Source of the DNA: Parabacteroides johnsonii DSM 18315
Lineage (GTDB): Bacteria > Bacteroidota > Bacteroidia > Bacteroidales > Tannerellaceae
DNA length: 64,000 nt
Reading direction: 5' to 3'
Assembly: GCF_025151045.1 (NCBI RefSeq)
Contig: NZ_CP102285.1
Location: forward strand, 3,348,001-3,412,000
Position 1 is the first letter of the stretch, and each line of letters begins with the position of its first letter. This document shows, piece by piece, positions 1 through 64,000 of the stretch. The position numbers and the translations under genes are program-made. The notes beneath the pieces were generated by a model. That model saw only the letters and a program-made list of their open reading frames with translations, ran no database searches and had not been told where the DNA came from.

Positions 1-137
1 ATCGCATCGAAAAACTCTCGTTCTCTGAAAAGCATTTGCTCGTTTTCGGGAGAGGATTCCAGCCAGATACGGACAGCTTCTTTCTCTTCACGAGAAGCTT
101 TTCCGTCAAAGAATTTATATAGTGTTTCTTTTTCCAT
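1..137 (-). CDS. FecR-family anti-sigma factor, N-terminal fragment (cut by window edge)
   Basis: Read from an ATG at 137 to the window edge, this frame gives 45 residues that begin MEKETLYKFFDGKAS and continue with acidic, helical sequence containing IWLESSPENEQ. This is the cytoplasmic sigma-binding N-terminus typical of Bacteroidetes FecR anti-sigma factors. Such proteins hold an ECF sigma factor inactive and sense an outer-membrane SusC/TonB receptor through the periplasm. The sigma gene lies just upstream on the same strand (448-1017), the usual order. The transmembrane and FecR domains would be outside the window, so the family call rests on the N-terminus and the context. Confidence 0.75.
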   Translation of the reverse strand, partial: MEKETLYKFFDGKASREEKEAVRIWLESSPENEQMLFREREFFDA

Positions 138-447
138 TTTTTCCGTTTCTGTTTATAAAGCAAATAAGCAGGAAATATCCCTAACGGAAAAGGAAACTTT
201 TTTTGAAAAAATTTTCATAACGTAAAAAACAGAGCCAAAGGAAAGCGAAAACAGTAGGCTAATAATTCTGGTCGGACACCGTGTATTTGAAATTTACCTG
301 CCAAGTATTCCGATTTACTCTCCAAGTATCGGGATTTTTCCGTCGAGTAATCGCCTGTCGACAACCGTCAGCACGCTTGTTGACAACTGTCAGCAAACTT
401 GCCGACAATTATAAGCAGGCTTGCCGACAATTGTCGACAGGCAAGTA
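138..447. other. 310-bp spacer between sigma and FecR genes
   Basis: No convincing gene is seen. The frame open from 281 to 490 runs through a tandem repeat and is rejected as a gene. The half near the sigma gene holds four 22-bp repeats (355-442) and two earlier CCAAGTAT words about 23 bp apart (near 300 and 321). The remainder is AT-rich without recognisable sites. The spacing is longer than the sigma-to-FecR gap of the second such pair in this window (68 bp between 53981 and 54050). Confidence 0.6.
355..442. repeat. Four degenerate 22-bp tandem repeats
   Basis: Units are 355-376, 377-398, 399-420 and 421-442. Each has the shape (C/T)TG(T/C)(C/T)GACAA(C/T)(C/T)GTCAGCANGC, with the last two units drifting. 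The core TTGCCGACAATT is itself nearly palindromic with the GTCGACA words, so the array can fold. Units abut without spacers, so this is not a CRISPR array. It lies directly downstream of the sigma-factor stop codon. Confidence 0.8.
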
Positions 448-1017
448 TCAGCAAAAGAATCTCGGAAAAAAAGCCAGTAAAGGGAAATAATCTTTTAAGG
501 CTACACGCAAAACTTTCAAGGCCTTGGTAATGTGGAACTCCACTGTTTTCGTCGAGATGTCCAAGGCTGCTGCGATCTCCTTATGGCTTTGGTTGTTGTA
601 GCGGCTGCGGACAAAAATGTCACGTGTTTGTTCAGGTAATGTTTCCAACGCCTTGTCGACAAGCGACTGCAACTCGTCGGAGAACAGCTTTTCAGGATTA
701 CAGGCTTCGAGGGTGGCGATGCGCAGGTTCAATTCCCAAGTGTCGCAGTCCTTCAAATACTCGACTATTTCTTCCCGCGTACGCAAACGTTGCAGGTAAT
801 TCAGACATTTGTGTTTGATAACGGTCAGGATATAGGCCGGGACATTCGAGTCAGGTGCAAGTTTTCCCCTATTTTCCCAATAATACATCAGGCTTTCGAT
901 CGCAATATCTTCTGCAACCATACTATCGCCTACATATGTGTTGGCAAAATGGACAAAACGACCTTTATAGTCAGTAAACAACTGATTAAAAGAATATATC
1001 TCGGATCCACCTTTCAT
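448..1017 (-). CDS. ECF-family RNA polymerase sigma factor
   Basis: 189 residues from the ATG at 1017. The frame is open further upstream to 1131, but those 38 residues are cysteine- and tyrosine-rich and unlike the family, so the start MKGGSEIYSFNQLF is preferred. Region 2 is visible early (YVGDSMVAEDIAIES) and region 4 at the end, with a helix-turn-helix QSHKEIAAALDISTKTVE followed by a KALKVLR helix. Family members of this length pair with FecR anti-sigma factors to switch on SusC/SusD importer genes. The FecR partner begins at 137 on the same strand. No SusC/SusD target is visible on this side of the window. Confidence 0.9.
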   Translation of the reverse strand: MKGGSEIYSFNQLFTDYKGRFVHFANTYVGDSMVAEDIAIESLMYYWENRGKLAPDSNVPAYILTVIKHKCLNYLQRLRTREEIVEYLKDCDTWELNLRIATLEACNPEKLFSDELQSLVDKALETLPEQTRDIFVRSRYNNQSHKEIAAALDISTKTVEFHITKALKVLRVALKDYFPLLAFFPRFFC

Positions 1018-1171
1018 ACATATAGAATCAAATCGCCGATAAAGATATACATAAATCCGACTTGTCCATCTTTCTTGCAGGATTTTCCGGCATTTATCCG
1101 TTAAATAGAAACAAAGACAAACATAAATCATATTTTTTCTCTAAGTTTGCACATTAAATACGAGAAATCCG

Positions 1172-1381
1172 ATGAAGAAAGTAAACATAACAACCGCAGT
1201 TCTATTGATTTACCTGATCATTATGAGCATAATTGGCTGGCCGGGCAAACAAGCCGATCCTGATTATGTGCAGTATTTCGGGGTGATCGCGGCGACTGTT
1301 CTTGTTATCGGCCTGCTGCGTTTCCTGCAGATCAAACGGTTGAAGATTCGGGACAAGATGAAAGACGGAAAAATAGAATAA
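1172..1381 (+). CDS. Small inner-membrane protein, unknown function
   Basis: 69 residues with two hydrophobic segments (about 7-24 and 35-51) joined by a short polar loop (GWPGKQADPDY) and ending in a basic tail (KIRDKMKDGK). This predicts a two-pass membrane protein with a cytoplasmic charged C-terminus. I do not recognise the family. It is divergent from the sigma gene and lies 33 bp ahead of the GH92 gene on the same strand, so the two are probably co-transcribed. Composition, start codon and spacing support a real gene. Confidence 0.65.
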   Translation: MKKVNITTAVLLIYLIIMSIIGWPGKQADPDYVQYFGVIAATVLVIGLLRFLQIKRLKIRDKMKDGKIE

Positions 1382-1414
1382 CGAAGTTTAATTGCAAATA
1401 TAAAATTCTAATTC

Positions 1415-3622
1415 ATGAAGGACCTTGTGATCGGACTGTCTCTGTTAGGGATGGTCAGTGCGTGCAGCCCTGCACCTCAGGCAAAGGACAATGTCGAGGA
1501 AGACTATTGCCAGTATGTTAATCCCTTTATCGGAAATGCGGACAACGGACATACGTTTCCGGGTGCTTGTGCACCGTTCGGCCTGATACAGGCGAGCCCC
1601 GAATCCGGTGTCGGCTCCTGGAGATACTGTTCGGGATATAATTACGATGATAACTTTATCGAAGGTTTCGCCCAAACACATTTGAACGGAACGGGCTGTC
1701 CGGACTTGGGCGACATCCTACTGTTCCCGTTCAGCGGCGATATAAAAGACAATACTTATAAAAGCGAATACGACAAATCCACCCAGAAAGCATCGCCGGG
1801 TTATTATGCGGTCACCTTGTCCGACTATGGTGTTGATGCTGAGATTACGGCTACCGCCCACACAGCCCTCCATCGCTATAAATACAACAACGAAGGGCCG
1901 GCACGTCTGCTGGTCGACCTTCAACGCGGTATGGTCGGAAGCAAGGATGCACTGAAAACACATGTCTTAGAAGCCGAGCTCGAAATGCCGGACAACCAGA
2001 CGATCACCGGGCATAACCAAACCCGCGCCTGGGTGACACGCCATTATTTCTATGTGATCAAATTCGACCGTCCTTATACGCTCAGGGAAGAACTTCCCGC
2101 CGAAAAAGGGGAGAAAGCGAAACGCCTGATACTCGAATTCGACACGAAACCGGGCGAAGCCGTACAGGTGAAAATCGCCATGTCAAGCGTAAGTGTCGAC
2201 GGAGCGCTCGCATCCCTGCAAAAAGAGAACCCGGCATGGGATTTCGATGCTGTCCACCAGTCCACACGCGACCAGTGGCAGGCACTCCTTTCCCGTGCCC
2301 AAGTTACAGGTACGACGGATGAAAAGACAAGTTTCTACACCTCCATGTATCACTTGATGATGCAGCCGAACAACATTGCCGACATCGACGGACGGTATCG
2401 TGGCATCGACGACAATATTCATACGTCTCCGACAGGCGAATACTATTCTACATTCTCACTTTGGGATACCTATCGCGCCGCTCATCCGCTATACACTATC
2501 CTGAATCCGGATAAGGTAGACGCCATGATCCAGACGATGCTGGATCATCAGAAGATACAAGGTTTCCTGCCGATCTGGGCTTTGTGGGGCAAAGAGAACT
2601 TCTGCATGATCGGCAATCACGCCATTCCAGTGATCGTGGATGCTTACCTGAAAGGATTCAAAGGGTTCGATGCGGAAGAAGCTTATCAGGCAGTCAAAGC
2701 GAGTGCCACCGTCAGCCATTTCAACTCCGACTGGGAAACATTCGAGAAATACGGTTACTTCCCGTTCGACATCATCGACACCGAATCGGTTTCCAAGACT
2801 TTGGAATGTGCTTACGACGACTATTGTGTAGCCCAAATGGCAAAAGCATTAGGTAAAACGGAAGATTACGAACATTTCTCCAAACGTGCTGCATTCTATA
2901 AGAATCTCTTCGATCCGGAACTCAAGCTGATGAGAGGAAAAGATTCTAAAGGCAACTGGCGTACGCCGTTCAATTCCTTCCTGCTCTCACACGCCAGCTC
3001 TTCAGGTGGCGATTTCACGGAGGGCAATTCCTGGCAGTACACCTGGCACGTACAACACGATGTACAAGGCCTGATCGATCTGATGGGCGGCAATGAGGCT
3101 TTCGTGACCAAACTCGACTCATTATTCTTCCTCGAAAGCACAGCCGAGAACACCGGTTTCGTTTCTGACGTAACCGGGCTGATCGGACAATATGCACACG
3201 GTAACGAGCCCAGCCATCACGTAGCGTACCTTTACAGCTATGCCGGCCATCCGGAAAAAACGCAGCAGGTGATCCGCGAAGTCTTCGATCGCTTCTACCT
3301 GGCCAAACCGGACGGTCTGTGCGGCAACGACGATTGCGGGCAGATGTCCGCCTGGTATATCTTCTCGGCTATGGGCTTCTATCCGGTCAACCCGATCAGC
3401 GGGGAATATGTTTTAGGCGCTCCTCAGATAGAAAAGATTTCTCTGTCTCTCCCCGAAGGCAAAACATTCACTGTCGAAGCCAAAGGTTTATCCAAAGCCA
3501 ACAAATACGTCAAATCAGTGGAATTGAACGGAAAGCCGGTCACCGGTCTTACAATCAGCCATAAAGATATCATGAATGGCGGAAACCTGGTGTTCACAAT
3601 GACAGACCAACCAAGAAGATAG
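1415..3622 (+). CDS. GH92-family alpha-mannosidase, lipoprotein
   Basis: 735 residues. The N-terminus has a lipoprotein signal (LLGMVSAC, lipid-bearing Cys near residue 17), so the enzyme is probably anchored to an outer- or inner-membrane face. The family is recognised from YVNPFIGNADNGHTFPGA and FGLIQASP near the start, the SLWDTYRAAHPL block, a repeated glycine-rich GNEPSHHVAYLY block and the CGNDDCGQMSAWYIFSAMGFYPVNP block near the end. GH92 enzymes are calcium-dependent exo-mannosidases, mostly alpha-1,2, that trim N-glycans or yeast mannan. Length fits the family. The neighbouring sigma/FecR pair is transcribed the other way, so no full PUL is visible here. Confidence 0.93.
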   Translation: MKDLVIGLSLLGMVSACSPAPQAKDNVEEDYCQYVNPFIGNADNGHTFPGACAPFGLIQASPESGVGSWRYCSGYNYDDNFIEGFAQTHLNGTGCPDLGDILLFPFSGDIKDNTYKSEYDKSTQKASPGYYAVTLSDYGVDAEITATAHTALHRYKYNNEGPARLLVDLQRGMVGSKDALKTHVLEAELEMPDNQTITGHNQTRAWVTRHYFYVIKFDRPYTLREELPAEKGEKAKRLILEFDTKPGEAVQVKIAMSSVSVDGALASLQKENPAWDFDAVHQSTRDQWQALLSRAQVTGTTDEKTSFYTSMYHLMMQPNNIADIDGRYRGIDDNIHTSPTGEYYSTFSLWDTYRAAHPLYTILNPDKVDAMIQTMLDHQKIQGFLPIWALWGKENFCMIGNHAIPVIVDAYLKGFKGFDAEEAYQAVKASATVSHFNSDWETFEKYGYFPFDIIDTESVSKTLECAYDDYCVAQMAKALGKTEDYEHFSKRAAFYKNLFDPELKLMRGKDSKGNWRTPFNSFLLSHASSSGGDFTEGNSWQYTWHVQHDVQGLIDLMGGNEAFVTKLDSLFFLESTAENTGFVSDVTGLIGQYAHGNEPSHHVAYLYSYAGHPEKTQQVIREVFDRFYLAKPDGLCGNDDCGQMSAWYIFSAMGFYPVNPISGEYVLGAPQIEKISLSLPEGKTFTVEAKGLSKANKYVKSVELNGKPVTGLTISHKDIMNGGNLVFTMTDQPRR

Positions 3623-3626
3623 TAAG

Positions 3627-3705
3627 ATTCAGGGCAGTATGTCAAAATATACTTGTCCCCCAGCTTGACACGGGAACAAGGTAGTTCTGACATACTGCCC
3701 TGAAT
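3627..3705. repeat. Palindromic intergenic element, TGTCAAAA family (copy 1)
   Basis: Perfect 18-bp arms at 3627-3644 and 3688-3705 flank a second, imperfect inverted pair built on CTTGTCCC and GGGAACAAG. The element sits between the convergent ends of the GH92 gene and birA, where it could also end transcription from both sides. Its inner words (GTCAAAAT, CTTGTCCC, GCTTGACACGGG) recur in the elements at 25838-25968 and 33464-33632, which marks it as one copy of a dispersed family. Confidence 0.8.
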
Positions 3706-3745
3706 TATACTAATCAGCAAGCCGGATTCAGTCTTGCATACCTTC

Positions 3746-4501
3746 TTATCTGGAAATAACAGTTGTCACCTCCTTGAATGCATATCTTCGCCGCTCCCCA
3801 TCGTGCAATTGGAGGATCAGATGACCGGTCGGCTCGATGGCATGGATACAGGCTTCGAAAGGACCGTTTTCATCGATATAGGAATAATAACCGTCACCAT
3901 GATATAAGGCCGCCATATAGGCAGTTCGGATTTCTTCCTCTTTCTCCTGTAATAATAGGAAATAGTAGTTAAAGAAGATACGCAGGAAGCGGGCCAGTAC
4001 TTCTTCCCGGTCATATGCCTTACCTGTAATCTGAGTCAGGGATACAGGGTTGGGAGCATCGCTGCGAAATATTTCCTGGTTGATATTAAGTCCGATACCA
4101 ATTACCGAACAATAGAGATGCTGCCCGGACAGATCGTTTTCGATCAGCATTCCGCATATCTTACGGTCTTTCCAGTAAATATCGTTCGGCCATTTCACCT
4201 TGACGGAATCCGTATATCCCTCCAACGTCTCCTTCACACTCAGGGAGGCGATTTGGGAAATCAGAAACTGTCGGTTCGCAGGAAGGGAATCAGGATATAA
4301 AAGAATACTGAACATCAAATTCTTCCCGGCTTCCGACTCCCATGAGTTTCCGACCTGCCCCTTTCCGGCTGTTTGAAAATCTGCTATGACGAGGCTGCCT
4401 TCCGGCAACCTGGCTTTTGCACATTGTTCCCGCAGGTAATTATTGGTCGAGTCCGTCTCGGCAAGCCGGATGATCTTTGGAGTTTCGTTTTTATCATTCA
4501 T
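3746..4501 (-). CDS. birA: Biotin--[acetyl-CoA-carboxylase] ligase
   Basis: 251 residues. The enzyme makes biotinyl-AMP from biotin and ATP and transfers biotin to a lysine of biotin-dependent carboxylases in the cytoplasm. The adenylate-binding loop is seen as AGKGQVGNSW (residues 45-54), the second substrate loop as KWPNDIYW (103-110), and CGMLIEN follows. There is no N-terminal helix-turn-helix, so this is the monofunctional ligase without repressor activity. The start overlaps the end of the upstream YjbR-like gene by 8 bp, pointing to translational coupling. Confidence 0.93.
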   Translation of the reverse strand: MNDKNETPKIIRLAETDSTNNYLREQCAKARLPEGSLVIADFQTAGKGQVGNSWESEAGKNLMFSILLYPDSLPANRQFLISQIASLSVKETLEGYTDSVKVKWPNDIYWKDRKICGMLIENDLSGQHLYCSVIGIGLNINQEIFRSDAPNPVSLTQITGKAYDREEVLARFLRIFFNYYFLLLQEKEEEIRTAYMAALYHGDGYYSYIDENGPFEACIHAIEPTGHLILQLHDGERRRYAFKEVTTVISR

Positions 4502-4850
4502 TTTCGTAAGCTTCTCTTATTTTCTTCGGTAACTTGGCGATCACTTCGCGATAAGAATGGTGGATCCAGTGCTTGATCTCGCTATCCGGCATATCCCGGT
4601 CAAGGTAGATGGTGTTCCAGTATTTTTTGTTAAAATGCCAAGCACCTTCTACTGCCGTATATCGTTCACGCAGATCTTCGATATAATCAGTGCTGCATTT
4701 CAGCGACACGCACGGCTCCACGGTATCCAGAGGCAGGAGCAAAAACATCTTCCCCTCCACTTTGAACACCAGCGAAACATCATCGAAAGGGAAACACTCC
4801 GTCACATTCTTCAGCGACAGGCAATACTCCCTGGCTTCTTCTATATTCAT
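4494..4850 (-). CDS. MmcQ/YjbR-family protein
   Basis: 118 residues with the family signature: start MNIEEAREYCLSLKNVTECFPFDD, a central VFKVEGKMFLLL, and the end KKYWNTIYLDRDMPDSEIKHWI followed by SYREVIAKLPKK. The fold is known from structural work and resembles a DNA-binding CyaY-like domain, but the biochemical role is unknown. It overlaps birA by 8 bp and follows the YraN-like gene by 18 bp, so the three form one minus-strand unit. Confidence 0.85.
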   Translation of the reverse strand: MNIEEAREYCLSLKNVTECFPFDDVSLVFKVEGKMFLLLPLDTVEPCVSLKCSTDYIEDLRERYTAVEGAWHFNKKYWNTIYLDRDMPDSEIKHWIHHSYREVIAKLPKKIREAYENE

Positions 4851-4868
4851 ACTGCTCTACCTGTTTTA

Positions 4869-5234
4869 TTAGCGGCAAGGAGCATAGAAAGCATCTTCTA
4901 TATGATCTATTTCAAACTCCTCCCCTTTTTTGATTACGGTTATAATGTCGAAACGAACCGGCAGTTCGAGATTGAAAAAGCGGACATACGCATCGGCTGC
5001 CGCCACGATACGGCGGATTTTGGGAGCATCGACTGCCTCTTCCGGAGCTAAAAGGTAATCTTCCGAACGCGTTTTCACCTCTACGACTATCAGCCAGGTA
5101 TCCTTGACTGCTACGATATCCAGCTCATAATGATGCCAATGCCAGTTTGTATGAGTAATCCTGTAACCCTGCTTTTCCAGAAAAGCACGTGCAACCGACT
5201 CACCGTCTTTCCCCGTTTCGTTCCGTTTAGCCAT
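4869..5234 (-). CDS. YraN/UPF0102-family putative endonuclease
   Basis: 121 residues from the ATG at 5234 (MAKRNETGKDGE). A longer frame to 5252 is less likely because the -7 box at 5250-5257 would overlap it. The core of the restriction-like nuclease fold is visible: GESVARAFLEKQGY, then NWHWHHYELDIVA with the catalytic Asp, and IVVEVKTRSE with the E-x-K pair. Members resemble Holliday-junction resolvases but their in vivo role is unsettled. It is the first gene of a minus-strand unit with the YjbR-like gene and birA. Confidence 0.88.
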   Translation of the reverse strand: MAKRNETGKDGESVARAFLEKQGYRITHTNWHWHHYELDIVAVKDTWLIVVEVKTRSEDYLLAPEEAVDAPKIRRIVAAADAYVRFFNLELPVRFDIITVIKKGEEFEIDHIEDAFYAPCR

Positions 5235-5249
5235 TCCTTGTAATTTGCA

Positions 5250-5297
5250 CAAATATAATGTTTTTCTTTTTTATTTGCGCTTTCCCCCTTACATTTG
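5250..5297. promoter_or_regulatory. Divergent promoter region with two -7 boxes
   Basis: A TATATTTG box on the minus strand (5257 to 5250) lies 15 bp before the yraN-like ATG. A TACATTTG box on the plus strand (5290-5297) lies 7 bp before the ATG at 5305. Both match the Bacteroidetes TAnnTTTG consensus. Neither has a clear TTTG -33 box at the usual distance. On the plus side the predicted transcription start falls at or next to the start codon. Confidence 0.55.
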
Positions 5298-5304
5298 CAA
5301 AACT

Positions 5305-5532
5305 ATGACACTGAAACGTAAATATTCATCTCCACAGCCGAATCACCCGCGCGTGCACAAGGTCACTTTCATGCTCAACGACGATGAGCAGAAGGCTGTG
5401 GAACGTTATCTTGCCAGGTATAAAATCATCAACAAATCCCGCTGGTACCGCGAAACAATCCTGTCCCACATACTTAAAACCCTGGAAGAGGACTATCCTA
5501 CCCTCTTCAATGAAAACGAAATGAGAAGATGA
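5305..5532 (+). CDS. Small RHH-like conserved protein
   Basis: 75 residues from the ATG at 5305; a longer in-frame start at 5245 lies upstream of the -7 box and is rejected. The sequence VHKVTFMLNDDEQKAVERYL followed by a basic helix SRWYRETILSHILKTL fits a ribbon-helix-helix fold (one strand, two helices), as in CopG/MobA-type DNA binders. The target is unknown. Its last bases overlap the start of tadA (ATGA-type junction), so the two are translationally coupled. Confidence 0.7.
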   Translation: MTLKRKYSSPQPNHPRVHKVTFMLNDDEQKAVERYLARYKIINKSRWYRETILSHILKTLEEDYPTLFNENEMRR

Positions 5533-5972
5533 TCGATCCATTCAACGACGAATATTTCATGAAGCAGGCACTGATAGAAGCCCGCGCAGCAGCCAAAGAG
5601 GGAGAAGTTCCCGTCGGCGCCGTTATCGTATGCAACAACCGGATCATAGCCCGCGCCCACAATCAGACGGAGCGTCTGAACGATCCGACTGCCCATGCCG
5701 AGATGCTGGCAATAACAGCGGCAGTCGGCGTCTTAGGAGCCAAGTACTTGACCGGATGTAGTCTTTACGTGACGGTAGAACCATGCGTGATGTGTGCCGG
5801 AGCGATCGGATGGTCACAACTGAGCAAGATCGTCTACGGAGCGACAGATGAAAAAAGAGGCTTCCAGCAATACGCACCGAAAGCCTTACATCCAAAATCA
5901 ACAGTCAAAAAAGGGGTCCTTGAAAACGAGTGCGCCGAAGAAATGCGCAACTTCTTTCAGCGCAAGCGCTGA
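5529..5972 (+). CDS. tadA: tRNA-specific adenosine deaminase
   Basis: 147 residues. The zinc site is complete: HAE at residues 56-58 (His ligand and proton-shuttling Glu) and PCVMC at 85-89 (two Cys ligands). The surrounding MKQALIEARAAAKEGEVPVGAV and the NDPTAHAEM block are typical of TadA, which converts the wobble adenosine of tRNA-Arg(ACG) to inosine. A related guanine or cytosine deaminase is less likely. The start overlaps the upstream small gene, and the stop lies 5 bp from the convergent DUF4834 gene. Confidence 0.9.
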   Translation: MIDPFNDEYFMKQALIEARAAAKEGEVPVGAVIVCNNRIIARAHNQTERLNDPTAHAEMLAITAAVGVLGAKYLTGCSLYVTVEPCVMCAGAIGWSQLSKIVYGATDEKRGFQQYAPKALHPKSTVKKGVLENECAEEMRNFFQRKR

Positions 5973-5977
5973 ACAAC

Positions 5978-6244
5978 TTATTTCACTTCCTCGTAATCCA
6001 CATACTCTCCTTCATCTTTGGCAAAGATCTTTTTACGGGAGGCCTGCGAGGCATATTCTTCGCGTGCAGAGCTGTTGCTGCGCGCGTTGGAAGAGTAACC
6101 GCTTGTTTGACGGCGTTGTTCACCCTTCTTTCCACTACTTCCGCTTCCGAACAGGATATTTTTAAAGGTACGCAAGATAGAGAATCCCATTAGAAAAACT
6201 AACAGGATAAAGAAGAAGAACATAACAAACAAAAACTTAAACAT
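5978..6244 (-). CDS. DUF4834-type small membrane protein
   Basis: 88 residues. One hydrophobic segment at residues 2-25 (FLFVMFFFFILLVFLMGFS) is followed by a serine-, arginine- and glutamine-rich tail ending in the acidic EGEYVDYEEVK. This matches small single-pass proteins annotated DUF4834 in Bacteroidales; function is unknown. It follows pssA on the minus strand with a 52-bp gap, at the end of the psd-pssA unit. Confidence 0.7.
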   Translation of the reverse strand: MFKFLFVMFFFFILLVFLMGFSILRTFKNILFGSGSSGKKGEQRRQTSGYSSNARSNSSAREEYASQASRKKIFAKDEGEYVDYEEVK

Positions 6245-6296
6245 ATTCCGTCACTTAGTTGGTTCATTACACAAACACAAAGATACGAATTCTTGT

Positions 6297-7001
6297 TTAT
6301 CTTCTTTTGTTAAAAAAAGACAAGGTTATATAGAGAATGATTGTTCCGGCAATGCCCAAAACACCAAAGAGAGCCACAAAGACCACCGCCCCAGCTACTA
6401 AAATATAGCGAAGCTCATTGCCTTTCCATGCCAACGACTTTACTTTCAATGAGAACATCGGAACTTCAGACACCAGCAAAGACGAAAACAAGATTGCCAC
6501 AACTATTGTTCCGGCAATAAACCCGATGCTGTCCACTGGTACGGCAGAATGAAACGCATACCCGATAGACGCCCAAAAAAGAGCATGGGCCGGGACAGGC
6601 ATACCAATAAAAGAAGTTGTCTGCCTTTCATCGATATTGAATTTGGCAAGGCGCAATCCGGAAAAGACCGGTATCACCAGAGCCATATACGGGACATAAC
6701 CAGCCGCCTCTCCCAAAACAGGAGCCGTCATGCATGCCTGCTCCAACAACCAATAAACGATCATTCCGGGAGCGACACCAAAACTTACCATATCGGAAAG
6801 TGAGTCCAATTCCTTCCCCATCGGAGAATAGGCGTGCAGGGAGCGGGCGGCAAAACCGTCACCGAAATCGAAAACAGAGGCAATGACAATCCATAGGGTC
6901 GCCATCGGCAAGTTTCCCCTTAACGCCATAATACAAGCGATACAACCCGACATCAGGCTGCAGCAGGTAACAAAATTAGGTATACTATTCTTGATGCTCA
7001 T
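6297..7001 (-). CDS. pssA: CDP-diacylglycerol--serine O-phosphatidyltransferase
   Basis: 234 residues with about eight hydrophobic segments. The CDP-alcohol phosphotransferase motif D-G-x2-A-R-x8-G-x3-D-x3-D is complete (D48, G49, A52, R53, G62, D66, D70). The enzyme joins CDP-diacylglycerol and serine to make phosphatidylserine at the inner membrane. The decarboxylase gene psd ends 9 bp upstream, so the two consecutive steps to phosphatidylethanolamine are encoded together. Confidence 0.93.
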   Translation of the reverse strand: MSIKNSIPNFVTCCSLMSGCIACIMALRGNLPMATLWIVIASVFDFGDGFAARSLHAYSPMGKELDSLSDMVSFGVAPGMIVYWLLEQACMTAPVLGEAAGYVPYMALVIPVFSGLRLAKFNIDERQTTSFIGMPVPAHALFWASIGYAFHSAVPVDSIGFIAGTIVVAILFSSLLVSEVPMFSLKVKSLAWKGNELRYILVAGAVVFVALFGVLGIAGTIILYITLSFFNKRR

Positions 7002-7010
7002 TTATTTCTC

Positions 7011-7673
7011 TTATTTTCCCAAACGGGCTATCGGAGTCTGGTTACCGGTAACCTTCTGATCCATTTCGACCAGGACTTCCGTCCCGACAGGCAGGTAAAC
7101 ATCTACACGCGAACCGAACTTGATGAAGCCCATCTGCTCGTCTACGTGGCATTTATCGCCGACTTTGGCATAAGTCACGATACGCCGTGCCATTGCTCCC
7201 GCGATCTGGCGAGCCAGCACCTCCACTCCACCGCGGGTCGTGATCACGACAGCCGAACGCTCATTCTCCGTGCTGCTCTTCGGCAGGTAGGCCGCCATAA
7301 AACGTCCCTTCTGGTGTGACACATGCTTGACAGTCCCATTCACCGGAAACCAGTTGGCATGCACATTGAAAACGGACATGAATATGGATATCTGCAAACA
7401 TTCCCTGTGCAGGATCTCATTCTCCATCACTTCCTCGATCGCCACGATCGTGCCGTCGGCAGGGGCGATCACCAATCCTTCCGAATCGAACGGAAAACGA
7501 CGGAACGGGCTACGGAAAAAGTTAAGTACCAACAAGAACAGGACTGTGGTGACGAAAGTCGTGGTATAGAACACCCAACCTCTACCGACAGTATGATACA
7601 GCGCAACGTCCACGACAAAGAATATCGTGAAAAGCGTTAATAATAGACCTGTTCCTTCTTTATGTACTTTCAT
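7011..7673 (-). CDS. psd: Phosphatidylserine decarboxylase proenzyme
   Basis: 220 residues, the short PSD-A type. The N-terminus has two membrane segments (about 8-25 and 33-51). The autocleavage site is visible as KFGSRVD, with the Gly-Ser bond at 187-188; the Ser becomes the pyruvoyl cofactor of the small subunit. PADGTIVAIE and SVFNVHANWFPVNG are family blocks. It converts phosphatidylserine to phosphatidylethanolamine. It has its own promoter upstream (7710-7740) and is followed by pssA. Confidence 0.93.
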   Translation of the reverse strand: MKVHKEGTGLLLTLFTIFFVVDVALYHTVGRGWVFYTTTFVTTVLFLLVLNFFRSPFRRFPFDSEGLVIAPADGTIVAIEEVMENEILHRECLQISIFMSVFNVHANWFPVNGTVKHVSHQKGRFMAAYLPKSSTENERSAVVITTRGGVEVLARQIAGAMARRIVTYAKVGDKCHVDEQMGFIKFGSRVDVYLPVGTEVLVEMDQKVTGNQTPIARLGK

Positions 7674-7709
7674 TCTTTAATCTAATCGAGTATTTATCGT
7701 AAGAATTTG

Positions 7710-7740
7710 CAAAAATATTCATTTTTACCGAATAACAAAA
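7710..7740 (-). promoter_or_regulatory. Predicted promoter of psd-pssA
   Basis: Read on the minus strand, TTTTG (7740 to 7736) and TATTTTTG (7717 to 7710) are 18 bp apart, matching the Bacteroidetes -33/-7 arrangement. The psd ATG is at 7673, giving a leader of roughly 30 bases. It lies just past the stop codon of the AddA-like gene. Confidence 0.6.
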
Positions 7741-7745
7741 ATATA

Positions 7746-10700
7746 TCACCCTTTCACCGCTTCTATTTTGTTTAATTCAACATACCAAAGGAAACCTTCA
7801 ACCTCTCCATAGCCCATTTGCCGGATCAGTTTCAGATAGTTCCTTACCTGGCTGTGATAACGTTGGTCGGTATGTTCCCCAAATTTATAGTCGATCACAA
7901 TCACACTGTTTCCAGTGATCATCACGCGGTCCGGACGTTTGGACAACCCTTTTCCGAACAGAATATCAACCTCGTTCAACACACGAGCCGTACCGTCATA
8001 CCAAGAGGCGGCTTCCGGCAGGCTCAACAACTCTTCGAGACGAGCGACAAGTGACGCCGCTTCCTCTCTGTCGATCACCCCTTCCTGACGGTATCGTTCG
8101 ACCGACTGCGGAATATCCTTCCGAGTACGGATACGACTCAACACCTCGTGCATCAAAGCCCCATGTTTCCGGCGGGCATTATCGAAGAAATAGCCTTTGC
8201 CATGCAAGCGTAATTGCAAGCGGTCGTCCGGAGAGATAGAGCTAAGACGTGCCATTCCGATCTCCTGAATATCCCCATTATCTTCCTTTGCAACCGGATG
8301 CCACCAATCGCCCAACTCGAAAACACCTGTCCCGGCATCGAAAACGGCAGGCAGCGAGATCAGTTTCTCTCCCTCCCGTGTATCGGGCATATCCGTACGC
8401 AGACCGGCCCACAAAGCGTCGGTCAAAGTCGATATCTTTTCCACTTCGCCGGTTTCTTCCTTTATCTTCTTCGGGCGCGGAGAGAAGACGATCAACTCCT
8501 CTTTCGAACGGGTGAAAGCGACATATAACGTATTCAGGTTGTCAATAAAGGCATGCAATCGTTCCTTAAAATAATCACCTGCAAAAATCGTCTTTCCCAA
8601 CGACTGGCCGTAGCGCACGGGAACTAAGTGCAGGCGGTCGAACGGCTTCTCTTCCGGATGACACCAGAGGATAACCGGTTTTGTCGGCTTATGATCGATC
8701 TCCCAATCCCCGAAAGGAATGATTACGACTTTAAAACCCAGCCCCTTCGACTTATGGACCGTAAGGATACGGATAGCGTTCTGTCCGTCCGGTGTGGCAA
8801 TTGTTTTCCGGCAGCCCGTCTCATCCCACCATTTCAGAAAACGATTCAGGTCCGCACTCTCCTTCTGAGTATATTCGGATACCATATCCAAGAAAGCCTG
8901 GACAAAAACCTGCTCATTTTCGGGAAAGTCGTCGGCAAAAAGGCGGAACAGACCTTCCGTTATTTCATAGAGAGACTGACGGGAAAGGATTTGCAGAACA
9001 GAGATGACTTCCGGCGGAAAAGCCGGAGCTTCAACCCCAAATATCCCTTTCAATACCTGATAGGAGTATAAAGCAATCTGTCCGTTCGTCCGGTCTTCGG
9101 GGTTCTTCAGGTAACGCAACAGGGAAACCATGAAGCGGACAGCCGTCGAACCACTGACAAACAGAGCCTCATCTGAAATAATATCGTAGTTGTAGCGGTC
9201 GGAAGGATGTTCTTCCTTATAGGCCAGCAAAGTATCCGCCACCTGTGCCCCTTCCTGATTGGTACGAACAAGGATCGCAATGTCTTTTAGCACATATCCG
9301 TTATCCTGCAATTTCCCCAACACGCCAGGCAGACGTCCGAGGGCTTCCTCTTTCCAATCTTTCTCATCATCTCCAGAGAGAAATTCAATCCGCACATGCC
9401 CGTCTTTCTGCATGAAAGGAGGAGGAACTTGTTGGAAACTTTTATCATAGGCGGACATGATCTTGGTGAAAAACGCCGCACGCTGTTCCTCGCTCAGAGA
9501 AGAAACAGACAGCGCTTCATTATATACAGTCTGTAAAACACCCGGAAGCGTCGTGAAAAGGGCATTGTTAAACTCCACGATATTCCGGCAACTGCGCCAG
9601 TTATCCTTCAGCGTCTCTTCATGAACTACTTCAGGAGAGAAATCGGCTTGCACCTGTTCGTCCAGCAACTTCCAGTCCGAGTTACGGAAACGATAGATGC
9701 TTTGCTTCACATCTCCTACGATCAAATTATCCCGGCTATGTGCAAGGCTCTCTTCGATCAACGGACGGAAGTTGTTCCACTGCATTCCGCTGGTGTCCTG
9801 AAACTCGTCTATCATATAGTGATCGACATGCGTACCGGTCTTCTCATAAATGAAAGGAGCGTCGCTACCCCCGATCACCTTATTCAGCAACTCGGTCGTG
9901 TCGGCAATCAACATCACATTTTTTTCTTCCCGGTAGGCGGCTATCTGGCGGGACACATCGGTCAGAATCCCCAAAGTATAATAATAACGGACAATTTCAC
10001 GGGCGGTATTATAAGCGGTCAGATTATTGAACAGGGAAATAATCCCTTTGATACAATCGTTCAAGCCATCCTCGAAAGCACATCCGATGATCTGCCGGGT
10101 ACCGAGCGAAACCGTTTTCGTGAAACAGCCGTCCAGGTTATCCGCCAGACCGATAAAAGTAGCGGACGGTTCTTTCATCTCTCCTTGCACCAGACGATCG
10201 AGAAGCGTCAGAGGCGAACGACTGCCCCCTTTAAAATCAGTGACTTTGAGTCCGTACTTATTCAGGATTGCCAGGCCACGTTCTCCCAACTCCTTAGCGG
10301 CTGATTCCACCGAACGGATGATGCCGTACAGCTCGTTCTTATAGTCATCCAGCGCTTTCTTGTCTTCTATATCCCGGCCGACCGCTTCACTGAAAGCCTT
10401 ATAGCTCTCTTTGAAGACCTCCCGGCTCAGGGCCATAATATCTTTACGAAGGTTCCATTCCCCTCCGTTCTCTATCTTATCTTCCGCAAACCGGAGCAGC
10501 CAGCCTAACAAGTCCTTGCTTTCAGGCTTTTCGAGATCCGACAACAGATTATCGATTGCCGTCGTAAGCACCAACTCCTGGTCCATCTCGATCCCATAAC
10601 CACCCTGCAAACCGATCTCACGTGTAAAGGCACGCATAGTCTGCTGGAAAAAGCGGTCAATCGTACTGATATTGAAAGCGGAATAATCATGCAGGATATC

Positions 10701-10973
10701 AATCAATATTTTGGCTGCCTGCTTCCGCACCTGGTCTTCTGTCAACGAATAGGTGGACGTCAGCAATTCCACATAATCCGATTTCCTGCCGGAAGCCAAA
10801 TTATACAGTTCATCGACGATACGGGTCTTCATCTCGTCCGTCGCCTTATTCGTAAAGGTCACGGCAAGGATACGGCGAAAAGCGCCCGGCCCCGTAAATA
10901 GCAAGGTCAGATATTCACCGGTCAGCTTATGCGTCTTCCCGGCTCCAGCGGAAGCTCTGTAGACAGTCAGCAT
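7746..10973 (-). CDS. UvrD/AddA-like helicase-nuclease
   Basis: 1075 residues. Walker A is at the N-terminus (ASAGAGKTH, 7-15), followed by VTFTNKATDEMKTRI. The DEFQDTSG box (motif II) and IVGDVKQSIYRFR (motif III) come mid-protein, then RILTVHKSKGLGFKVVIIP and TLYVAFTRSKEEL (motifs V-VI). The end carries a RecB-type nuclease domain: LMHEVLSRI, then VIDYKFGEH (D-x-K) and a Q-x3-Y block. This is the beta subunit architecture of RecBCD/AddAB double-strand-break resection enzymes. No AddB-like partner is adjacent: the SUI1 gene lies 4 bp upstream and psd downstream. Confidence 0.9.
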   Translation of the reverse strand: MLTVYRASAGAGKTHKLTGEYLTLLFTGPGAFRRILAVTFTNKATDEMKTRIVDELYNLASGRKSDYVELLTSTYSLTEDQVRKQAAKILIDILHDYSAFNISTIDRFFQQTMRAFTREIGLQGGYGIEMDQELVLTTAIDNLLSDLEKPESKDLLGWLLRFAEDKIENGGEWNLRKDIMALSREVFKESYKAFSEAVGRDIEDKKALDDYKNELYGIIRSVESAAKELGERGLAILNKYGLKVTDFKGGSRSPLTLLDRLVQGEMKEPSATFIGLADNLDGCFTKTVSLGTRQIIGCAFEDGLNDCIKGIISLFNNLTAYNTAREIVRYYYTLGILTDVSRQIAAYREEKNVMLIADTTELLNKVIGGSDAPFIYEKTGTHVDHYMIDEFQDTSGMQWNNFRPLIEESLAHSRDNLIVGDVKQSIYRFRNSDWKLLDEQVQADFSPEVVHEETLKDNWRSCRNIVEFNNALFTTLPGVLQTVYNEALSVSSLSEEQRAAFFTKIMSAYDKSFQQVPPPFMQKDGHVRIEFLSGDDEKDWKEEALGRLPGVLGKLQDNGYVLKDIAILVRTNQEGAQVADTLLAYKEEHPSDRYNYDIISDEALFVSGSTAVRFMVSLLRYLKNPEDRTNGQIALYSYQVLKGIFGVEAPAFPPEVISVLQILSRQSLYEITEGLFRLFADDFPENEQVFVQAFLDMVSEYTQKESADLNRFLKWWDETGCRKTIATPDGQNAIRILTVHKSKGLGFKVVIIPFGDWEIDHKPTKPVILWCHPEEKPFDRLHLVPVRYGQSLGKTIFAGDYFKERLHAFIDNLNTLYVAFTRSKEELIVFSPRPKKIKEETGEVEKISTLTDALWAGLRTDMPDTREGEKLISLPAVFDAGTGVFELGDWWHPVAKEDNGDIQEIGMARLSSISPDDRLQLRLHGKGYFFDNARRKHGALMHEVLSRIRTRKDIPQSVERYRQEGVIDREEAASLVARLEELLSLPEAASWYDGTARVLNEVDILFGKGLSKRPDRVMITGNSVIVIDYKFGEHTDQRYHSQVRNYLKLIRQMGYGEVEGFLWYVELNKIEAVKG

Positions 10974-10977
10974 ACAA

Positions 10978-11322
10978 TCAGATTATGCGGCTTTTGACAT
11001 AGCCTTCTTTTTGCAATATTTCCAGCACTTTAGGACGCAGGTCGCCCTGTACGATGATTTCTCCATCTTTGGCCGAGCCGCCGACACCGCATTTCACTTT
11101 CAAGAACTTCCCAAGTGCTTCCAGATCGCTGGTCGTTCCCTGGAAGCCGGTTACCAATGTCACGGCCTTGCCGCCCCGGTTCCGCTTATCCAAAGCGATG
11201 CGCAACTGCTGCTTCTCTTTCGGAAGCGTTTCTTCTTCCTCTTCGTTTCCTGTATTATATTGAAAATCCGGGTTCGTAGAATACATGACTCCCAGACGGT
11301 CCTTCCAGTCGTTACTCTTCAT
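10978..11322 (-). CDS. SUI1/eIF1-family translation factor
   Basis: 114 residues. After a variable start comes the SUI1 domain: QLRIALDKRNRGGKAVTLVTGF, then LGKFLKVKCGVGGSAKDGEI and VQGDLRPKVLEILQKEGY. In eukaryotes and archaea the homologue guides start-codon choice; the bacterial YciH-type proteins may act in initiation fidelity, but their role is not settled. It precedes the AddA-like gene by 4 bp and likely shares its transcript. Confidence 0.88.
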   Translation of the reverse strand: MKSNDWKDRLGVMYSTNPDFQYNTGNEEEEETLPKEKQQLRIALDKRNRGGKAVTLVTGFQGTTSDLEALGKFLKVKCGVGGSAKDGEIIVQGDLRPKVLEILQKEGYVKSRII

Positions 11323-11399
11323 ATTTCATTCCATCTTTATGGGGTCAAATCTACAAATTAACGGCGGGAAAAACAAGATGAGTGGTTAATTTCACTTTG

Positions 11400-11505
11400 T
11401 TCCATACAAGGAGAATTTCAGTTTCATGCAAGGGGAACTTTTGTTTCATGCCGGTGAAAATAAATTTTCCCTTGCATGAAAATAAATTTTCACCCAAGGG
11501 AAACA
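11400..11505. repeat. GAAACTTTTGTTTCAT-type repeat cluster (copy 1)
   Basis: The gap between the SUI1 gene and ispF contains alternating, partly inverted words: CAGTTTCATGCAAGGGGAAC, TTTTGTTTCATGC, then twice AAATAAATTTTCCC/CACC. Similar words in the same order (GGGGAAACTTTTGTT) occur at 25615-25705, so this is one of two copies of a loosely conserved intergenic repeat. No function is evident. Confidence 0.5.
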
Positions 11506-11543
11506 CCTGAAAATATTTGAGAGAAAGAACTGGAAGAGGAAGG

Positions 11544-12029
11544 CTATTTCTGTATCAGTACCGTTGCATACGCAGCTATTCCTTCCTGCCGTCCGGTAAA
11601 GCCTAACTTCTCGGTTGTTGTCGCCTTGATGGAGATATCTTCTACATCCACCTGGAGGACATCGGCCATCACCCGTTTCATTTCGGGGATATGAGGATTC
11701 AGCTTCGGACGTTCGGCAGCGACAGTCGCATCTATATTACCCAATGTATATCCGGCATCACGAAGCAGTTCCATCGTATCGAACAACAGGATCTTGCTGT
11801 CAATGTCCTTATATTCTCCTGCCGTATCGGGGAAATGATAACCGATATCACGCATATTGGCGGCCCCCAACAAAGCGTCGCAGATAGCATGAATCAAGAC
11901 ATCTGCATCGCTGTGCCCTTGCAAGCCCATCGTATGCTCTATTTTCACTCCGCCCAGCCATAAATCTCGTTCCGGAACCAGTGCATGCACATCATATCCA
12001 AACCCAACCCGTACTTTCATCACTTTCAA
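11544..12029 (-). CDS. ispF: 2-C-methyl-D-erythritol 2,4-cyclodiphosphate synthase
   Basis: 161 residues; an ATG three codons downstream (12020) is an equally possible start. The metal ligands lie in GFGYDVHAL near the N-terminus. The conserved GLQGHSDADVLIHAICDALLGA block follows, then IGYHFPDTAGEYK and the C-terminal ISIKATTTEKLGFTGRQEGI. The enzyme forms the cyclic diphosphate of the MEP isoprenoid pathway with loss of CMP. It follows porV by 17 bp of GTTGAAA-type repeat sequence, so the two are probably co-transcribed although unrelated in function. Confidence 0.95.
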   Translation of the reverse strand: MKVMKVRVGFGYDVHALVPERDLWLGGVKIEHTMGLQGHSDADVLIHAICDALLGAANMRDIGYHFPDTAGEYKDIDSKILLFDTMELLRDAGYTLGNIDATVAAERPKLNPHIPEMKRVMADVLQVDVEDISIKATTTEKLGFTGRQEGIAAYATVLIQK

Positions 12030-12050
12030 TTTTTAACTTTCAACTTTCAT
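12018..12050. repeat. GTTGAAA-type heptamer repeat between porV and ispF
   Basis: On the minus strand this stretch reads as variants of AGTTGAAA / AATTGAAAGTG. The same word is tandemly repeated at 41900-41935. It fills the whole gap between the porV stop and the ispF start. Confidence 0.6.
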
Positions 12051-13213
12051 CTGAACAAGTTCTTAATTCCATCCATATCAAAAGACAGGGAGAAACGAAG
12101 TGTCTGGTCCAACGGGTTCTGTGGAACCGTACTGATCAGATAAGCGGCATCCAGCTGGAACACGCTCATACGGAAACCGGCACCTACAGAAAAGTACTTA
12201 CGGTTACCGACATTCGCATTCTCGTAAAAATAACCGCCGCGAACAAAAAATTGTTCATTATAACTATACTCGGCTCCGACCGAAACCATGATCTCTTTCA
12301 GCAAGCCGTTAGGTGAATCGGTAAAAGACTTCAACATACCGGAAATACTCGACCACGACTTATAGTCATCCTCACGCGCTTGAAAGTCGGCATCAGTCTC
12401 TCCATCTTTCTTTTGCGGAGCATACGGAACCATGTATTTGTTCAGGTCCAAATAAACACCGATCTGGTTGTAGTCGTCGATCGGATAAAGCAGCCCTGTT
12501 CCCAAAGTCAACTTGGCCGGAAGGTACTGATTCCTATTTCCCCCGTCATACGAGATCTTACTCCCGATATTGGACAGGTTGAAACCAAAGCTCCACAATG
12601 CCTCGGCATTGCCCATCAGCACATACTTTTCCAGGTAACCGGAGATATCGGCTGCAAAAGCATTGCCCGCATTGCTCTCTTCATTCTGGTCTGTTCCCAT
12701 ATCCGAACGGATGTAACGCAAGGTTACCGCCATCGAATAGGACTCGGACAATTTACGGCTGTAAGCCACGTCGAACGCCATCTCATACGGGTTCAAACCA
12801 TAGGGAACATCCCCGATATTCTCCCATATATTTACTTCTCCTAATGAAAAATAACGCAAAGATGCGCTGATAGCCTGTAAATCACTATTTCCTAATTTGT
12901 AATAACCGGTCATGTTCACCAAAGCCACATCGTTGACCAATTTACGCAACCACGGAGTATAAGACAAACTGACTCCCGCCTTACTTCCCATAAAAGCATA
13001 TTTGGCCGCATTCCAATACTGCGAATTGATGTCCGGCAAAGTTGCCGCTCCCATGTCTCCCATACCGCCTCCTCGTGCATCCGGAGCGATGTTCAGCGAA
13101 GGAACCGCCATTTGGAGCAAAGAAGGGTTCTCCACTTGTCCCCAAGTCGTCGCAACCGAAGCGAAGAAGTTAAGTATTATAACGAGTACACCGATTCTGA
13201 ATTTACTTATCAT
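12047..13213 (-). CDS. porV: Type IX secretion outer-membrane shuttle protein PorV
   Basis: 388 residues with a signal peptide ending near ATTWGQ. The mature start is the PorV hallmark: LLQMAVPSLNIAPDARGGGMGDMGAA, followed by INSQYWNAAKYAF and SLSYTPWLR. The C-terminus (VPQNPLDQTLRFSLSF) fits a FadL-like 14-stranded barrel. PorV collects cargo from the Sov translocon, hands it to the PorU sortase and anchors the attachment complex. Its usual neighbour porU is 2.9 kb away here, separated by a three-gene cassette on the other strand. Confidence 0.92.
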   Translation of the reverse strand: MISKFRIGVLVIILNFFASVATTWGQVENPSLLQMAVPSLNIAPDARGGGMGDMGAATLPDINSQYWNAAKYAFMGSKAGVSLSYTPWLRKLVNDVALVNMTGYYKLGNSDLQAISASLRYFSLGEVNIWENIGDVPYGLNPYEMAFDVAYSRKLSESYSMAVTLRYIRSDMGTDQNEESNAGNAFAADISGYLEKYVLMGNAEALWSFGFNLSNIGSKISYDGGNRNQYLPAKLTLGTGLLYPIDDYNQIGVYLDLNKYMVPYAPQKKDGETDADFQAREDDYKSWSSISGMLKSFTDSPNGLLKEIMVSVGAEYSYNEQFFVRGGYFYENANVGNRKYFSVGAGFRMSVFQLDAAYLISTVPQNPLDQTLRFSLSFDMDGIKNLFR

Positions 13214-13256
13214 ATGTCTATTCTTAAATTATTTTCCGATTTACCTATCAACGAAG

Positions 13257-13284
13257 TACGGGCGGTTCACGAACCGCTCCTACT
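13257..13284. repeat. Short perfect hairpin between porV and the UbiA cassette
   Basis: The words GCGGTT (13262 onward) and AACCGC, separated by CACG, form a strong GC-rich stem-loop in an otherwise AT-rich divergent intergenic region. It is not followed by a T-run, so it is not a normal terminator. It could be a repeat remnant or an operator. Confidence 0.45.
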
Positions 13285-13312
13285 GCATTATAAACTGAAT
13301 AATCCGAACTTT

Positions 13313-13343
13313 ATTGTATGCTCAAATAAAATTCCTACTTTTG
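13313..13343 (+). promoter_or_regulatory. Predicted promoter of the UbiA-HAD-membrane protein cassette
   Basis: ATTG (13313-13316) and TACTTTTG (13336-13343) are 19 bp apart, an excellent match to the Bacteroidetes vegetative promoter. The ATG at 13354 lies only 10 bp beyond the -7 box, so the transcript would start at or within a few bases of the start codon. Confidence 0.65.
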
Positions 13344-13353
13344 TCTTTTGAGT

Positions 13354-14250
13354 ATGAAAGATATACAATCGACAGGCAAAGTTAAAGCATTATTTCTTCT
13401 GATGCGCCCCTCCCAGTGGGTAAAAAACATCATCTTGTTCCTTCCCATGTTTTTTGCACAGGAGATAGGGGACATAGACAGGTTATGGAATGTTGCCATC
13501 CTGTTTACCGGTTTCTGTCTGCTTACCAGCGGCGTATACGTTTTCAACGATTTGATGGACGCGGGTGAAGACCGCCTGCATCCGGTCAAACGATTCCGGC
13601 CGATTGCCTCCCGGAAGGTTTCGCCGATGGTAGCCTTTGTCTTCCTATTTTTGCTATATGGGACGAGTGCATTATGTTTCAGTTTCATGCATACAAGTAA
13701 CAACCAGATCTGGTTGTTGTCAGGAGGATATATCCTCCTGAATTTAGCATATACGCTTTATCTCAAACAGATACAGATCATAGATGCCATGATTGTCGCC
13801 TGCGGTTTCATCATCCGGCTTGAAGCGGGAGCTGTCGCCGGGGAGATAGAACTTTCGCACTGGCTGATTATCATGACATTCATCCTCTCCCTGTTTCTCG
13901 CCTTTGCCAAACGCCGGGATGATTTGCGTAATTTCATGGAGACCGGACAGATTTCACGTAAGAATATTACCGGATATACGATCGACTACCTGAACGTGAT
14001 CCTGTCGTTTCTCTCTTCCATCATAGCCGTGACTTACATATTATATACGCTTTCGCCCGAAGTAACGTCGAGGAGCAGCGAATACTTGTATGCTACGGTC
14101 CCTTTCGTACTGGCAGGCATCATGCGCTACCTGCAAATCATCTTGGTGGAAAAGAGTAACTGCAATCCGACCGATATCCTGTTGCAGGACCGTACTTTGC
14201 AACTGACAGTGGCCGGCTGGTTTATCGTATTCGCTTTACTGATTTATTGA
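13354..14250 (+). CDS. UbiA-family prenyltransferase, DPPR-synthase-like
   Basis: 298 residues from the ATG at 13354. Nine or so hydrophobic segments carry the first Asp-rich motif NDLMDAGEDRLHP (65-77) followed by KRFRPIAS, and a second block IIDAMIVACGFIIRLEAGA, then AFAKRRDDL. The HP-x-KR-x-RPIA extension and IR-x-x-AGA are features of decaprenyl-phosphate phosphoribosyltransferases (Rv3806c type), which join PRPP to polyprenyl phosphate, rather than of quinone or heme prenyltransferases. It heads a plus-strand cassette with a HAD phosphatase 1 bp downstream, which would fit removal of the 5-phosphate. The exact substrate is inferred. Confidence 0.8.
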   Translation: MKDIQSTGKVKALFLLMRPSQWVKNIILFLPMFFAQEIGDIDRLWNVAILFTGFCLLTSGVYVFNDLMDAGEDRLHPVKRFRPIASRKVSPMVAFVFLFLLYGTSALCFSFMHTSNNQIWLLSGGYILLNLAYTLYLKQIQIIDAMIVACGFIIRLEAGAVAGEIELSHWLIIMTFILSLFLAFAKRRDDLRNFMETGQISRKNITGYTIDYLNVILSFLSSIIAVTYILYTLSPEVTSRSSEYLYATVPFVLAGIMRYLQIILVEKSNCNPTDILLQDRTLQLTVAGWFIVFALLIY

Positions 14251-14251
14251 T

Positions 14252-14845
14252 ATGGCAATCGCAATATTCGACTTCGACGGTACTATCATCTCCCGCGACT
14301 CACTGCCGGATTTCCTGATTCAGGCTTGTGGACGGAAAGCTTTCCTTCTGCGACTTCCCTGGATTATCCTGCTGAAAGGAGCAGCTTTAACAGGCATTCT
14401 TTCCACACACCGGGCCAAAGAACTTGTGATCTCCTCTTTCCTGCAAGGGATGAAGACAGAGGATTTTCATCAGGCTTGCCTCAAATATGCCTCCCGCATA
14501 CCGGCTTTCGTCTATCCTGCGGCCCTGAAAGAGATACGGAGGCATCAGGAAGAAGGCAACAAGATCGCCATCATCAGCGCGTCCGTGCCAGACTGGATAC
14601 GTCCCTGGGCACAAACAATAGGAATCCGGCTCGTAGAAGGGACCGGACTGGAAATCAGGGGACAGATTTTGACCGGTCGGTTTTCCACGCCCAACTGTAA
14701 AGGGAGCGAGAAGGTACGCAGGCTCCGTCAGCTATATCCGGATTTCTCCTCCGAGACGCTGCATGTATATGGTGACAGTTCCGGTGACAAAGAACTGCTT
14801 GCCCTTGCAGATGTTCCCCATTATAAACCATTCAACAATAAATAA
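14252..14845 (+). CDS. HAD-superfamily phosphatase (SerB/HAD-IB-like)
   Basis: 197 residues. Motif I is DFDGT at residues 7-11 with the nucleophile Asp7. Motif II is IISAS in KIAIISASVPDW, and motifs III-IV appear as KGSEKVRRL and VYGDSSGDKELL. An all-helical cap between motifs I and II places it with HAD-IB enzymes such as phosphoserine phosphatase. Its start abuts the UbiA-family gene, and the pair is reminiscent of decaprenylphosphoryl-phosphoribose synthesis, where a phosphatase acts after the transferase. That role is an inference from context. Confidence 0.85.
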   Translation: MAIAIFDFDGTIISRDSLPDFLIQACGRKAFLLRLPWIILLKGAALTGILSTHRAKELVISSFLQGMKTEDFHQACLKYASRIPAFVYPAALKEIRRHQEEGNKIAIISASVPDWIRPWAQTIGIRLVEGTGLEIRGQILTGRFSTPNCKGSEKVRRLRQLYPDFSSETLHVYGDSSGDKELLALADVPHYKPFNNK

Positions 14846-14853
14846 ACATATAT

Positions 14854-16134
14854 ATGATGCCATCCTGCCTGTCTATTCTGTTTCGCGCTCTCCGGATCGA
14901 GTGGAGAGAGACTAAGCGCACGTTATTTCCACCGACCCTGATAGAAACCGGACTTTTCCTTTTCTTCCTCATTCTTTACGGGTATATCGGGTACCGGATG
15001 CTCTTTCATACGGAACTGATAGATGTGCCCAACGGGGGAGCAGGAAGTTACTTGGGGTATGACAATCTATTCCATCTCCACACGCGCGGAGGAGCGTTTG
15101 ACATCAGCCATCCCTTCTTCGGTATTTTTCATTTGTTGAAAACCTTGTTGATAATCCTGTTGACAACCCTGTTCAAAGAGAAAACTTCCGGTATTATTTG
15201 CCTGATGCTGATGAACCTGTTGATAACCGGCGGACTGGTCCTGATTTATCGTTACCTGAAACAGATTGTCCAGATTTCTTCCAGGCGGGCATTATTGCTG
15301 ACAGGGTTCACGGGATGCTTCTTCACAACCGTTGTCCTATCATTCACCACAGAATCTTATCCGTTCTCCTTTTTCCTGCTCGTCTTCTCACTATTAATGC
15401 TTTCCAGGGAATACAAGCTGACCGGATATATAAAAGGACGGACTATTCTCTTCCTCTCTTTCCTCTGTGGAGGAATAACAATCACCAACGCTGCCAAACC
15501 GGCAATGGCCCTATTCCTGAATAAAGCACCGTTCTGGCGTAAAATACGGACGGGGATCAAAGTAATGTTGCCATTTGTCATTTGCGTAGCTGTCATCATG
15601 GGCTTTTATACCCTCAAAGCGAAATTGTTCAACCCGGAAGGTCCGTCTCCTATCGAAACGACCGGGCAACTCGGACAGTATTTTATCCATGACGAGACAT
15701 TCGGTAAACAAGCATTGGTCGATTTCTGGGGCAACACGATCATAAGCACGCCTCTCACACAACAGTTAGTCGGAAAAGAGGTCGTATTACGGCCCAGCGA
15801 ATACCTGCACAGTTGGAACAATGCCGTAATCATGTTTCTGTTGTTCTTAGTCACAGCCTCGGCTTTGCTCAACCTGAAAAACAAATATGTACAACTGTTG
15901 CTTATGTACCTGAGTATCGATTTCGTGATCCACTTTATCATCCGCTACGGGATGAACGAAGCGATCTTGTTCGGCGGACATTGGATGTTTGCAGTCCCGA
16001 TCCTGCTGGGCTGGCTATACACGCGATTGCCGGTCCGCATGTACCGGATACTGGACTGGATCATTATCGGTTTCTTTGTTCTGACTGCAACGATAAACAC
16101 GATGGAGTTCATGCGCTCCTTCCTATTCGCCTAA
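14854..16134 (+). CDS. Multi-pass membrane protein, DUF6080-like
   Basis: 426 residues with about ten hydrophobic segments and a first periplasmic loop (YRMLFHTELIDVPNGGAGSY through DISHPFFGIFH). This layout resembles GT-C glycosyltransferases that use polyprenyl-phosphate sugars, but the diagnostic acidic motif is not convincingly seen. I recall similar proteins as DUF6080. As the third gene of the cassette it could use or flip the lipid-linked pentose predicted for the first two. Its 3' end overlaps that of the convergent porU gene by 12 bp. Confidence 0.7.
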   Translation: MMPSCLSILFRALRIEWRETKRTLFPPTLIETGLFLFFLILYGYIGYRMLFHTELIDVPNGGAGSYLGYDNLFHLHTRGGAFDISHPFFGIFHLLKTLLIILLTTLFKEKTSGIICLMLMNLLITGGLVLIYRYLKQIVQISSRRALLLTGFTGCFFTTVVLSFTTESYPFSFFLLVFSLLMLSREYKLTGYIKGRTILFLSFLCGGITITNAAKPAMALFLNKAPFWRKIRTGIKVMLPFVICVAVIMGFYTLKAKLFNPEGPSPIETTGQLGQYFIHDETFGKQALVDFWGNTIISTPLTQQLVGKEVVLRPSEYLHSWNNAVIMFLLFLVTASALLNLKNKYVQLLLMYLSIDFVIHFIIRYGMNEAILFGGHWMFAVPILLGWLYTRLPVRMYRILDWIIIGFFVLTATINTMEFMRSFLFA

Positions 16135-19100
16135 AATGATGAACTTCCTTGCTTTTGTCGCGTCTTTGGAATTATCGGTGCTGATGGCTGCCCGGTAGAT
16201 ATAGACACCGGGGCGCATACGGGCGCCCCCACATGTCAGATCCCAGGAAACTGTATAGTTTTCGAACAGGCCAGACGTTCCGCTTTCTTCATGTTTCCAA
16301 AGCTGGCGTCCTGCCAGATCATAGACCATGATACCCACCCGCATACGGCTTTCGGGACGGTTGTGCATAAGATGGAAGGTCACCTGCTCGCGGGCGATAC
16401 CCGGCGTTGCGATCACATCGAACAGGAACGGTTTCAATCCCTCAACCACCTCGAAGGTGAATGTCCGCACGGTCGAGTTATTCTGGATATCCCATACCCA
16501 GAACTCCGCTGTATGTTTGCCCGGCTCAAGTGCCGGGATCGGAAACTTCACGATACCAGCCCCCTCTTCGCCCGGAAGCAGTTCGTAATAACTGTTCAGG
16601 TTATAACTCAGGACAGTCGATTCGTCTATTACCAGCATCATGTCATGCCCGACACTGCTTCCCGTGATATTCACTCCACTCTTATCCCATAATTCGGCAA
16701 CAAAATAGGGAGTCGTGTTCACCTGACCGCCATCTACAAATGTCGTATCATTCAGGTAAAGGGCACGGATTTCCGGACCGATCGTATCGGTTTCCGCCGT
16801 GTCGGAAGTTCCTCCGACAATAAAATTGTCGAAATTACCTTGTGCCTCATGACCATTTTCCGTATCAACGGCATACAGGTTCATTTTCCCTTGCAAATTG
16901 GAATAGGAAATATCCTTCGGAACCGTAAAAGTAAAGCTGAACTTTCCGTTGCGCACGGAGTCATTCCCTATAAAAATCGTATTCGGATAGTCGGTGAAGG
17001 TGAAAGCCGGAGTGTCATCTTTATTGCTGTTCTTCAAGCAAGTGACAGTCACCTTGCTATCTTTTACAGTCGGGTTTACTATACCAGTAAAATCAGTTAC
17101 CAACTGTCCGGAAGCATCCAACACCTCTCCTTCGACAGTAATCTTTTCCAAAGCTTTGAAAGAGATTGAATTTTCATCTACCGCTTGTCCATTTACGGTC
17201 GTCACTTTCATTCCAAATTCTGGATAAGCCATTTTTACAGCAGGGTCTCCGATCAAACAGAAACCAAGTTTGTAAACGGACGACAAAGTATTTTTCGTTG
17301 CTTGCATCACTTCTCCCAGCGTACGACGACGCCCATTATTTCTTTCAAACAAATTACGGATAACATTGTCGTTGATCGGGAAATTAGGTCTGGAATAAGC
17401 GACACGGACAGTCGTAAACAGCGCAATGCCTCCACTGCTTTTATTCAGAAAGACATCTTCTCCGGCAGACGTATTCAAGTCATCGAATCGCGTAAAATCG
17501 CAGGTAGCCGTCACCCATACCGGCAGATGAGTATAAGTAAACTGGTTGATATCTGTTTGTGTCAACACTTTCTCATCGCTTAAAGCCGTTGTCCCTCCAT
17601 GTCCGGTATAATTAAACAATAGAAGTCCGTCTTTTAGAAGTTTTTGCAAGCCACTCCTTACATCCGGATAAGTTCCTGCTGCCATGTCTTTTTTATAGGC
17701 ATCATAATACAGCTTATTCACCAAAAACTCAGGATGTTCACTTTCGACATAACCTGCCAGCTGATCAGCAAACTCCATATGCTCAGTCATAAATCCATCC
17801 GTATTGCTACCATCATCAGCCATAAAACACAGATTGTTTTTCCACGACCCTGTATTTTTATTTTCCATATAAGAGATTACCTTATCCACCATCTGAGTCG
17901 CCTGCTCCACAGTCCTGATAGGAAAACGTCCGATCCCCAGACATAGCTTTTTATTTTGAAGGGATTTCTTATTATCCGCATCATCCAGAAATCCGAAATA
18001 GTCATCAATCACATACGATTGACTACTTAATGAGTTTTCCGTCTGATACGTCAATAACATATTGCTCATATCCACCGATTTCCAGGCGGAAGTCAATTTA
18101 CGGTTGTCAAACGAGCCATCGCCGAACAGTAGTAAATATTTAGGAGCATCAGCTTCCGAAGTCTGCCGGTCGTAGAACATCTTCATAAAACGGCGATAAG
18201 CAGTTGCATCCGGTGTACCGCTGGAAAACTCGTTATAAATTGATTCTGGCGTCACCACTCGGACCGTCAGGTTATCCTTTGTCCGATGCGCTTCCGCCAA
18301 ACGTTCCGCTTGCGTGGTGAAATTAGGCTGGGCAATAATGATCATATCTTGCTGTGGCAAAGCATGCAGGTTCTGATTCGTTACCTCGCCGACCGTCACG
18401 GGAGCTTTGATCTGCGAAGGTTTTACAGCGACAAACTCCCTCAAGGAAGTGGAAGCAGGAATCGAAAAAGACAACTCTGTCCCGTTCAGAGACGTTTCCA
18501 TCTGTTGCGGATTTACACCGTCGGTCACATCAAAAACCAGCGTACCGGCATCGGCTCCCTGAATCACAAAACGGGAAGCATTGCCTCTTGCCGAGAGGCT
18601 GCGGAAGAATGTATAAGGATCATATACTTTCAATTGCCTCTTCATCTGAAGGCGGAAATAGTTCAAGTGTACATTCTTATGTCCGGTCGTGCTGTATCCT
18701 ATATTAACCTTCACAGTCTCACCTTTATCAGCAGTCCAAGCTCTTTCGCGATACAGTTCCCGTGCCACTTCGTATTCATCCGACGGAACAGACACAGAAC
18801 CGGAGATTACAGAATTTCCATCGACATTCATCGTGATCGTTCCGTTGCCCCGGGAGATAAAAGACAGGGTAGCTTTTCCCTCGTCATCCGTAATGCCCGG
18901 AACCGATATCGTGAAATCACGAGATAAAGTAGAAGTAAACGATTCTCCATACAGTTCACGCCCGGAACTGTTCACCGATACCAACTCTTCCTCGTGCAGG
19001 ACATAGTCATCGAAAGTCGTCACTTGCAGGGTGGCTCCATCGGCGGATACAGCCTTTTCCATCGTGCGTCCGGCCGTTTCTTTCTCGGTCACGAAATAAT

Positions 19101-19488
19101 ATCCGTAATTGGAATAGGGATTATTGGTGTGGATAAAAGACTTATCAGAAGAAGAATATTCCCATTTACGTGGTCCCTTCCCATAAAATAGCAGATAGTC
19201 CGCATTTCTCCACACGGCTACTTCTGGAACATCATCAATATAAGTAGTAGAGAAATCTTCATCCAAAGGCCAGCCTCCATAACCATAGACAGCGACTTTG
19301 TCCAGATTGGAAAAGCCCATCTTCTTCAGATCGGTAGCCGTCAGTTTGTAAATACCATCTTCCGCCACCTGTATCTTCACCCATTTCCCAGAGCTCAATA
19401 CCGACTCGGAGGCATATCGGCTACCATCCGCCCAAGCAGAAGCGAGCAGACCGAATACAAACAGCAAGGCACATAAGATTCTCTTCAT
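16123..19488 (-). CDS. porU: Type IX secretion C-terminal signal peptidase PorU
   Basis: 1121 residues with a signal peptide ending near SAWA. The N-terminal region (VLSSGKWVKIQVAEDGIYKLT, VAVYGYGG) is the PorU propeptide-like fold. A gingipain-type C25 peptidase domain follows, with the catalytic His630 in NYTGHGG and Cys663 in TATCDFTRF. The C-terminus is an Ig-like tail resembling a T9SS sorting domain (VMVYDLAGRQLW analogue, RPGVYIYRA, KFIIL). PorU cleaves sorting domains off cargo and links cargo to A-LPS on the cell surface. It follows a FAH-family gene by 16 bp and rex further up, so it is likely read from that transcript. Confidence 0.93.
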   Translation of the reverse strand: MKRILCALLFVFGLLASAWADGSRYASESVLSSGKWVKIQVAEDGIYKLTATDLKKMGFSNLDKVAVYGYGGWPLDEDFSTTYIDDVPEVAVWRNADYLLFYGKGPRKWEYSSSDKSFIHTNNPYSNYGYYFVTEKETAGRTMEKAVSADGATLQVTTFDDYVLHEEELVSVNSSGRELYGESFTSTLSRDFTISVPGITDDEGKATLSFISRGNGTITMNVDGNSVISGSVSVPSDEYEVARELYRERAWTADKGETVKVNIGYSTTGHKNVHLNYFRLQMKRQLKVYDPYTFFRSLSARGNASRFVIQGADAGTLVFDVTDGVNPQQMETSLNGTELSFSIPASTSLREFVAVKPSQIKAPVTVGEVTNQNLHALPQQDMIIIAQPNFTTQAERLAEAHRTKDNLTVRVVTPESIYNEFSSGTPDATAYRRFMKMFYDRQTSEADAPKYLLLFGDGSFDNRKLTSAWKSVDMSNMLLTYQTENSLSSQSYVIDDYFGFLDDADNKKSLQNKKLCLGIGRFPIRTVEQATQMVDKVISYMENKNTGSWKNNLCFMADDGSNTDGFMTEHMEFADQLAGYVESEHPEFLVNKLYYDAYKKDMAAGTYPDVRSGLQKLLKDGLLLFNYTGHGGTTALSDEKVLTQTDINQFTYTHLPVWVTATCDFTRFDDLNTSAGEDVFLNKSSGGIALFTTVRVAYSRPNFPINDNVIRNLFERNNGRRRTLGEVMQATKNTLSSVYKLGFCLIGDPAVKMAYPEFGMKVTTVNGQAVDENSISFKALEKITVEGEVLDASGQLVTDFTGIVNPTVKDSKVTVTCLKNSNKDDTPAFTFTDYPNTIFIGNDSVRNGKFSFTFTVPKDISYSNLQGKMNLYAVDTENGHEAQGNFDNFIVGGTSDTAETDTIGPEIRALYLNDTTFVDGGQVNTTPYFVAELWDKSGVNITGSSVGHDMMLVIDESTVLSYNLNSYYELLPGEEGAGIVKFPIPALEPGKHTAEFWVWDIQNNSTVRTFTFEVVEGLKPFLFDVIATPGIAREQVTFHLMHNRPESRMRVGIMVYDLAGRQLWKHEESGTSGLFENYTVSWDLTCGGARMRPGVYIYRAAISTDNSKDATKARKFIILGE

Positions 19489-19504
19489 ACGTTCTTTTTC
19501 CGTG

Positions 19505-20119
19505 TTATCTCACAAAGAAATCCAGCAGCTTCTGCTCGCCGATATATCCCTGCAAGTGGTCGTCTATCTTGACCGGCCCCACGCCTACCGGGGTTCCGGT
19601 ATAGATCAGATCGCCTATCTTCAACGTAAAGAAACGGCTCACATAGGCAATGATCTTGTCGACCGGGAAAAGCATATCCTGTGTATTTCCCTCCTGGACG
19701 GTCTTTCCGTTAATATCCAGATGGAAAGGGAGGCGGTTCACATCTCCCACACGTTCCAGCGGGACGAATGTCCCAAGAACAGCCGAATTATCGAACGCCT
19801 TGCTGATTTCCCAGGGCAGACCTTGCGCACGCAGCTTGTTTTGCAAATCGCGAGCTGTAAAATCAATCCCTACCGTCACCTCGTTATAGTAACGATGGGC
19901 GAAACGTTCGGCAATGTTTTTTCCCAGCCGGTCTATCTTCACGACGATCTCCGTTTCGTAATGGATCTCCGAAGAGAAATCAGGAATGAAGAACGGTTTG
20001 CCGTCCTTCAGCAACGAAGAGTCAGACTTCATAAAGATAGTAGGCTCCGATAATTCTAACGAATGATGCAGCTCTTTATTGTGGGCAGCATAATTCATTC
20101 CTACGGCTATTATTTTCAT
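19505..20119 (-). CDS. Fumarylacetoacetate hydrolase-family protein
   Basis: 204 residues, a single C-terminal-type FAH domain. Visible are GMNYAAHNKELH, EPTIFMKSDSSLL, the metal-binding HYETEIVVKI, VGIDFTARDLQNK, and the end IYTGTPVGVGPV. Members hydrolyse C-C bonds of acylpyruvates or decarboxylate oxaloacetate, so the substrate cannot be fixed from sequence. It is 3 bp downstream of rex and 16 bp upstream of porU on the minus strand. Confidence 0.88.
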   Translation of the reverse strand: MKIIAVGMNYAAHNKELHHSLELSEPTIFMKSDSSLLKDGKPFFIPDFSSEIHYETEIVVKIDRLGKNIAERFAHRYYNEVTVGIDFTARDLQNKLRAQGLPWEISKAFDNSAVLGTFVPLERVGDVNRLPFHLDINGKTVQEGNTQDMLFPVDKIIAYVSRFFTLKIGDLIYTGTPVGVGPVKIDDHLQGYIGEQKLLDFFVR

Positions 20120-20122
20120 ATG

Positions 20123-20773
20123 TCAGTGATTGATTGAATTCAAGCGGTTGAACATCACGGCAAGGTGGGCATACATAGAGGTATTTTGCACCACGATATC
20201 TTCCGGCACACGGATACGGAACGGGGTAAAGTTCCACAAAGCCTTGATCCCTCCGGCGATAATCAGTTCGGTCACTTCCTGCGCCTTATCGACAGGGACG
20301 GTAATCACTCCGATCGTCGCTCCGTATTCCTTCTGCTTGGCAGGAAAATCATCCATGTGGTAGACCGGTATTCCGTTGATCTCAGTTCCGGCAAGTTCGC
20401 GACGGACATCGAAGCCTCCTACAATCTCCAATCCATATTGTTTCAGACCGGAATCCTGTAACAAGGCGGCTCCCAAGCTACCGACACCGAACAGGAATGC
20501 TTTATGCTGCGCCGTAAAACCCAAGAAATCTTCCAACACGTCCACCAGCGTACCGATCTCATAGCCGACACGTGTCTTCCCTGAAATATTCACAAAGGAG
20601 AGGTCTTTCGCCACCTGACTGGGGTCCACATTAATTTCTTTGGCAATCTGAGTAGATGATACGAAAGTCTCTCCTCTTCCTTTCATCAGTTTCAAAAAGG
20701 CAAGATACCACGGCAACCTCCTAAGAGTCGGCTCAGGTACTTTCCAGATTTGTTTCATTTCATCGTTAGCCAT
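20123..20773 (-). CDS. rex: Redox-sensing transcriptional repressor Rex
   Basis: 216 residues. A winged-helix N-terminus (PEPTLRRLPWYLAFLK, STQIAKEINVDPSQVAKDLSFV) is followed by a Rossmann fold with FLFGVGSLGAALLQD, the NAD(H)-binding GxGxxG-like loop. Rex binds operators when NAD+ is high and releases them when NADH rises, controlling fermentative genes. A TACTTTTG -7 box lies at 20807 to 20800 on this strand. It heads a unit with the FAH-family gene and porU. Confidence 0.93.
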   Translation of the reverse strand: MANDEMKQIWKVPEPTLRRLPWYLAFLKLMKGRGETFVSSTQIAKEINVDPSQVAKDLSFVNISGKTRVGYEIGTLVDVLEDFLGFTAQHKAFLFGVGSLGAALLQDSGLKQYGLEIVGGFDVRRELAGTEINGIPVYHMDDFPAKQKEYGATIGVITVPVDKAQEVTELIIAGGIKALWNFTPFRIRVPEDIVVQNTSMYAHLAVMFNRLNSINH

Positions 20774-21078
20774 TGTTCAATCTTTATTAATGTAGCTCAC
20801 AAAAGTACAATTTTTTTCTTTGGGAATAGAAAAATGGAATACGCTCTTTTCATAAAGCCGTTTTCAATCTTTATAAAATTGAATCGGGAGGTACATTCTT
20901 CTAGTCTCATTAAATATGTCTAAGTTATAGTGTCTCGCACACAATAAGCAGAGACATAATGATATTTTACACAGATTAATATTTCATTATGGAAGAATTC
21001 ATCAAGTTCTGCTCTTCCACAAAAAAAGATGACAACGCCTCGCTATCATCTTCCATTATTTTACAAATGGATAAATTT
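20774..21078. other. Intergenic region upstream of rex
   Basis: Contains the rex -7 box TACTTTTG (minus strand, 20807 to 20800) close to the gene. The remainder up to the small gene at 21079 is AT-rich; I see no further gene, hairpin or repeat that I would support. Confidence 0.5.
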
Positions 21079-21276
21079 TCAATATCCAAGTATCGGGTTC
21101 TTTCCTCCATTGTTGCTAATAAATATTTCTGCGGTTTTCTTCATTCTGGCCACTCTTTCAGCAACCATTTTCTTTTCTTCAGGAGTTAATCTGCCATCTT
21201 TGATCCGCCGAAACTCCCGCCGAAAATTTTCAACTTCCGTCTTTGTCATCTTAGGATTTGGAACTGCCTGTATCAT
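21079..21276 (-). CDS. Small hypothetical protein
   Basis: 65 residues, highly charged and helical: MTKTEVENFRREFRRIKDG, LTPEEKKMVAERVARMKKTAE, then a short tail. The start may be the ATG at 21276 or the internal one at 21249. A TACATTTG -7 box on the same strand at 21316 to 21309 gives a leader of about 25 bases to the first ATG, which supports a real gene. Function is unknown; length and charge would fit a small regulator or toxin-antitoxin-like partner but nothing proves this. Confidence 0.6.
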   Translation of the reverse strand: MIQAVPNPKMTKTEVENFRREFRRIKDGRLTPEEKKMVAERVARMKKTAEIFISNNGGKNPILGY

Positions 21277-21383
21277 AACTCTTAGCCTTTTTGTGTATTA
21301 TTATACAACAAATGTAGTAATAAAAAATGAAACAGGTTCATCCTAATCTCTAAAACATGCAGGGCCAATGCTTTTTAACAAAA

Positions 21384-21415
21384 AAGCCTCCCCGATATTG
21401 CTACCGGAGAGGCTT
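21384..21415 (-). terminator. Rho-independent terminator
   Basis: The arms AAGCCTC(T/C)CC and its complement form a strong hairpin, and on the minus strand it is followed by a run of T. It lies about 220 bp beyond the stop of the 1121-aa protein gene (21636) and before the next minus-strand gene's promoter. A weaker stem-loop at 21592-21609 (GATACGA / TCGTATC) lies nearer the stop codon. Confidence 0.8.
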
Positions 21416-21635
21416 CATTTTGTGTCTACCTTTTCTCTTCACAGAGATAATGGCAGATGAACTTTTTTAATTTTTTACTTTAGTATTAATATTACCGCCT
21501 GTTCACCCGTCACGGGATAATTAGCTTGAAAGCTGCACGGTAAAATTTAGAATTATTTGATTTATAAAATCTTATTCTTTTTCAGAGCAGAGATACGATT
21601 GTTCGTATCCCTACCTGATAATGAATTTTCTATTA

Positions 21636-24600
21636 TTATTTAACGATAGCCTTAACAGCTTCTTCACCTTCAACAGCTACTACAACTACACCCTGAGGAG
21701 CAGCGATTGTAACGTCGCTTGAAGTGATAACTGTGTTAGCTACTGTCTGACCTAAGATGTTAGTTACAACTACTTTCTTACCAGCAGCATTAGCAACACG
21801 TACAGCACCCTGCTGAGCGATTACTGTTACTTCTGATGTTGCGATTTCTTCGTTGTCTGTTGCCAGATCATTTTCTGAACCTACTTCGATATTGAAGATA
21901 AGAGCGTTGTCACCACCGGTCTTTGCATTTTCAAACTTAGATGTAGCAGCATCAGACAATACTAAGCAACCATTCTGGCTCTTCAACCATGCTGCCTTAG
22001 ACGGAGCAATATCTGCATCTCCTCTATTAGATTCGATCAAGAAACGACGAGCATCTTCATCAACTGCAGCTGCAGCTTCCGGATTTGTATAACGGAATGA
22101 CCAAGTGTAATTATGATGAGCGTCTGTATGTTTTGCTTTCAAGTCGATAATATTGAACTCATTGTTTGTTGCCTTGTAGTTAGCACGAATAGCAGCAGTA
22201 TCCAACTTGCTTGCTTCCATATTTTCGAAGCCGTTTGTCAAGATATACAGGCTGTCACCAATATGCAAACCTTTCACGAAACCAACGCGAGTATATTCAC
22301 CGAATTTATATAATTCGTCAGCATTCTTTGCACTCAATGAGTCAGCGAAGCTAACCATATATTTAGCGACAGTGAAACCAGCTTTAGAAGGAGTTGCATG
22401 AACGCAATGTGCAGCATCTGTCGGATCACCGTTAGCATCAACATGGTTGTCACCTTCCTGACATTCTTTACCCGGAACCGGATCAACAACTACTCTGTCA
22501 ACATAGATGAAATACTGCGGTTTCTGTTCGTGACCTGCTGTACCTTTCACTACAACTGTATCTACATAGAATGATAAGCCAGTAGCCTTATCAGCACGTT
22601 CGATACCTGCATAGTTAACAACTTCATCCTGGAACTTTTTATTATTTTCGTCCATCAGGTATTCACCACGATAGAATTCTTTGAACTTCAAGATCTTCGT
22701 TGCATCTTCCTGTCCTTCAACAGCACCTTCCAGTTCTGTATTGAAACGACGATACAGAGGAGCATCGTTCGGAACTACTGCAAATGCAGAAGTACGAGTT
22801 TCTTCCAATACCTGATTTCTCAAAATTACACTCAGATCCTGATCGGCAGAACCCATCTTAGTAGAATCAGTTGTTTCTGTTACATTAATAAATGCATAAT
22901 ACGGCTGTGCAGCTTCTTTAGATGCCGGTTTGTAGAAGTTATTTTCTTTCAGATAGAACTTCTGAGCTTCAGCTTTATTATAAGTCATTCTGTAACGGTT
23001 TTCACTATCGATTGCAATATAACGGTTGCCATTGACAGTCTTAACATACGGAGTGTAGATCACACGTGTCAGTTGTTTCAAACCGGCTACATACGGAGTT
23101 GTGAAACCATAATTTGCTTCTGTAGATTCTTCATCCATGTAGAATGCATACTTACCGTCTTTCACGTTCAAAACAGAATCTTCCATCATACCGATGAATT
23201 TGTCATCTGCATAAGCGTGCAAGTAATTGAAGTTATATGTCATAACGTCCAACTCAGCATCGTCTAAGTTCAAATAACCTAATTCTTTGTCCGCAATAAT
23301 AGTAGGAGCGACAGCTTCAATAATCAAAGAATCTTTTCCTCCAGCGATTTCATTAGCGAAGAAATAAGTAGCACCTGCATCCTTACGCAACTGGATATCT
23401 TTTGCAACATTTTCGAACTCACGGTTAGTGAGAGCCATGCGAGAAATTTCTTTCAGTCCGGAAGATAATGTGTCACGCTGTACGGCAACCCACTGATAAG
23501 CCGGCATACGCAAAGCATCTTGAGCATCTGTCTCAATTGTCACCCATTCAGCAGCATTCCAAGATGTTGCTTTCTTCGTATTGTAGATAGGAACTGCCAA
23601 ATACTGGCCCTTCGTGTTCTTAATCACGTAAACACCATTGTTAATGGATTTGCGGTTCGTTGTACCTTCACCCAAAGTGAATCTAATATTAGCTGGCTTA
23701 GGTGTACTCATATCTGCGTCACCCAAAGTAATTTCGCTAATAGAAGTCAGTTTATTCAAAACTACTGTATTTGCATTCGTAACAGGTGTACCGCCCCAGA
23801 ATGTAACCTTACCATCTTTCGTTACTGCAGTTGTCTGTTTTGTGTTATATTCAAAAACCTTGATGGCGATACTATCTTGAGAAGCAAAATATTCAAAAGT
23901 GAACAACGCAGCATGGTTGTTACGCCCCGGCTTAACTTTATTCAAATAGTTGTTACCTTGCCATTCAGCGCTTTTGATAGAATCTTTTGTAAACTTAATG
24001 CAGTTCTGATTGTTTAGATACATTCCATTGATGTAAGCTGTATCCGCCATTAAATAAACATCATTAAAAGGATCATCCTTTTTAGCATCATTATCAATAA
24101 CTTGAAGGAACATACCTGTAAAGGTATTAGCTGTTCCGTTATTGAAATTTGACTGTTCCACATAAATTTTAGAATTTGCTTCATCTGTAGCAGCAGCAGG
24201 TTCCCATGCACGCAGTGTATTATCCGTAAAGATATTACCCAATGTACTATTTCCATTCGTACCCACCTTCAACTCCGGAGTTGAAGACAGTTTGAAAGAT
24301 TTACCTTCCGGATCTGTTCCCAATTTGGTATTCAAATCTTTTGCAGATAATGTAACACCACCTGCATAAGCGGGAGCAACTCTTAGATGAATACCATTCC
24401 ATGTAGAACGATTTGCATGGGCTTTAACCAAATAAACATCTTCAGAATTTGCATAGTTATTCGTAGTAGCAGCAGGTGTAGCACCCGTCACCAATGCAAC
24501 AATAGAGTCTTTAGCAAAATGAGACACCAAGCCACTTGTTCCGAAAGGACTACCTTGTGTCTCTACAAAATCCTTCCATTTCCAAGTAGAAACAGAACCA

Positions 24601-25001
24601 GACATTTCTACATAAGAACTGTTTGATGTAGAGTAAGTTGTACCTTCCGAAAACAGTGTTGCTTTTTTCGGATCAACCTGTAAAGGTATACCTGTCGCCT
24701 TATTTACAAATGTAAAATCAGGGCTGGAAGCACTACCGTTAGGATAAGAATACTGAATCTCCCATAAAGTAGAGTTCAGGTCTGTGACAGAAGTTGCTGT
24801 TTTTAATTTCAGAGTGTAACCCTCTCCTTGAGGAACCATAACGAGGATTTTACTACCATCTGCATTACTTAATTGATAAGCTTTTTCGGTTTCGATCTTC
24901 GTCACTGTTCTGCTCGCATTTGTGATATTTGCAGCAAAAGCAGATGAGAACGCAGCCGAAGCCATACAAGCCACTACAAGAGTAGAAAACTTTTTGTTCA
25001 T
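21636..25001 (-). CDS. Large secreted surface protein with DUF6383/T9SS-like tail
   Basis: 1121 residues. A signal peptide (MNKKFSTLVVACMASAAFSSAFA) is followed by a long beta-rich body with repeated themes of the form 'NGVYVIKNTKGQYLAVPI', seen also as IETEKAYQLSNADGSK and NGNRYIAIDSENRYRM, as in ricin-like or S-layer proteins. The C-terminal 70 residues (VTVIAQQGAVRVANAAGKK, VTNILGQTVANT, QGVVVVAVEGEEAVKAIVK) resemble a type A T9SS sorting domain and the DUF6383 tail. It is probably exported to the surface by the T9SS. In Parabacteroides distasonis a family of S-layer glycoproteins is known to be switched by promoter inversion. An inverted-repeat-bounded promoter lies 76-300 bp upstream here, facing away. 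Confidence 0.8.
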   Translation of the reverse strand: MNKKFSTLVVACMASAAFSSAFAANITNASRTVTKIETEKAYQLSNADGSKILVMVPQGEGYTLKLKTATSVTDLNSTLWEIQYSYPNGSASSPDFTFVNKATGIPLQVDPKKATLFSEGTTYSTSNSSYVEMSGSVSTWKWKDFVETQGSPFGTSGLVSHFAKDSIVALVTGATPAATTNNYANSEDVYLVKAHANRSTWNGIHLRVAPAYAGGVTLSAKDLNTKLGTDPEGKSFKLSSTPELKVGTNGNSTLGNIFTDNTLRAWEPAAATDEANSKIYVEQSNFNNGTANTFTGMFLQVIDNDAKKDDPFNDVYLMADTAYINGMYLNNQNCIKFTKDSIKSAEWQGNNYLNKVKPGRNNHAALFTFEYFASQDSIAIKVFEYNTKQTTAVTKDGKVTFWGGTPVTNANTVVLNKLTSISEITLGDADMSTPKPANIRFTLGEGTTNRKSINNGVYVIKNTKGQYLAVPIYNTKKATSWNAAEWVTIETDAQDALRMPAYQWVAVQRDTLSSGLKEISRMALTNREFENVAKDIQLRKDAGATYFFANEIAGGKDSLIIEAVAPTIIADKELGYLNLDDAELDVMTYNFNYLHAYADDKFIGMMEDSVLNVKDGKYAFYMDEESTEANYGFTTPYVAGLKQLTRVIYTPYVKTVNGNRYIAIDSENRYRMTYNKAEAQKFYLKENNFYKPASKEAAQPYYAFINVTETTDSTKMGSADQDLSVILRNQVLEETRTSAFAVVPNDAPLYRRFNTELEGAVEGQEDATKILKFKEFYRGEYLMDENNKKFQDEVVNYAGIERADKATGLSFYVDTVVVKGTAGHEQKPQYFIYVDRVVVDPVPGKECQEGDNHVDANGDPTDAAHCVHATPSKAGFTVAKYMVSFADSLSAKNADELYKFGEYTRVGFVKGLHIGDSLYILTNGFENMEASKLDTAAIRANYKATNNEFNIIDLKAKHTDAHHNYTWSFRYTNPEAAAAVDEDARRFLIESNRGDADIAPSKAAWLKSQNGCLVLSDAATSKFENAKTGGDNALIFNIEVGSENDLATDNEEIATSEVTVIAQQGAVRVANAAGKKVVVTNILGQTVANTVITSSDVTIAAPQGVVVVAVEGEEAVKAIVK

Positions 25002-25076
25002 AATCTAATAATTTAATTAATAATACTATATATAATGAAATTCAGTTCTATAAGTCCCTTCTTGGGATCATCCTAT

Positions 25077-25117
25077 AAAATGACTAATGAAAACGTACGT
25101 TTTTTTTAGTCATTTTT
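25077..25117. repeat. Left 41-bp inverted repeat of invertible promoter segment
   Basis: Exact reverse complement of 25260-25300. The repeat is itself roughly palindromic, with AAAATGACTA and TAGTCATTTT at its ends and the core AAAACGTACGTTTT at its centre. The core resembles the AACGT(A/T)CGT words found in the recombination sites of Bacteroides invertible promoters. It ends 75 bp before the ATG of the 1121-aa protein gene. Confidence 0.9.
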
Positions 25118-25223
25118 GGGGAGGGTTTAAATGGTTTGTGATAAAAAGGTGGTTTTTCGTACTTACTAAGCTATCTGATTGATAAGAAAGAATATAGAAA
25201 AAGAAAAATCTTTGAGGAAAGAA

Positions 25224-25253
25224 TTGCAGGTTCAAAAAGTATATGTATTTTTG
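25224..25253 (+). promoter_or_regulatory. Promoter inside the invertible segment, currently facing away from the gene
   Basis: TTG (25224-25226) and TATTTTTG (25246-25253) are 19 bp apart, a textbook Bacteroidetes promoter, reading rightwards. No comparable box is found on the minus strand within the segment or in the 75 bp before the surface-protein gene. Inverting the segment would place the -7 box at 25131 to 25124 on the minus strand and start a transcript near 25116, about 115 bases before the ATG. The current state is therefore predicted OFF. Confidence 0.75.
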
Positions 25254-25259
25254 TAGCTG

Positions 25260-25300
25260 AAAAATGACTAAAAAAAACGTACGTTTTCATTAGTCATTTT
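25260..25300. repeat. Right 41-bp inverted repeat of invertible promoter segment
   Basis: Perfect inverted copy of 25077-25117. Together they bound a 142-bp segment holding one good promoter. No recombinase gene of the invertase type is present in this window, so inversion would depend on an enzyme encoded elsewhere. Confidence 0.9.
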
Positions 25301-25301
25301 T

Positions 25302-25836
25302 CATACCCCGAATATAATTCTATAAATCAACATTTTACATTCGATTTTATACTTATTTTGCCCCTAAAAAAGCCACTTTACGCGTACATTATATAAATCA
25401 GCACATTACTATCAATCAATCTATTACGAAAATCGCAAAAGTACCAAAATACGCCTTTTTGCAGAAAACCGCCCAAAACAGCCCTTTTTACCCCCTTTCC
25501 AAGACAGCTATTTCCCTCAAAGCACAGGTCGTCATTGTTTCAGTCTTCTACTTTTTGGTATCAATGACCAAAATCGAAAAGCCTGTAGCCGAAACTTAGG
25601 TTTCACTAGTTCCAAGGCGCGAAACAAAAGTTTCATCCGGGGAAACTTTTGTTCCATCAGCATGAAACTAAAGTTTCAAGGGGAGGGACTATCTGAAACT
25701 TTAGTTTCAAACATAATTCAGATTTGAAACTTCTGGAAATTCACTTACAAACCATTGCTGATTCCAAGCAGATACGACCCATCTACATATCGCTTGTTCT
25801 ATCATAAATCTCATACTCTTTATCTTTTTGTAAGGG
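25302..25836. other. 535-bp AT-rich intergenic region with GAAACTTTTGTTTCAT-type repeats (copy 2)
   Basis: No gene is seen. From about 25600 to 25735 the sequence is built from inverted and direct variants of GAAACTTTTGTTTCAT and GAAACTTTAGTTTCAA, like 11400-11505. Around 25530-25559 is a GTCATTGTTTC..CTTC..CTTTTTGGT word that recurs, inverted, near 63925-63957. The rest holds nothing I can name. Confidence 0.5.
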
Positions 25837-25837
25837 G

Positions 25838-25968
25838 TGTGTCAAAATCCCCTTGTCCCCGCGCTTGACGCGGGGCCGCAAAAGAGCAAGCCTTATCAAT
25901 CAGATGTTTATATGACTGGCTTTAATGCGATCCCGCGTCAAGCGCGGGAACAGGATAGTTTTGACACA
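25838..25968. mobile_element. Palindromic MITE-like element, TGTCAAAA family (copy 2)
   Basis: Arms at 25838-25874 and 25932-25968 match over 37 bp with a few mismatches; ends are TGTGTCAAAA and TTTTGACACA, and the inner part is GC-rich (CGCGCTTGACGCGGG). The 57-bp centre is unrelated to the arms. It encodes nothing, so a non-autonomous element or a repeat moved in trans is likely. No clear target duplication is visible. It lies directly upstream of the IS110 element. Confidence 0.65.
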
Positions 25969-26019
25969 TTTACATTTGCAGTATTAAATATCACAATAAA
26001 ATATAAGTGTATATTTGAA

Positions 26020-26162
26020 AAGAAGAGTTGCAGTGAACTAACTTTGACACTAGTCTTAAATGACTATGAGCTGAATCAGACTGCAACTCTCTTAATAGGA
26101 GAACCTAGCCAGTTAGAATTGTAGGCTCACGACCTAATAAATGTATTAGCTGTTTCTCCTTC
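26020..26162 (+). ncRNA. Candidate IS110 bridge RNA region
   Basis: The non-coding stretch before the transposase folds into successive stem-loops. AGAGTTGCAGT (26024-26034) pairs perfectly with 26080-26090, enclosing an inner TAGTC/GACTA stem. AGGAGAA (26097-26103) pairs with TTCTCCT (26154-26160), enclosing a CTAAT/ATTAG stem. IS110-group elements encode a bridge RNA in the left non-coding end, whose loops specify target and donor DNA. The position and structure fit, but loop-to-DNA matches cannot be confirmed without the element's ends. Confidence 0.45.
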
Positions 26163-26189
26163 ATGTTTAATACTGTAAAATACAAAATT

Positions 26190-27185
26190 ATGAATTATTC
26201 TCATTTTGTAGGTCTTGATGTAGGAAAAAAAACTTTCGATGCATCATTAATGTCTGCGGCCGAAAAAGAGTTGTCTCACAAGTCTTTTGATAACACTCCA
26301 GAAGGGATCCAATCTTTATTGGATTGGATAGCAGGTTATCATCTCTCTTTATCTAAACTCTTGTTCTGTGCTGAAAACATGGGAAGCTATGTCACAGAGT
26401 TATCTGTTTCCAGTGTCTCCATGGGATTTCCCCTGGCTTTGGTTTGCCCGTTGACCATCAAGAAGTCCATAGACTTGCAACGAGGCAAAAATGACCGCAT
26501 TGACGCCAAAAGGATAGCGAACTATGCGGTATTACATTATCGAAAACTAGAGTTATACAAATTACCTAACAAAGACTTGGTGAGACTGCGGGGATGGATT
26601 ATTATACGTGACAATTTGGTTAAGCAAAAAGTATCAAACATAAAGTTATTGGAAACATTCTCCCAGATGGCTAAGTTGGCTGATGTGGCAGAATCCATTT
26701 CTTTTTTGGAAGAGCAGCTCAAGTCGATAAAAGAAAAGATCCTGGAAGTGGAAGAGGATATGGAGCAACTAATAGCCGCCAGTACATCGCTTTACACAAA
26801 TTACTTGCTATTAAGAAGTATAAAAGGAATAGGAATTATCAATGCCATTGTATTACTGTGTGTTACTGACAATTTTCAAAGATTTGACAACCCGAGGAAA
26901 TTTGCCTGCTATTGTGGGGTTGCCCCATTTGAACATACTTCAGGTATTTCCATACGGGGAAAAACGCAGACTTCTTCATTGGCTAACAAAGAAGTAAAAG
27001 TATACCTTACCCGAGCAGCTATTACTGCCACATCTTGGGATCCGCAGATGGAAGCATATTATAAAAGGAAAATAGCGGAGGGGAAACATAAAGCATCTGT
27101 AATCAATGCTGTAAGAGCCAAAATCATAGCAAGATCTTTTGCTGTGATACGAAGGCAGACTCCATTTGTAACATTAGCCGTATAA
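26190..27185 (+). mobile_element. IS110-family transposase gene
   Basis: 331 residues from the ATG at 26190; a start at 26163 would overlap the structured upstream RNA region. The DEDD RuvC-like domain is intact: FVGLDVGKKTFDASL, FCAENMGSYVTEL and KNDRIDAKRIANYA. A coiled-coil (FLEEQLKSIKEKILEVEEDMEQLI) leads to the Tnp_20 domain with SIKGIGIINAIVLL, FACYCGVAPFEHTSGIS and the active-site serine region, then KHKASVINAVRAKIIAR. The enzyme moves its element with an RNA guide, leaving no long terminal repeats. The frame is complete, so the copy may be active. The element's outer limits are not resolved. Confidence 0.9.
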
Positions 27186-27418
27186 TAAAAAGATCCTTAA
27201 CTTTGAAAACATCTTAGGTTTAGGAAGTAGCTATACACTTCTGAAGAGTTATTATGTCTATATACGAACTTACCCAAGGATACGTTAATGTTCGTAAACT
27301 TGGGTAAGATTTGAGAGATATTGTTTGGAGAGGACTTAGAATTCACCTCCTTACAAAGACAAACAAAAAAAATCAGGGTATACAGATACCTCTTCCAAAA
27401 ACATAAAGAAGTTATAAC
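27186..27418. other. Right non-coding flank of the IS110 element
   Basis: No gene. CTTACCCAAG (27269-27278) and its perfect complement at 27299-27308 can pair, while CGAAC (27265-27269) can instead pair with GTTCG (27290-27294); the two stems exclude each other. This could be part of the element's right end or a downstream structured RNA. Confidence 0.45.
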
Positions 27419-27456
27419 AAAAATGGCTGTAAGCCCGATAGCCTACAGCCATTTTT
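27419..27456. terminator. Bidirectional Rho-independent terminator
   Basis: Perfect 13-bp arms AAAAATGGCTGTA (27419-27431) and TACAGCCATTTTT (27444-27456) with an A-run on one side and a T-run on the other. It lies 23 bp past the pepD stop on the minus strand and also downstream of the plus-strand transposase. Confidence 0.85.
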
Positions 27457-27478
27457 GATATAACCCACTATATACGAA

Positions 27479-28933
27479 TCAGATTCTCGCAAGCGTCGTA
27501 ACAATAAAATCCCATGTACGGGCAACAGACGGAATGCTTACACGCTCGTCAGGAGAATGCGGATGCTGCAAGTCCGGGCCGATAGAGATCATGTCCATAT
27601 CGGGATAGGATTCCTGGATGATACCGCATTCCAAGCCGGCATGCATAACCTTTGCCTCCGGCTTCTTTCCGTACAAATCCAAATAAGCTTGCTGCATGAT
27701 TTTCAGGATCGGCGAATCAATATTCGGCTGCCATCCTCCGTAACCATCCGAATATTCCACTTTCGCCCCGGCTAGAGAGAAAATACTTTCCAAACTTGAA
27801 CAAACAGCTTCCTTGCGGCTCTCGGACGAACTGCGAACCAAAATCTGAATCTCGATCATCTCGTTCGAGGACTTGACGATTGCCAAGTTTGTAGACGATT
27901 CGACCGTGCCCGGAAAATCGACCAGCATACTGATCACACCGTTCTGGCAACCTTCTATCGCATTGATCAGATCATCCTGAATCTCTTCCGGAATCAGAGT
28001 TACCGGCATATCGGTCATTTCGGCCGTAAAATTAATATTGTGTTCAATACCCTTATATTCGGAGCGGTACATTTCCTGATAATCGGAGACAAGCTCCCAA
28101 AGAGCTTCCACATTATCGCCCGGGATCGTTATGATGGCAAAAGCCTCGCGCGGGATTGCGTTGCGCAACGAACCTCCGTCGATAGATGACAGACGAGCCC
28201 CATAATCGCGTACGGCCTCTTTCAAGAAACGGAACATCAGCTTATTCGCATTCGCACGTCCCAAATGAATATCCACACCAGAGTGACCGCCTTTCAAGCC
28301 GGTCAGGCTGATTTTCACGGCAACATCGCCCTCCGGAATATAAGTATCTTCCTTAAATTGCATGGAGACATTCAGATCGGCGCCACCGGCACAACCGACA
28401 AACAACTCGCCTTCTTCCTCCGAATCACAGTTTAACAGGATTTCCCCTTTCAGGAAACCCGGCTTCAAACCGACTGCACCATCCATTCCCACTTCTTCGT
28501 TAATGGTAAAAAGGGCTTCCAGAGGACCGTGCGTCAATGTCTTGTCCGCCAGGACAGCCATAGCAAAAGCAGCACCCATACCGTTATCAGCACCCAATGT
28601 CGTTTCGCGTGCTTTCACCCAATCTCCATCTATATAAGCATCGATCGGATCGGTTAGAAAATCATGCTTTACCGAAGAGTTCTTTTGCGGAACCATATCA
28701 AGGTGAGACTGCATGGTCACGGTTTTGTGTCCTTCCATTCCCGGAGAAGCCGGTTTACGAATCAAAACGTTTCCCACTTCGTCCTGCAAAGTTTCCAATC
28801 CCAATCCTTTACCAAAAGCTACCATAAAACGGGTTACAGCCTCCATATGTCCGGTCGGACGAGGGATTTGCGTAAGGTCATAGAAATAACCCCAGACTGG
28901 CTGCGGAGAAAGATTTTTGATTTCTGCGGACAT
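27479..28933 (-). CDS. pepD: Aminoacyl-histidine dipeptidase (M20C)
   Basis: 484 residues. The M20 metallopeptidase signatures are present: MQSHLDMVPQ with first metal His and Asp, TLGADNGMGAA, FTINEEVGMDGA with the catalytic Glu, and LNCDSEEEGELFVGCAGGAD; near the end VMHAGLECGIIQ and QHPHSPDERV. The enzyme hydrolyses Xaa-His and other dipeptides in the cytoplasm. Length fits the family. TTGTCAA-type repeats lie between it and the next gene, and a terminator follows it. Confidence 0.93.
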   Translation of the reverse strand: MSAEIKNLSPQPVWGYFYDLTQIPRPTGHMEAVTRFMVAFGKGLGLETLQDEVGNVLIRKPASPGMEGHKTVTMQSHLDMVPQKNSSVKHDFLTDPIDAYIDGDWVKARETTLGADNGMGAAFAMAVLADKTLTHGPLEALFTINEEVGMDGAVGLKPGFLKGEILLNCDSEEEGELFVGCAGGADLNVSMQFKEDTYIPEGDVAVKISLTGLKGGHSGVDIHLGRANANKLMFRFLKEAVRDYGARLSSIDGGSLRNAIPREAFAIITIPGDNVEALWELVSDYQEMYRSEYKGIEHNINFTAEMTDMPVTLIPEEIQDDLINAIEGCQNGVISMLVDFPGTVESSTNLAIVKSSNEMIEIQILVRSSSESRKEAVCSSLESIFSLAGAKVEYSDGYGGWQPNIDSPILKIMQQAYLDLYGKKPEAKVMHAGLECGIIQESYPDMDMISIGPDLQHPHSPDERVSIPSVARTWDFIVTTLARI

Positions 28934-28954
28934 AATAAAAAACGGTGTTTTTTA

Positions 28955-29037
28955 AATTGTCAATTGACAATTAGGTTAATAATAATGTTATATATCGAAT
29001 GGACAACCGGACATTTAATTGTCAATTGTCAATTGAT
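28955..29037. repeat. TTGTCAA heptamer repeats between pepD and the flippase-like gene
   Basis: ATTGTCAATTGACAAT at 28956-28972 and AATTGTCAATTGTCAATTGA at about 29017-29036 are tandem and inverted forms of the same 7-bp word. The second block runs into the flippase-like gene and supplies its last codons and stop (S-I-D-N-stop on the minus strand). Confidence 0.75.
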
Positions 29038-30017
29038 TTATTCATAAAGGGAAGCGCCACCACACCGAACAACCCCGTAAGTCCGAGCCAAGCGGTTTGC
29101 ACCGTATGCACCACCAGGGCGAAAGCCGCAGCATCGGTTTCTTTTACCCCGAAGCACATTAAGGTGGCGATCACCATAAAATGCCACGGGCCAATACCTC
29201 CCTGAACGGGTACCGCTACGGCGATACTACTCATCGTAAAAGCGATCAGACCGACCGTAACGCCCAAATCACGGGTAAAATCGAAAGCATAGAAAGTGAT
29301 GTAGAAATACAGGAAATATCCTGTCCAGATCAACAGGGTTTGAATCACGAAAAGACCTTTACGCTTCATCAGCCAGATGCTCTTCATTCCGTCCCAGACG
29401 TTCTGCAACATCGACTTTGCTTTCTTGACCAGCGTAAAGTTACTCATATATGTGAATATAAACCAAATTCCGGCAATAAAAATTACGCCGGCCACGTAAA
29501 TCCATATCGAGTTGAACATAGACTGGAAGCCATCCAGCAACGCCGGGTTCTTCGCAAAGAAGCTGCGGAAGAAATCAAAATTGAAGATAATGATGGACAT
29601 TGTGATCAGTCCGACCATGATGGTATCGCTCACACGGTCGACGAGCAGTGTCCCCAATAGGCGGGTAAATGGTATTTTGTCATATTTGGTTATCATCCCG
29701 CAACGCCAGACCTCCCCGACACGAGGCAACACAAGGTTCACGGCATAATTCCCCAGCACGGCATAAATCACGTTGCCGGTCTTCACCTTATCACCTAATG
29801 AACGGATCAGCAACCCCCAACGCAATCCCCGGATAATATTGGCTCCCAAACCGAACAGAAGGGAAAAAAGAATGATCTCATAGCGAACCCCCTTACGAAT
29901 CACATTCCAGATCTCGCCGATATCCATCTTACTGTACAGATACCAGAGAAGTAAACAACCGAAAGCAAGCGGGAGAATTATCTTGAGAAACGTGCGTAGA
30001 ATTGCTTTAAAATCCAT
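29022..30017 (-). CDS. YbhN-like lysylphosphatidylglycerol synthase transmembrane/flippase-like protein
   Basis: 331 residues with eight or nine hydrophobic segments and the family blocks FGLGANIIRGLRWGLLIRSL, GNYAVNLVLPRVGEVWR and the late VPVQGGIGPWHFMVI. Such UPF0104 proteins share the MprF flippase fold and are thought to move lipids or act near glycolipid synthesis; the substrate is unknown. The last residues NKSIDN and the stop are encoded within a TTGTCAA repeat, so the natural C-terminus has been replaced or extended by repeat sequence. It is divergent from rsmA. Confidence 0.85.
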   Translation of the reverse strand: MDFKAILRTFLKIILPLAFGCLLLWYLYSKMDIGEIWNVIRKGVRYEIILFSLLFGLGANIIRGLRWGLLIRSLGDKVKTGNVIYAVLGNYAVNLVLPRVGEVWRCGMITKYDKIPFTRLLGTLLVDRVSDTIMVGLITMSIIIFNFDFFRSFFAKNPALLDGFQSMFNSIWIYVAGVIFIAGIWFIFTYMSNFTLVKKAKSMLQNVWDGMKSIWLMKRKGLFVIQTLLIWTGYFLYFYITFYAFDFTRDLGVTVGLIAFTMSSIAVAVPVQGGIGPWHFMVIATLMCFGVKETDAAAFALVVHTVQTAWLGLTGLFGVVALPFMNKSIDN

Positions 30018-30113
30018 TATGCGTAGATGACTTTAAATTATTTGTTGTATTTTTGTACGCCTGCAAAGATAAGCATTATATTTAAATACGAACACATTAC
30101 ACCAAAGAAGTGG

Positions 30114-30899
30114 ATGAGATTAGTTAAGCCAAAGAAAGCATTAGGACAACATTTCCTGAAAGATCTGCAAATAGCTGAGCGTATTGCAGATACATTGTCC
30201 GATTACAAGCAGTTGCCTGTATTGGAAATCGGCCCTGGTATGGGCGTCCTCACCCAATTCTTACTGGAAAAAGGGCATGATCTGACAGTAGTGGAACTGG
30301 ATATGGAATCGGTCGATTACCTGGAACAGAACTTCCCTGCCTTGGAAGGCAAGATTCTGGCCGAAGACTTTCTACGTCTGGATCTTAGCAAGCTGTTTCC
30401 GGACCAGTTTTGCGTGATCGGTAATTATCCTTATAACATATCCAGCCAGATATTTTTCAAAGTGCTCGACTACAAGGAACATATTCCCTGTTGTTCAGGC
30501 ATGATACAGAAAGAGGTGGCCGAGCGCCTTGCCGCCGGTCCAGGCAGCAAGACATACGGTATCCTGAGCGTACTGCTGCAAGCATGGTATGAAGTGGAAT
30601 ATCTGTTTACGGTCAGCGAAAAAGTATTCGATCCACCTCCAAAGGTCAAGAGCGCGGTGATACGGATGGTACGTAATAACCGGAAATCATTGGGATGCGA
30701 CGAGAAGCTTTTCAAGACGGTTGTCAAAACCTCGTTCAACCAACGCCGCAAGACATTGCGTAACTCCATGAAACCGCTATTAGGAAAGGATTGTCCCGAT
30801 TATCCGCTCCCGATTTTCGACAAACGACCGGAACAGTTATCCGTAGAACAGTTTGTGGAACTGACACTGATAACAGAGCGGAACTTAAACGATTTATGA
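30114..30899 (+). CDS. rsmA: 16S rRNA dimethyladenosine transferase
   Basis: 261 residues from ATG 30114 (MRLVKPKKALGQHFL); a longer frame to 30027 covers the promoter region, where TATTTTTG (30048-30055) is the -7 box. SAM-binding motif I is LEIGPGMGVLTQFLL, and motif IV is NYPYNISSQI. The enzyme dimethylates two adjacent adenosines at the 3' end of 16S rRNA, a late ribosome-assembly step; its loss gives kasugamycin resistance. The stop codon lies inside a TTTATGA repeat. Confidence 0.95.
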   Translation: MRLVKPKKALGQHFLKDLQIAERIADTLSDYKQLPVLEIGPGMGVLTQFLLEKGHDLTVVELDMESVDYLEQNFPALEGKILAEDFLRLDLSKLFPDQFCVIGNYPYNISSQIFFKVLDYKEHIPCCSGMIQKEVAERLAAGPGSKTYGILSVLLQAWYEVEYLFTVSEKVFDPPPKVKSAVIRMVRNNRKSLGCDEKLFKTVVKTSFNQRRKTLRNSMKPLLGKDCPDYPLPIFDKRPEQLSVEQFVELTLITERNLNDL

Positions 30900-30970
30900 T
30901 TTCAGATTTATGATTTATGACTTATGGAGCTTGTATTGTTTCATAAATCATAAATCATAAATTATAAATT
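30891..30970. repeat. TTTATGA heptamer hairpin (copy A)
   Basis: Perfect 15-bp arms at 30906-30920 and 30941-30955, each two copies of the 7-bp word ATTTATG, with a GC-containing loop. It spans the gap between rsmA and mgtE and overlaps the rsmA stop. Confidence 0.85.
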
Positions 30971-30978
30971 CTCCCAAA

Positions 30979-32328
30979 ATGATTGAACTGACGAAAGATT
31001 ATATAGACAATCTGAAAGACATCATCACAGAGAAGGATGACGCAAAGATCAAGGAGATACTGGACGAACTATATCCGGCGGACATAGCCGAACTGTACCA
31101 GGAGCTAAATCTTCAAGAGGCGATCTACCTCTATCTGCTGATGGATGGCGAAAAGGCAGCGGATGTCTTGATGGAGCTGGACGAAGAAGACCGTCACAAG
31201 TTGCTGAAGGAACTCCCGAACGAACTGATTGCCAAACGCTTCGTGGACAATATGGAGACCGACGACGCGGTTGATCTGATGCGTGAGTTGGACGAAGATA
31301 CCCAGGAAGAAATTCTTTCGCACATCGAAGACGTAGAGCAGGCGGGTGATATCGTCGACCTGCTGAAATACGACGAAGACACCGCCGGTGGTTTGATGGG
31401 GACCGAAATGATCGTGGTGAACGAAAATTGGAGTATGCCCAAATGTATCGACGAAATGCGCAAGCAAGCCGAAGACATGGATGAAATCTATTACGTCTAT
31501 GTAGTCGACGACGACGAGCGCCTACGTGGAGTCCTCCCCTTGCAGAAGTTGATCACCAATCCTTCCGTCTCGAAGATCAAGCATGTGATGAAGAAAGACC
31601 CGATCTCCGTCCGCGACAGCGACAGTATCGAAGAGGTGACCGAGACAATCGAGAAGTATGACCTGGTCGCCCTGCCGGTTATCGACAGTATCGGGCGTCT
31701 TGTCGGACGTATCACCATCGACGACGTCATGGACGAAGTACGCGAACAGCACGAACGTGATTACCAATTGGCATCCGGTATCTCGCAGGATGTGGAAACT
31801 TCGGATAACGTCTTCACCCAAACAGCCGCCCGCCTTCCCTGGCTCCTGATCGGCATGATAGGCGGTATCGGGAACTCCCTGATCTTAGGTAATTTCGAAG
31901 GAAATTTCGCCGTCAACCCCAAGATGGCACTGTTTATCCCGCTGATTGGGGGGACAGGCGGAAATGTCGGTATCCAGTCTTCCGCCATCGTAGTACAAGG
32001 CTTGGCCAACAACAGTTTGAAGGAAGGGAACATTCTGCCTCAGATATTGAAAGAGTCTGTCGTTTCGCTGATCAATGCCAGCATCATCAGTTTAGTCGTA
32101 TTTATCTATAATTTTTTTATGTTAGGCGACAGAGGCATCACCGCTTCGGTTTCCTTAAGCCTGTTTGCAGTCGTGATGTTCGCCAGTATCTTTGGAACAT
32201 TGGTCCCCATGACACTCGATAAACTAAAGATCGATCCCGCTTTGGCCACCGGGCCGTTTATCACGATTACAAACGACATTATCGGTATGATGATTTACAT
32301 GTTCATTACGTCTGCACTGGCCGGATAG
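30979..32328 (+). CDS. mgtE: Magnesium transporter MgtE
   Basis: 449 residues in the standard order: an acidic N-terminal superhelical domain (about 1-130, rich in DEEDRHKLLKELP-type repeats), paired CBS domains (from GGLMGTEMIVV to DDVMDEVREQHERDY) and five membrane segments. Conserved pore blocks PWLLIGMIGGIGNSL, LIGGTGGNVGIQSS and DPALATGPFITITNDIIG are present. MgtE is a Mg2+ channel closed by Mg2+ binding to the cytosolic domains. Length fits the family. Confidence 0.95.
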   Translation: MIELTKDYIDNLKDIITEKDDAKIKEILDELYPADIAELYQELNLQEAIYLYLLMDGEKAADVLMELDEEDRHKLLKELPNELIAKRFVDNMETDDAVDLMRELDEDTQEEILSHIEDVEQAGDIVDLLKYDEDTAGGLMGTEMIVVNENWSMPKCIDEMRKQAEDMDEIYYVYVVDDDERLRGVLPLQKLITNPSVSKIKHVMKKDPISVRDSDSIEEVTETIEKYDLVALPVIDSIGRLVGRITIDDVMDEVREQHERDYQLASGISQDVETSDNVFTQTAARLPWLLIGMIGGIGNSLILGNFEGNFAVNPKMALFIPLIGGTGGNVGIQSSAIVVQGLANNSLKEGNILPQILKESVVSLINASIISLVVFIYNFFMLGDRGITASVSLSLFAVVMFASIFGTLVPMTLDKLKIDPALATGPFITITNDIIGMMIYMFITSALAG

Positions 32329-32406
32329 TTAAATATTATATGTTGTAGAACATATTTCTTGCGAAGATGTTATCTTTGCAGCGGTTATCTAAAAGACAGT
32401 AAGAAT

Positions 32407-32757
32407 ATGCTAATAGAAGCATTTTACATCCTCTTCTTCTATTTTACAGGAGAGTTTATCAGTTATTTTATCGACGGGTTTATCCCGGGTAGCGTAATTG
32501 GAATGGTGTTGTTATTCCTGGCGCTGGCATTCAAGATAGTCAAACCTAACAAAGTGAAGAAGCTCTCCACGCTTCTGACCGAAAACATGGGATTGTTTTT
32601 CCTACCTGCGGGTGTGGGATTGATGAACTCGCTCGGCATCATCTCCCAGTATTGGGTAGTGATCGTAACAGCCTCCGTTGTCAGTACCCTACTCGTAATT
32701 GCCAGCGTGGCACTCATCCAGCAAAAATTAGGAAAGGAGACGGAGAGTAATGAATAA
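32407..32757 (+). CDS. CidA/LrgA-family holin-like protein
   Basis: 116 residues from ATG 32407; a frame to 32359 overlaps the TATCTTTG -7 box at 32371-32378. Four membrane segments, with FIPGSVIGMVLLFLAL and NMGLFFLPAGVGLMNSL as family blocks. CidA/LrgA proteins affect murein hydrolase export or carry pyruvate and related metabolites; the two views are not reconciled. The LrgB-like gene overlaps its end by 8 bp. Confidence 0.88.
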   Translation: MLIEAFYILFFYFTGEFISYFIDGFIPGSVIGMVLLFLALAFKIVKPNKVKKLSTLLTENMGLFFLPAGVGLMNSLGIISQYWVVIVTASVVSTLLVIASVALIQQKLGKETESNE

Positions 32758-33448
32758 CCTGGCACAATCGGAAGTATTTTCGCTGACTTTGGTAATCGGC
32801 ACTTATCTGGCTTCTTTGGCTTTGTACAGAAAGACACATATCAGTCTGCTGCATCCTCTTATCACCTCCATATTAGTCATTATAGTTGTTCTGAAAGCGA
32901 TGGATATCGAATACGAATCGTTTCAGAAAGGCAGTCACCTCATCCATTTCCTGTTGGGGCCGTCGGTCGTGGCGTTAGGATATGTACTGTATGAGCAGAT
33001 CCAATACCTGAAAGGAAATGTGATTTCGATCCTGACGTCCGTCTTTGTCGGAGCAATTGTCGGGATTGTCAGCGTTATAGCGATCGGCGAACTGATGGGA
33101 GCAGATGCCGCGTTAGTCGCCACGCTCGAGCCGAAGTCGGTCACAACACCGATCGCAATGGGCATTGCTGAAAAATCCGGCGGCATTCCTTCCCTGACAG
33201 CCGTCATCGTTGTAGCAGTCGGAATCTTCGGTAGCATTGTCGGACCGTTCGTGATGAAAATCTTAGGCATTGAAAGCCGTATAGCCAAAGGATTGGCGTT
33301 GGGTGCCTCTTCGCACGGGGTAGGCACTTCCGTTGCCATCCAGATCGGTGCGGTGGAAGGGGCTTTGAGCGGACTTGCCATCGGCTTGATGGGGATCATG
33401 ACGGCTATCCTCGTTCCGGTTATCAGCTTTATTATTTCGCTCTTTTAG
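32750..33448 (+). CDS. CidB/LrgB-family membrane protein
   Basis: 232 residues with about six membrane segments and the family blocks FLLGPSVVALGYVLYEQ, LEPKSVTTPIAMGIAEKSGG and ALGASSHGVGTSVAIQIG. It works with the CidA/LrgA partner encoded just upstream; the overlapping reading frames suggest equal, coupled expression. Role as for the partner: cell-wall turnover or metabolite exchange. Confidence 0.9.
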   Translation: MNNLAQSEVFSLTLVIGTYLASLALYRKTHISLLHPLITSILVIIVVLKAMDIEYESFQKGSHLIHFLLGPSVVALGYVLYEQIQYLKGNVISILTSVFVGAIVGIVSVIAIGELMGADAALVATLEPKSVTTPIAMGIAEKSGGIPSLTAVIVVAVGIFGSIVGPFVMKILGIESRIAKGLALGASSHGVGTSVAIQIGAVEGALSGLAIGLMGIMTAILVPVISFIISLF

Positions 33449-33463
33449 CTTCCCAGTCAGAGA

Positions 33464-33632
33464 GTGTGTCAAAATCCCCTTGTGGGGGTGTGTCAAATTG
33501 ATATTACCGGACGCGGATGACGCAGATTTATTTTGCTGATAATTAAAATATCTGCGTCAGTCTGAGCTCGTCTGCGTTGTCTGCGTCCGGTAATATCAAT
33601 TTGACACACCCTCATAGGACAGTTTCGACACC
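33464..33632. mobile_element. TGTCAAAA-family palindrome interrupted by a second palindromic element
   Basis: The outer ends (GTGTGTCAAAATCCCCTTGT from 33464, and GGACAGTTTCGACAC to 33631) match the family at 3627 and 25838. Between them, 33486-33513 and 33584-33611 are perfect 28-bp inverted arms of a 126-bp inner element starting GGGTGTGTCAAATTG. Inside that, GACGCAGAT (33519-33527) pairs with 33550-33558. The nesting suggests that one element inserted into another. No coding capacity. Confidence 0.7.
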
Positions 33633-33710
33633 CCCGTATTTTGCCGTTGTATATCCTCTGCTTATCAAACTGATTTGCAACCTATTTCCAAATAAAAATG
33701 CAGAAGTTTA

Positions 33711-33741
33711 TTGTTACTTTAAGAGGAAAACACTACTTTTG
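33711..33741 (+). promoter_or_regulatory. Predicted promoter of efp
   Basis: TTG (33711-33713) and TACTTTTG (33734-33741) with a 20-bp spacer. The efp ATG is at 33795, giving a leader of about 45 bases that is AT-rich and free of hairpins. Confidence 0.65.
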
Positions 33742-33794
33742 CACCCGAAATCCATCACGAGATAAATTAACAATATAATATAAAGCACATTAGT

Positions 33795-34358
33795 ATGATT
33801 AATTCACAGGACATCAAGAAAGGAACATGTATCCGTCTGGACGGTAAACTCTATTTCTGCGTCGATTTTCTTCACGTAAAACCGGGAAAAGGTAATACGA
33901 TTATGCGTACAACCCTGAAAGACGTTGTCAAAGGCGGTCAGATCGAACGTCGTTTCAATATCGGTGAAAAGCTGGAAGACGTACGCGTAGAACGTCGCCC
34001 GTACCAATATACATATCAGGAAGGTGAACACTATCACTTCATGAATCAGGAAACTTTTGACGATATCATCATCGACAAAAACCTGATCAACGGTGTGGAC
34101 TTCATGATCGAAGGCCAGATTGTAGAAGTTGTTTCAGATGCTTCAACAGAAACTGTCCTGTTCGCAGATATGCCTGTAAAAGTACAGTTGAAAGTAACTT
34201 ATACGGAGCCGGGTATCAAAGGTGACACAGCAACCAACACTTTGAAACCTGCAACAGTAGAATCAGGTGCCGAAGTACGCGTTCCGTTGTTCATTGAAGA
34301 AGGTGAGATCATCGAAATCAATACACAGGACGGCTCTTATGTAGGACGTATCCGGTAA
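33795..34358 (+). CDS. efp: Translation elongation factor P
   Basis: 187 residues, the full three-domain length. The modifiable Lys loop is seen as HVKPGKGNTIMRTTLKDV near residue 33, followed by ERRFNIGEKLEDV; domains II-III include NQETFDDIIID and the terminal EGEIIEINTQDGSYVGRI. EF-P relieves ribosome stalling at consecutive prolines. A TTTATGA-type hairpin follows the stop within 6 bp. Confidence 0.96.
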   Translation: MINSQDIKKGTCIRLDGKLYFCVDFLHVKPGKGNTIMRTTLKDVVKGGQIERRFNIGEKLEDVRVERRPYQYTYQEGEHYHFMNQETFDDIIIDKNLINGVDFMIEGQIVEVVSDASTETVLFADMPVKVQLKVTYTEPGIKGDTATNTLKPATVESGAEVRVPLFIEEGEIIEINTQDGSYVGRIR

Positions 34359-34363
34359 AATTT

Positions 34364-34427
34364 ATGATTTTAGATTTATGATTTATGATTTATACGTTGA
34401 CAAGATAAATCATAAATCTAAAATCAT
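34364..34427. repeat. TTTATGA heptamer hairpin (copy B)
   Basis: Perfect 23-bp arms at 34364-34386 and 34405-34427 with an 18-base loop, in the gap between efp and radC. Same word and same placement as copies at 30891, 39909 and 56097. Confidence 0.88.
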
Positions 34428-34443
34428 CCAAAACTCTCTTTCT

Positions 34444-35124
34444 ATGAAAATAAAAGAATGGGCAGAAGAAGACCGCCCACGCGAGAAAATGTTATTGAAA
34501 GGTATTGCATCCCTTAGCGATGCCGAATTACTGGCCATCCTGATCGGCTCCGGCAACAGCCAGGAAACCGCTGTCCAACTATCGCAACGCATATTAAGTT
34601 CCGTCGACAACAACCTGAATGCCTTAGCCAAACTTTCCATCAAAGATTTGATTATCAAATTCAGAGGTATAGGAGAAGCGAAAGCGATCACTATCAATGC
34701 AGCTCTCGAACTTGGGAAACGGCGTGGCAACAGCACCCCCATCCAGCGGCCTGCCCTCCGTACGAGTGACGACGCCTACCGCCTCTTTCATCCCTTGCTC
34801 TGCGATCTTCCTCACGAAGAGCTATGGATCGCACTGACAAACCGTTCTTCTTTTGTCATCGAAAAAGTCAAAATCAGTCAGGGCGGGACAAGCGAGACCT
34901 CTGCAGACCTGCGTATCATCCTGAAAGCTGCGATCAACGCCCTTGCAACAGGCATTATACTTTGCCATAACCATCCTTCGGGAAACATCCGCCCCAGCCA
35001 GCAAGACGACCATCTGACACAACACCTGCGCGATGCCGCCCGCTTGCTCGACATGCAATTACTAGATCATATTGTTCTGACAGATGGCAGTTACTACAGC
35101 TATTCGGACGAGGGAACCCTATAA
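34444..35124 (+). CDS. radC: RadC-family JAMM-domain protein
   Basis: 226 residues from the ATG at 34444; a frame to 34378 runs through the heptamer hairpin and is rejected. An HhH-like N-terminal part (LLKGIASLSDAELLAILIGSG, FRGIGEAKAITINAALELGKR) precedes the JAMM metalloprotease-like domain with LCHNHPSGNIRPSQQD and a final LDHIVLTDGSYYSYSDEG. Despite the name, a role in recombinational repair is not established. Confidence 0.92.
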   Translation: MKIKEWAEEDRPREKMLLKGIASLSDAELLAILIGSGNSQETAVQLSQRILSSVDNNLNALAKLSIKDLIIKFRGIGEAKAITINAALELGKRRGNSTPIQRPALRTSDDAYRLFHPLLCDLPHEELWIALTNRSSFVIEKVKISQGGTSETSADLRIILKAAINALATGIILCHNHPSGNIRPSQQDDHLTQHLRDAARLLDMQLLDHIVLTDGSYYSYSDEGTL

Positions 35125-35216
35125 GATAAAGCTATGCTTTACGAAGGATAACCCTATGCATTAGCCATCGCAAAGCTATTGGTTACAGAACAGAACTCAT
35201 CCTTTCCTGTTATTAA

Positions 35217-35260
35217 TTGTCAATTGTCAATTGTCAATTGTCAATTAATTCGTACGTTTG
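35217..35260 (+). promoter_or_regulatory. Promoter of the MIP18-like gene with -33 box inside TTGTCAA repeats
   Basis: Four exact tandem copies of TTGTCAA occupy 35217-35244. The third copy's TTG (35231-35233) is exactly 19 bp before TACGTTTG (35253-35260), the -7 box ahead of the ATG at 35279. The repeat array therefore seems to provide the -33 element. Confidence 0.6.
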
Positions 35261-35278
35261 CATTCAAATTAAAGAAAT

Positions 35279-35596
35279 ATGAACAACGAATTCCTCCAAA
35301 CAGAAGAAGCTATTGTCGCCATGCTTAAAACCGTATACGACCCGGAAATCCCGGTGAACGTCTACGATCTTGGACTGATCTATAATATAGAGGTGGACGA
35401 TGAGAAGAACGTCCGCATCGACATGACCCTCACCGCGCCCAACTGTCCTGCCGCCGATTTCATTCTGGAAGATGTCCGGATGAAAATAGAGTCTGTCGAC
35501 GGCGTGAACAATGTGGAAGTAAACCTCGTGTTCGAGCCTGAATGGGATAAGGACATGATGTCCGAAGAAGCCAAACTTGAATTAGGTTTTTTATAG
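35279..35596 (+). CDS. MIP18/DUF59-family Fe-S assembly protein
   Basis: 105 residues with the family core: VYDPEIPVNVYDLGLIYNIEVD, then MTLTAPNCPAADFI with the conserved Cys, and VNLVFEPEWDKDMM. Members (SufT, PaaD-like, CIA2 in eukaryotes) help deliver Fe-S clusters to apoproteins. No suf genes are adjacent. It is 4 bp upstream of the lpxH-like gene. Confidence 0.88.
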   Translation: MNNEFLQTEEAIVAMLKTVYDPEIPVNVYDLGLIYNIEVDDEKNVRIDMTLTAPNCPAADFILEDVRMKIESVDGVNNVEVNLVFEPEWDKDMMSEEAKLELGFL

Positions 35597-35600
35597 AGAC

Positions 35601-36377
35601 ATGGATTCCCTTCGAAAGAAAATATATTTTGCATCGGACGCCCATTTGGGCGCCCGTTTCCATAAAGACCCGCTTGCCATTGAAAAGAGACTGGTACGCT
35701 GGCTGGACAGCATCAAAAACGAGGTAATGGCGATTTATTTCTTAGGGGATATGTTCGACTATTGGTATGAATATAAATACGTCGTACCGAAAGGATTCGT
35801 CCGTTTCCTCGGCAAGTTGGCGGAACTATCCGACAACGGGGTGGAAATCCATATCTTTATCGGCAATCACGACATCTGGATGTTCGACTACCTGACAAAA
35901 GAGATAGGTGCGGTCATCCACCGGGATGTGCTTACCATAGACCTTTTAGGCAAACGGTTCTTCCTTGGGCATGGCGACGAGGTAGACTATCGAAGCCGAG
36001 CATTCCGTTTCCTCCGCACCCTTTTCCGCAATCGTTTCTGCCAATGGCTGTATGCAGGTATCCATCCCCGCTGGACATTCGGCTTCGCTCTCGGCTGGTC
36101 GCTCAGTAGTCGCAAAAGCGGACTAAAAAAACATAAGACAAGGGAAGCTGCCGAATACCAGGGTGAAGACCACGAATATATGGTTCTCTTTGCAAAAGAA
36201 TACCTCAAGACGCACCCGGATATCAACTTCTTTATCTTCGGGCACCGCCATATCATGCTCGACCTGATGCTTTCGCGTTCTGCGCGGCTGTTGATTGCGG
36301 GTGACTGGATGCAATACTTCTCCTATATCGTCTGGGACGGGGAAACCCTGTATATGGAGCAGTTCGAGACGGAGTAA
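35601..36377 (+). CDS. LpxH-like UDP-2,3-diacylglucosamine diphosphatase
   Basis: 258 residues of the calcineurin-like phosphoesterase fold with a complete metal site: SDAHLGA, GDMFDYWYEY, GNHDIWMF, FLGHGDEVD and FGHRHIM. In lipid A synthesis LpxH splits UDP-2,3-diacylglucosamine to lipid X and UMP at the inner membrane. Size and motif spacing fit LpxH, and the long insertion after HGDEVD (RSRAFRFLRTLFRNRF) is the lipid-binding cap. Confidence 0.88.
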   Translation: MDSLRKKIYFASDAHLGARFHKDPLAIEKRLVRWLDSIKNEVMAIYFLGDMFDYWYEYKYVVPKGFVRFLGKLAELSDNGVEIHIFIGNHDIWMFDYLTKEIGAVIHRDVLTIDLLGKRFFLGHGDEVDYRSRAFRFLRTLFRNRFCQWLYAGIHPRWTFGFALGWSLSSRKSGLKKHKTREAAEYQGEDHEYMVLFAKEYLKTHPDINFFIFGHRHIMLDLMLSRSARLLIAGDWMQYFSYIVWDGETLYMEQFETE

Positions 36378-36484
36378 CTACCCAGCGAAACCGAACGCAC
36401 ACAATCCGGCACAGGAGCCATTTTTTATGGGAAGGGAGCTATATTTCGCAGGACAGGAATCAAACCGGCAGAGACATCCCAATA

Positions 36485-38503
36485 TTATTTTTTCCAGCAG
36501 ACCACCAATGTCTCCTCCGGATGAACAGTCAGAATATCACCATTTACAACACCTCCCTTATCGGCAAAGAGAACTTCCGCTGGACGCTTTTTCCCATCCG
36601 TCTTCAAAGCAATAGTTTGTAGTGTACCCGACTTGTTTACAACGACAGCCATATAGGCCTCTTTCGTTTCCGAAAGCTTCATAAGGACGTCTCTATGATA
36701 GGTTTGGAAAGAATAAGGCAAACGATCAGTATTGCATTCCCGGCAAACCCACCCGGCAAGCGGAGCACCATCTCCTTGCCAAGCACCGCTACCCAACAGT
36801 CCCGGAACCCAGACCACCTCTCCTTTTCCAAAGGCAAAACGGGAAGCTAATGACAGTTCTCCTCCCCTACTGAGCGTTTCAGCACCTTTATCGGGACGGA
36901 TCAGACCTTTCCAGCCGTATCCCGGCACAGGCTGTTCATAGCCCTTCAAGCGGTACAGACAGGGAGTATCAATTCGTTTAAATTCGGATACACAGCCCCC
37001 GAAAAGATTTTTCAGAGAGAAACCTGTCAACATCTGGTTGTGTACGTCCCCATCATAGAAACCCGTCATTCCATCCACAATCAGTTTGCCTCCTTTGCGG
37101 ACAAAAGACTCCAATAATGGAACATAGGAAAGAGGGACTGCAATCTGATGAGCCAGGATAATCGTCTGTCCCGTATAATCCGGACAGCTGAAATCATATT
37201 CCTCAAAGGCTTTCAGGTTGGGGGTAATACCTCTTTCCGACAAAGCTTTGAAATATCCTAACATATTTGTCATACACATGGCACGACCATCCTGAGCAGC
37301 AGGCGTACCTTGCGACACGACTGTTTCCGTCCAAAGAGATTCACGGATATAGACAATGCTGATTCCTGGATCAAGTTTCTTTGCCTCCGAGAAAAGCGGT
37401 TTATGTCGCTTCAGGCAATTACCAACCTCTGCTACCGCAGTGACACGATCGGTAGGCTGATGCTGGAAATCAAGCAACGCCCATTCACCCGACTCGATAC
37501 CCGAAGCACGCGGATTAAGCGACCAGAAGATACCGCCTTTTCCCTCTGTCCCCATGACGATCCAGAGCCATTGCGTGATCTCCTCCTTTGTCGGACACAT
37601 GGCACGGCCACCGCTATAGGTATTATTACCACCTTGCAGTTCCGTCATGAACCAGGGCAAGTTTCCTGCACCGGACAACAACAGCTCGCAATCAGCCGAC
37701 ATGGCCAGGCTGTATTCTTCACGCGGAAAAAGGGTAAAATGCCAACTTGCATGTGCCGATCCGCCCAAGCTATTCAAGAAACGGCGCCATTCCGGGAAAT
37801 TATACTCGGCGATATTAGAAAAAATAGCATGGTTGTTTACATGTAAGTGGATATTCTTATCATGCTTGCGCACTTCGGATGCGATCCAGTTCAACATCCA
37901 AGTAGTCATATAGTTCATAAAGCGCTTATCCTGCAAATCGACCAATACCGGATAGCCATTTTCCAGATATTCCGGCTGCGGATACTGCCTGTTCCATTCC
38001 TTGCGCATCTGGCGTGAAAATTCGTTATCTTTCAGACCGCCTCCCGGTTCGTTAATCAGCACCCAGGCATACAAAGACTTGAACTGTTTGAAGTGAGTGG
38101 TCATTTGCTTGATATATTCGGCAAACGAATTCAGTTGTACGCGGCTTTCAGGGAATTTCCACCCACCGATATCCGTCTTTTCCGTTAGTGGGAAGAAAGT
38201 CCCGATAATCTTGATATCATACTTCTCCGCCAAACGGAAAGCACGGTCGAAAAGAGAAAAGTCCCAACCTCCCGGCTTACGCATATACGACTCGAACATA
38301 CGAATGCGGCAAACCGACATGCCGTTGTCACGCATCGTCCGAAACCATCCTTCGGTTTCTTCTTCCGTCTGGCCGGGTTCGATAAAGACCTGTGCCCCTA
38401 TGAGCGGATAATCATCGACAGAGATTGACTGCTGTCCTTTTACATATTCCGGCAGCAACAGTGCCGAGAGGAATAAAAGAATTAAAAACTTACAACATTT
38501 CAT
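36485..38503 (-). CDS. GH42-like beta-galactosidase, secreted
   Basis: 672 residues from the ATG at 38503 (MKCCKFLILLFLSALLL signal peptide ending near VKGQ); the upstream frame to 38635 reads through the ackA terminator and is rejected. A TIM barrel begins with VFIEPGQTEEETEGWFRTMRDNGM; the acid/base Glu lies in AWVLINEPGG and the probable nucleophile in PWFMTELQGG. The trimerisation-like domain (LLESFVRKGGKLIVDGMTG) follows. This is the pattern of GH42 and relatives. It is a lone gene, convergent with the lpxH-like gene, so the substrate cannot be deduced from context. Confidence 0.78.
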   Translation of the reverse strand: MKCCKFLILLFLSALLLPEYVKGQQSISVDDYPLIGAQVFIEPGQTEEETEGWFRTMRDNGMSVCRIRMFESYMRKPGGWDFSLFDRAFRLAEKYDIKIIGTFFPLTEKTDIGGWKFPESRVQLNSFAEYIKQMTTHFKQFKSLYAWVLINEPGGGLKDNEFSRQMRKEWNRQYPQPEYLENGYPVLVDLQDKRFMNYMTTWMLNWIASEVRKHDKNIHLHVNNHAIFSNIAEYNFPEWRRFLNSLGGSAHASWHFTLFPREEYSLAMSADCELLLSGAGNLPWFMTELQGGNNTYSGGRAMCPTKEEITQWLWIVMGTEGKGGIFWSLNPRASGIESGEWALLDFQHQPTDRVTAVAEVGNCLKRHKPLFSEAKKLDPGISIVYIRESLWTETVVSQGTPAAQDGRAMCMTNMLGYFKALSERGITPNLKAFEEYDFSCPDYTGQTIILAHQIAVPLSYVPLLESFVRKGGKLIVDGMTGFYDGDVHNQMLTGFSLKNLFGGCVSEFKRIDTPCLYRLKGYEQPVPGYGWKGLIRPDKGAETLSRGGELSLASRFAFGKGEVVWVPGLLGSGAWQGDGAPLAGWVCRECNTDRLPYSFQTYHRDVLMKLSETKEAYMAVVVNKSGTLQTIALKTDGKKRPAEVLFADKGGVVNGDILTVHPEETLVVCWKK

Positions 38504-38591
38504 GGTATGATACTGAATTAAAATGGTTAACCAATTGATTAAGAACTCTGCCAAAGATAAACAAATAACCCGTAATCCGTTGTAGACAGGC

Positions 38592-38630
38592 ATAAAAAAA
38601 GACCGCCCCAACCGGTGTCGGGGCAGTCTA
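38592..38630 (-). terminator. Rho-independent terminator of pta-ackA
   Basis: AGAC(C/T)GCCCC arms at 38600-38629 around a short loop; on the minus strand the hairpin is followed by a run of seven T. It lies about 50 bp beyond the ackA stop. Confidence 0.88.
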
Positions 38631-38676
38631 AACACTAATCCTAATGTTTTGTAAGCTGTGAGGATTAGAATAATTA

Positions 38677-39876
38677 TTATTTACCTAATATATCCATTGT
38701 ATCGGCAGCGATCATGTATTCCTCGTCTGTCGGTACCACGATGATCGTGACCTTGCTGTCCGGCGTGCTGATAACCATTTCTTCACCACGCATACCTTCG
38801 TTCTTTTCAACGTCGATCTTCATACCCATGTATTCCATGTTTTCACAAACGACACGACGTGTCGCCCACTGGTTTTCACCGACACCGCCGGTCCATACCA
38901 AGATATCGCAACCGCCCATAGCAGCAGCATAAGCACCGATATATTTCTTGATACGATAGTTATAAACGTCCAATGTCATAATAGCTCGTTCGTCTCCCGC
39001 AGCTACCGCATTTTCCAAATCACGCATGTCAGAAGAACCGCCTACCAAACCGGCAACACCACTCTTCTTATTGATCAAATCCGACAAGCCATGGCCATCC
39101 AACCCTTCCTTATCCATAATGAAAGAAAGAGCGCCAGCATCTACATCGCCGCAACGAGTACCCATCAGCAGACCTTCAACCGGAGTCAGCCCCATAGAAG
39201 TATCAACACATTTGCCGTGGTCTACAGCAGCGATGGAACCACCGTTGCCTACATGGGCCGTAATAATCTTCTGTTCTTCATAAGGAACGCCCAGGATTTC
39301 GCAAGCACGACGGGAAACATAGCGATGACTTGTCCCGTGGAAACCGTAGCGGCGTACACCGTATTTCGTATACATCTCGTAGGGCAAACCATACATATAA
39401 GCCTTAGCCGGCATTGTCTGGTGGAAAGCCGTATCGAACACAGCCACCTGGGGAATACCCGGAATCAATGCTTCCATAGCATCGATACCCTTCAGGTTAG
39501 CCGGGTTATGCAACGGAGCCAGATCCGAACATTCGATTACCTTGTTGATCACATCCCGGTCGATCTTCACGCTGGAAGCGAACTTTTCACCTCCATGTAC
39601 CACACGGTGGCCGACAGCGTCGATTTCGTTATATTCCTTGATGCAGCCATATGTCTTGTCAGTCAGAATACTCAGGATAAATTCGATACCTTCCTTGTGG
39701 CCGGGCATTTCTTTTTCCAAAACAACTTTCTTACCGTCTTTGTCGGTCAGTTTCAGGAATGCACCGGGCAGACCGATCTTTTCGATACCACCTTGTGCCA
39801 TTACTTCACCGGATGTCATATCGAACAATTTATATTTAATAGAACTACTACCGCAGTTTAATACTAATACTTTCAT
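38677..39876 (-). CDS. ackA: Acetate kinase
   Basis: 399 residues, typical length. Start VLVLNCGSSSIKYKLFD is the first signature; FDTAFHQTMP with the active-site Asp, RRYGFHGTSHRYVS, and TAHVGNGGSIAA follow. It converts acetyl phosphate and ADP to acetate and ATP, the last step of acetate fermentation. It lies downstream of pta on the same strand, separated by a TTTATGA hairpin, and ends before a strong terminator. Confidence 0.96.
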   Translation of the reverse strand: MKVLVLNCGSSSIKYKLFDMTSGEVMAQGGIEKIGLPGAFLKLTDKDGKKVVLEKEMPGHKEGIEFILSILTDKTYGCIKEYNEIDAVGHRVVHGGEKFASSVKIDRDVINKVIECSDLAPLHNPANLKGIDAMEALIPGIPQVAVFDTAFHQTMPAKAYMYGLPYEMYTKYGVRRYGFHGTSHRYVSRRACEILGVPYEEQKIITAHVGNGGSIAAVDHGKCVDTSMGLTPVEGLLMGTRCGDVDAGALSFIMDKEGLDGHGLSDLINKKSGVAGLVGGSSDMRDLENAVAAGDERAIMTLDVYNYRIKKYIGAYAAAMGGCDILVWTGGVGENQWATRRVVCENMEYMGMKIDVEKNEGMRGEEMVISTPDSKVTIIVVPTDEEYMIAADTMDILGK

Positions 39877-39908
39877 GATTTAATGATTTATGAGTTGGGA
39901 TTTTAGGA

Positions 39909-39957
39909 ATTTATGAATTATGATTTATCATCGTCACATAAATCATAATTCATAAAT
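39909..39957. repeat. TTTATGA heptamer hairpin (copy C)
   Basis: Perfect 19-bp arms at 39909-39927 and 39939-39957, filling the gap between pta and ackA; single copies of the same word also occur at 39876-39892. It could set the ratio of the two messages by processing or partial termination. Confidence 0.85.
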
Positions 39958-39961
39958 CAAA

Positions 39962-40975
39962 TTATTTATTCGCTTTCAAACCTATCGACTGGTTACATGC
40001 AATCGCAACCATCTTATAGATATCGTCAACAGAGCAACCGCGAGACAGGTCGTTAACCGGAGCAGCCATACCCTGCAGGATAGGACCTACAGCTTCTGCA
40101 CCTCCTAAACGCTGAACCAGCTTATAAGCGATATTGCCCACTTCCAGAGTCGGGAATACCAAAACGTTAGCCTGTCCGGCAACATCGCTGCCCGGAGCCT
40201 TCAATGAAGCGACCTTTTCAACCAAAGCGGCATCGGCCTGCAATTCTCCGTCAACCTTCAGGTCGGGAGCCATTTCTTTTGCCAGACGGGTAGCTTCGAC
40301 AACCTTGTCGACCATCTCGTGAGAGGCACTGCCTTTCGTAGAGAAACTCAGCATGGCGACACGCGGTTCCATTCCTACGATATCGCGGGCTGTAGCAGCT
40401 GTAGCAATAGCGATACTTGCCAATTCTGGTGCTGTCGGATTCGGCATTACGGCACAATCGGCAAATACCAAAATGCCTTCTTTACCATACTGGGGAGTCT
40501 TTGTAAACATCAGGAACGCACCTGAAACGCAACTCATACCCGGAGCAGTCTTGATAATCTGTAAAGCAGGACGCAACACATTGCCGGTCGTGTTCTGTGC
40601 ACCAGCGATTTCACCGTCGGCATCGCCGGATTTAATCATCAGGCAGGCAAGAAACAAAGGATCTTCTACTAAAACGGCAGCCTTTTCGGGAGTCATACCC
40701 TTTTTCTGGCGCAACTGGAAAAGCAGGTCTGCGTAAGCGGCTTTCTTTTCGTGATTCTTCGGATCGATAATAGTAGTTTGTCCGATGTGGTTCAACCCGT
40801 ACTGAGCAGCCAGGCTGTTGATTTCAGCGGGGTTGCCAATCAGGATAATGTCTGCAACTTCGTCGGCCACTAAACGGTCGGCAGCTTTCAATGTTCTTTC
40901 TTCTGTTCCTTCAGGAAGAACGATACGCTGTTTGTTTGCTTTAGCGCGTGCAATAATCTCTTGCATTAAGTCCAT
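39962..40975 (-). CDS. pta: Phosphate acetyltransferase
   Basis: 337 residues, the short single-domain form. Signatures include [54 protein letters not shown] and the end [23 protein letters not shown]. It turns acetyl-CoA and phosphate into acetyl phosphate. Start at 40975 follows a promoter at 41031-41065. It is transcribed with ackA. Confidence 0.95.
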
Positions 40976-41030
40976 AGCGGAAGATCTGTTTTTATTATAT
41001 TGTTAGTTAGATATCACAATAATCGGGTAC

Positions 41031-41065
41031 AAAAGTAGGCAAAATGCAATATAGAGTTTGCAAAA
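41031..41065 (-). promoter_or_regulatory. Predicted promoter of pta-ackA
   Basis: On the minus strand, TTTTG (41065 to 41061) is followed after 22 bp by TACTTTTG (41038 to 41031). The spacing is slightly long. The leader to the pta ATG is about 50 bases. Confidence 0.5.
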
Positions 41066-41107
41066 TCAGTAAAAGATTTACATGCAGACCTATCAGTTTC
41101 AGAACAT

Positions 41108-41893
41108 TTAACAATAATTTGTTACTTCCTTCTCCCCTGACAGGATTTGTTGCAAATCCTCTGCCGTAACGTTCACTTCTATTTTACCATTATGAGCGAC
41201 CGATATCTTCCCACGTTCTTCCGAAACGATGATTACCAGTGCATCCGTTTCGAGAGACATTCCCAAGCCGGAACGATGGCGTAATCCCATATCTTTCGGC
41301 AAATTAGCGTTTTGGGCAACCGGAAGAATACAGCCGGCAGCCTTGATACGATTGTCCGCAATGATCATGGCGCCATCATGCAAAGGACTGTTTTTGAAGA
41401 ATATATTTTCGATCAGGCGGGCATTGACATCAGCATTGAACATTTCACCGGTATGCTCATAAACGGTCAGATCGACATCCTGCTGGATGCATATCAGTGC
41501 TCCCGTCTTTTTCTTCGCCATATTCATGCAGGCCAGGACAACCGGGGCAATAAACTTCCCTTCGTTCTCCTTGTCATGGTTCTTCTTCGAAAATATTTTT
41601 CCCAGGAACTTCCATCCCCTGTGCGAACCGAGCGCCACCAGAAAACGACGTATCTCATCCTGAAACAAAATCACCAGTACAAGGAAACCGACACTGATAA
41701 ACTTGTCGAGTATCGCTCCCATCAAACGCATCTCCAACACTTGGGAAACCAGAATCCAGACAATAATAAACGACACTACTCCACTAAAGATAGCCAGAGT
41801 TCCGGAATTCTTCATCAGCTTATATGTCTGGTACAAGAAGAAGGCTACCAATAAAACATCAATCAGGTCTTTTATTCCGAAATTCATCCACAT
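41108..41893 (-). CDS. cdaA: Diadenylate cyclase CdaA
   Basis: 261 residues. Three membrane segments (about 10-75) precede the DAC domain with its two catalytic motifs: DGAMII in LHDGAMIIADNR and RHR in MGLRHRSGLG. The enzyme makes cyclic di-AMP from two ATP at the membrane, a second messenger for potassium balance and envelope stress. The start is 4 bp after folP. No CdaR-type regulator gene is adjacent. Confidence 0.93.
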   Translation of the reverse strand: MWMNFGIKDLIDVLLVAFFLYQTYKLMKNSGTLAIFSGVVSFIIVWILVSQVLEMRLMGAILDKFISVGFLVLVILFQDEIRRFLVALGSHRGWKFLGKIFSKKNHDKENEGKFIAPVVLACMNMAKKKTGALICIQQDVDLTVYEHTGEMFNADVNARLIENIFFKNSPLHDGAMIIADNRIKAAGCILPVAQNANLPKDMGLRHRSGLGMSLETDALVIIVSEERGKISVAHNGKIEVNVTAEDLQQILSGEKEVTNYC

Positions 41894-41897
41894 AATA

Positions 41898-41935
41898 TTA
41901 ACAGTTGAAAGTTGAAAGTTGAAAATTGAAAGTTT
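41898..41935. repeat. GTTGAAA heptamer repeat at the folP 3' end
   Basis: On the plus strand AGTTGAA is repeated in tandem (GTTGAAAGTTGAAAGTTGAAA and a variant AATTGAAAG). It encodes the last codons and stop of folP and reaches to the cdaA start. A related block separates porV and ispF. Confidence 0.75.
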
Positions 41936-42758
41936 TCGAAACGAGTTTGACTGCTTCTACTGCGGCTTTTACGTCGTGGACACGAAGGATATCCGTCCCA
42001 TTCAACAAAGCAATCGTGTTCAGGACTGTCGTTCCATTCAGGCTGTCGGCTGGTGTTCCACCCAGATATTTATAAATCATGCTCTTGCGGGAAACACCGA
42101 CGAGCAAAGGTAAACCGAAATCCTTAAACTCACGCAGATGTCCCATTAACGTATAATTCTGGTCTACCGTCTTACTGAAACCGAAACCGGGATCCAATAT
42201 AATATCGTTCACTCCCAACAAACGGAGCTGTCGGACTTTCCGGGCAAAATAGAGCATAATCTCCTCCATTATATCTGCATAATCGGTATGTTGCTGCATC
42301 GTCTGAGGAGTTCCGCGCATATGCATCATTATATAAGGTACATGCAAACGGGCGACCGTCTCAAACATTCCAGCATCCAACTCTCCTCCCGAAATATCGT
42401 TGATTATCGCGACGCCGTATTCTTCGACGCAACGACGTGCCACATCCGCCCGGAATGTATCGACAGACAGGGTCACATCTGGATAATGCGTATTCAGTAT
42501 TTTCAAGGCAAAAGCCAGACGTTTCATCTCCTCTTCCGGTGAGACCTCTGCGGCATCGGAGCGGGAAGAATAACCTCCGAGGTCGATGATCTGTCCTCCC
42601 TCGGATAAAATTGCCTGTATGCGTTCCTCAATTGCAACTTCCGTCTGCTTCCTACTATCGGCATAAAAAGAGTCGGGAGTGACATTCAGAATCCCCATCA
42701 CCAGCGGAGTATCGAGTGAGGTAAGCGTTCCTCTAATATTGAGCGTTTTATGTAACAT
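41898..42758 (-). CDS. folP: Dihydropteroate synthase
   Basis: 286 residues from ATG 42758 (MLHKTLNIRGTL); the frame to 42830 crosses the -7 box TATCTTTG (42784 to 42777). Signatures: MGILNVTPDSFYADS, IIDLGGYSSRSDA, INDISGG, and LDPGFGFSKTVDQNY. It condenses p-aminobenzoate with dihydropterin pyrophosphate and is the sulfonamide target. The final residues NFQLSTFNC are translated from a GTTGAAA repeat, so the C-terminus has been extended by repeat DNA. Confidence 0.95.
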   Translation of the reverse strand: MLHKTLNIRGTLTSLDTPLVMGILNVTPDSFYADSRKQTEVAIEERIQAILSEGGQIIDLGGYSSRSDAAEVSPEEEMKRLAFALKILNTHYPDVTLSVDTFRADVARRCVEEYGVAIINDISGGELDAGMFETVARLHVPYIMMHMRGTPQTMQQHTDYADIMEEIMLYFARKVRQLRLLGVNDIILDPGFGFSKTVDQNYTLMGHLREFKDFGLPLLVGVSRKSMIYKYLGGTPADSLNGTTVLNTIALLNGTDILRVHDVKAAVEAVKLVSKTFNFQLSTFNC

Positions 42759-42854
42759 TCTTATTTTTCTTTCCGACAAAGATAAAGGTAAATACATTAA
42801 ATCACTACATTTGCGCAAAATAACTCTCATAGAAATTATAAAGGGAAAAAGACT

Positions 42855-44141
42855 ATGACTATTCCTGAACTATATGAATTGTTTATACACAATCCGAAAG
42901 TGACAACCGACAGCCGAAACTGCCCTCGCGGTTCGATTTTCTTTGCCTTGAAAGGGGATAAATTCGATGGTAACCAATATGCAGAAAAGGCGCTGGCATC
43001 CGGTTGCGTGTATGCGGTAATCGACAATCCGGATTATTTTATAGGAGAACGCACAATCCTTGTGGACAACGTGCTGACGACCTTGCAGCAATTAGCGCAC
43101 CGCCACCGTAAAGTGATCGGCTGTCCGATTATCGGTATCACCGGAACAAACGGAAAGACAACGACCAAGGAACTGCTGGCTTCCGTCCTGTCTACCAAAT
43201 ACAACCTTCTCTACACCGAAGGCAACCTGAACAACCATATCGGCGTACCTCTCACCTTGCTCCGCCTGACGCACGACCACGAAATGGCTGTGATCGAAAT
43301 GGGAGCCAGCCATCCGGGCGATATCAAAGAGTTGGTCGACATAGCACAGCCAAACTACGGGATTATCACCAATGTCGGGCGTGCCCATCTGGAAGGTTTC
43401 GGCTCATTCGAAGGTGTGATCAAAACAAAGGGTGAATTATACGACTATATGCGCCGCACGAAAGGTAAGATATTCATCAATCAGGATAATAAATATCTGA
43501 AAGAGATCGCCAATGGAATCGAACAGGTCACATACGGTTCCGATGAAACGGCTTTTGCCTGGGGATGTGTAGTCAGCTGCAATCCCTACCTGACTTTCGA
43601 ATGGAAACAACAGGGCAAAATCCACACAGTGGAAACCCATCTGATCGGTAACTACAATCTGGACAATGCCTTAGTTGCCGTTGCTGTTGGCCGTTTCTTC
43701 AAGATTCCGGCAGAACGCATCAGCCGTGCCATTGCCGCTTACGAGCCGACTAACAACCGTTCACAACTGAAAAAGACTGAAAATAACGAACTGATCATCG
43801 ATGCCTACAACGCAAATCCGAGCAGCATGAAAGTCGCTTTAGACAATTTCGCCACAATGCCTGTCTCGCCCAAAGCTCTCATCTTAGGCGACATGCGCGA
43901 ATTAGGTCCTACAAGCGACGAACTCCATACCGAAGTCGTAGCCCGGATCAAGGAAGGTAATTACGATAAAGTATTTCTGTGCGGCGAACATTTCCAAAAA
44001 GCCGCCGGAAAAGACTTCACCACCTATGCCACAACAGAGGAGCTGATCGAAGCCTTGCGCAAAAATCCCTTGGAAGGATATCATGTGCTGATAAAGGGAT
44101 CGCACGGGATGGCCCTGGAGAGGGTGGTAGAGGTTTTATAA
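42855..44141 (+). CDS. murF: UDP-N-acetylmuramoyl-tripeptide--D-alanyl-D-alanine ligase
   Basis: 428 residues. The N-terminal uridine-binding part (VTTDSRNCPRGSIFFALKG, GDKFDGNQYA) is followed by the ATP loop GITGTNGKTTTKELL, then VIEMGASHPGDI and NVGRAHLEGFGS, and the C-terminal ligase domain with DAYNANPSSM. It adds D-Ala-D-Ala to the muramyl tripeptide. A TACATTTG -7 box at 42806-42813 lies upstream, divergent from folP. Confidence 0.95.
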   Translation: MTIPELYELFIHNPKVTTDSRNCPRGSIFFALKGDKFDGNQYAEKALASGCVYAVIDNPDYFIGERTILVDNVLTTLQQLAHRHRKVIGCPIIGITGTNGKTTTKELLASVLSTKYNLLYTEGNLNNHIGVPLTLLRLTHDHEMAVIEMGASHPGDIKELVDIAQPNYGIITNVGRAHLEGFGSFEGVIKTKGELYDYMRRTKGKIFINQDNKYLKEIANGIEQVTYGSDETAFAWGCVVSCNPYLTFEWKQQGKIHTVETHLIGNYNLDNALVAVAVGRFFKIPAERISRAIAAYEPTNNRSQLKKTENNELIIDAYNANPSSMKVALDNFATMPVSPKALILGDMRELGPTSDELHTEVVARIKEGNYDKVFLCGEHFQKAAGKDFTTYATTEELIEALRKNPLEGYHVLIKGSHGMALERVVEVL

Positions 44142-44785
44142 AAATCCACAAATCCGATTCACATGAAGGAGGTACATATCTCTGCAAAGAGATGAATTTC
44201 GATTGCGAAAACAACTGTCATACCATCATGCTTTGCCTTTTATATAATGAATATCAATCTCTACATAGAATGATAGCAGGCATGATGGATGTTTTTTTAA
44301 CTATCATACTATCATAGATATAATAGCTTTTTCACACACAACATATAGCTTATTCTCAGCAATATAGCTATATATTTTTGTCGAGATCCGGGTGTCACCC
44401 CCCTGCAGACCCAGGTCTCAAGACCGCTCAGATGGGGGTGTAAATGGACCTGATACGCGTATTTTGAGGAAAAGAACTAACCTCTTTTGCTTTCCAAAGT
44501 ACCTTATTCCGGCAAAAAAGGCTTATACATTCTCAAAAACATTCTGTTTTAACACTTCCAAAGTACATCTATTTCCGATAAAAACGACCAAAATGATGGT
44601 TAAACAGCTGATTTATGATAGTTGCATGATAGTTGAAATGAGAACTATCATAGCTGTATATCTTGATATTCAACCTTCACACAAGAAGCATGATGGTATG
44701 ATGGTTGTTTCTAAATCATCATTCATAGATTCAAATATTCTTATATAGGACAATGTCAATCAACATGTATTAGTCCAATAAAATC
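44142..44785. other. 644-bp non-coding region rich in ACTATCAT/CATGATGG words
   Basis: No supported gene. AT-rich DNA with many direct and inverted copies of ACTATCAT, ATGATAGT and CATGATGG (around 44240-44310, 44620-44655 and 44680-44705), plus a GC-rich island at about 44385-44440 where GGGTGTCACCCCC and a later GGGGGTGT could pair. Such word clusters suggest binding sites or remains of a mobile region. Confidence 0.45.
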
Positions 44786-44822
44786 AAGCCGGAACTTGTT
44801 TTTCCAAACAAGTATCCGGCTT
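44786..44822 (-). terminator. Rho-independent terminator of the SusCD locus
   Basis: AAGCCGGA..ACTTG and its complement form a two-part hairpin with a short TTTTTCC loop; on the minus strand it is flanked by A/T runs. It lies about 30 bp past the stop of the last gene of the locus. Confidence 0.8.
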
Positions 44823-44851
44823 TTCTTCTATTTTTACCATGAAATAGAAAC

Positions 44852-46198
44852 TCAAACAATAGGTTCCCAGCCCGGTTCATACGTGCGGCTCCACAAGCGT
44901 TGAGCTTCCGGATCGTTCACAATATGACCATTGGAAGGGTCGATCATCAAGCGATGACCTGTACGCCAGGCAATATTACCCAACTGGACTAACAACGTAC
45001 TTTTATGTAACTCTTCAATGTCTCCATTCGGGCGCCGGTTTGTCTTGATCGCATCGATGAAATCGGCAATATGTCCCATATCCAAGTTAGCACTCGGACT
45101 GTTCGGGTCACGACCGTCAATGACATCCTTTGAAGCAAGCTCTTTAACCAGCTTGTTCTTCATATCGAAAATGCGATACCCATTATGACCTGTTTCCAAC
45201 GCTCCACCTTCACCATAGAAGATCACACCACGATCACGTCCTTCCGTATCGCGGGAATTACAACTACGTCCCTCCCAAGTTACAAGACAATCATCGCCGA
45301 ACCGGATATCGATCGTCTGCGTATCAGGAGTTTCCCAATCATCCTTATAGCGGAAACGTCCGCCTTCAGAACTGACGGCTGTCGGGAAATCCAATCCCAA
45401 TCCCCAACGAACGACATCTATCTCATGTGTGCCGTTGTTCAAAGCCTCGCCTGTTCCCCAATGCCAGAACCAATGCCAGTTATAATGAATCAGGTTATCC
45501 CGGTAAGAACGACGGGGAGCCGGTCCCTGCCACAAATCAAAATCAATCGTGGAAGGAGCCGGAATTTCTTTACCGAAACCGATCGATTTGCGGTTATTCG
45601 TGTACCAAGCCTTTGCAAAATGAACCTTTCCGATGACACCATTATGCAAAGCTTCTATTCCTTCCGTCAGCCCGGGCCATGAACGACGCTGTGCACCGAC
45701 CTGTACGACACGGTTATATTTACGGGCGGCGGCAAGACTCAACTCACCCTCGTGAGGATTATGGCTACAAGGTTTTTCACAATAGACATGTTTACCTGCC
45801 TGACAAGCCATAATGGTTGCAGGTGCATGCCAATGGTCAGGAGCCGTCACCAGTATGGCATCGATATTTTTATCTTCCAATATCTTACGAATATCCTTTT
45901 CCGTCTTCGGATTGCCTCCAACTTTCTTTACGGCAGCAACCCCTTTTGCCAATGCTTTTTCTTCCACATCGCAAACGTAACGCATTTCCACATCCTTACG
46001 ACTTTGGAAATTGCGAGCCATACCGGCACCACGGCCATTGGTTCCCATAACGGCCATATTCACTCGTTCGTTCGAACCCATAATATTCGCATAACTCTTG
46101 GCACTGGTCGCTTTGAACGACATACCGCCGATGGTCAGACCCACACCCGTTGCGGCGACTTGTTTGATAAAGCCTCTTCTTGTTGTTGTATTTTTCAT
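44852..46198 (-). CDS. Gfo/Idh/MocA-family oxidoreductase, Tat-exported
   Basis: 448 residues. The N-terminus TTRRGFIKQVAATGVGLTIGG is a twin-arginine signal, so the enzyme is exported folded with NAD(P) bound. The Rossmann loop is MGTNGRGAGMARN; the catalytic EKP lies in HVYCEKPCSHNP, and NNGTHEIDVVRW carries the conserved His/Asp. In Bacteroides, exported members of this family oxidise or rearrange sugars at C3. Its neighbour is a DUF1080 protein, whose relatives act on 3-keto glycosides, so a joint role is inferred. It is the last gene of the minus-strand SusCD locus. Confidence 0.88.
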   Translation of the reverse strand: MKNTTTRRGFIKQVAATGVGLTIGGMSFKATSAKSYANIMGSNERVNMAVMGTNGRGAGMARNFQSRKDVEMRYVCDVEEKALAKGVAAVKKVGGNPKTEKDIRKILEDKNIDAILVTAPDHWHAPATIMACQAGKHVYCEKPCSHNPHEGELSLAAARKYNRVVQVGAQRRSWPGLTEGIEALHNGVIGKVHFAKAWYTNNRKSIGFGKEIPAPSTIDFDLWQGPAPRRSYRDNLIHYNWHWFWHWGTGEALNNGTHEIDVVRWGLGLDFPTAVSSEGGRFRYKDDWETPDTQTIDIRFGDDCLVTWEGRSCNSRDTEGRDRGVIFYGEGGALETGHNGYRIFDMKNKLVKELASKDVIDGRDPNSPSANLDMGHIADFIDAIKTNRRPNGDIEELHKSTLLVQLGNIAWRTGHRLMIDPSNGHIVNDPEAQRLWSRTYEPGWEPIV

Positions 46199-46217
46199 GT
46201 CTCTGTTTGTTTTTTAA

Positions 46218-46940
46218 TTATTTCAACTTTCTGATTTTTACATTTTTAAAAGAAACGACATCCCCGTGATCCTGCAAAAGAATATGCCCTTTTTCCACAT
46301 CTCCAAACATAGGTTGGCAATTCTTATACTTGCTCAATTGCCAGGTTTCCTTATACAATTGGCTGCTACGGTCGAATGTCAGGATTTTCTTTCCATTCAA
46401 GTAATGTGTGACTTTCGAACCTTTAGCAACAATACGGGCCTGATTCCATTCACCTATCGGATTTACCTTTTTAGCGGATGTCGGGAACATATCATAAAGG
46501 CCACCTTCCAAGCGATTTCCGTCACGTCCTAATTTCCCGTCCGGGTGGTTTTCGTCATCCATGATTTGATACTCCAACCCTAACCAACCCCCTTTTTCGT
46601 ACTTGGTGAAGAAATATTTAATTCCGCTATTGGCTCCTTTCGTGATACGGAAATCCACTTTCAGGTCGAAATCCGAATATTGTGCACGTGTAATGATATC
46701 GCCACCTCTTTTACCATCCTGTTTACGAACCGTCATTACTCCGTTTTCAATCTCCCAACCGAATGCAGGCGGGACATCTTTCCCGACAGAAGTCCATCCA
46801 TCCAGATTCTTTCCATTAAATAGCAGCACCCAGCCTTCTTTCTTTTCCTTGGCTGTAAGCTGATTGTCTTGTGCCTCGACACTTCCTGTCCACGTAAACA
46901 GAAGTGCGGCTAAAAATACAAACACTTTTTTCATCTCCAT
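46218..46940 (-). CDS. DUF1080 (3-keto-disaccharide hydrolase-type) secreted protein
   Basis: 240 residues with a signal peptide (VFVFLAALLFTWTGSVEA). The concanavalin-like DUF1080 fold is recognised by GWVLLFNGKNLDGWTSVGK, GGDIITRAQYSDFDLKVDFRI, GANSGIKYF, LEYQIMDDENHPD and ILLQDHGDVVSFKNVKI. Family members cleave 3-keto-glycosides. It lies 19 bp before the Gfo/Idh gene and 5 bp after the cupin gene. The start may be the ATG at 46940 or the one two codons later. Confidence 0.88.
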   Translation of the reverse strand: MEMKKVFVFLAALLFTWTGSVEAQDNQLTAKEKKEGWVLLFNGKNLDGWTSVGKDVPPAFGWEIENGVMTVRKQDGKRGGDIITRAQYSDFDLKVDFRITKGANSGIKYFFTKYEKGGWLGLEYQIMDDENHPDGKLGRDGNRLEGGLYDMFPTSAKKVNPIGEWNQARIVAKGSKVTHYLNGKKILTFDRSSQLYKETWQLSKYKNCQPMFGDVEKGHILLQDHGDVVSFKNVKIRKLK

Positions 46941-46945
46941 TTCTA

Positions 46946-47734
46946 TTATTTTGTTCTTACTACAATGAATTTCAAACGATCTCCTCCTGCCTTTTGAATA
47001 CTATGTTTTGAACCAGGAGGACAATAGCAGGATGAAAGCGCTTCAACAATACGTTTTTCATCGTTAACCGTTACTTCCGCTTTCCCTTCCAGTATAAAAA
47101 AGACCTCCTGCCCGGTATAATCGTCTTGCTTGTATAGATGTGAATCCGAAAAAACATGTAACTGAGCATTCAAACCTCCAGCCGACATTTCTTTTGTCAG
47201 ATACCACATATTTAGCCTCCCGCCTTTTGGGGTATGAAGCGAATGATCAAAGGGGATCAAGCAGTCTTTCATAGAATAATTCTTTTTCCCCGGTAAAAAA
47301 GGTTTTGACAATTTTCCCCGTATCTCACGCTTGAACATAAGATACCTGATCGGTTTATCGTCTACCCTTCGAATATTATGAGAAGAGCTTCCCGGAGCAT
47401 AAAAGGCATCCCCCTGATTGAGAACATGCTCTTCGCCATTCAGATGAACGACGGATGTCCCTTCTACCATGTAAAAGAGTTCGTCTTCAAAATGAGAATG
47501 AGGTTCATGTGTCTTTATTCCCTTATCCACACACGACATCTTTACTGAAAGAGTATCCGCAATTCCGTCAGCAGGAATAAACCAGAAAGCCCAGCCTGTC
47601 TTATTCTTAATCACACGCTCATCTGAAAAAGAGGTTATACAATCCGATATTGTGTACCTTTTCTCATTTATTTGTGCAAAAGATGTACAGACGGCCAATA
47701 ACAAGAAGCTTAAAGCAACACTTATTTTATTCAT
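46946..47734 (-). CDS. Secreted bicupin protein
   Basis: 262 residues with a signal peptide ending near TSFAQ. Two cupin modules are visible: HEPHSHFEDELFYMVEGT with HLNGEEHVLNQGDAFYAPGS, and a second with GQEVFFILEGKAEV and SSCYCPPGSKHSIQKAG. The first retains the H-x-H-x5-E metal site; the second appears to lack it. The reaction is unknown; isomerase or sugar-binding roles fit the locus. Confidence 0.82.
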   Translation of the reverse strand: MNKISVALSFLLLAVCTSFAQINEKRYTISDCITSFSDERVIKNKTGWAFWFIPADGIADTLSVKMSCVDKGIKTHEPHSHFEDELFYMVEGTSVVHLNGEEHVLNQGDAFYAPGSSSHNIRRVDDKPIRYLMFKREIRGKLSKPFLPGKKNYSMKDCLIPFDHSLHTPKGGRLNMWYLTKEMSAGGLNAQLHVFSDSHLYKQDDYTGQEVFFILEGKAEVTVNDEKRIVEALSSCYCPPGSKHSIQKAGGDRLKFIVVRTK

Positions 47735-47791
47735 GGCATTAGCAAATTATGAGTTTATAATGAGGGTGCAAATACACCCTCATTATATCAA

Positions 47792-49360
47792 TTACAACTG
47801 CGTATATCCCTTATTCTGGATAATTTTACCAGGATTAGACTGCATGACAGTCATCGGAATAGGATAAGCAAGAGCATCATCACTCCAAGTAAAATCGGAA
47901 TAACCGTCAAACTTTTGTTCAGCAGTCATCACATCCTTTGCCCGTCCTGTACGCACTAAGTCAAACCAGCGATGATTTTCGAAAGCCAGTTCCACGCGAC
48001 GTTCTTTTTCGATAGCCAATAACAGGTCGTTGGAGGTTGAGAAATCTGAAAGCGTGTAATCCCGTAATAAATCCGCAGCAGGTGTAATGTCCGGATCTCC
48101 CGGCGTATTACGTGCACGTTCTCTAATTTTATTTACATAGTCAATAGCAGTCTGTTTATCACCATTCGTACGAACAAGTGCTTCGGCATATAAAAGATAA
48201 ATATCAGCCAACCGCAATTCGATCCAGTTGTTATCGTTGTCCGAACCGCTTGTTGAAACATCATAATATTTGCAGACATATTTTTCATTTTCCCAAGCTC
48301 CCGTCTTCGCATTCGTCCAACCGTCACGCATGGAAACGTATTTACGCGGATCACCCACTTCATAAGCATTGGACATATCTTGCGTAGGGGAATTTTCACC
48401 ACCTTTATCTCCCACCAACACAACTTCTTTATCAGAAAAACGAGGTGCAAAGTTATTGTTCCAAGGACTGCCAGTAGCTCCGCCTTGCGTTCCTTTCTTA
48501 TATTGGACCTCAAAAAGCGATTCCGACGTGTTCTTGTTGGATACTTCAAACAAATCTTTATAGGTTGGGACCAAAGAATAACGAGAATTACCAATTACCG
48601 ATTTAAATTGGTCTATTGCTAATTTATAATACTCCTCCCCTTTATTCAGCGGATAGCCTGCCATCGTCATATAGACTTTACCCAATAAAGCCGTTGCTCC
48701 TCCTTTCGTCACACGCCCGATATCAGTAGAGCCGTATGATTCAGGCAAATTACTTTCCGCATATTTCAAATCTTGAATTATAAGATCATACATTTCCTGA
48801 AGAGAAACTCTTCCCATGTCATAAGCTTCCGTTTGTGTGATCTCCCTATCGACTTTAATAGCACCAAGTAATTCACCATTCACTCCGTATCCACCGAATA
48901 TACGATTCAGATAAAAATAAATTAATGCACGCAGGAATCGTGCTTCTGCCGTATATTGAGCTTTCAATACTTCACTTTTAAATTCAATATTTTCAATCCT
49001 TCCAATCACGATATTGCAGCGCAGAATCGTTTTATAACTATCATCCCAACAGCTGGCCAAGAAATTATTTTCTGGCAATAAAGGAGATGAAAATTCATCA
49101 ATTCCTTTTTCATTTGCCGGATTTCCACTTAACCAAGAATAGGTTGTGTTATCAGAGCGAATTTCTCCTAATCTGACATATGTTTGGTTATAAAGGGAGC
49201 GTAAATTCGCATAAGCGGACAATACTGCCTGGTTCATATCGGTTTCAGTCTTATAAAATCCTTCCGAGTTAAGATCCGAAGGAGGATTTTTGCTAATGAA
49301 ATCATCACTGCAAGACATACATAAAACAGATAATACAAATAACAAATATATCTTTTTCAT
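47792..49360 (-). CDS. SusD/RagB-family nutrient-binding lipoprotein
   Basis: 522 residues. Lipoprotein signal MKKIYLLFVLSVLCMSC with the acylated Cys at 17. The N-terminal TPR helices (GFYKTETDMNQAVLSAYANLRSLY, AEARFLRALIYFYLNRIFG) and the C-terminal RagB/SusD region (WIELRLADIYLLYAEALVRTNG, VNKIRERA, ERRVELAFENHRWFDLVR) are typical. SusD caps the SusC barrel and captures the glycan at the surface. It follows susC by 22 bp. Confidence 0.93.
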   Translation of the reverse strand: MKKIYLLFVLSVLCMSCSDDFISKNPPSDLNSEGFYKTETDMNQAVLSAYANLRSLYNQTYVRLGEIRSDNTTYSWLSGNPANEKGIDEFSSPLLPENNFLASCWDDSYKTILRCNIVIGRIENIEFKSEVLKAQYTAEARFLRALIYFYLNRIFGGYGVNGELLGAIKVDREITQTEAYDMGRVSLQEMYDLIIQDLKYAESNLPESYGSTDIGRVTKGGATALLGKVYMTMAGYPLNKGEEYYKLAIDQFKSVIGNSRYSLVPTYKDLFEVSNKNTSESLFEVQYKKGTQGGATGSPWNNNFAPRFSDKEVVLVGDKGGENSPTQDMSNAYEVGDPRKYVSMRDGWTNAKTGAWENEKYVCKYYDVSTSGSDNDNNWIELRLADIYLLYAEALVRTNGDKQTAIDYVNKIRERARNTPGDPDITPAADLLRDYTLSDFSTSNDLLLAIEKERRVELAFENHRWFDLVRTGRAKDVMTAEQKFDGYSDFTWSDDALAYPIPMTVMQSNPGKIIQNKGYTQL

Positions 49361-49382
49361 AATGATATAGTATTAAAGATGA

Positions 49383-52300
49383 TTAGAACGTAATATTAGC
49401 ACCAATTATAAACGAGCGTGCAGCCGGATATCCTAAATAGTCACCACCTTGCGCAAGACCACTTTCACTACTGGTTTCAGGATCATATCCTACATAATTC
49501 GTAATCGTAAAGAGATTTTGTCCCGTCACATAAAGACGCAGTCCTTTCATTTTCATCTTATCCAAAACTTTCTGGTCGAAATTATAGCCGAGCGTCAAGT
49601 TTCTCAATCGCAGATAAGATGCATCTTGTACCCAAGCAGAAGAAGGATCACGTTGCCAACCAGACGGTGTACGGGTCGGACGAAAATGTATACCATCACC
49701 CGGTTGATCTTTCGATTGCCAACGTCCCAATTGTTCGATCATACCGTTACGGTCGCCATGATAGATTCCGCACATACGTTTGTAAAAGCTGAAAACTTCT
49801 GCTCCATAAGAACCTGTAAACTGAATATCCAATGTAAAATTCTTATAACTGAAAGAGTTGCTAAATCCTGCTGTAAACAACGGATTATTGTCTCCTAAGA
49901 TCGTTTTATCATTCTGATCCAGCACTCCATCTTTATTTACATCCTCATAACGGCCATCTCCCACTTTGTCGCCACTTAAATGTGGATATTTAGCCAATTC
50001 TTCTTCACTCTGGAAAACTCCGATATATTTATAGCCATAAAAACTGGCAATCGGATACCCAGGCTTTGTGATAAATGCATTATTCGCATTTGCAGCACTT
50101 CCATATATAGGACGTCCATCCACTCCCACTTCCAACACTTTGTTTTTATTAAACGAAATGTTGAAATTACTGGACCATGCAAATTCGCCTGTCAAATTTT
50201 TAGTATTCAACGTGAACTCCATACCCCGGTTCTGAACCTTACCTATATTTTGCATCTGGGTAGAATAGCCTGTTATAGTCGGGACTGGAACATTCAACAG
50301 CAAATCAAGAGACTGGCTATCATAAAAGTCGCCTTCCAAACGGATCCGATTATTGAACAAACCCAATTCAAAACCCAAATTATATTGGCGGGTACGTTCC
50401 CATCCCAAATCATTATTTGCCATCGTACTGGGATTGACAGTATTCTGGACAGCATCTCCTGTCGGATAAAAGCCCGTAGATAACAAACCGATAGCTGAGT
50501 AATTACCGATACGGTTATTACCAGAAATACCAAAACTTGCACGAAGCTTCAAATCGCTGATCTGCTTCACATCTTGCATGAACTTCTCCTGTGAGATACG
50601 CCACCCTAATGAAACGGACGGAAAAGTTCCCCACTTAGTATTTTTACCAAACCGAGAAGAACCATCACTACGAAGAGTCGTTGTCAACATATAACGATTA
50701 TCATAAACATAATTGATACGTCCCAGGTAAGAGATCATAGAATATTCTGATTCGTCACTCGTCAGAGCATACATGGTTCCTGCATTCAAGGTCGTGATAT
50801 TATCATTTGCATACCCTCGAGCTTCTCCTTTCATATGTTCGTATGTATGAGATTGAGTCGTATATCCCAACAATGCATTAAAACTATGTTTGTCAGCCAA
50901 AGTAAACGAGTAATTCAAAGTGTTTTCAATCACCCAATCACGGTCTGTCCACCGTTCATTAATACCTTTTGCTGGACGGGGAGCCTTCGAAGAATCGAAA
51001 TCAACATAAGAAGGTTCGAACTTCTTCTGGATATTATCCTGTATTCCACCATTAATGCTGATACGATACTTCAAATTTTTAATAATTTCCCACTCGGCAA
51101 AAATAGTTCCTAACCATCCGTGACGTTTCCGCTTGTTCATCACCTGCTCGGCAATACCGAGCGGGTTAGCAACATCACCGGCCAAAATTTCCGGATTACG
51201 GACCATCGAACCGTACGTTCCGTCTTCATTATGCAAAGGATAAATAGGAGGTAAATTCAAAGCATACAGTACAGGAGAGTCTTTTCCATTTGCCTGCTCC
51301 GTCCCATCCGCACTATAGGCCATCAAGCTCATCCCAACATTCAAGCAATCTGCAATTTTGGAAGAGACGTTTGTACGAAAATTAAAGCGCTCATAATCAG
51401 TATTCAACACAATACCATCCTGACTAGTATAGCTACCAGAGAATGTATAACGTGTATTTTCCGAACCACCCGAAACCGATAGTTCATACTGTTGCATTAA
51501 AGCATTGCGATACAGCAGGTCCTGCCAGTCGTTATCTGGCATTTGTGCCACTGAAGCCGGATCAAGGAAATTATATTTATAACTGCCTGTTCCGTCCGGT
51601 ATCATATATTGGCTACTTGCTCCGGAATAAAGAGCACGACGGGAGTTCGGATCATTGATGGAATGCGGAGACTGGTCCGGGTCCGAAGAAATGACTTTCG
51701 CATCCAGCCAAGCCTGGTTACGTCCGTCAATAAACCATTGTACATACTGGTCGCGGTTCATCATTTCGATTTTCTTTTCGCGCTGTTGAAATCCAACATA
51801 TGCATTCAACTGAACAGTCGGTTTACCTATTTGTCCTTTCTTTGTCGTAATAATAACAACACCGTTAGCACCTCTCGAGCCATAAATAGCAGTAGAAGAA
51901 GCATCCTTCAACACCTGTATGCTCTCAATATCGGAAGAATTCAACAAACGAAATGCACCTCCTTCCATCGGATAGCCGTCAACAACATAAAGTGGATCGT
52001 TAGACTGCGTGATAGAACCTGTGCCACGCACCTTTATCGTCAGTCCCTCACCACCTGGAGCTCCGTTCGTTTGCTGGATCAGTACACCGGGAACCTGTCC
52101 TGCCATTGCCTCTCCAAAGTTCACAGCCGCCCTGTTTTTCAAATTTTCAGAAGAAACTGAAGCGACGGCAGTCGTTACATCCGACTTTTTTTGCGTACCA
52201 TAACCGACAACGACTACTTCATCCAGCATTTCCGTGTCCTCACGCAGTTTTACATTAATGCTTTGCAGATTTCCTACTGTAACTTCCTGAGGAGCATATC

Positions 52301-52850
52301 CAATATAGCTGACTAGTAGAATACTTTTAGAAGAAACTTCCAATGTAAAATTACCATTCAGATCCGTTATCGTTCCATTAGTCGTCCCCTTTTCGACAAT
52401 ATTAGCTCCAATAACAGGTTCACCCGTCGAATCGACAATTTTACCGGAAATCTTTTTCTTGTTCTGGGTAACAGATTGGGATTTCTGAACCAATGTGATA
52501 TAATTATTTTCAAATCGATACCCAATCCCAGTACTCTCAGCTACCTGCTCCAAATAATCAGATATCTTTGCAGACTTCTTTCGAAAAGACACGGTCTTAT
52601 TGACATCCACATCCTGATCCCGAAACACAACCAGATAGTCGGTCTGTGTCTCGATTTCTTTGACCAGTTGTTTAATAGTCATGCTATTCTGGCTGATCTT
52701 GATCTCAATATTTTGCGCACCAGCCTCTTCTGCCATTAACTGGCACACACAAACAAACAAAAGAAAAAGTGATATTCTCATAATTCTAAAAAAAACTTTA
52801 ATGCGGTTATTATGCACAATAAAGGACTGTAACAAAGTTTTTCTTTTCAT
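49383..52850 (-). CDS. SusC/RagA-family TonB-linked importer with STN domain
   Basis: 1155 residues. After a signal peptide (ISLFLLFVCVCQLMAEEAGA) comes an STN domain (about 45-115: IEIKISQNSMTIKQLVKEIE to YRFENNYITLV), then a carboxypeptidase-regulatory-like domain (ISGKIVDSTGEPVIGANI), the TonB box/plug (VVVGYGTQKKSDVT, VRGTGSITQSNDPLYVVDGYP) and the barrel ending AARSFIIGANITF. The STN domain contacts a FecR anti-sigma factor, and a FecR/ECF pair lies directly upstream. It imports the locus's glycan across the outer membrane with SusD. Confidence 0.95.
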   Translation of the reverse strand: MKRKTLLQSFIVHNNRIKVFFRIMRISLFLLFVCVCQLMAEEAGAQNIEIKISQNSMTIKQLVKEIETQTDYLVVFRDQDVDVNKTVSFRKKSAKISDYLEQVAESTGIGYRFENNYITLVQKSQSVTQNKKKISGKIVDSTGEPVIGANIVEKGTTNGTITDLNGNFTLEVSSKSILLVSYIGYAPQEVTVGNLQSINVKLREDTEMLDEVVVVGYGTQKKSDVTTAVASVSSENLKNRAAVNFGEAMAGQVPGVLIQQTNGAPGGEGLTIKVRGTGSITQSNDPLYVVDGYPMEGGAFRLLNSSDIESIQVLKDASSTAIYGSRGANGVVIITTKKGQIGKPTVQLNAYVGFQQREKKIEMMNRDQYVQWFIDGRNQAWLDAKVISSDPDQSPHSINDPNSRRALYSGASSQYMIPDGTGSYKYNFLDPASVAQMPDNDWQDLLYRNALMQQYELSVSGGSENTRYTFSGSYTSQDGIVLNTDYERFNFRTNVSSKIADCLNVGMSLMAYSADGTEQANGKDSPVLYALNLPPIYPLHNEDGTYGSMVRNPEILAGDVANPLGIAEQVMNKRKRHGWLGTIFAEWEIIKNLKYRISINGGIQDNIQKKFEPSYVDFDSSKAPRPAKGINERWTDRDWVIENTLNYSFTLADKHSFNALLGYTTQSHTYEHMKGEARGYANDNITTLNAGTMYALTSDESEYSMISYLGRINYVYDNRYMLTTTLRSDGSSRFGKNTKWGTFPSVSLGWRISQEKFMQDVKQISDLKLRASFGISGNNRIGNYSAIGLLSTGFYPTGDAVQNTVNPSTMANNDLGWERTRQYNLGFELGLFNNRIRLEGDFYDSQSLDLLLNVPVPTITGYSTQMQNIGKVQNRGMEFTLNTKNLTGEFAWSSNFNISFNKNKVLEVGVDGRPIYGSAANANNAFITKPGYPIASFYGYKYIGVFQSEEELAKYPHLSGDKVGDGRYEDVNKDGVLDQNDKTILGDNNPLFTAGFSNSFSYKNFTLDIQFTGSYGAEVFSFYKRMCGIYHGDRNGMIEQLGRWQSKDQPGDGIHFRPTRTPSGWQRDPSSAWVQDASYLRLRNLTLGYNFDQKVLDKMKMKGLRLYVTGQNLFTITNYVGYDPETSSESGLAQGGDYLGYPAARSFIIGANITF

Positions 52851-52997
52851 ATCTTTGTTCTAAATTTAAAGTGAATACTAAAAAATTACGACTTGTGTTT
52901 GCTTTAACTCCTGCGGCAGTTGTTGGTAGCTTCTGCCGCTTTTGTTTTTCTACTGTTCTTTCATCATAGGCTATACGTTTTTATGTTTGACATGTTC
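52851..52997. other. Leader between fecR and susC with a hairpin
   Basis: GCGGCAG (52913-52919) and CTGCCGC (52933-52939) form a stem-loop. On the minus strand it is not followed by a T-run, so it is not a terminator for fecR. No TAnnTTTG box is found, which fits transcription by the ECF sigma factor instead. Confidence 0.4.
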
Positions 52998-53981
52998 TTA
53001 TTTTAAGGTCACTATGTTCCGCTCTGTGTCTTTCTCTACTTTGAATTTGCGGATTTGCTGCAATACGCGGAAAACATCGTCGAGACTGTCGCGCTGCCTG
53101 AATTTTCCCGTATAAGTATCTTTGAATAAAGATGTGTCTTTTACTACGATCTTTACGTCATAGTAAAGTTCCATTTTTTCCAGAATATTGATCAAAGGTT
53201 CATTTTCAAAGGCATATATACCGTCAAGCCATAAAAAATGAGCTTTCAGGCGAATCGGTTCTACCTTCATCTTTCCGTTCGAGACAGTCACTTGTTGATC
53301 CGGTTCCAAAATGATCCCGTCAGATTCCTTATTCCGGAAAAAGACGCGTACAGAACCTTCCAACAAACTGGTTTGTACATAGCCGGTCGCAGGATAGCTG
53401 CACACGTTAAATTGGGTGCCTAAAACTTCCATATCGACATCATGCGTAGAAACAATGAAAGGGCGGGAAGGGTCTTTCGCCACTTTGAAGAAGGCTTCTC
53501 CTTCGATCGTAACATTCCTTTTATCATCGGTAAAACGGGCTGGATAGATCAACTTCGACTTCGCATTCAGCCAAACTTCCGTCCCATCCTGCAAGACCAG
53601 TTGTGCCCGCTGTCCGGCAGGAGTGTACAGAGTATTCATCACATTCTCCGATAAAAACTCCGCTTGCTCAGGCTGTGCATACCAATATGTCAATATACTT
53701 GTTGAAACGACCAATATCAGGATAGCAGCCGCATACCCGATCCGGCGTGTCCAACGCTTCCACATCACGGAGTGTTGCTTTTGCAAAATAAAGCGGTCGT
53801 ATTTCTGTTTGCCGATTGTTTTATCCTGCACCTGATGTCCTAAGTTCAACAAGGCATATAGATTTTGATACTCTACAAATTCTTTTTTGAGTTCTTCACT
53901 CGCCTCGACATCGCGCAGCAGGGATAGTCGCTCTTCCGTGGAAAGTTCCTCATAAAAGTATTTATGTATCCGTTCGTTCAT
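52998..53981 (-). CDS. FecR-family anti-sigma factor
   Basis: 327 residues. A cytoplasmic N-terminal domain (1-78) is followed by one membrane segment (about 79-102, RRIGYAAAILILVVSTSILTY), then the periplasmic FecR domain (YTPAGQRAQLVLQDGTEVWLNA, RNVTIEGEAFFKVAKDPSRPF, VLGTQFNVCSYP) and the C-terminal DUF4974-like STN-binding part (NEPLINILEKMELYYDVKI). It relays ligand binding by the STN-type SusC to the sigma factor encoded just upstream. Confidence 0.94.
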   Translation of the reverse strand: MNERIHKYFYEELSTEERLSLLRDVEASEELKKEFVEYQNLYALLNLGHQVQDKTIGKQKYDRFILQKQHSVMWKRWTRRIGYAAAILILVVSTSILTYWYAQPEQAEFLSENVMNTLYTPAGQRAQLVLQDGTEVWLNAKSKLIYPARFTDDKRNVTIEGEAFFKVAKDPSRPFIVSTHDVDMEVLGTQFNVCSYPATGYVQTSLLEGSVRVFFRNKESDGIILEPDQQVTVSNGKMKVEPIRLKAHFLWLDGIYAFENEPLINILEKMELYYDVKIVVKDTSLFKDTYTGKFRQRDSLDDVFRVLQQIRKFKVEKDTERNIVTLK

Positions 53982-54049
53982 ATTTTCCGCTTTTGTTCTT
54001 AATAAACGGATCAGGGAACCAAAACCCCCAAGAGGATAAACGGTTTTTT

Positions 54050-54619
54050 TTAATTAGCGAGTAAAAATATTAATAAAGGGAGATAGTCTTTCAATTCGCT
54101 TTTAATTTTTTTATAGGCAATAGCCATTTGATTTTCAACAGTTTTAAGGGAAATATTCAATTCTGCAGCTATGTCTTTCTGTTTTTTCCCCTCTATTTTG
54201 CTTTTGATAAAAATTTCCCGACATTTTTTAGGCAAAGAGTCTACCACTTCAGTAATGATCCGTTCGATATCCTGCTCGGAGAGTAGAGACTGATCGAATA
54301 ATTCCAAGGAGGCAAGTTTCATCCGCAAAGTAGCCTGATACTCTTCCTGTATCAGGTTGACAGCTTCCTTTACAACAATGCGGTGACGTAAAAGGTCGAT
54401 ACAACGGTTTTTGATCGAAGTAAAAAGCAGGGCAACCAGATTCACATCATAAGCCAAGATCTCTTTTTTTTCCCACAATTCGGTAAATACGTCCTGGACG
54501 ATATTTTCTGCGTCTTCTTCTGACACGACATACTCCAGAGCGAAATATTTCATCCGGGAAAACCAAGAGACATATATTTCTTCAAAATGGTCGGATAGTA
54601 TTTTCTTTTCAACCAGCAT
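54050..54619 (-). CDS. ECF-family sigma factor of the SusCD locus
   Basis: 189 residues. Region 2: YFALEYVVSEEDAENIVQDVFTELW. Region 4: VDSLPKKCREIFIKSKIEG with the helix-turn-helix KQKDIAAELNISLKTVENQ. This is the Bacteroidetes family that pairs with FecR. The order sigma, FecR, SusC, SusD on one strand is the standard layout for ligand-induced outer-membrane uptake loci, often for host glycans. Confidence 0.94.
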   Translation of the reverse strand: MLVEKKILSDHFEEIYVSWFSRMKYFALEYVVSEEDAENIVQDVFTELWEKKEILAYDVNLVALLFTSIKNRCIDLLRHRIVVKEAVNLIQEEYQATLRMKLASLELFDQSLLSEQDIERIITEVVDSLPKKCREIFIKSKIEGKKQKDIAAELNISLKTVENQMAIAYKKIKSELKDYLPLLIFLLAN

Positions 54620-55211
54620 CTTTCTTCTGTGTGAATAAAATCACGGCGTTCTCGATCTCCAAACTTTAATCTTTAAATTATTATATAGAGTGTGAGAGCT
54701 GTGACTTATCTATCAAATAGGGCTCTGGAAAACCTTTGGGAGTAAATAAGCAACATACTCCCACACCATACTTACGGATACGATGCGGGATATGCTAACC
54801 CATTCTTCCCCCTTTCAAATTTTCCAGATTTTTATTTGAAAGAATCAGTTAAACAACGCAATTGTGCTATTTGCACAATGCAAATATAATAATAGTTATT
54901 GGTTAGACAAGTAAACTGTATATTGTATTCAAGACAAACGTATCTAATTTTTAGTCGATAGCTGTGCATAAAGTACAAGAACTTCCGAGAGAAGGAACCA
55001 ATAAGCTCTCCAAACAGCGTTTCTCGGATCTAGTGGAAACAATTCGCATGATAGGGCATGAGTTATCAGAAATTTCCATTGTTTGAGCCTATGACAAACT
55101 ATTAATGGCAAGTTTCATTATTCAAACTGGCGAAGGAAGAGCTAAAAATATTCATAGCAACAATTTATTTCTTGTTTTTATATACTTTTGCAGCCTGATT
55201 AAATAAGTAAT
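54620..55211. other. 592-bp region upstream of the sigma gene with a possible gene remnant
   Basis: Mostly AT-rich. From 54964 (GTG) to 55086 a 40-residue frame stays open with a protein-like look (HKVQELPREGTNKLSKQRF, then SDLVETIRMIGHELSE) but lacks an ATG or a body; it may be the tail of a lost gene. A TACTTTTG -7 box for the PfkB gene is at 55183-55190. Nothing else is recognised. Confidence 0.35.
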
Positions 55212-56093
55212 ATGAATACACATAATCTTTGTTGCATCGGCCACATTACGTTGGATAAGATTGTAACGCCGAAAAGGACACTGCATATGCCGGGAGGAAC
55301 ATCTTTCTATTTCGCGCATGGAATGAGCAAATTAGATACTTCCGACTTCCTGTTGGTAACAGCTCTTGCTGTCAGTGAGATGGACGCGGTGGAAGAAATA
55401 CGCAGGAAAGGGATCGATGTAAAGGTTTTGCCCAGTACCCATTCCGTCTATTTTGAAAATACATATGGCGAGAACCAGAACAACCGGACGCAGCGGGTAT
55501 TGGCAAAAGCCGATCCGTTCACAGTTGAAGGGTTACAGGATGTCGATGCCCGCATCTATCATTTGGGAAGTTTGCTGGCGGACGATTTTTCTTTAGATGT
55601 AATCAAATATTTATCGACCAAAGGGATGTTATCGGTCGATGCCCAAGGCTACCTGCGTGAAGTTCGCGGTGAGAATGTTTTCGCCGTAGACTGGCCGGAA
55701 AAGGAAGAGGCACTGAAATACATCCATATCCTGAAAGCCAACGAACACGAAACGGAAGTTCTCACCGGATGCAAAAATCCGCGTGAAGCAGCTCTGAAAT
55801 TAGCCAACTGGGGCGTTAAGGAGGTTTTGCTGACATTAGGAAGCATGGGATCTGTCATTTATGCCGACGGCGAATTTCATGAAATACCCGCATACCCTCC
55901 AACAGAGATTGTAGACGCTACGGGATGTGGCGATACCTATATGGCCGGCTATCTGTACATGCGAAACAAAGGAGCTTCATACAAAGAAGCAGGATGTTTT
56001 GCCGCCGCCATGTGTACAATCAAGCTGGAAGCCTCAGGACCTTTCGGGGGAACAGAGAAGGATGTTTGGGATATTATCGAAAGGTATAAGTGA
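55212..56093 (+). CDS. PfkB-family carbohydrate kinase
   Basis: 293 residues of the ribokinase fold. The start CIGHITLDKIV and PGGTSFYFAHGMSKL are the substrate side; the second signature DATGCGDTYMAGYLY carries the catalytic Asp and anion hole. The lid and loop suggest a sugar or nucleoside substrate but none can be named; an inositol- or fructose-type substrate is possible. It is convergent with the FucP-like permease and followed by a TTTATGA hairpin. Confidence 0.85.
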   Translation: MNTHNLCCIGHITLDKIVTPKRTLHMPGGTSFYFAHGMSKLDTSDFLLVTALAVSEMDAVEEIRRKGIDVKVLPSTHSVYFENTYGENQNNRTQRVLAKADPFTVEGLQDVDARIYHLGSLLADDFSLDVIKYLSTKGMLSVDAQGYLREVRGENVFAVDWPEKEEALKYIHILKANEHETEVLTGCKNPREAALKLANWGVKEVLLTLGSMGSVIYADGEFHEIPAYPPTEIVDATGCGDTYMAGYLYMRNKGASYKEAGCFAAAMCTIKLEASGPFGGTEKDVWDIIERYK

Positions 56094-56096
56094 AAC

Positions 56097-56168
56097 GATT
56101 TATGATTTCAGATTTATGATTTATGAGCTATGTATCACTGATAAATCATAAATCTGAAATCATAAATC
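56097..56168. repeat. TTTATGA heptamer hairpin (copy D)
   Basis: The longest copy: perfect 28-bp arms at 56097-56124 and 56141-56168. It separates the convergent PfkB and permease genes, and its right arm overlaps the permease stop codon at 56167. Confidence 0.88.
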
Positions 56169-57378
56169 AACGCAGTTTCTTAGCCATCACCATATAGGAA
56201 TAAATAAGGACTACGGCATACCCAAATAGCGGTACGACGAACGAAAACGACATTGTCGAGATATCGGCTACATAGCCCATCAATAACGGTCCGACAGCTC
56301 CTCCTATCGGAGACATCATCAAGAAGGACGAAGCACGCTTGGTATAGTCACCCAATCCCCTCAGCGAGATAGCAAAAATCGTCGGAAACATAATAGCCTC
56401 GAAGATATAGCAGGCAAATAGAGCACCTTTCGACAGAGTACCTAAATTCAGGGTAACGAACAGAGCGCCCAAAACAGTAAAAATCGCACAAATAAACAAG
56501 ACTTTCTCCGCTCGGATATAACTCATAATCCAACTACCGATAATACGCCCGATCATAAACAAGCCCAATCCACCAAAGGAAAGAACGATCGCTGCATCAT
56601 GTGCATCCATCCACCCATCGTCAGTCACATAATTAATAAAGAAACTGTTAATCGATATTTCCGCTATTTCGTAGCAGAACAAGGCCATCACCCCCCAGGT
56701 AAAACAACGATGTTTCCACAATCCTTTCAATCCGGCTTTAGCCTCAGCAGTCGTATCTTCGCAATCGTCATGGTTGATCTCCGGCAAGCGGATGCGGAAG
56801 AAAATAAGAGCAACAGACAGGACGATAACGCCCATCACGGTATAGGGCAAAGCAATGTTAGCATCTCCGTTGCCGGAAAACAACAGCATTCCACCGATTA
56901 CAGGTGCACAGATACAACCTAACCCATTGAAGGATTGTGCCAGATTCAAACGACTGGCTGCCGTCTCGCGATCCCCAAGCTCTGTCACGTAAGGATTGGC
57001 TGCCGTCTCCAAGAACGTCAGTCCGCAACCGATCACAAACAGGGAAAAGAGAAAGAAGTTGAATGACATCAACTGTTCGCTCGGAATGAAAAGCAACGAT
57101 CCGATCCCGTAAAGGATCAGACCGAACACCACCCCCTGGCGGTATCCGTATTTATTAATAAAAAGTCCGGCTGGGATAGCCATTGTGAAATAACCCGTGT
57201 ACATCGTTGCCTGGATCAAAGCAGAATGAGCCTTCGTCATGACAAGCGCCTCCTGGAAATGCTTGTTCAGCACATCTAAAATAGCATGTGCAAAACCCCA
57301 TAAGAAAAACAGAGATGTGACTAATACAAAAGGAACCAGATACTCTTTCTTTACCAACGATTTCTTTACTTTTTCCAT
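56167..57378 (-). CDS. FucP-like MFS sugar permease
   Basis: 403 residues with twelve membrane segments. The FucP/GlcP-type blocks LFFLWGFAHAILDVLNKHFQ, AGLFINKYGYRQGVVFGL, FLETAANPYVTELG and NLAQSFNGLGCICAPVIGG are present. Family members import fucose, glucose or other hexoses with protons. It is 27 bp downstream of the sensor kinase gene, so the two may be co-expressed and functionally linked. Confidence 0.9.
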   Translation of the reverse strand: MEKVKKSLVKKEYLVPFVLVTSLFFLWGFAHAILDVLNKHFQEALVMTKAHSALIQATMYTGYFTMAIPAGLFINKYGYRQGVVFGLILYGIGSLLFIPSEQLMSFNFFLFSLFVIGCGLTFLETAANPYVTELGDRETAASRLNLAQSFNGLGCICAPVIGGMLLFSGNGDANIALPYTVMGVIVLSVALIFFRIRLPEINHDDCEDTTAEAKAGLKGLWKHRCFTWGVMALFCYEIAEISINSFFINYVTDDGWMDAHDAAIVLSFGGLGLFMIGRIIGSWIMSYIRAEKVLFICAIFTVLGALFVTLNLGTLSKGALFACYIFEAIMFPTIFAISLRGLGDYTKRASSFLMMSPIGGAVGPLLMGYVADISTMSFSFVVPLFGYAVVLIYSYMVMAKKLR

Positions 57379-57405
57379 TTTATTGTTATTTGTTTTATAC
57401 TCATC

Positions 57406-60400
57406 TTATTCATTTACCGGATTGTAGGGAATCGTGAACCAGAAAGTCGAGCCTTTACCTAACTCCGAATCCACACCGATCTTGCCATCCAAAGACTGTA
57501 TGATGGACTCGCAGATGGAAAGCCCCAACCCCGTTCCCTGGACAAAGCTGTCAAATTTAGCAAAACGTTCAAAAACATGCGGAATATTCTCCTCGGCAAG
57601 TCCTTTGCCGGTGTCCGCCACATAAAAGCGCAGGATAGCGCCTATCCTCTCATATCCCATCGTAATAGAACCCTCCGAAGTGTATTTGCAAGCATTACTG
57701 AGGAAATTGGAGAGAACCTGTGTCAGCCGATTCTTTTCCGAATGGATCACACAAGCGACAGACGGCAGATGGCAAACCAAATCGACACCATCCTTCACAC
57801 GCGACTTATAGACCTGCTGCAAGTTATTGAATATCTCGGACAAGTCGACTGCCGAATAATTGAAATCCATCTGCCCGGCTTCGATCTTCGAAAGGTCGAG
57901 AATATCATTGACCAACTGGAGCAAAAGCTCATTATTCGTCTCGATGATCTTGACATATTCACCGATCTCATCCGGCTCTTCCGCCATCGCAATCAGATTC
58001 GAGAAGCCGACAATCGCGTTCAGGGGCGTTCGTATCTCATGGCTCATATTGGCTAGGAAAGCGCTTTTCAACCGATTGGCCTCCTCCGCCTTATTACGCA
58101 GGCGGATCAGTTCGTTCGTCATCTTCAAGTCCGTAATATCGCGCCTCAACCCGATGAGCTTACGTATCTTTCCATTTTCATTCCGTCCATAGGGAACGGC
58201 ATGCATCTCGAACCAGCGATCTCCCAGTGCTGGGACCATTGTCCTGATCTGGACCTCCATCACATGGATCTTTCCACAGGCAAGGTCTTCCAAACCTTTC
58301 CGAAGCAAATCACGGTCTTCGAGATCTACGAACGAAAGATACTCATCCAACGAAATTGTCATTCCTTCGAACACGGTAGACCGCGGCGAGTAGAAAATCC
58401 GAGTATCCGGATTGTACTCCCACGAAATAATCTGAGCAGCATCAAGAGTGAAGTCCAACTGTAGTTTGTTCTCTTCAAGTTCCTGCCGTCTCTTCATCTC
58501 ACCCGTTATATTTCTTTCCGTCCCGATAATCTGTTCGACTTCGCCAGTCTTTTCCGACTTCAACCCGATTGCATAGGTTTCGAACCAATCATAGCCTTCA
58601 CCCCGCCGGAAGCGAAACACTTCCCTCAGTTTGTTTTCTACTCCCCTGGACAGGCGGGACATAAACCGACTGTATTTTTCTTTGTCGTCCGGATGCAATA
58701 AATCCAGTGCACCTTTATTGCTCAAACCATCGTTGGCAAGCGTCTTCCGGTAAAGAGATGTGAATGTATCCTTCTGCACATCATAGCACCAAGCCGACAG
58801 GGAACCGGCATCAAGGGCAACGGACAATTCCCGGCGTATATCATCAAGCTCGAGTTCATTCCTACGAATATCCGTCGTATCAACCATTGTAGCAACAATA
58901 TATAGGTTTCCCTCTTTATCTTCCAAGCGCGTCTTAGTAGTAACAGCCCAACGGACAGGTAACCCGGTTTCTTCATCAAACAATACCCGGTTAAAAGAAA
59001 TCGGCTTGTCGCTTTGCAACACCCGGTTATCTTCTTCCCTGAAAAGAGAAGCTTTCAAATCGTTCACTTCAAAATCATTCTTCCCCAACATACAATCAAA
59101 GGCCTCTTTATAAAATTCGGAGACTTTGTTGTTGTAGAACAGATAGCGGTACTCATTACTCACATCCTTGATAAACAATCCTACCGGCAGATTATCCATG
59201 ATCGATTGCAGGAATGTTTTCAAACGCAGGATTTCCTTTTCGGCAACAACATAAGGAGTCACGTCATGGGTAAAGCAGATAACCGAATTATTCTCAAACG
59301 GCACAACACGTGCCTTTGTATATTTGATCCGATCCTTTTCCCCGTACTTGCAATTAAAGACAGTCACCTCACCCGTTTCGACCGTCCGTTTCACATGCAA
59401 GATAATTTCATCCAGCATCTCTTTAGCCTGCGGATATTCAAGATGAAGATCCTTCAGATTCTTCCCTATCTGGCATCTCGTGTCGACATCTTTCCAATTG
59501 TGATTATCAGGGTTCACAATATCCACTATATTCAAATCGGAGTCATAGATGGTCGCCATGTCCGGCATCCGGCTCAAGAGTTCCATCATTTTGGTATTTG
59601 CCGTCTTGTAAGCGTCTTCCTTTCGTTTCCTGTAATTTAAGATACCAATAAAAATAACCACCATCAAAATAACCAAACAGACAAACAGGATCACTTCTAC
59701 CGGATGTTCCTGCCATAATGAAGGTTCTTCGTTATAGAACACCGTATTTTCAGGCAACAACGAGGGGTCGATCCCTGAAGCTACAAACGTCGGATAGTTG
59801 ATATAATAATTGGGAAGTGAAGGAGTGAACTGAAAAGCCGGACTATTTTCGAATCCTTTCGTCAGAACACAATGAGTCAGCAAAGCCAAGTCTTTACCCA
59901 AATCCTCTCCGGAAATAAAATAGCCACCGATGTAATTCATGTTCGACGTGCCCTGATCCAAAACCTGATAAACCGGCTTAGACGTATAACGTGCCAGCTC
60001 ATTGTGGAGCATCGAATGTGCATGGGGATATTGAAGGGCATCGGTATACCATCCCGCCGATAAGATGGCATAGGAATCATCCATACAGGCAATCGAATCG
60101 AGTAGTTGGGGAGTAGACAGCTTACAGCCATCCATATAGCGAAGGTCGAGCGAATCAATCTGCTTGAAAAGATCGTTGATATAGGACTCGAAAAACGCCA
60201 TATTATAACGATTGTCATAACAAAACGCCACTTTGCGGATATGTGGCTGAAGTTGTTTTATCAGCGACAGGTTCTCAATGACAAAGTCCTTATAGGAATA
60301 TCCCGTTATTCTGAAATCGCCGAACGACTCTTTCATCGGCATCATATCGGCAACCGAAAACAGCTTCTTGTCTTTATTCTCATAATCAATGAAGGCTCCT

Positions 60401-60801
60401 TTCACATAACCCAACACGACAGGAATCTCATGCCAGCTATCCACACAAGTGACCCGATAGGAAGACCAAGCCTCATTACCTAGCAGCACGACCACATCCG
60501 GCTTTACCTTATAGGCAGCAAAAAGCTGCCGCATCCATCCTACCCAGGTTTCAAAGACGGGAGAAGCCTCGCAGTCCATATACTCAACAAATATTTTCGC
60601 TTCCGAATCTACCCGCATCTGATCTATGAAAGACGCAATCAGATGGTTTCCCTCTTCCTTGATCGGAGAATAAGAGCTAATGACCAAAACCTTCTGACCA
60701 TTGACGCTTGTCGTCCTTGCCTCCATAGGGAAAAGAGAAAGAGTAAAAACAAATAAAATTATCAGTAGTTCGTCGATTATCAACTTGCCATTTAGCATCA
60801 T
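57406..60801 (-). CDS. Membrane sensor histidine kinase with periplasmic binding-protein-like domain
   Basis: 1131 residues. A first membrane segment/signal (about 8-25) leads to a periplasmic domain of about 340 residues (KVLVISSYSPIKEEGNHL, KPDVVVLLGNEAW, PVYQVLDQGTSNMNYIGGYF) resembling ABC-type sugar-binding proteins. A second membrane segment (about 370-392, VILFVCLVILMVVIF) is followed by several PAS domains, then HisKA with the phospho-acceptor His921 in NMSHEIRTPLNA, and HATPase_c (N, G1 VADTGKGL, G2 GTGLGLSIC). It ends after the ATPase domain with no receiver or AraC output domain, unlike the one-protein hybrid systems common in Bacteroides. No response regulator is adjacent. Confidence 0.9.
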   Translation of the reverse strand: MMLNGKLIIDELLIILFVFTLSLFPMEARTTSVNGQKVLVISSYSPIKEEGNHLIASFIDQMRVDSEAKIFVEYMDCEASPVFETWVGWMRQLFAAYKVKPDVVVLLGNEAWSSYRVTCVDSWHEIPVVLGYVKGAFIDYENKDKKLFSVADMMPMKESFGDFRITGYSYKDFVIENLSLIKQLQPHIRKVAFCYDNRYNMAFFESYINDLFKQIDSLDLRYMDGCKLSTPQLLDSIACMDDSYAILSAGWYTDALQYPHAHSMLHNELARYTSKPVYQVLDQGTSNMNYIGGYFISGEDLGKDLALLTHCVLTKGFENSPAFQFTPSLPNYYINYPTFVASGIDPSLLPENTVFYNEEPSLWQEHPVEVILFVCLVILMVVIFIGILNYRKRKEDAYKTANTKMMELLSRMPDMATIYDSDLNIVDIVNPDNHNWKDVDTRCQIGKNLKDLHLEYPQAKEMLDEIILHVKRTVETGEVTVFNCKYGEKDRIKYTKARVVPFENNSVICFTHDVTPYVVAEKEILRLKTFLQSIMDNLPVGLFIKDVSNEYRYLFYNNKVSEFYKEAFDCMLGKNDFEVNDLKASLFREEDNRVLQSDKPISFNRVLFDEETGLPVRWAVTTKTRLEDKEGNLYIVATMVDTTDIRRNELELDDIRRELSVALDAGSLSAWCYDVQKDTFTSLYRKTLANDGLSNKGALDLLHPDDKEKYSRFMSRLSRGVENKLREVFRFRRGEGYDWFETYAIGLKSEKTGEVEQIIGTERNITGEMKRRQELEENKLQLDFTLDAAQIISWEYNPDTRIFYSPRSTVFEGMTISLDEYLSFVDLEDRDLLRKGLEDLACGKIHVMEVQIRTMVPALGDRWFEMHAVPYGRNENGKIRKLIGLRRDITDLKMTNELIRLRNKAEEANRLKSAFLANMSHEIRTPLNAIVGFSNLIAMAEEPDEIGEYVKIIETNNELLLQLVNDILDLSKIEAGQMDFNYSAVDLSEIFNNLQQVYKSRVKDGVDLVCHLPSVACVIHSEKNRLTQVLSNFLSNACKYTSEGSITMGYERIGAILRFYVADTGKGLAEENIPHVFERFAKFDSFVQGTGLGLSICESIIQSLDGKIGVDSELGKGSTFWFTIPYNPVNE

Positions 60802-61121
60802 TATCCCGTTGTTATTAGACTATACCTGCAAAAGTACAGCATTTTTTCATTTCAAGAACCTAATATGCTTGTATTTGAGCCACATTATGGCAAAAACGTC
60901 CCATTAGCCAGGATACGATCATTGACATCAAGCCAATGCTAAGACGGATAATTAGGGAGTGTCAACCAGAAAATCGAGCCTTTTTTCTTCCGACTTAACT
61001 TTGAGCTCCCCCCAAGCATTCGACGACCATCTGAGAAGATGCCGTTCAAAAATTACCCACACATCCTTCCTGACATATAGGCACATCGACTTGAATAGCT
61101 TTAGTTTATTACAGTATAAAG
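60802..61121. pseudogene. Remnant of a histidine-kinase C-terminus
   Basis: On the minus strand, 61036 to 60939 reads SQMVVECLGG, then (one frame over) ELKVKSEEK, then (another frame over) KGSIFWLTLPN before a stop. Joined across two homopolymer runs (G6 at about 61006-61012 and A6/T6 at about 60981-60986), this is the closing beta-sheet of a HATPase_c domain, like the end of the intact kinase nearby. Upstream there are stops and no further domain. The rest of the gap holds nothing recognised. Confidence 0.55.
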
Positions 61122-62282
61122 TTACCCTACTACATATCTGGCATTCCTCCCCATCAATCGATAAATGGAAGCTACGATCAACCAGGAAATGGCAAATGCG
61201 ACAACCGCGGCGGCAGGTATCTGTAAAGCCACCGGTACATGCAGGGCACGCATCAGAACGACACCCGGACCGGTAAAGAAATAATGCACCATATAGATTC
61301 CGAACCCACAAGTCGTTAGGTTTGCCAGCAAACTCTTGATCTTTTCGGATCGCACATCCACTTTTTTCATCAATAGGAAAACGGGGACCGTCATCATCAC
61401 GACATTAAGAGAACAATAGGTAAAGAAAAGTTCCAGCAATTCTTCGCTGTATTCCGGCAGAGCGGTTACATAGCGGAAACCGAAGAAAGTTACGACATAG
61501 CCGATCAAAAACATCGGGATCCCGACCAACAAGATTTTATTCAGACTCCAGTCGTGATTGCGCAGGTAATGTCCTAAAAGCAAATAGCCGTTGAACCCGG
61601 CAAAATAATACAACATATTGAAGGAGTTCCAGGAACAGCCTCCCCAGACATAAGGTGAAACGAACTGATAGTAATACGGTAGCAACGTCGACACGCCCCA
61701 GGCCAGCAGAAACCATAACTTGGCCTTTTCAGAAGCCTTTTCCACCCAGGCAGAGAAAATAGGCAGGTACAGATACAGACCGATCAATAGATAGATATAC
61801 CACATATGCACATCCACAATCGAGAAATTCAGCGGAATTTCCGCAATATATCTCAAGGAAATACCCAACGACTGGCGGGCAACTTCTTCGCCAGAATAAG
61901 GGAAAAAGTCCAAAATCACCTCCGGTGACAAGCCAAGCAGTCCGGTTATCCAAGGGAACAGGTTATAAAGCACAGACCAAATCAGGAAAGGCCAAAAGAC
62001 ACGACTGATCCTTTTTTTATAAAAGACGGAAGTATCGTCCTTCAATGGCAACAGCAAAGCTCCCGTAATCATCACAAACAGAGGAACACAAGGACGGAGA
62101 AACGATCCATAGGCTGCCCCCCAGAACTTAATCTGATCGATATTAGCTGGTGGTTCACCTGGATAAAAGTTAAACGGATCTGCACTATGGCAACAAACCA
62201 CGGTAAACATGGCAACAAAACGTACCACATCCAGCCAAACAACATGCGATCGGCCAATTGCCGAATTCTGACTCTTCATCAT
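61122..62282 (-). CDS. Acyltransferase-3 family membrane protein
   Basis: 386 residues with ten membrane segments. The start VVWLDVVRFVAMFTVVCCHSADP carries the catalytic His of the family, and the conserved loops FLRPCVPLFVMITGALLLP and DVHMWYIYLLIGLYLYLP follow. Such enzymes O-acetylate or succinylate surface polysaccharides and other envelope glycans using acyl-CoA from the cytoplasm. The substrate is unknown and no sugar-polymer locus adjoins it. Confidence 0.9.
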   Translation of the reverse strand: MMKSQNSAIGRSHVVWLDVVRFVAMFTVVCCHSADPFNFYPGEPPANIDQIKFWGAAYGSFLRPCVPLFVMITGALLLPLKDDTSVFYKKRISRVFWPFLIWSVLYNLFPWITGLLGLSPEVILDFFPYSGEEVARQSLGISLRYIAEIPLNFSIVDVHMWYIYLLIGLYLYLPIFSAWVEKASEKAKLWFLLAWGVSTLLPYYYQFVSPYVWGGCSWNSFNMLYYFAGFNGYLLLGHYLRNHDWSLNKILLVGIPMFLIGYVVTFFGFRYVTALPEYSEELLELFFTYCSLNVVMMTVPVFLLMKKVDVRSEKIKSLLANLTTCGFGIYMVHYFFTGPGVVLMRALHVPVALQIPAAAVVAFAISWLIVASIYRLMGRNARYVVG

Positions 62283-62405
62283 AATATTAGCATCTTACTA
62301 AGTTTATATTCCAAGCTAAGAACCGCCCGCCGTGCAAACGGAACCAGAAAAGCTTTCATTGCTTTATCAAACTATTAAAGGATTTGTACGCTCTATAAAA
62401 GAGAA

Positions 62406-62433
62406 AATCCTGACAATCAATATTGTCAGGATT
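62406..62433 (-). terminator. Terminator of tRNA-Leu
   Basis: Arms AATCCTGACAAT (62406-62417) and ATTGTCAGGATT (62422-62433) pair perfectly around a 4-base loop; on the minus strand a T-rich stretch follows, 5 bp past the tRNA end. Confidence 0.85.
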
Positions 62434-62438
62434 CCTTG

Positions 62439-62522
62439 TACCCAGACCCGGGATCGAACCGGGATGGAAGTGAATCCATTGGTGTTTGAGACCAACGCGT
62501 CTACCAATTCCGCCATCTGGGC
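62439..62522 (-). tRNA. tRNA-Leu (CAA anticodon)
   Basis: 84 bases, class II with a long variable arm. The acceptor stem is GCCCAGA with TCTGGGT (one G-U pair), the D-arm GGCGGAATTGGTAGACGC is leucine-like, the anticodon stem TTGGT/ACCAA holds the loop CTCAAAC (anticodon CAA), and the T-arm GGTTCGATCC is canonical. The CCA end is not encoded. Confidence 0.95.
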
Positions 62523-62558
62523 ATTTGCTTTGAGTAAGTTTGTTTCTCATTTGCGTTG

Positions 62559-62589
62559 CAAAGGTAGACATTATTTTTAAACCTGCAAA
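62559..62589 (-). promoter_or_regulatory. Predicted promoter of tRNA-Leu
   Basis: On the minus strand TTTG (62589 to 62586) and TACCTTTG (62566 to 62559) with a 19-bp spacer, a full consensus match, about 36 bp before the mature tRNA 5' end. Confidence 0.72.
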
Positions 62590-62702
62590 CATTTTCCTCT
62601 TTTTTTTCATTTTATATCTTCTTAGGATTTATGGATAAACGAAATCCCGGAATATTTCGTTAACTTTGTAAGAGTATAACTAAAAAAACAACCTGGATCA
62701 TC

Positions 62703-63782
62703 ATGAAAGATAATTATTGCGTTATCATGGGCGGTGGGATCGGAAGCCGTTTCTGGCCTTTCAGCAGAGAAAGTTACCCTAAACAGTTTCTTGACTTTTT
62801 CGGTACAGGCCGGTCGCTACTACAGATGACATTCGATCGTTTCTCCAAGATTATTCCGATCGAAAATATCTATATTGTAACAAATGAGCAATACGCTTCA
62901 CTTGTAAAAGAGCAACTGCCAGAGTTGGGAAAATCGCAGATATTATTGGAACCGGCACGTCGTAATACAGCTCCTTGCATCGCTTATGCGGCATATCATA
63001 TCAAAGCTTGCAACCCGAATGCAAATATTGTTGTCGCACCTTCCGATCATCTGATTCTGAAAGAGGACATTTTCCTGAAAGATGTGCAGAAAAGCCTCGA
63101 CTTCGTAAAAGACAACAATGCACTAGTTACGTTAGGCATTAAACCGAGCCGTCCTGAAACAGGCTACGGATATATCCAAAGCAGCGATATCATGCTGGGC
63201 GAATTCACGAAAGTGAAGACTTTTACTGAAAAGCCGGATTTGGAACTGGCAAAAGTATTCATGGAGAGCGGCGAGTTTTTCTGGAATTCCGGTCTTTTCG
63301 TCTGGAACGTCAACACCATTTTAGAAGCATTCTCCAAATTTCTCCCCGATATCTCCCTCCGTTTCGATTTGGGCAAAGAAAAATTCAACACAGCGGAAGA
63401 ACGAGATTTCATCGCCGAGAACTTCCCTTACTGCCTGAATATCTCCATCGACTACGGGATCATGGAAAAAGCGGACAACGTATATATGCTCTGTGTTGAC
63501 TTCGGCTGGGCCGACCTCGGGACATGGGGATCGCTGTTTGACCTGGCGAAGAAAGACGAACAAAACAATGCGCTCCTAAAAAGTGAAGCGATAATGTACG
63601 AAAGCAACGGCAATATCGTTGCCCTCGACAATCCGAAACGCCTCACCGTCATACAGGGCATCAATGATTGCATCGTGGCCGAATCCGGCAATGTTCTCCT
63701 GATCTGCAAGAAAGAGGACGAACAACGCATCAAACAATTCGTTGCCGATGCACAGATGAAATATGGGAAAGAGTTTAATTAA
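62703..63782 (+). CDS. manC: Mannose-1-phosphate guanylyltransferase
   Basis: 359 residues, the single-domain form without the isomerase half. The nucleotide loop is MGGGIGSRFWPFSRESYPKQFLDF; EPARRNTAPCIAYAA, FTEKPD and the late CVDFGWADLGTWGSL are diagnostic. It makes GDP-mannose from mannose-1-phosphate and GTP, feeding fucose and mannose glycan synthesis. A TAACTTTG -7 box (62661-62668) lies upstream. It ends before a TTGTCAA-type hairpin. Confidence 0.93.
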   Translation: MKDNYCVIMGGGIGSRFWPFSRESYPKQFLDFFGTGRSLLQMTFDRFSKIIPIENIYIVTNEQYASLVKEQLPELGKSQILLEPARRNTAPCIAYAAYHIKACNPNANIVVAPSDHLILKEDIFLKDVQKSLDFVKDNNALVTLGIKPSRPETGYGYIQSSDIMLGEFTKVKTFTEKPDLELAKVFMESGEFFWNSGLFVWNVNTILEAFSKFLPDISLRFDLGKEKFNTAEERDFIAENFPYCLNISIDYGIMEKADNVYMLCVDFGWADLGTWGSLFDLAKKDEQNNALLKSEAIMYESNGNIVALDNPKRLTVIQGINDCIVAESGNVLLICKKEDEQRIKQFVADAQMKYGKEFN

Positions 63783-63821
63783 CTGATAATCGCCAATTAA
63801 TCAGGCATCTCATAATGATCA

Positions 63822-63878
63822 AAAAAATGACAATTGACAATCAAAGGCCTGCCTTTTAGTTGTCAATTGTCATTTTTT
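63822..63878 (+). terminator. Terminator-like hairpin made of TTGTCAA repeats
   Basis: Perfect 19-bp arms at 63822-63840 and 63860-63878; the stem uses the TTGTCAA word, and on the plus strand the right arm ends in a run of six T. It lies 40 bp past the manC stop, so a heptamer repeat appears to serve as its terminator. Confidence 0.75.
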
Positions 63879-64000
63879 ATTTCTTTCCACCTGTAAAAAG
63901 CCAAATTTGCGATTATATGTGTTTAAACCAAAAGTGTCGAAGTCCGAAACAATGACAGCTTATGCTCACAGATAAATATCCAATTCGAAAAGGAGATAAA
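63879..64000. other. Window end, non-coding
   Basis: No gene is seen in these 122 bases. The word at 63925-63957, read on the minus strand, resembles 25530-25559 (GTCATTGTTTC...CTTTTGGT), so a shared intergenic motif is possible. Confidence 0.4.

Follow-up and report, generated by a model that had tools for sequence, protein, structure and literature searches.

A phase-variable family of S-layer glycoproteins is described for Parabacteroides distasonis in two publications (PMC8400631, citing Fletcher et al. 2007, and PMC8068183), and the P. distasonis S-layer switching that the initial annotation invoked as a precedent is a published one. In Bacteroides fragilis, the capsule promoters are under the control of one global serine invertase, Mpi, and 7 of the 8 capsule loci are invertible (PMC4747536, PMC12632263). 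In B. thetaiotaomicron, most cells have the promoter of the phase-variable S-layer lipoprotein BT1927 in the OFF state (PMC12118408, PMC12578637).

The locus described here lies in a 64-kb stretch of DNA (the window) from a one-contig genome of 4.75 Mb (G000). It shares with the P. distasonis family, in the same genus, invertible promoters that precede genes for large surface proteins, and as promoter inversion of S-layer genes is published for P. distasonis, the mechanism belongs to a known type. The layout in G000 is also that of genome G004, which we take to be P. distasonis ATCC 8503, where a repeat pair was detected at six of the seven OFF genes and one further gene is fixed ON. The two systems differ in the outer arms of the repeats (ATGACTAA at the window system, CGACTAG in P. 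distasonis) and in the central dinucleotide, mostly TA here and mostly AT in P. distasonis. As the PorU encoded in the window was 93% identical to that of P. massiliensis and 55-61% identical to records named P. distasonis, the window species is, judged by this protein, not P. distasonis but near P. massiliensis.

The B. fragilis system, in which one invertase serves many distant promoters, is much like the present one in its proportion of invertible loci (7/8, and 8/9 here), whereas Mpi acts on capsule operons there and the targets here are mostly genes for single surface proteins. BT1927 resembles the window gene as a surface-layer protein behind an invertible promoter; unlike the window system, it is a lipoprotein with a barrel partner, and its repeat, CCGTTACCTABVRAGTAAC, lies near a site-specific integrase. 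The window protein carries a sorting domain of the type IX secretion system (T9SS) by predicted fold, and none is described for BT1927 (PMC12118408, PMC12578637). We read the window locus as an invertible promoter switch (phase variation), flipped probably by an invertase of the Mpi family and driving a T9SS-exported coat protein, with a probability of about 0.9.

Repeats and promoter at the window locus

Perfect 41-bp inverted repeats 142 bp apart had been claimed for this locus, and direct recomputation returned exactly these coordinates, with arms that are exact reverse complements and a match that ends on both sides (Table 1). About 1e-14 perfect repeats like this pair are expected per 64 kb at the local base composition, with gaps of up to 400 bp. 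Each arm is itself palindromic at 36 of 40 positions around the centre AAAACGTACGTTTT. The distance of 75 bp given between the repeat and the start of the 1121-aa ORF was also correct (ATG at 25001, repeat from 25077).

Table 1. Features of the switch, the gene behind it and neighbouring secretion genes (window coordinates)
Feature	Position	Strand	Remarks
PorV, type IX secretion outer-membrane protein	12047-13213	-	NF033710, 488.4 bits; neighbour outside the switch
PorU, type IX secretion sortase	16123-19488	-	NF033707, 1163.5 bits; Peptidase_C25; neighbour outside the switch
Secreted surface-layer-type protein, 1121 aa	21636-25001	-	C-terminal DUF6383, T9SS sorting domain by predicted fold
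Gene-proximal inverted repeat, putative invertase site	25077-25117	.	41 bp, near-palindromic; exact reverse complement of 25260-25300
Core of gene-proximal site	25090-25103		Central dinucleotide TA at 25096-25097; core kept at sister loci
Putative invertible spacer	25118-25259	.	142 bp; counterpart at a sister locus inverted between two species
Bacteroidales-type promoter, TTG-N19-TATTTTTG	25224-25253	+	Points away from the gene (OFF); similar element at eight other family loci
Gene-distal inverted repeat, putative invertase site	25260-25300	.	Core 25274-25287; central dinucleotide TA at 25280-25281

The segment between the repeats, upstream of the gene, contains a promoter of the Bacteroidales type, for which the -7 consensus is TAnnTTTG (PMC4747536). 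As the gene is on the minus strand with its ATG at 25001, this plus-strand promoter points away from it, in agreement with the single outward-directed promoter of the initial annotation, and in the 450 bp preceding the ATG no other match to the promoter pattern was directed at the gene. After inversion in silico at the core centres, the promoter faced the gene and occupied -152 to -122 relative to the ATG, so that a flip would aim it as had been proposed. The same OFF orientation was found in G000 and at the corresponding locus of the closest relative (G015:3003500), with no other state seen in the two.

It is very improbable that the outward promoter serves a rightward transcript and that the repeats are a terminator or a protein-binding palindrome and not recombination sites. 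The near-palindromic arms could each form a hairpin, and an IS110-family transposase ORF on the plus strand begins ~860 bp to the right; however, G015 has kept the switch but has no transposase insertion in this slot, the promoter of a sister locus is inverted together with its whole segment (see below), and in eight genomes a repeat-less locus has a promoter of this type directed at its gene.

To the right of the switch, a stretch of ~2 kb (25310-27300) with the IS110-family transposase gene (26163-27185, plus strand) separates it from the conserved flank. The matching slot of G015 lacks the whole stretch, and the OFF-state promoter is aimed at the transposase gene. Two intergenic 16-bp palindromes, TGAAACTAAAGTTTCA and TGAAACTTTAGTTTCA, are located at 25663-25709.

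The gene family and its orientations across the genus

A first scan of a collection of genome contigs with the window protein as query found no relative. The DUF6383 family in G000 comprised 14 matches, among which nine genes share a common upstream module, forming a family of large exported surface proteins of which eight are placed behind invertible promoters. These eight carry paired repeats and an outward promoter (all OFF), and the search for further copies of the repeat beside similar genes thus ended in eight repeat-flanked loci at DUF6383 surface-protein genes. At the ninth gene (start 3325498), a promoter of this kind is directed at the gene from -137 and repeats are absent, so that this gene should be permanently ON. 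The exact core occurred in eight site pairs in G000, six in the DUF6383 family and one each at genes for a PAS histidine kinase and for polysaccharide biosynthesis, and a reversed-pattern control gave none; the remaining two family switches carry variant cores.

The Mpi-type pair at the PAS histidine kinase gene (G000:1116066-1116242, within 1112000-1122000) lies upstream of that gene, with centres TT/AA and promoter-like elements. The other (G000:1334532-1334716, within 1330000-1340000; centres TA) lies upstream of a Polysacc_synt_2 gene of capsule type, as do Mpi-type sites at the capsule promoters of B. fragilis, and its promoter-like element is directed away from the gene. A short ORF at G000:4180560 (~300-330 aa) with a terminal DUF6383 is perhaps a truncated family member or a cassette remnant. 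The 14-base core was also found in at least 120 stretches of viral contigs; these were set aside, as chance matches are expected for so short a palindrome.

Comparison of a sister locus, G000:3205542 (OFF), with its ortholog G015:2845302 (ON) revealed colinear flanks of 97.6% and 79% identity around a middle segment of ~205 bp that is inverted, with 86.5% identity on the minus strand; the wider flanks are syntenic at 92-93%. Because the segment is inverted between colinear flanks in a close relative, the module does flip. This inversion was observed between species at the sister locus, and the window locus would be expected to invert in the same way. The reading as an invertible promoter therefore gains support from eight loci of the same layout and from a sister locus in both orientations in two species.

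Across the sampled assemblies of the genus, 65 of 68 repeat-flanked loci were OFF and 3 ON, and at one further ON locus, G014:1881349, the second site was not recognised. Assemblies record the majority state, so that these counts can only suggest a low ON frequency. The repeat-less inward promoter was present once in each of eight genomes (G000, G001, G002, G004, G014, G015, G021 and G026), and in G000, G015 and G014 this locus has the same two neighbours, lolC-like and rsmH. At a locus of one relative (G001:C80:26478-27108), the promoter in its OFF state is directed at a divergent gene of 810 aa, and OFF might there mean ON for the neighbour.

The prevalence of OFF states, including those of the window locus in G000 and G015, would also be seen if the window locus were a locked relic, in which the repeats remain without flipping and the gene is silent. 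We regard this as improbable. The two arms agree at all 41 bp and no sister locus has a longer perfect pair; the gene behind them is intact, and its switch shares 95% identity with that of G015. Flipping also occurs at loci built in this way, and a scarcity of ON states is compatible with a low ON frequency.

Site centres and the candidate invertase

Tyrosine recombinases have a spacer of 6-8 bp; for serine recombinases, which cut with an overlap of 2 bp, the centres of the two sites have to match. In a first pass over 52 site pairs, two central columns matched in all within-locus pairs and in ~55% of comparisons between loci, and the remaining columns that always matched showed hardly any variation anywhere. 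When 68 pairs from 14 genomes, selected without using the centre, were compared, the central dinucleotides of the two sites agreed in inverted orientation in every pair (68/68), versus a mean of 39.7 and a maximum of 54 agreeing pairs in 50,000 within-genome shuffles, and the dinucleotides differed between loci (TA, AT, TT/AA, GT/AC, TC/GA). A serine recombinase whose overlap is 2 bp would be expected to give such matching, and palindromic sites with a matched 2-bp centre agree with an Mpi system. A candidate enzyme is encoded at G000:2303155-2303775; its product scored 317 bits (cut-off 272) with NF009949 ('master DNA invertase Mpi'), and its orthologs in G015, G014 and G001, three close relatives with the module, are 97-99% identical. 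The resemblance of the core to Bacteroides promoter-switch sites, proposed in the initial annotation, thus fits a site of a serine (Mpi-type) invertase, and a gene of that family is present. Co-occurrence of Mpi and the switches across the genus was rejected as evidence, being too confounded by relatedness.

Inversion of the switch could instead be due to an enzyme different from the Mpi homolog, either another resolvase-family protein or a tyrosine invertase, which we consider unlikely, though less so than a locked locus. A survey of G000 for the resolvase family (PF00239) found five genes, that is, four besides the Mpi homolog; no recombinase gene adjoins the window switch, and genes for tyrosine-type recombinases are located at most P. 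distasonis capsule loci (PMC8400631). Against these points, the exact match of the two central base pairs between the arms is a requirement of the serine type, the Mpi of B. fragilis acts at many distant promoters (PMC4747536), and the Mpi homolog is highly conserved in the three relatives that have the module. With the Mpi homolog as the probable agent, a serine invertase acting in trans would recombine the palindromic-core sites at the central dinucleotide that they have in common, which would flip the segment. The only promoter, which in the OFF orientation would fire away from the gene, would then be positioned 122-152 bp before the ATG and drive transcription of the gene for the 1121-aa surface protein.

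Predicted export of the surface protein and possible exchange of coding regions

The 1121-aa protein has a signal-like N-terminus and a C-terminal DUF6383, described as a putative T9SS targeting domain (PMC9722745). TIGR04183 did not match the protein by sequence. Modelled alone, DUF6383 was predicted to form a seven-stranded sandwich (pLDDT 93), and the six best Foldseek matches to this model were all T9SS C-terminal domains (8gl8, 8glk, 5ag8, 7pq4, 8gl6 and 5hfs), with weak to modest E-values (4e-3 to 3e-2) and a consistent ranking; the two best Z scores were 9.0 to 5ag8 and 8.3 to 8gl6. The predicted fold supports the assignment of DUF6383 as a T9SS C-terminal sorting domain. Genes for T9SS machinery, PorU and PorV, are located within the window, and PorU is the probable export machinery for the surface protein. 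The T9SS-type character claimed for the protein is hence backed by the fold of the C-terminal domain and by these genes nearby.

The AlphaFold model of the whole protein was poor (pLDDT 40.7) and not usable, and a profile of full-length family proteins matched no solved structure, leaving the body of the protein without a solved relative by sequence. D(S/T)(A/L/V/I/M/T) O-glycosylation motifs numbered 12 in the protein and 4.2 in shuffles. By analogy with the published P. distasonis family, from which the S-layer identity is drawn, the protein, after export by type IX secretion, would probably be glycosylated into an S-layer-like coat. As the ninth family gene has a fixed inward promoter without repeats, eight switches together with this fixed-ON gene would mean that one coat protein is always made and another is occasionally added.

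The coding regions vary between the same slots of G000 and G015. In most slots the flanks are ~90-97% identical and the same-slot proteins 36-97%; in the window slot, identity is 94-97% over the switch and the start of the gene, drops to mostly 35-62% in the coding body and is again 88-97% at the 3' end. At the fixed-ON slot the proteins are only 41.5% identical, and the G015 fixed-ON protein matches the product of a switchable gene, G000:3222374, at 81%, with similarity confined to the coding region. The fixed slot of G014, taken as P. massiliensis, encodes the same protein type as that of G015 (86% identical). The simplest reading of these alignments would be an exchange of coding cassettes between slots, to which differential loss of paralogs is an alternative. 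A variation system of two layers, with one fixed-ON slot, eight flip-switch slots and cassettes that recombine via conserved 5' and 3' ends, is a tentative proposal that we hold to be possible, with the odds against it; if it is true, a silent coat gene could become constitutive, or the reverse, with the promoters unchanged.

To the finding of the initial annotation, the present analysis adds the matching of centres throughout the genus, the slot that is fixed ON and the pattern of cassettes. The switch extends the known mechanism of P. distasonis to other Parabacteroides, where site, enzyme and family can be tested together, and the matched centres point, from sequence alone, to a serine enzyme and to the place of the crossover. 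A fixed-ON slot, many OFF switches and replaced coding regions suggest a continuous coat with a changing identity, which bears on phage escape and immune escape.
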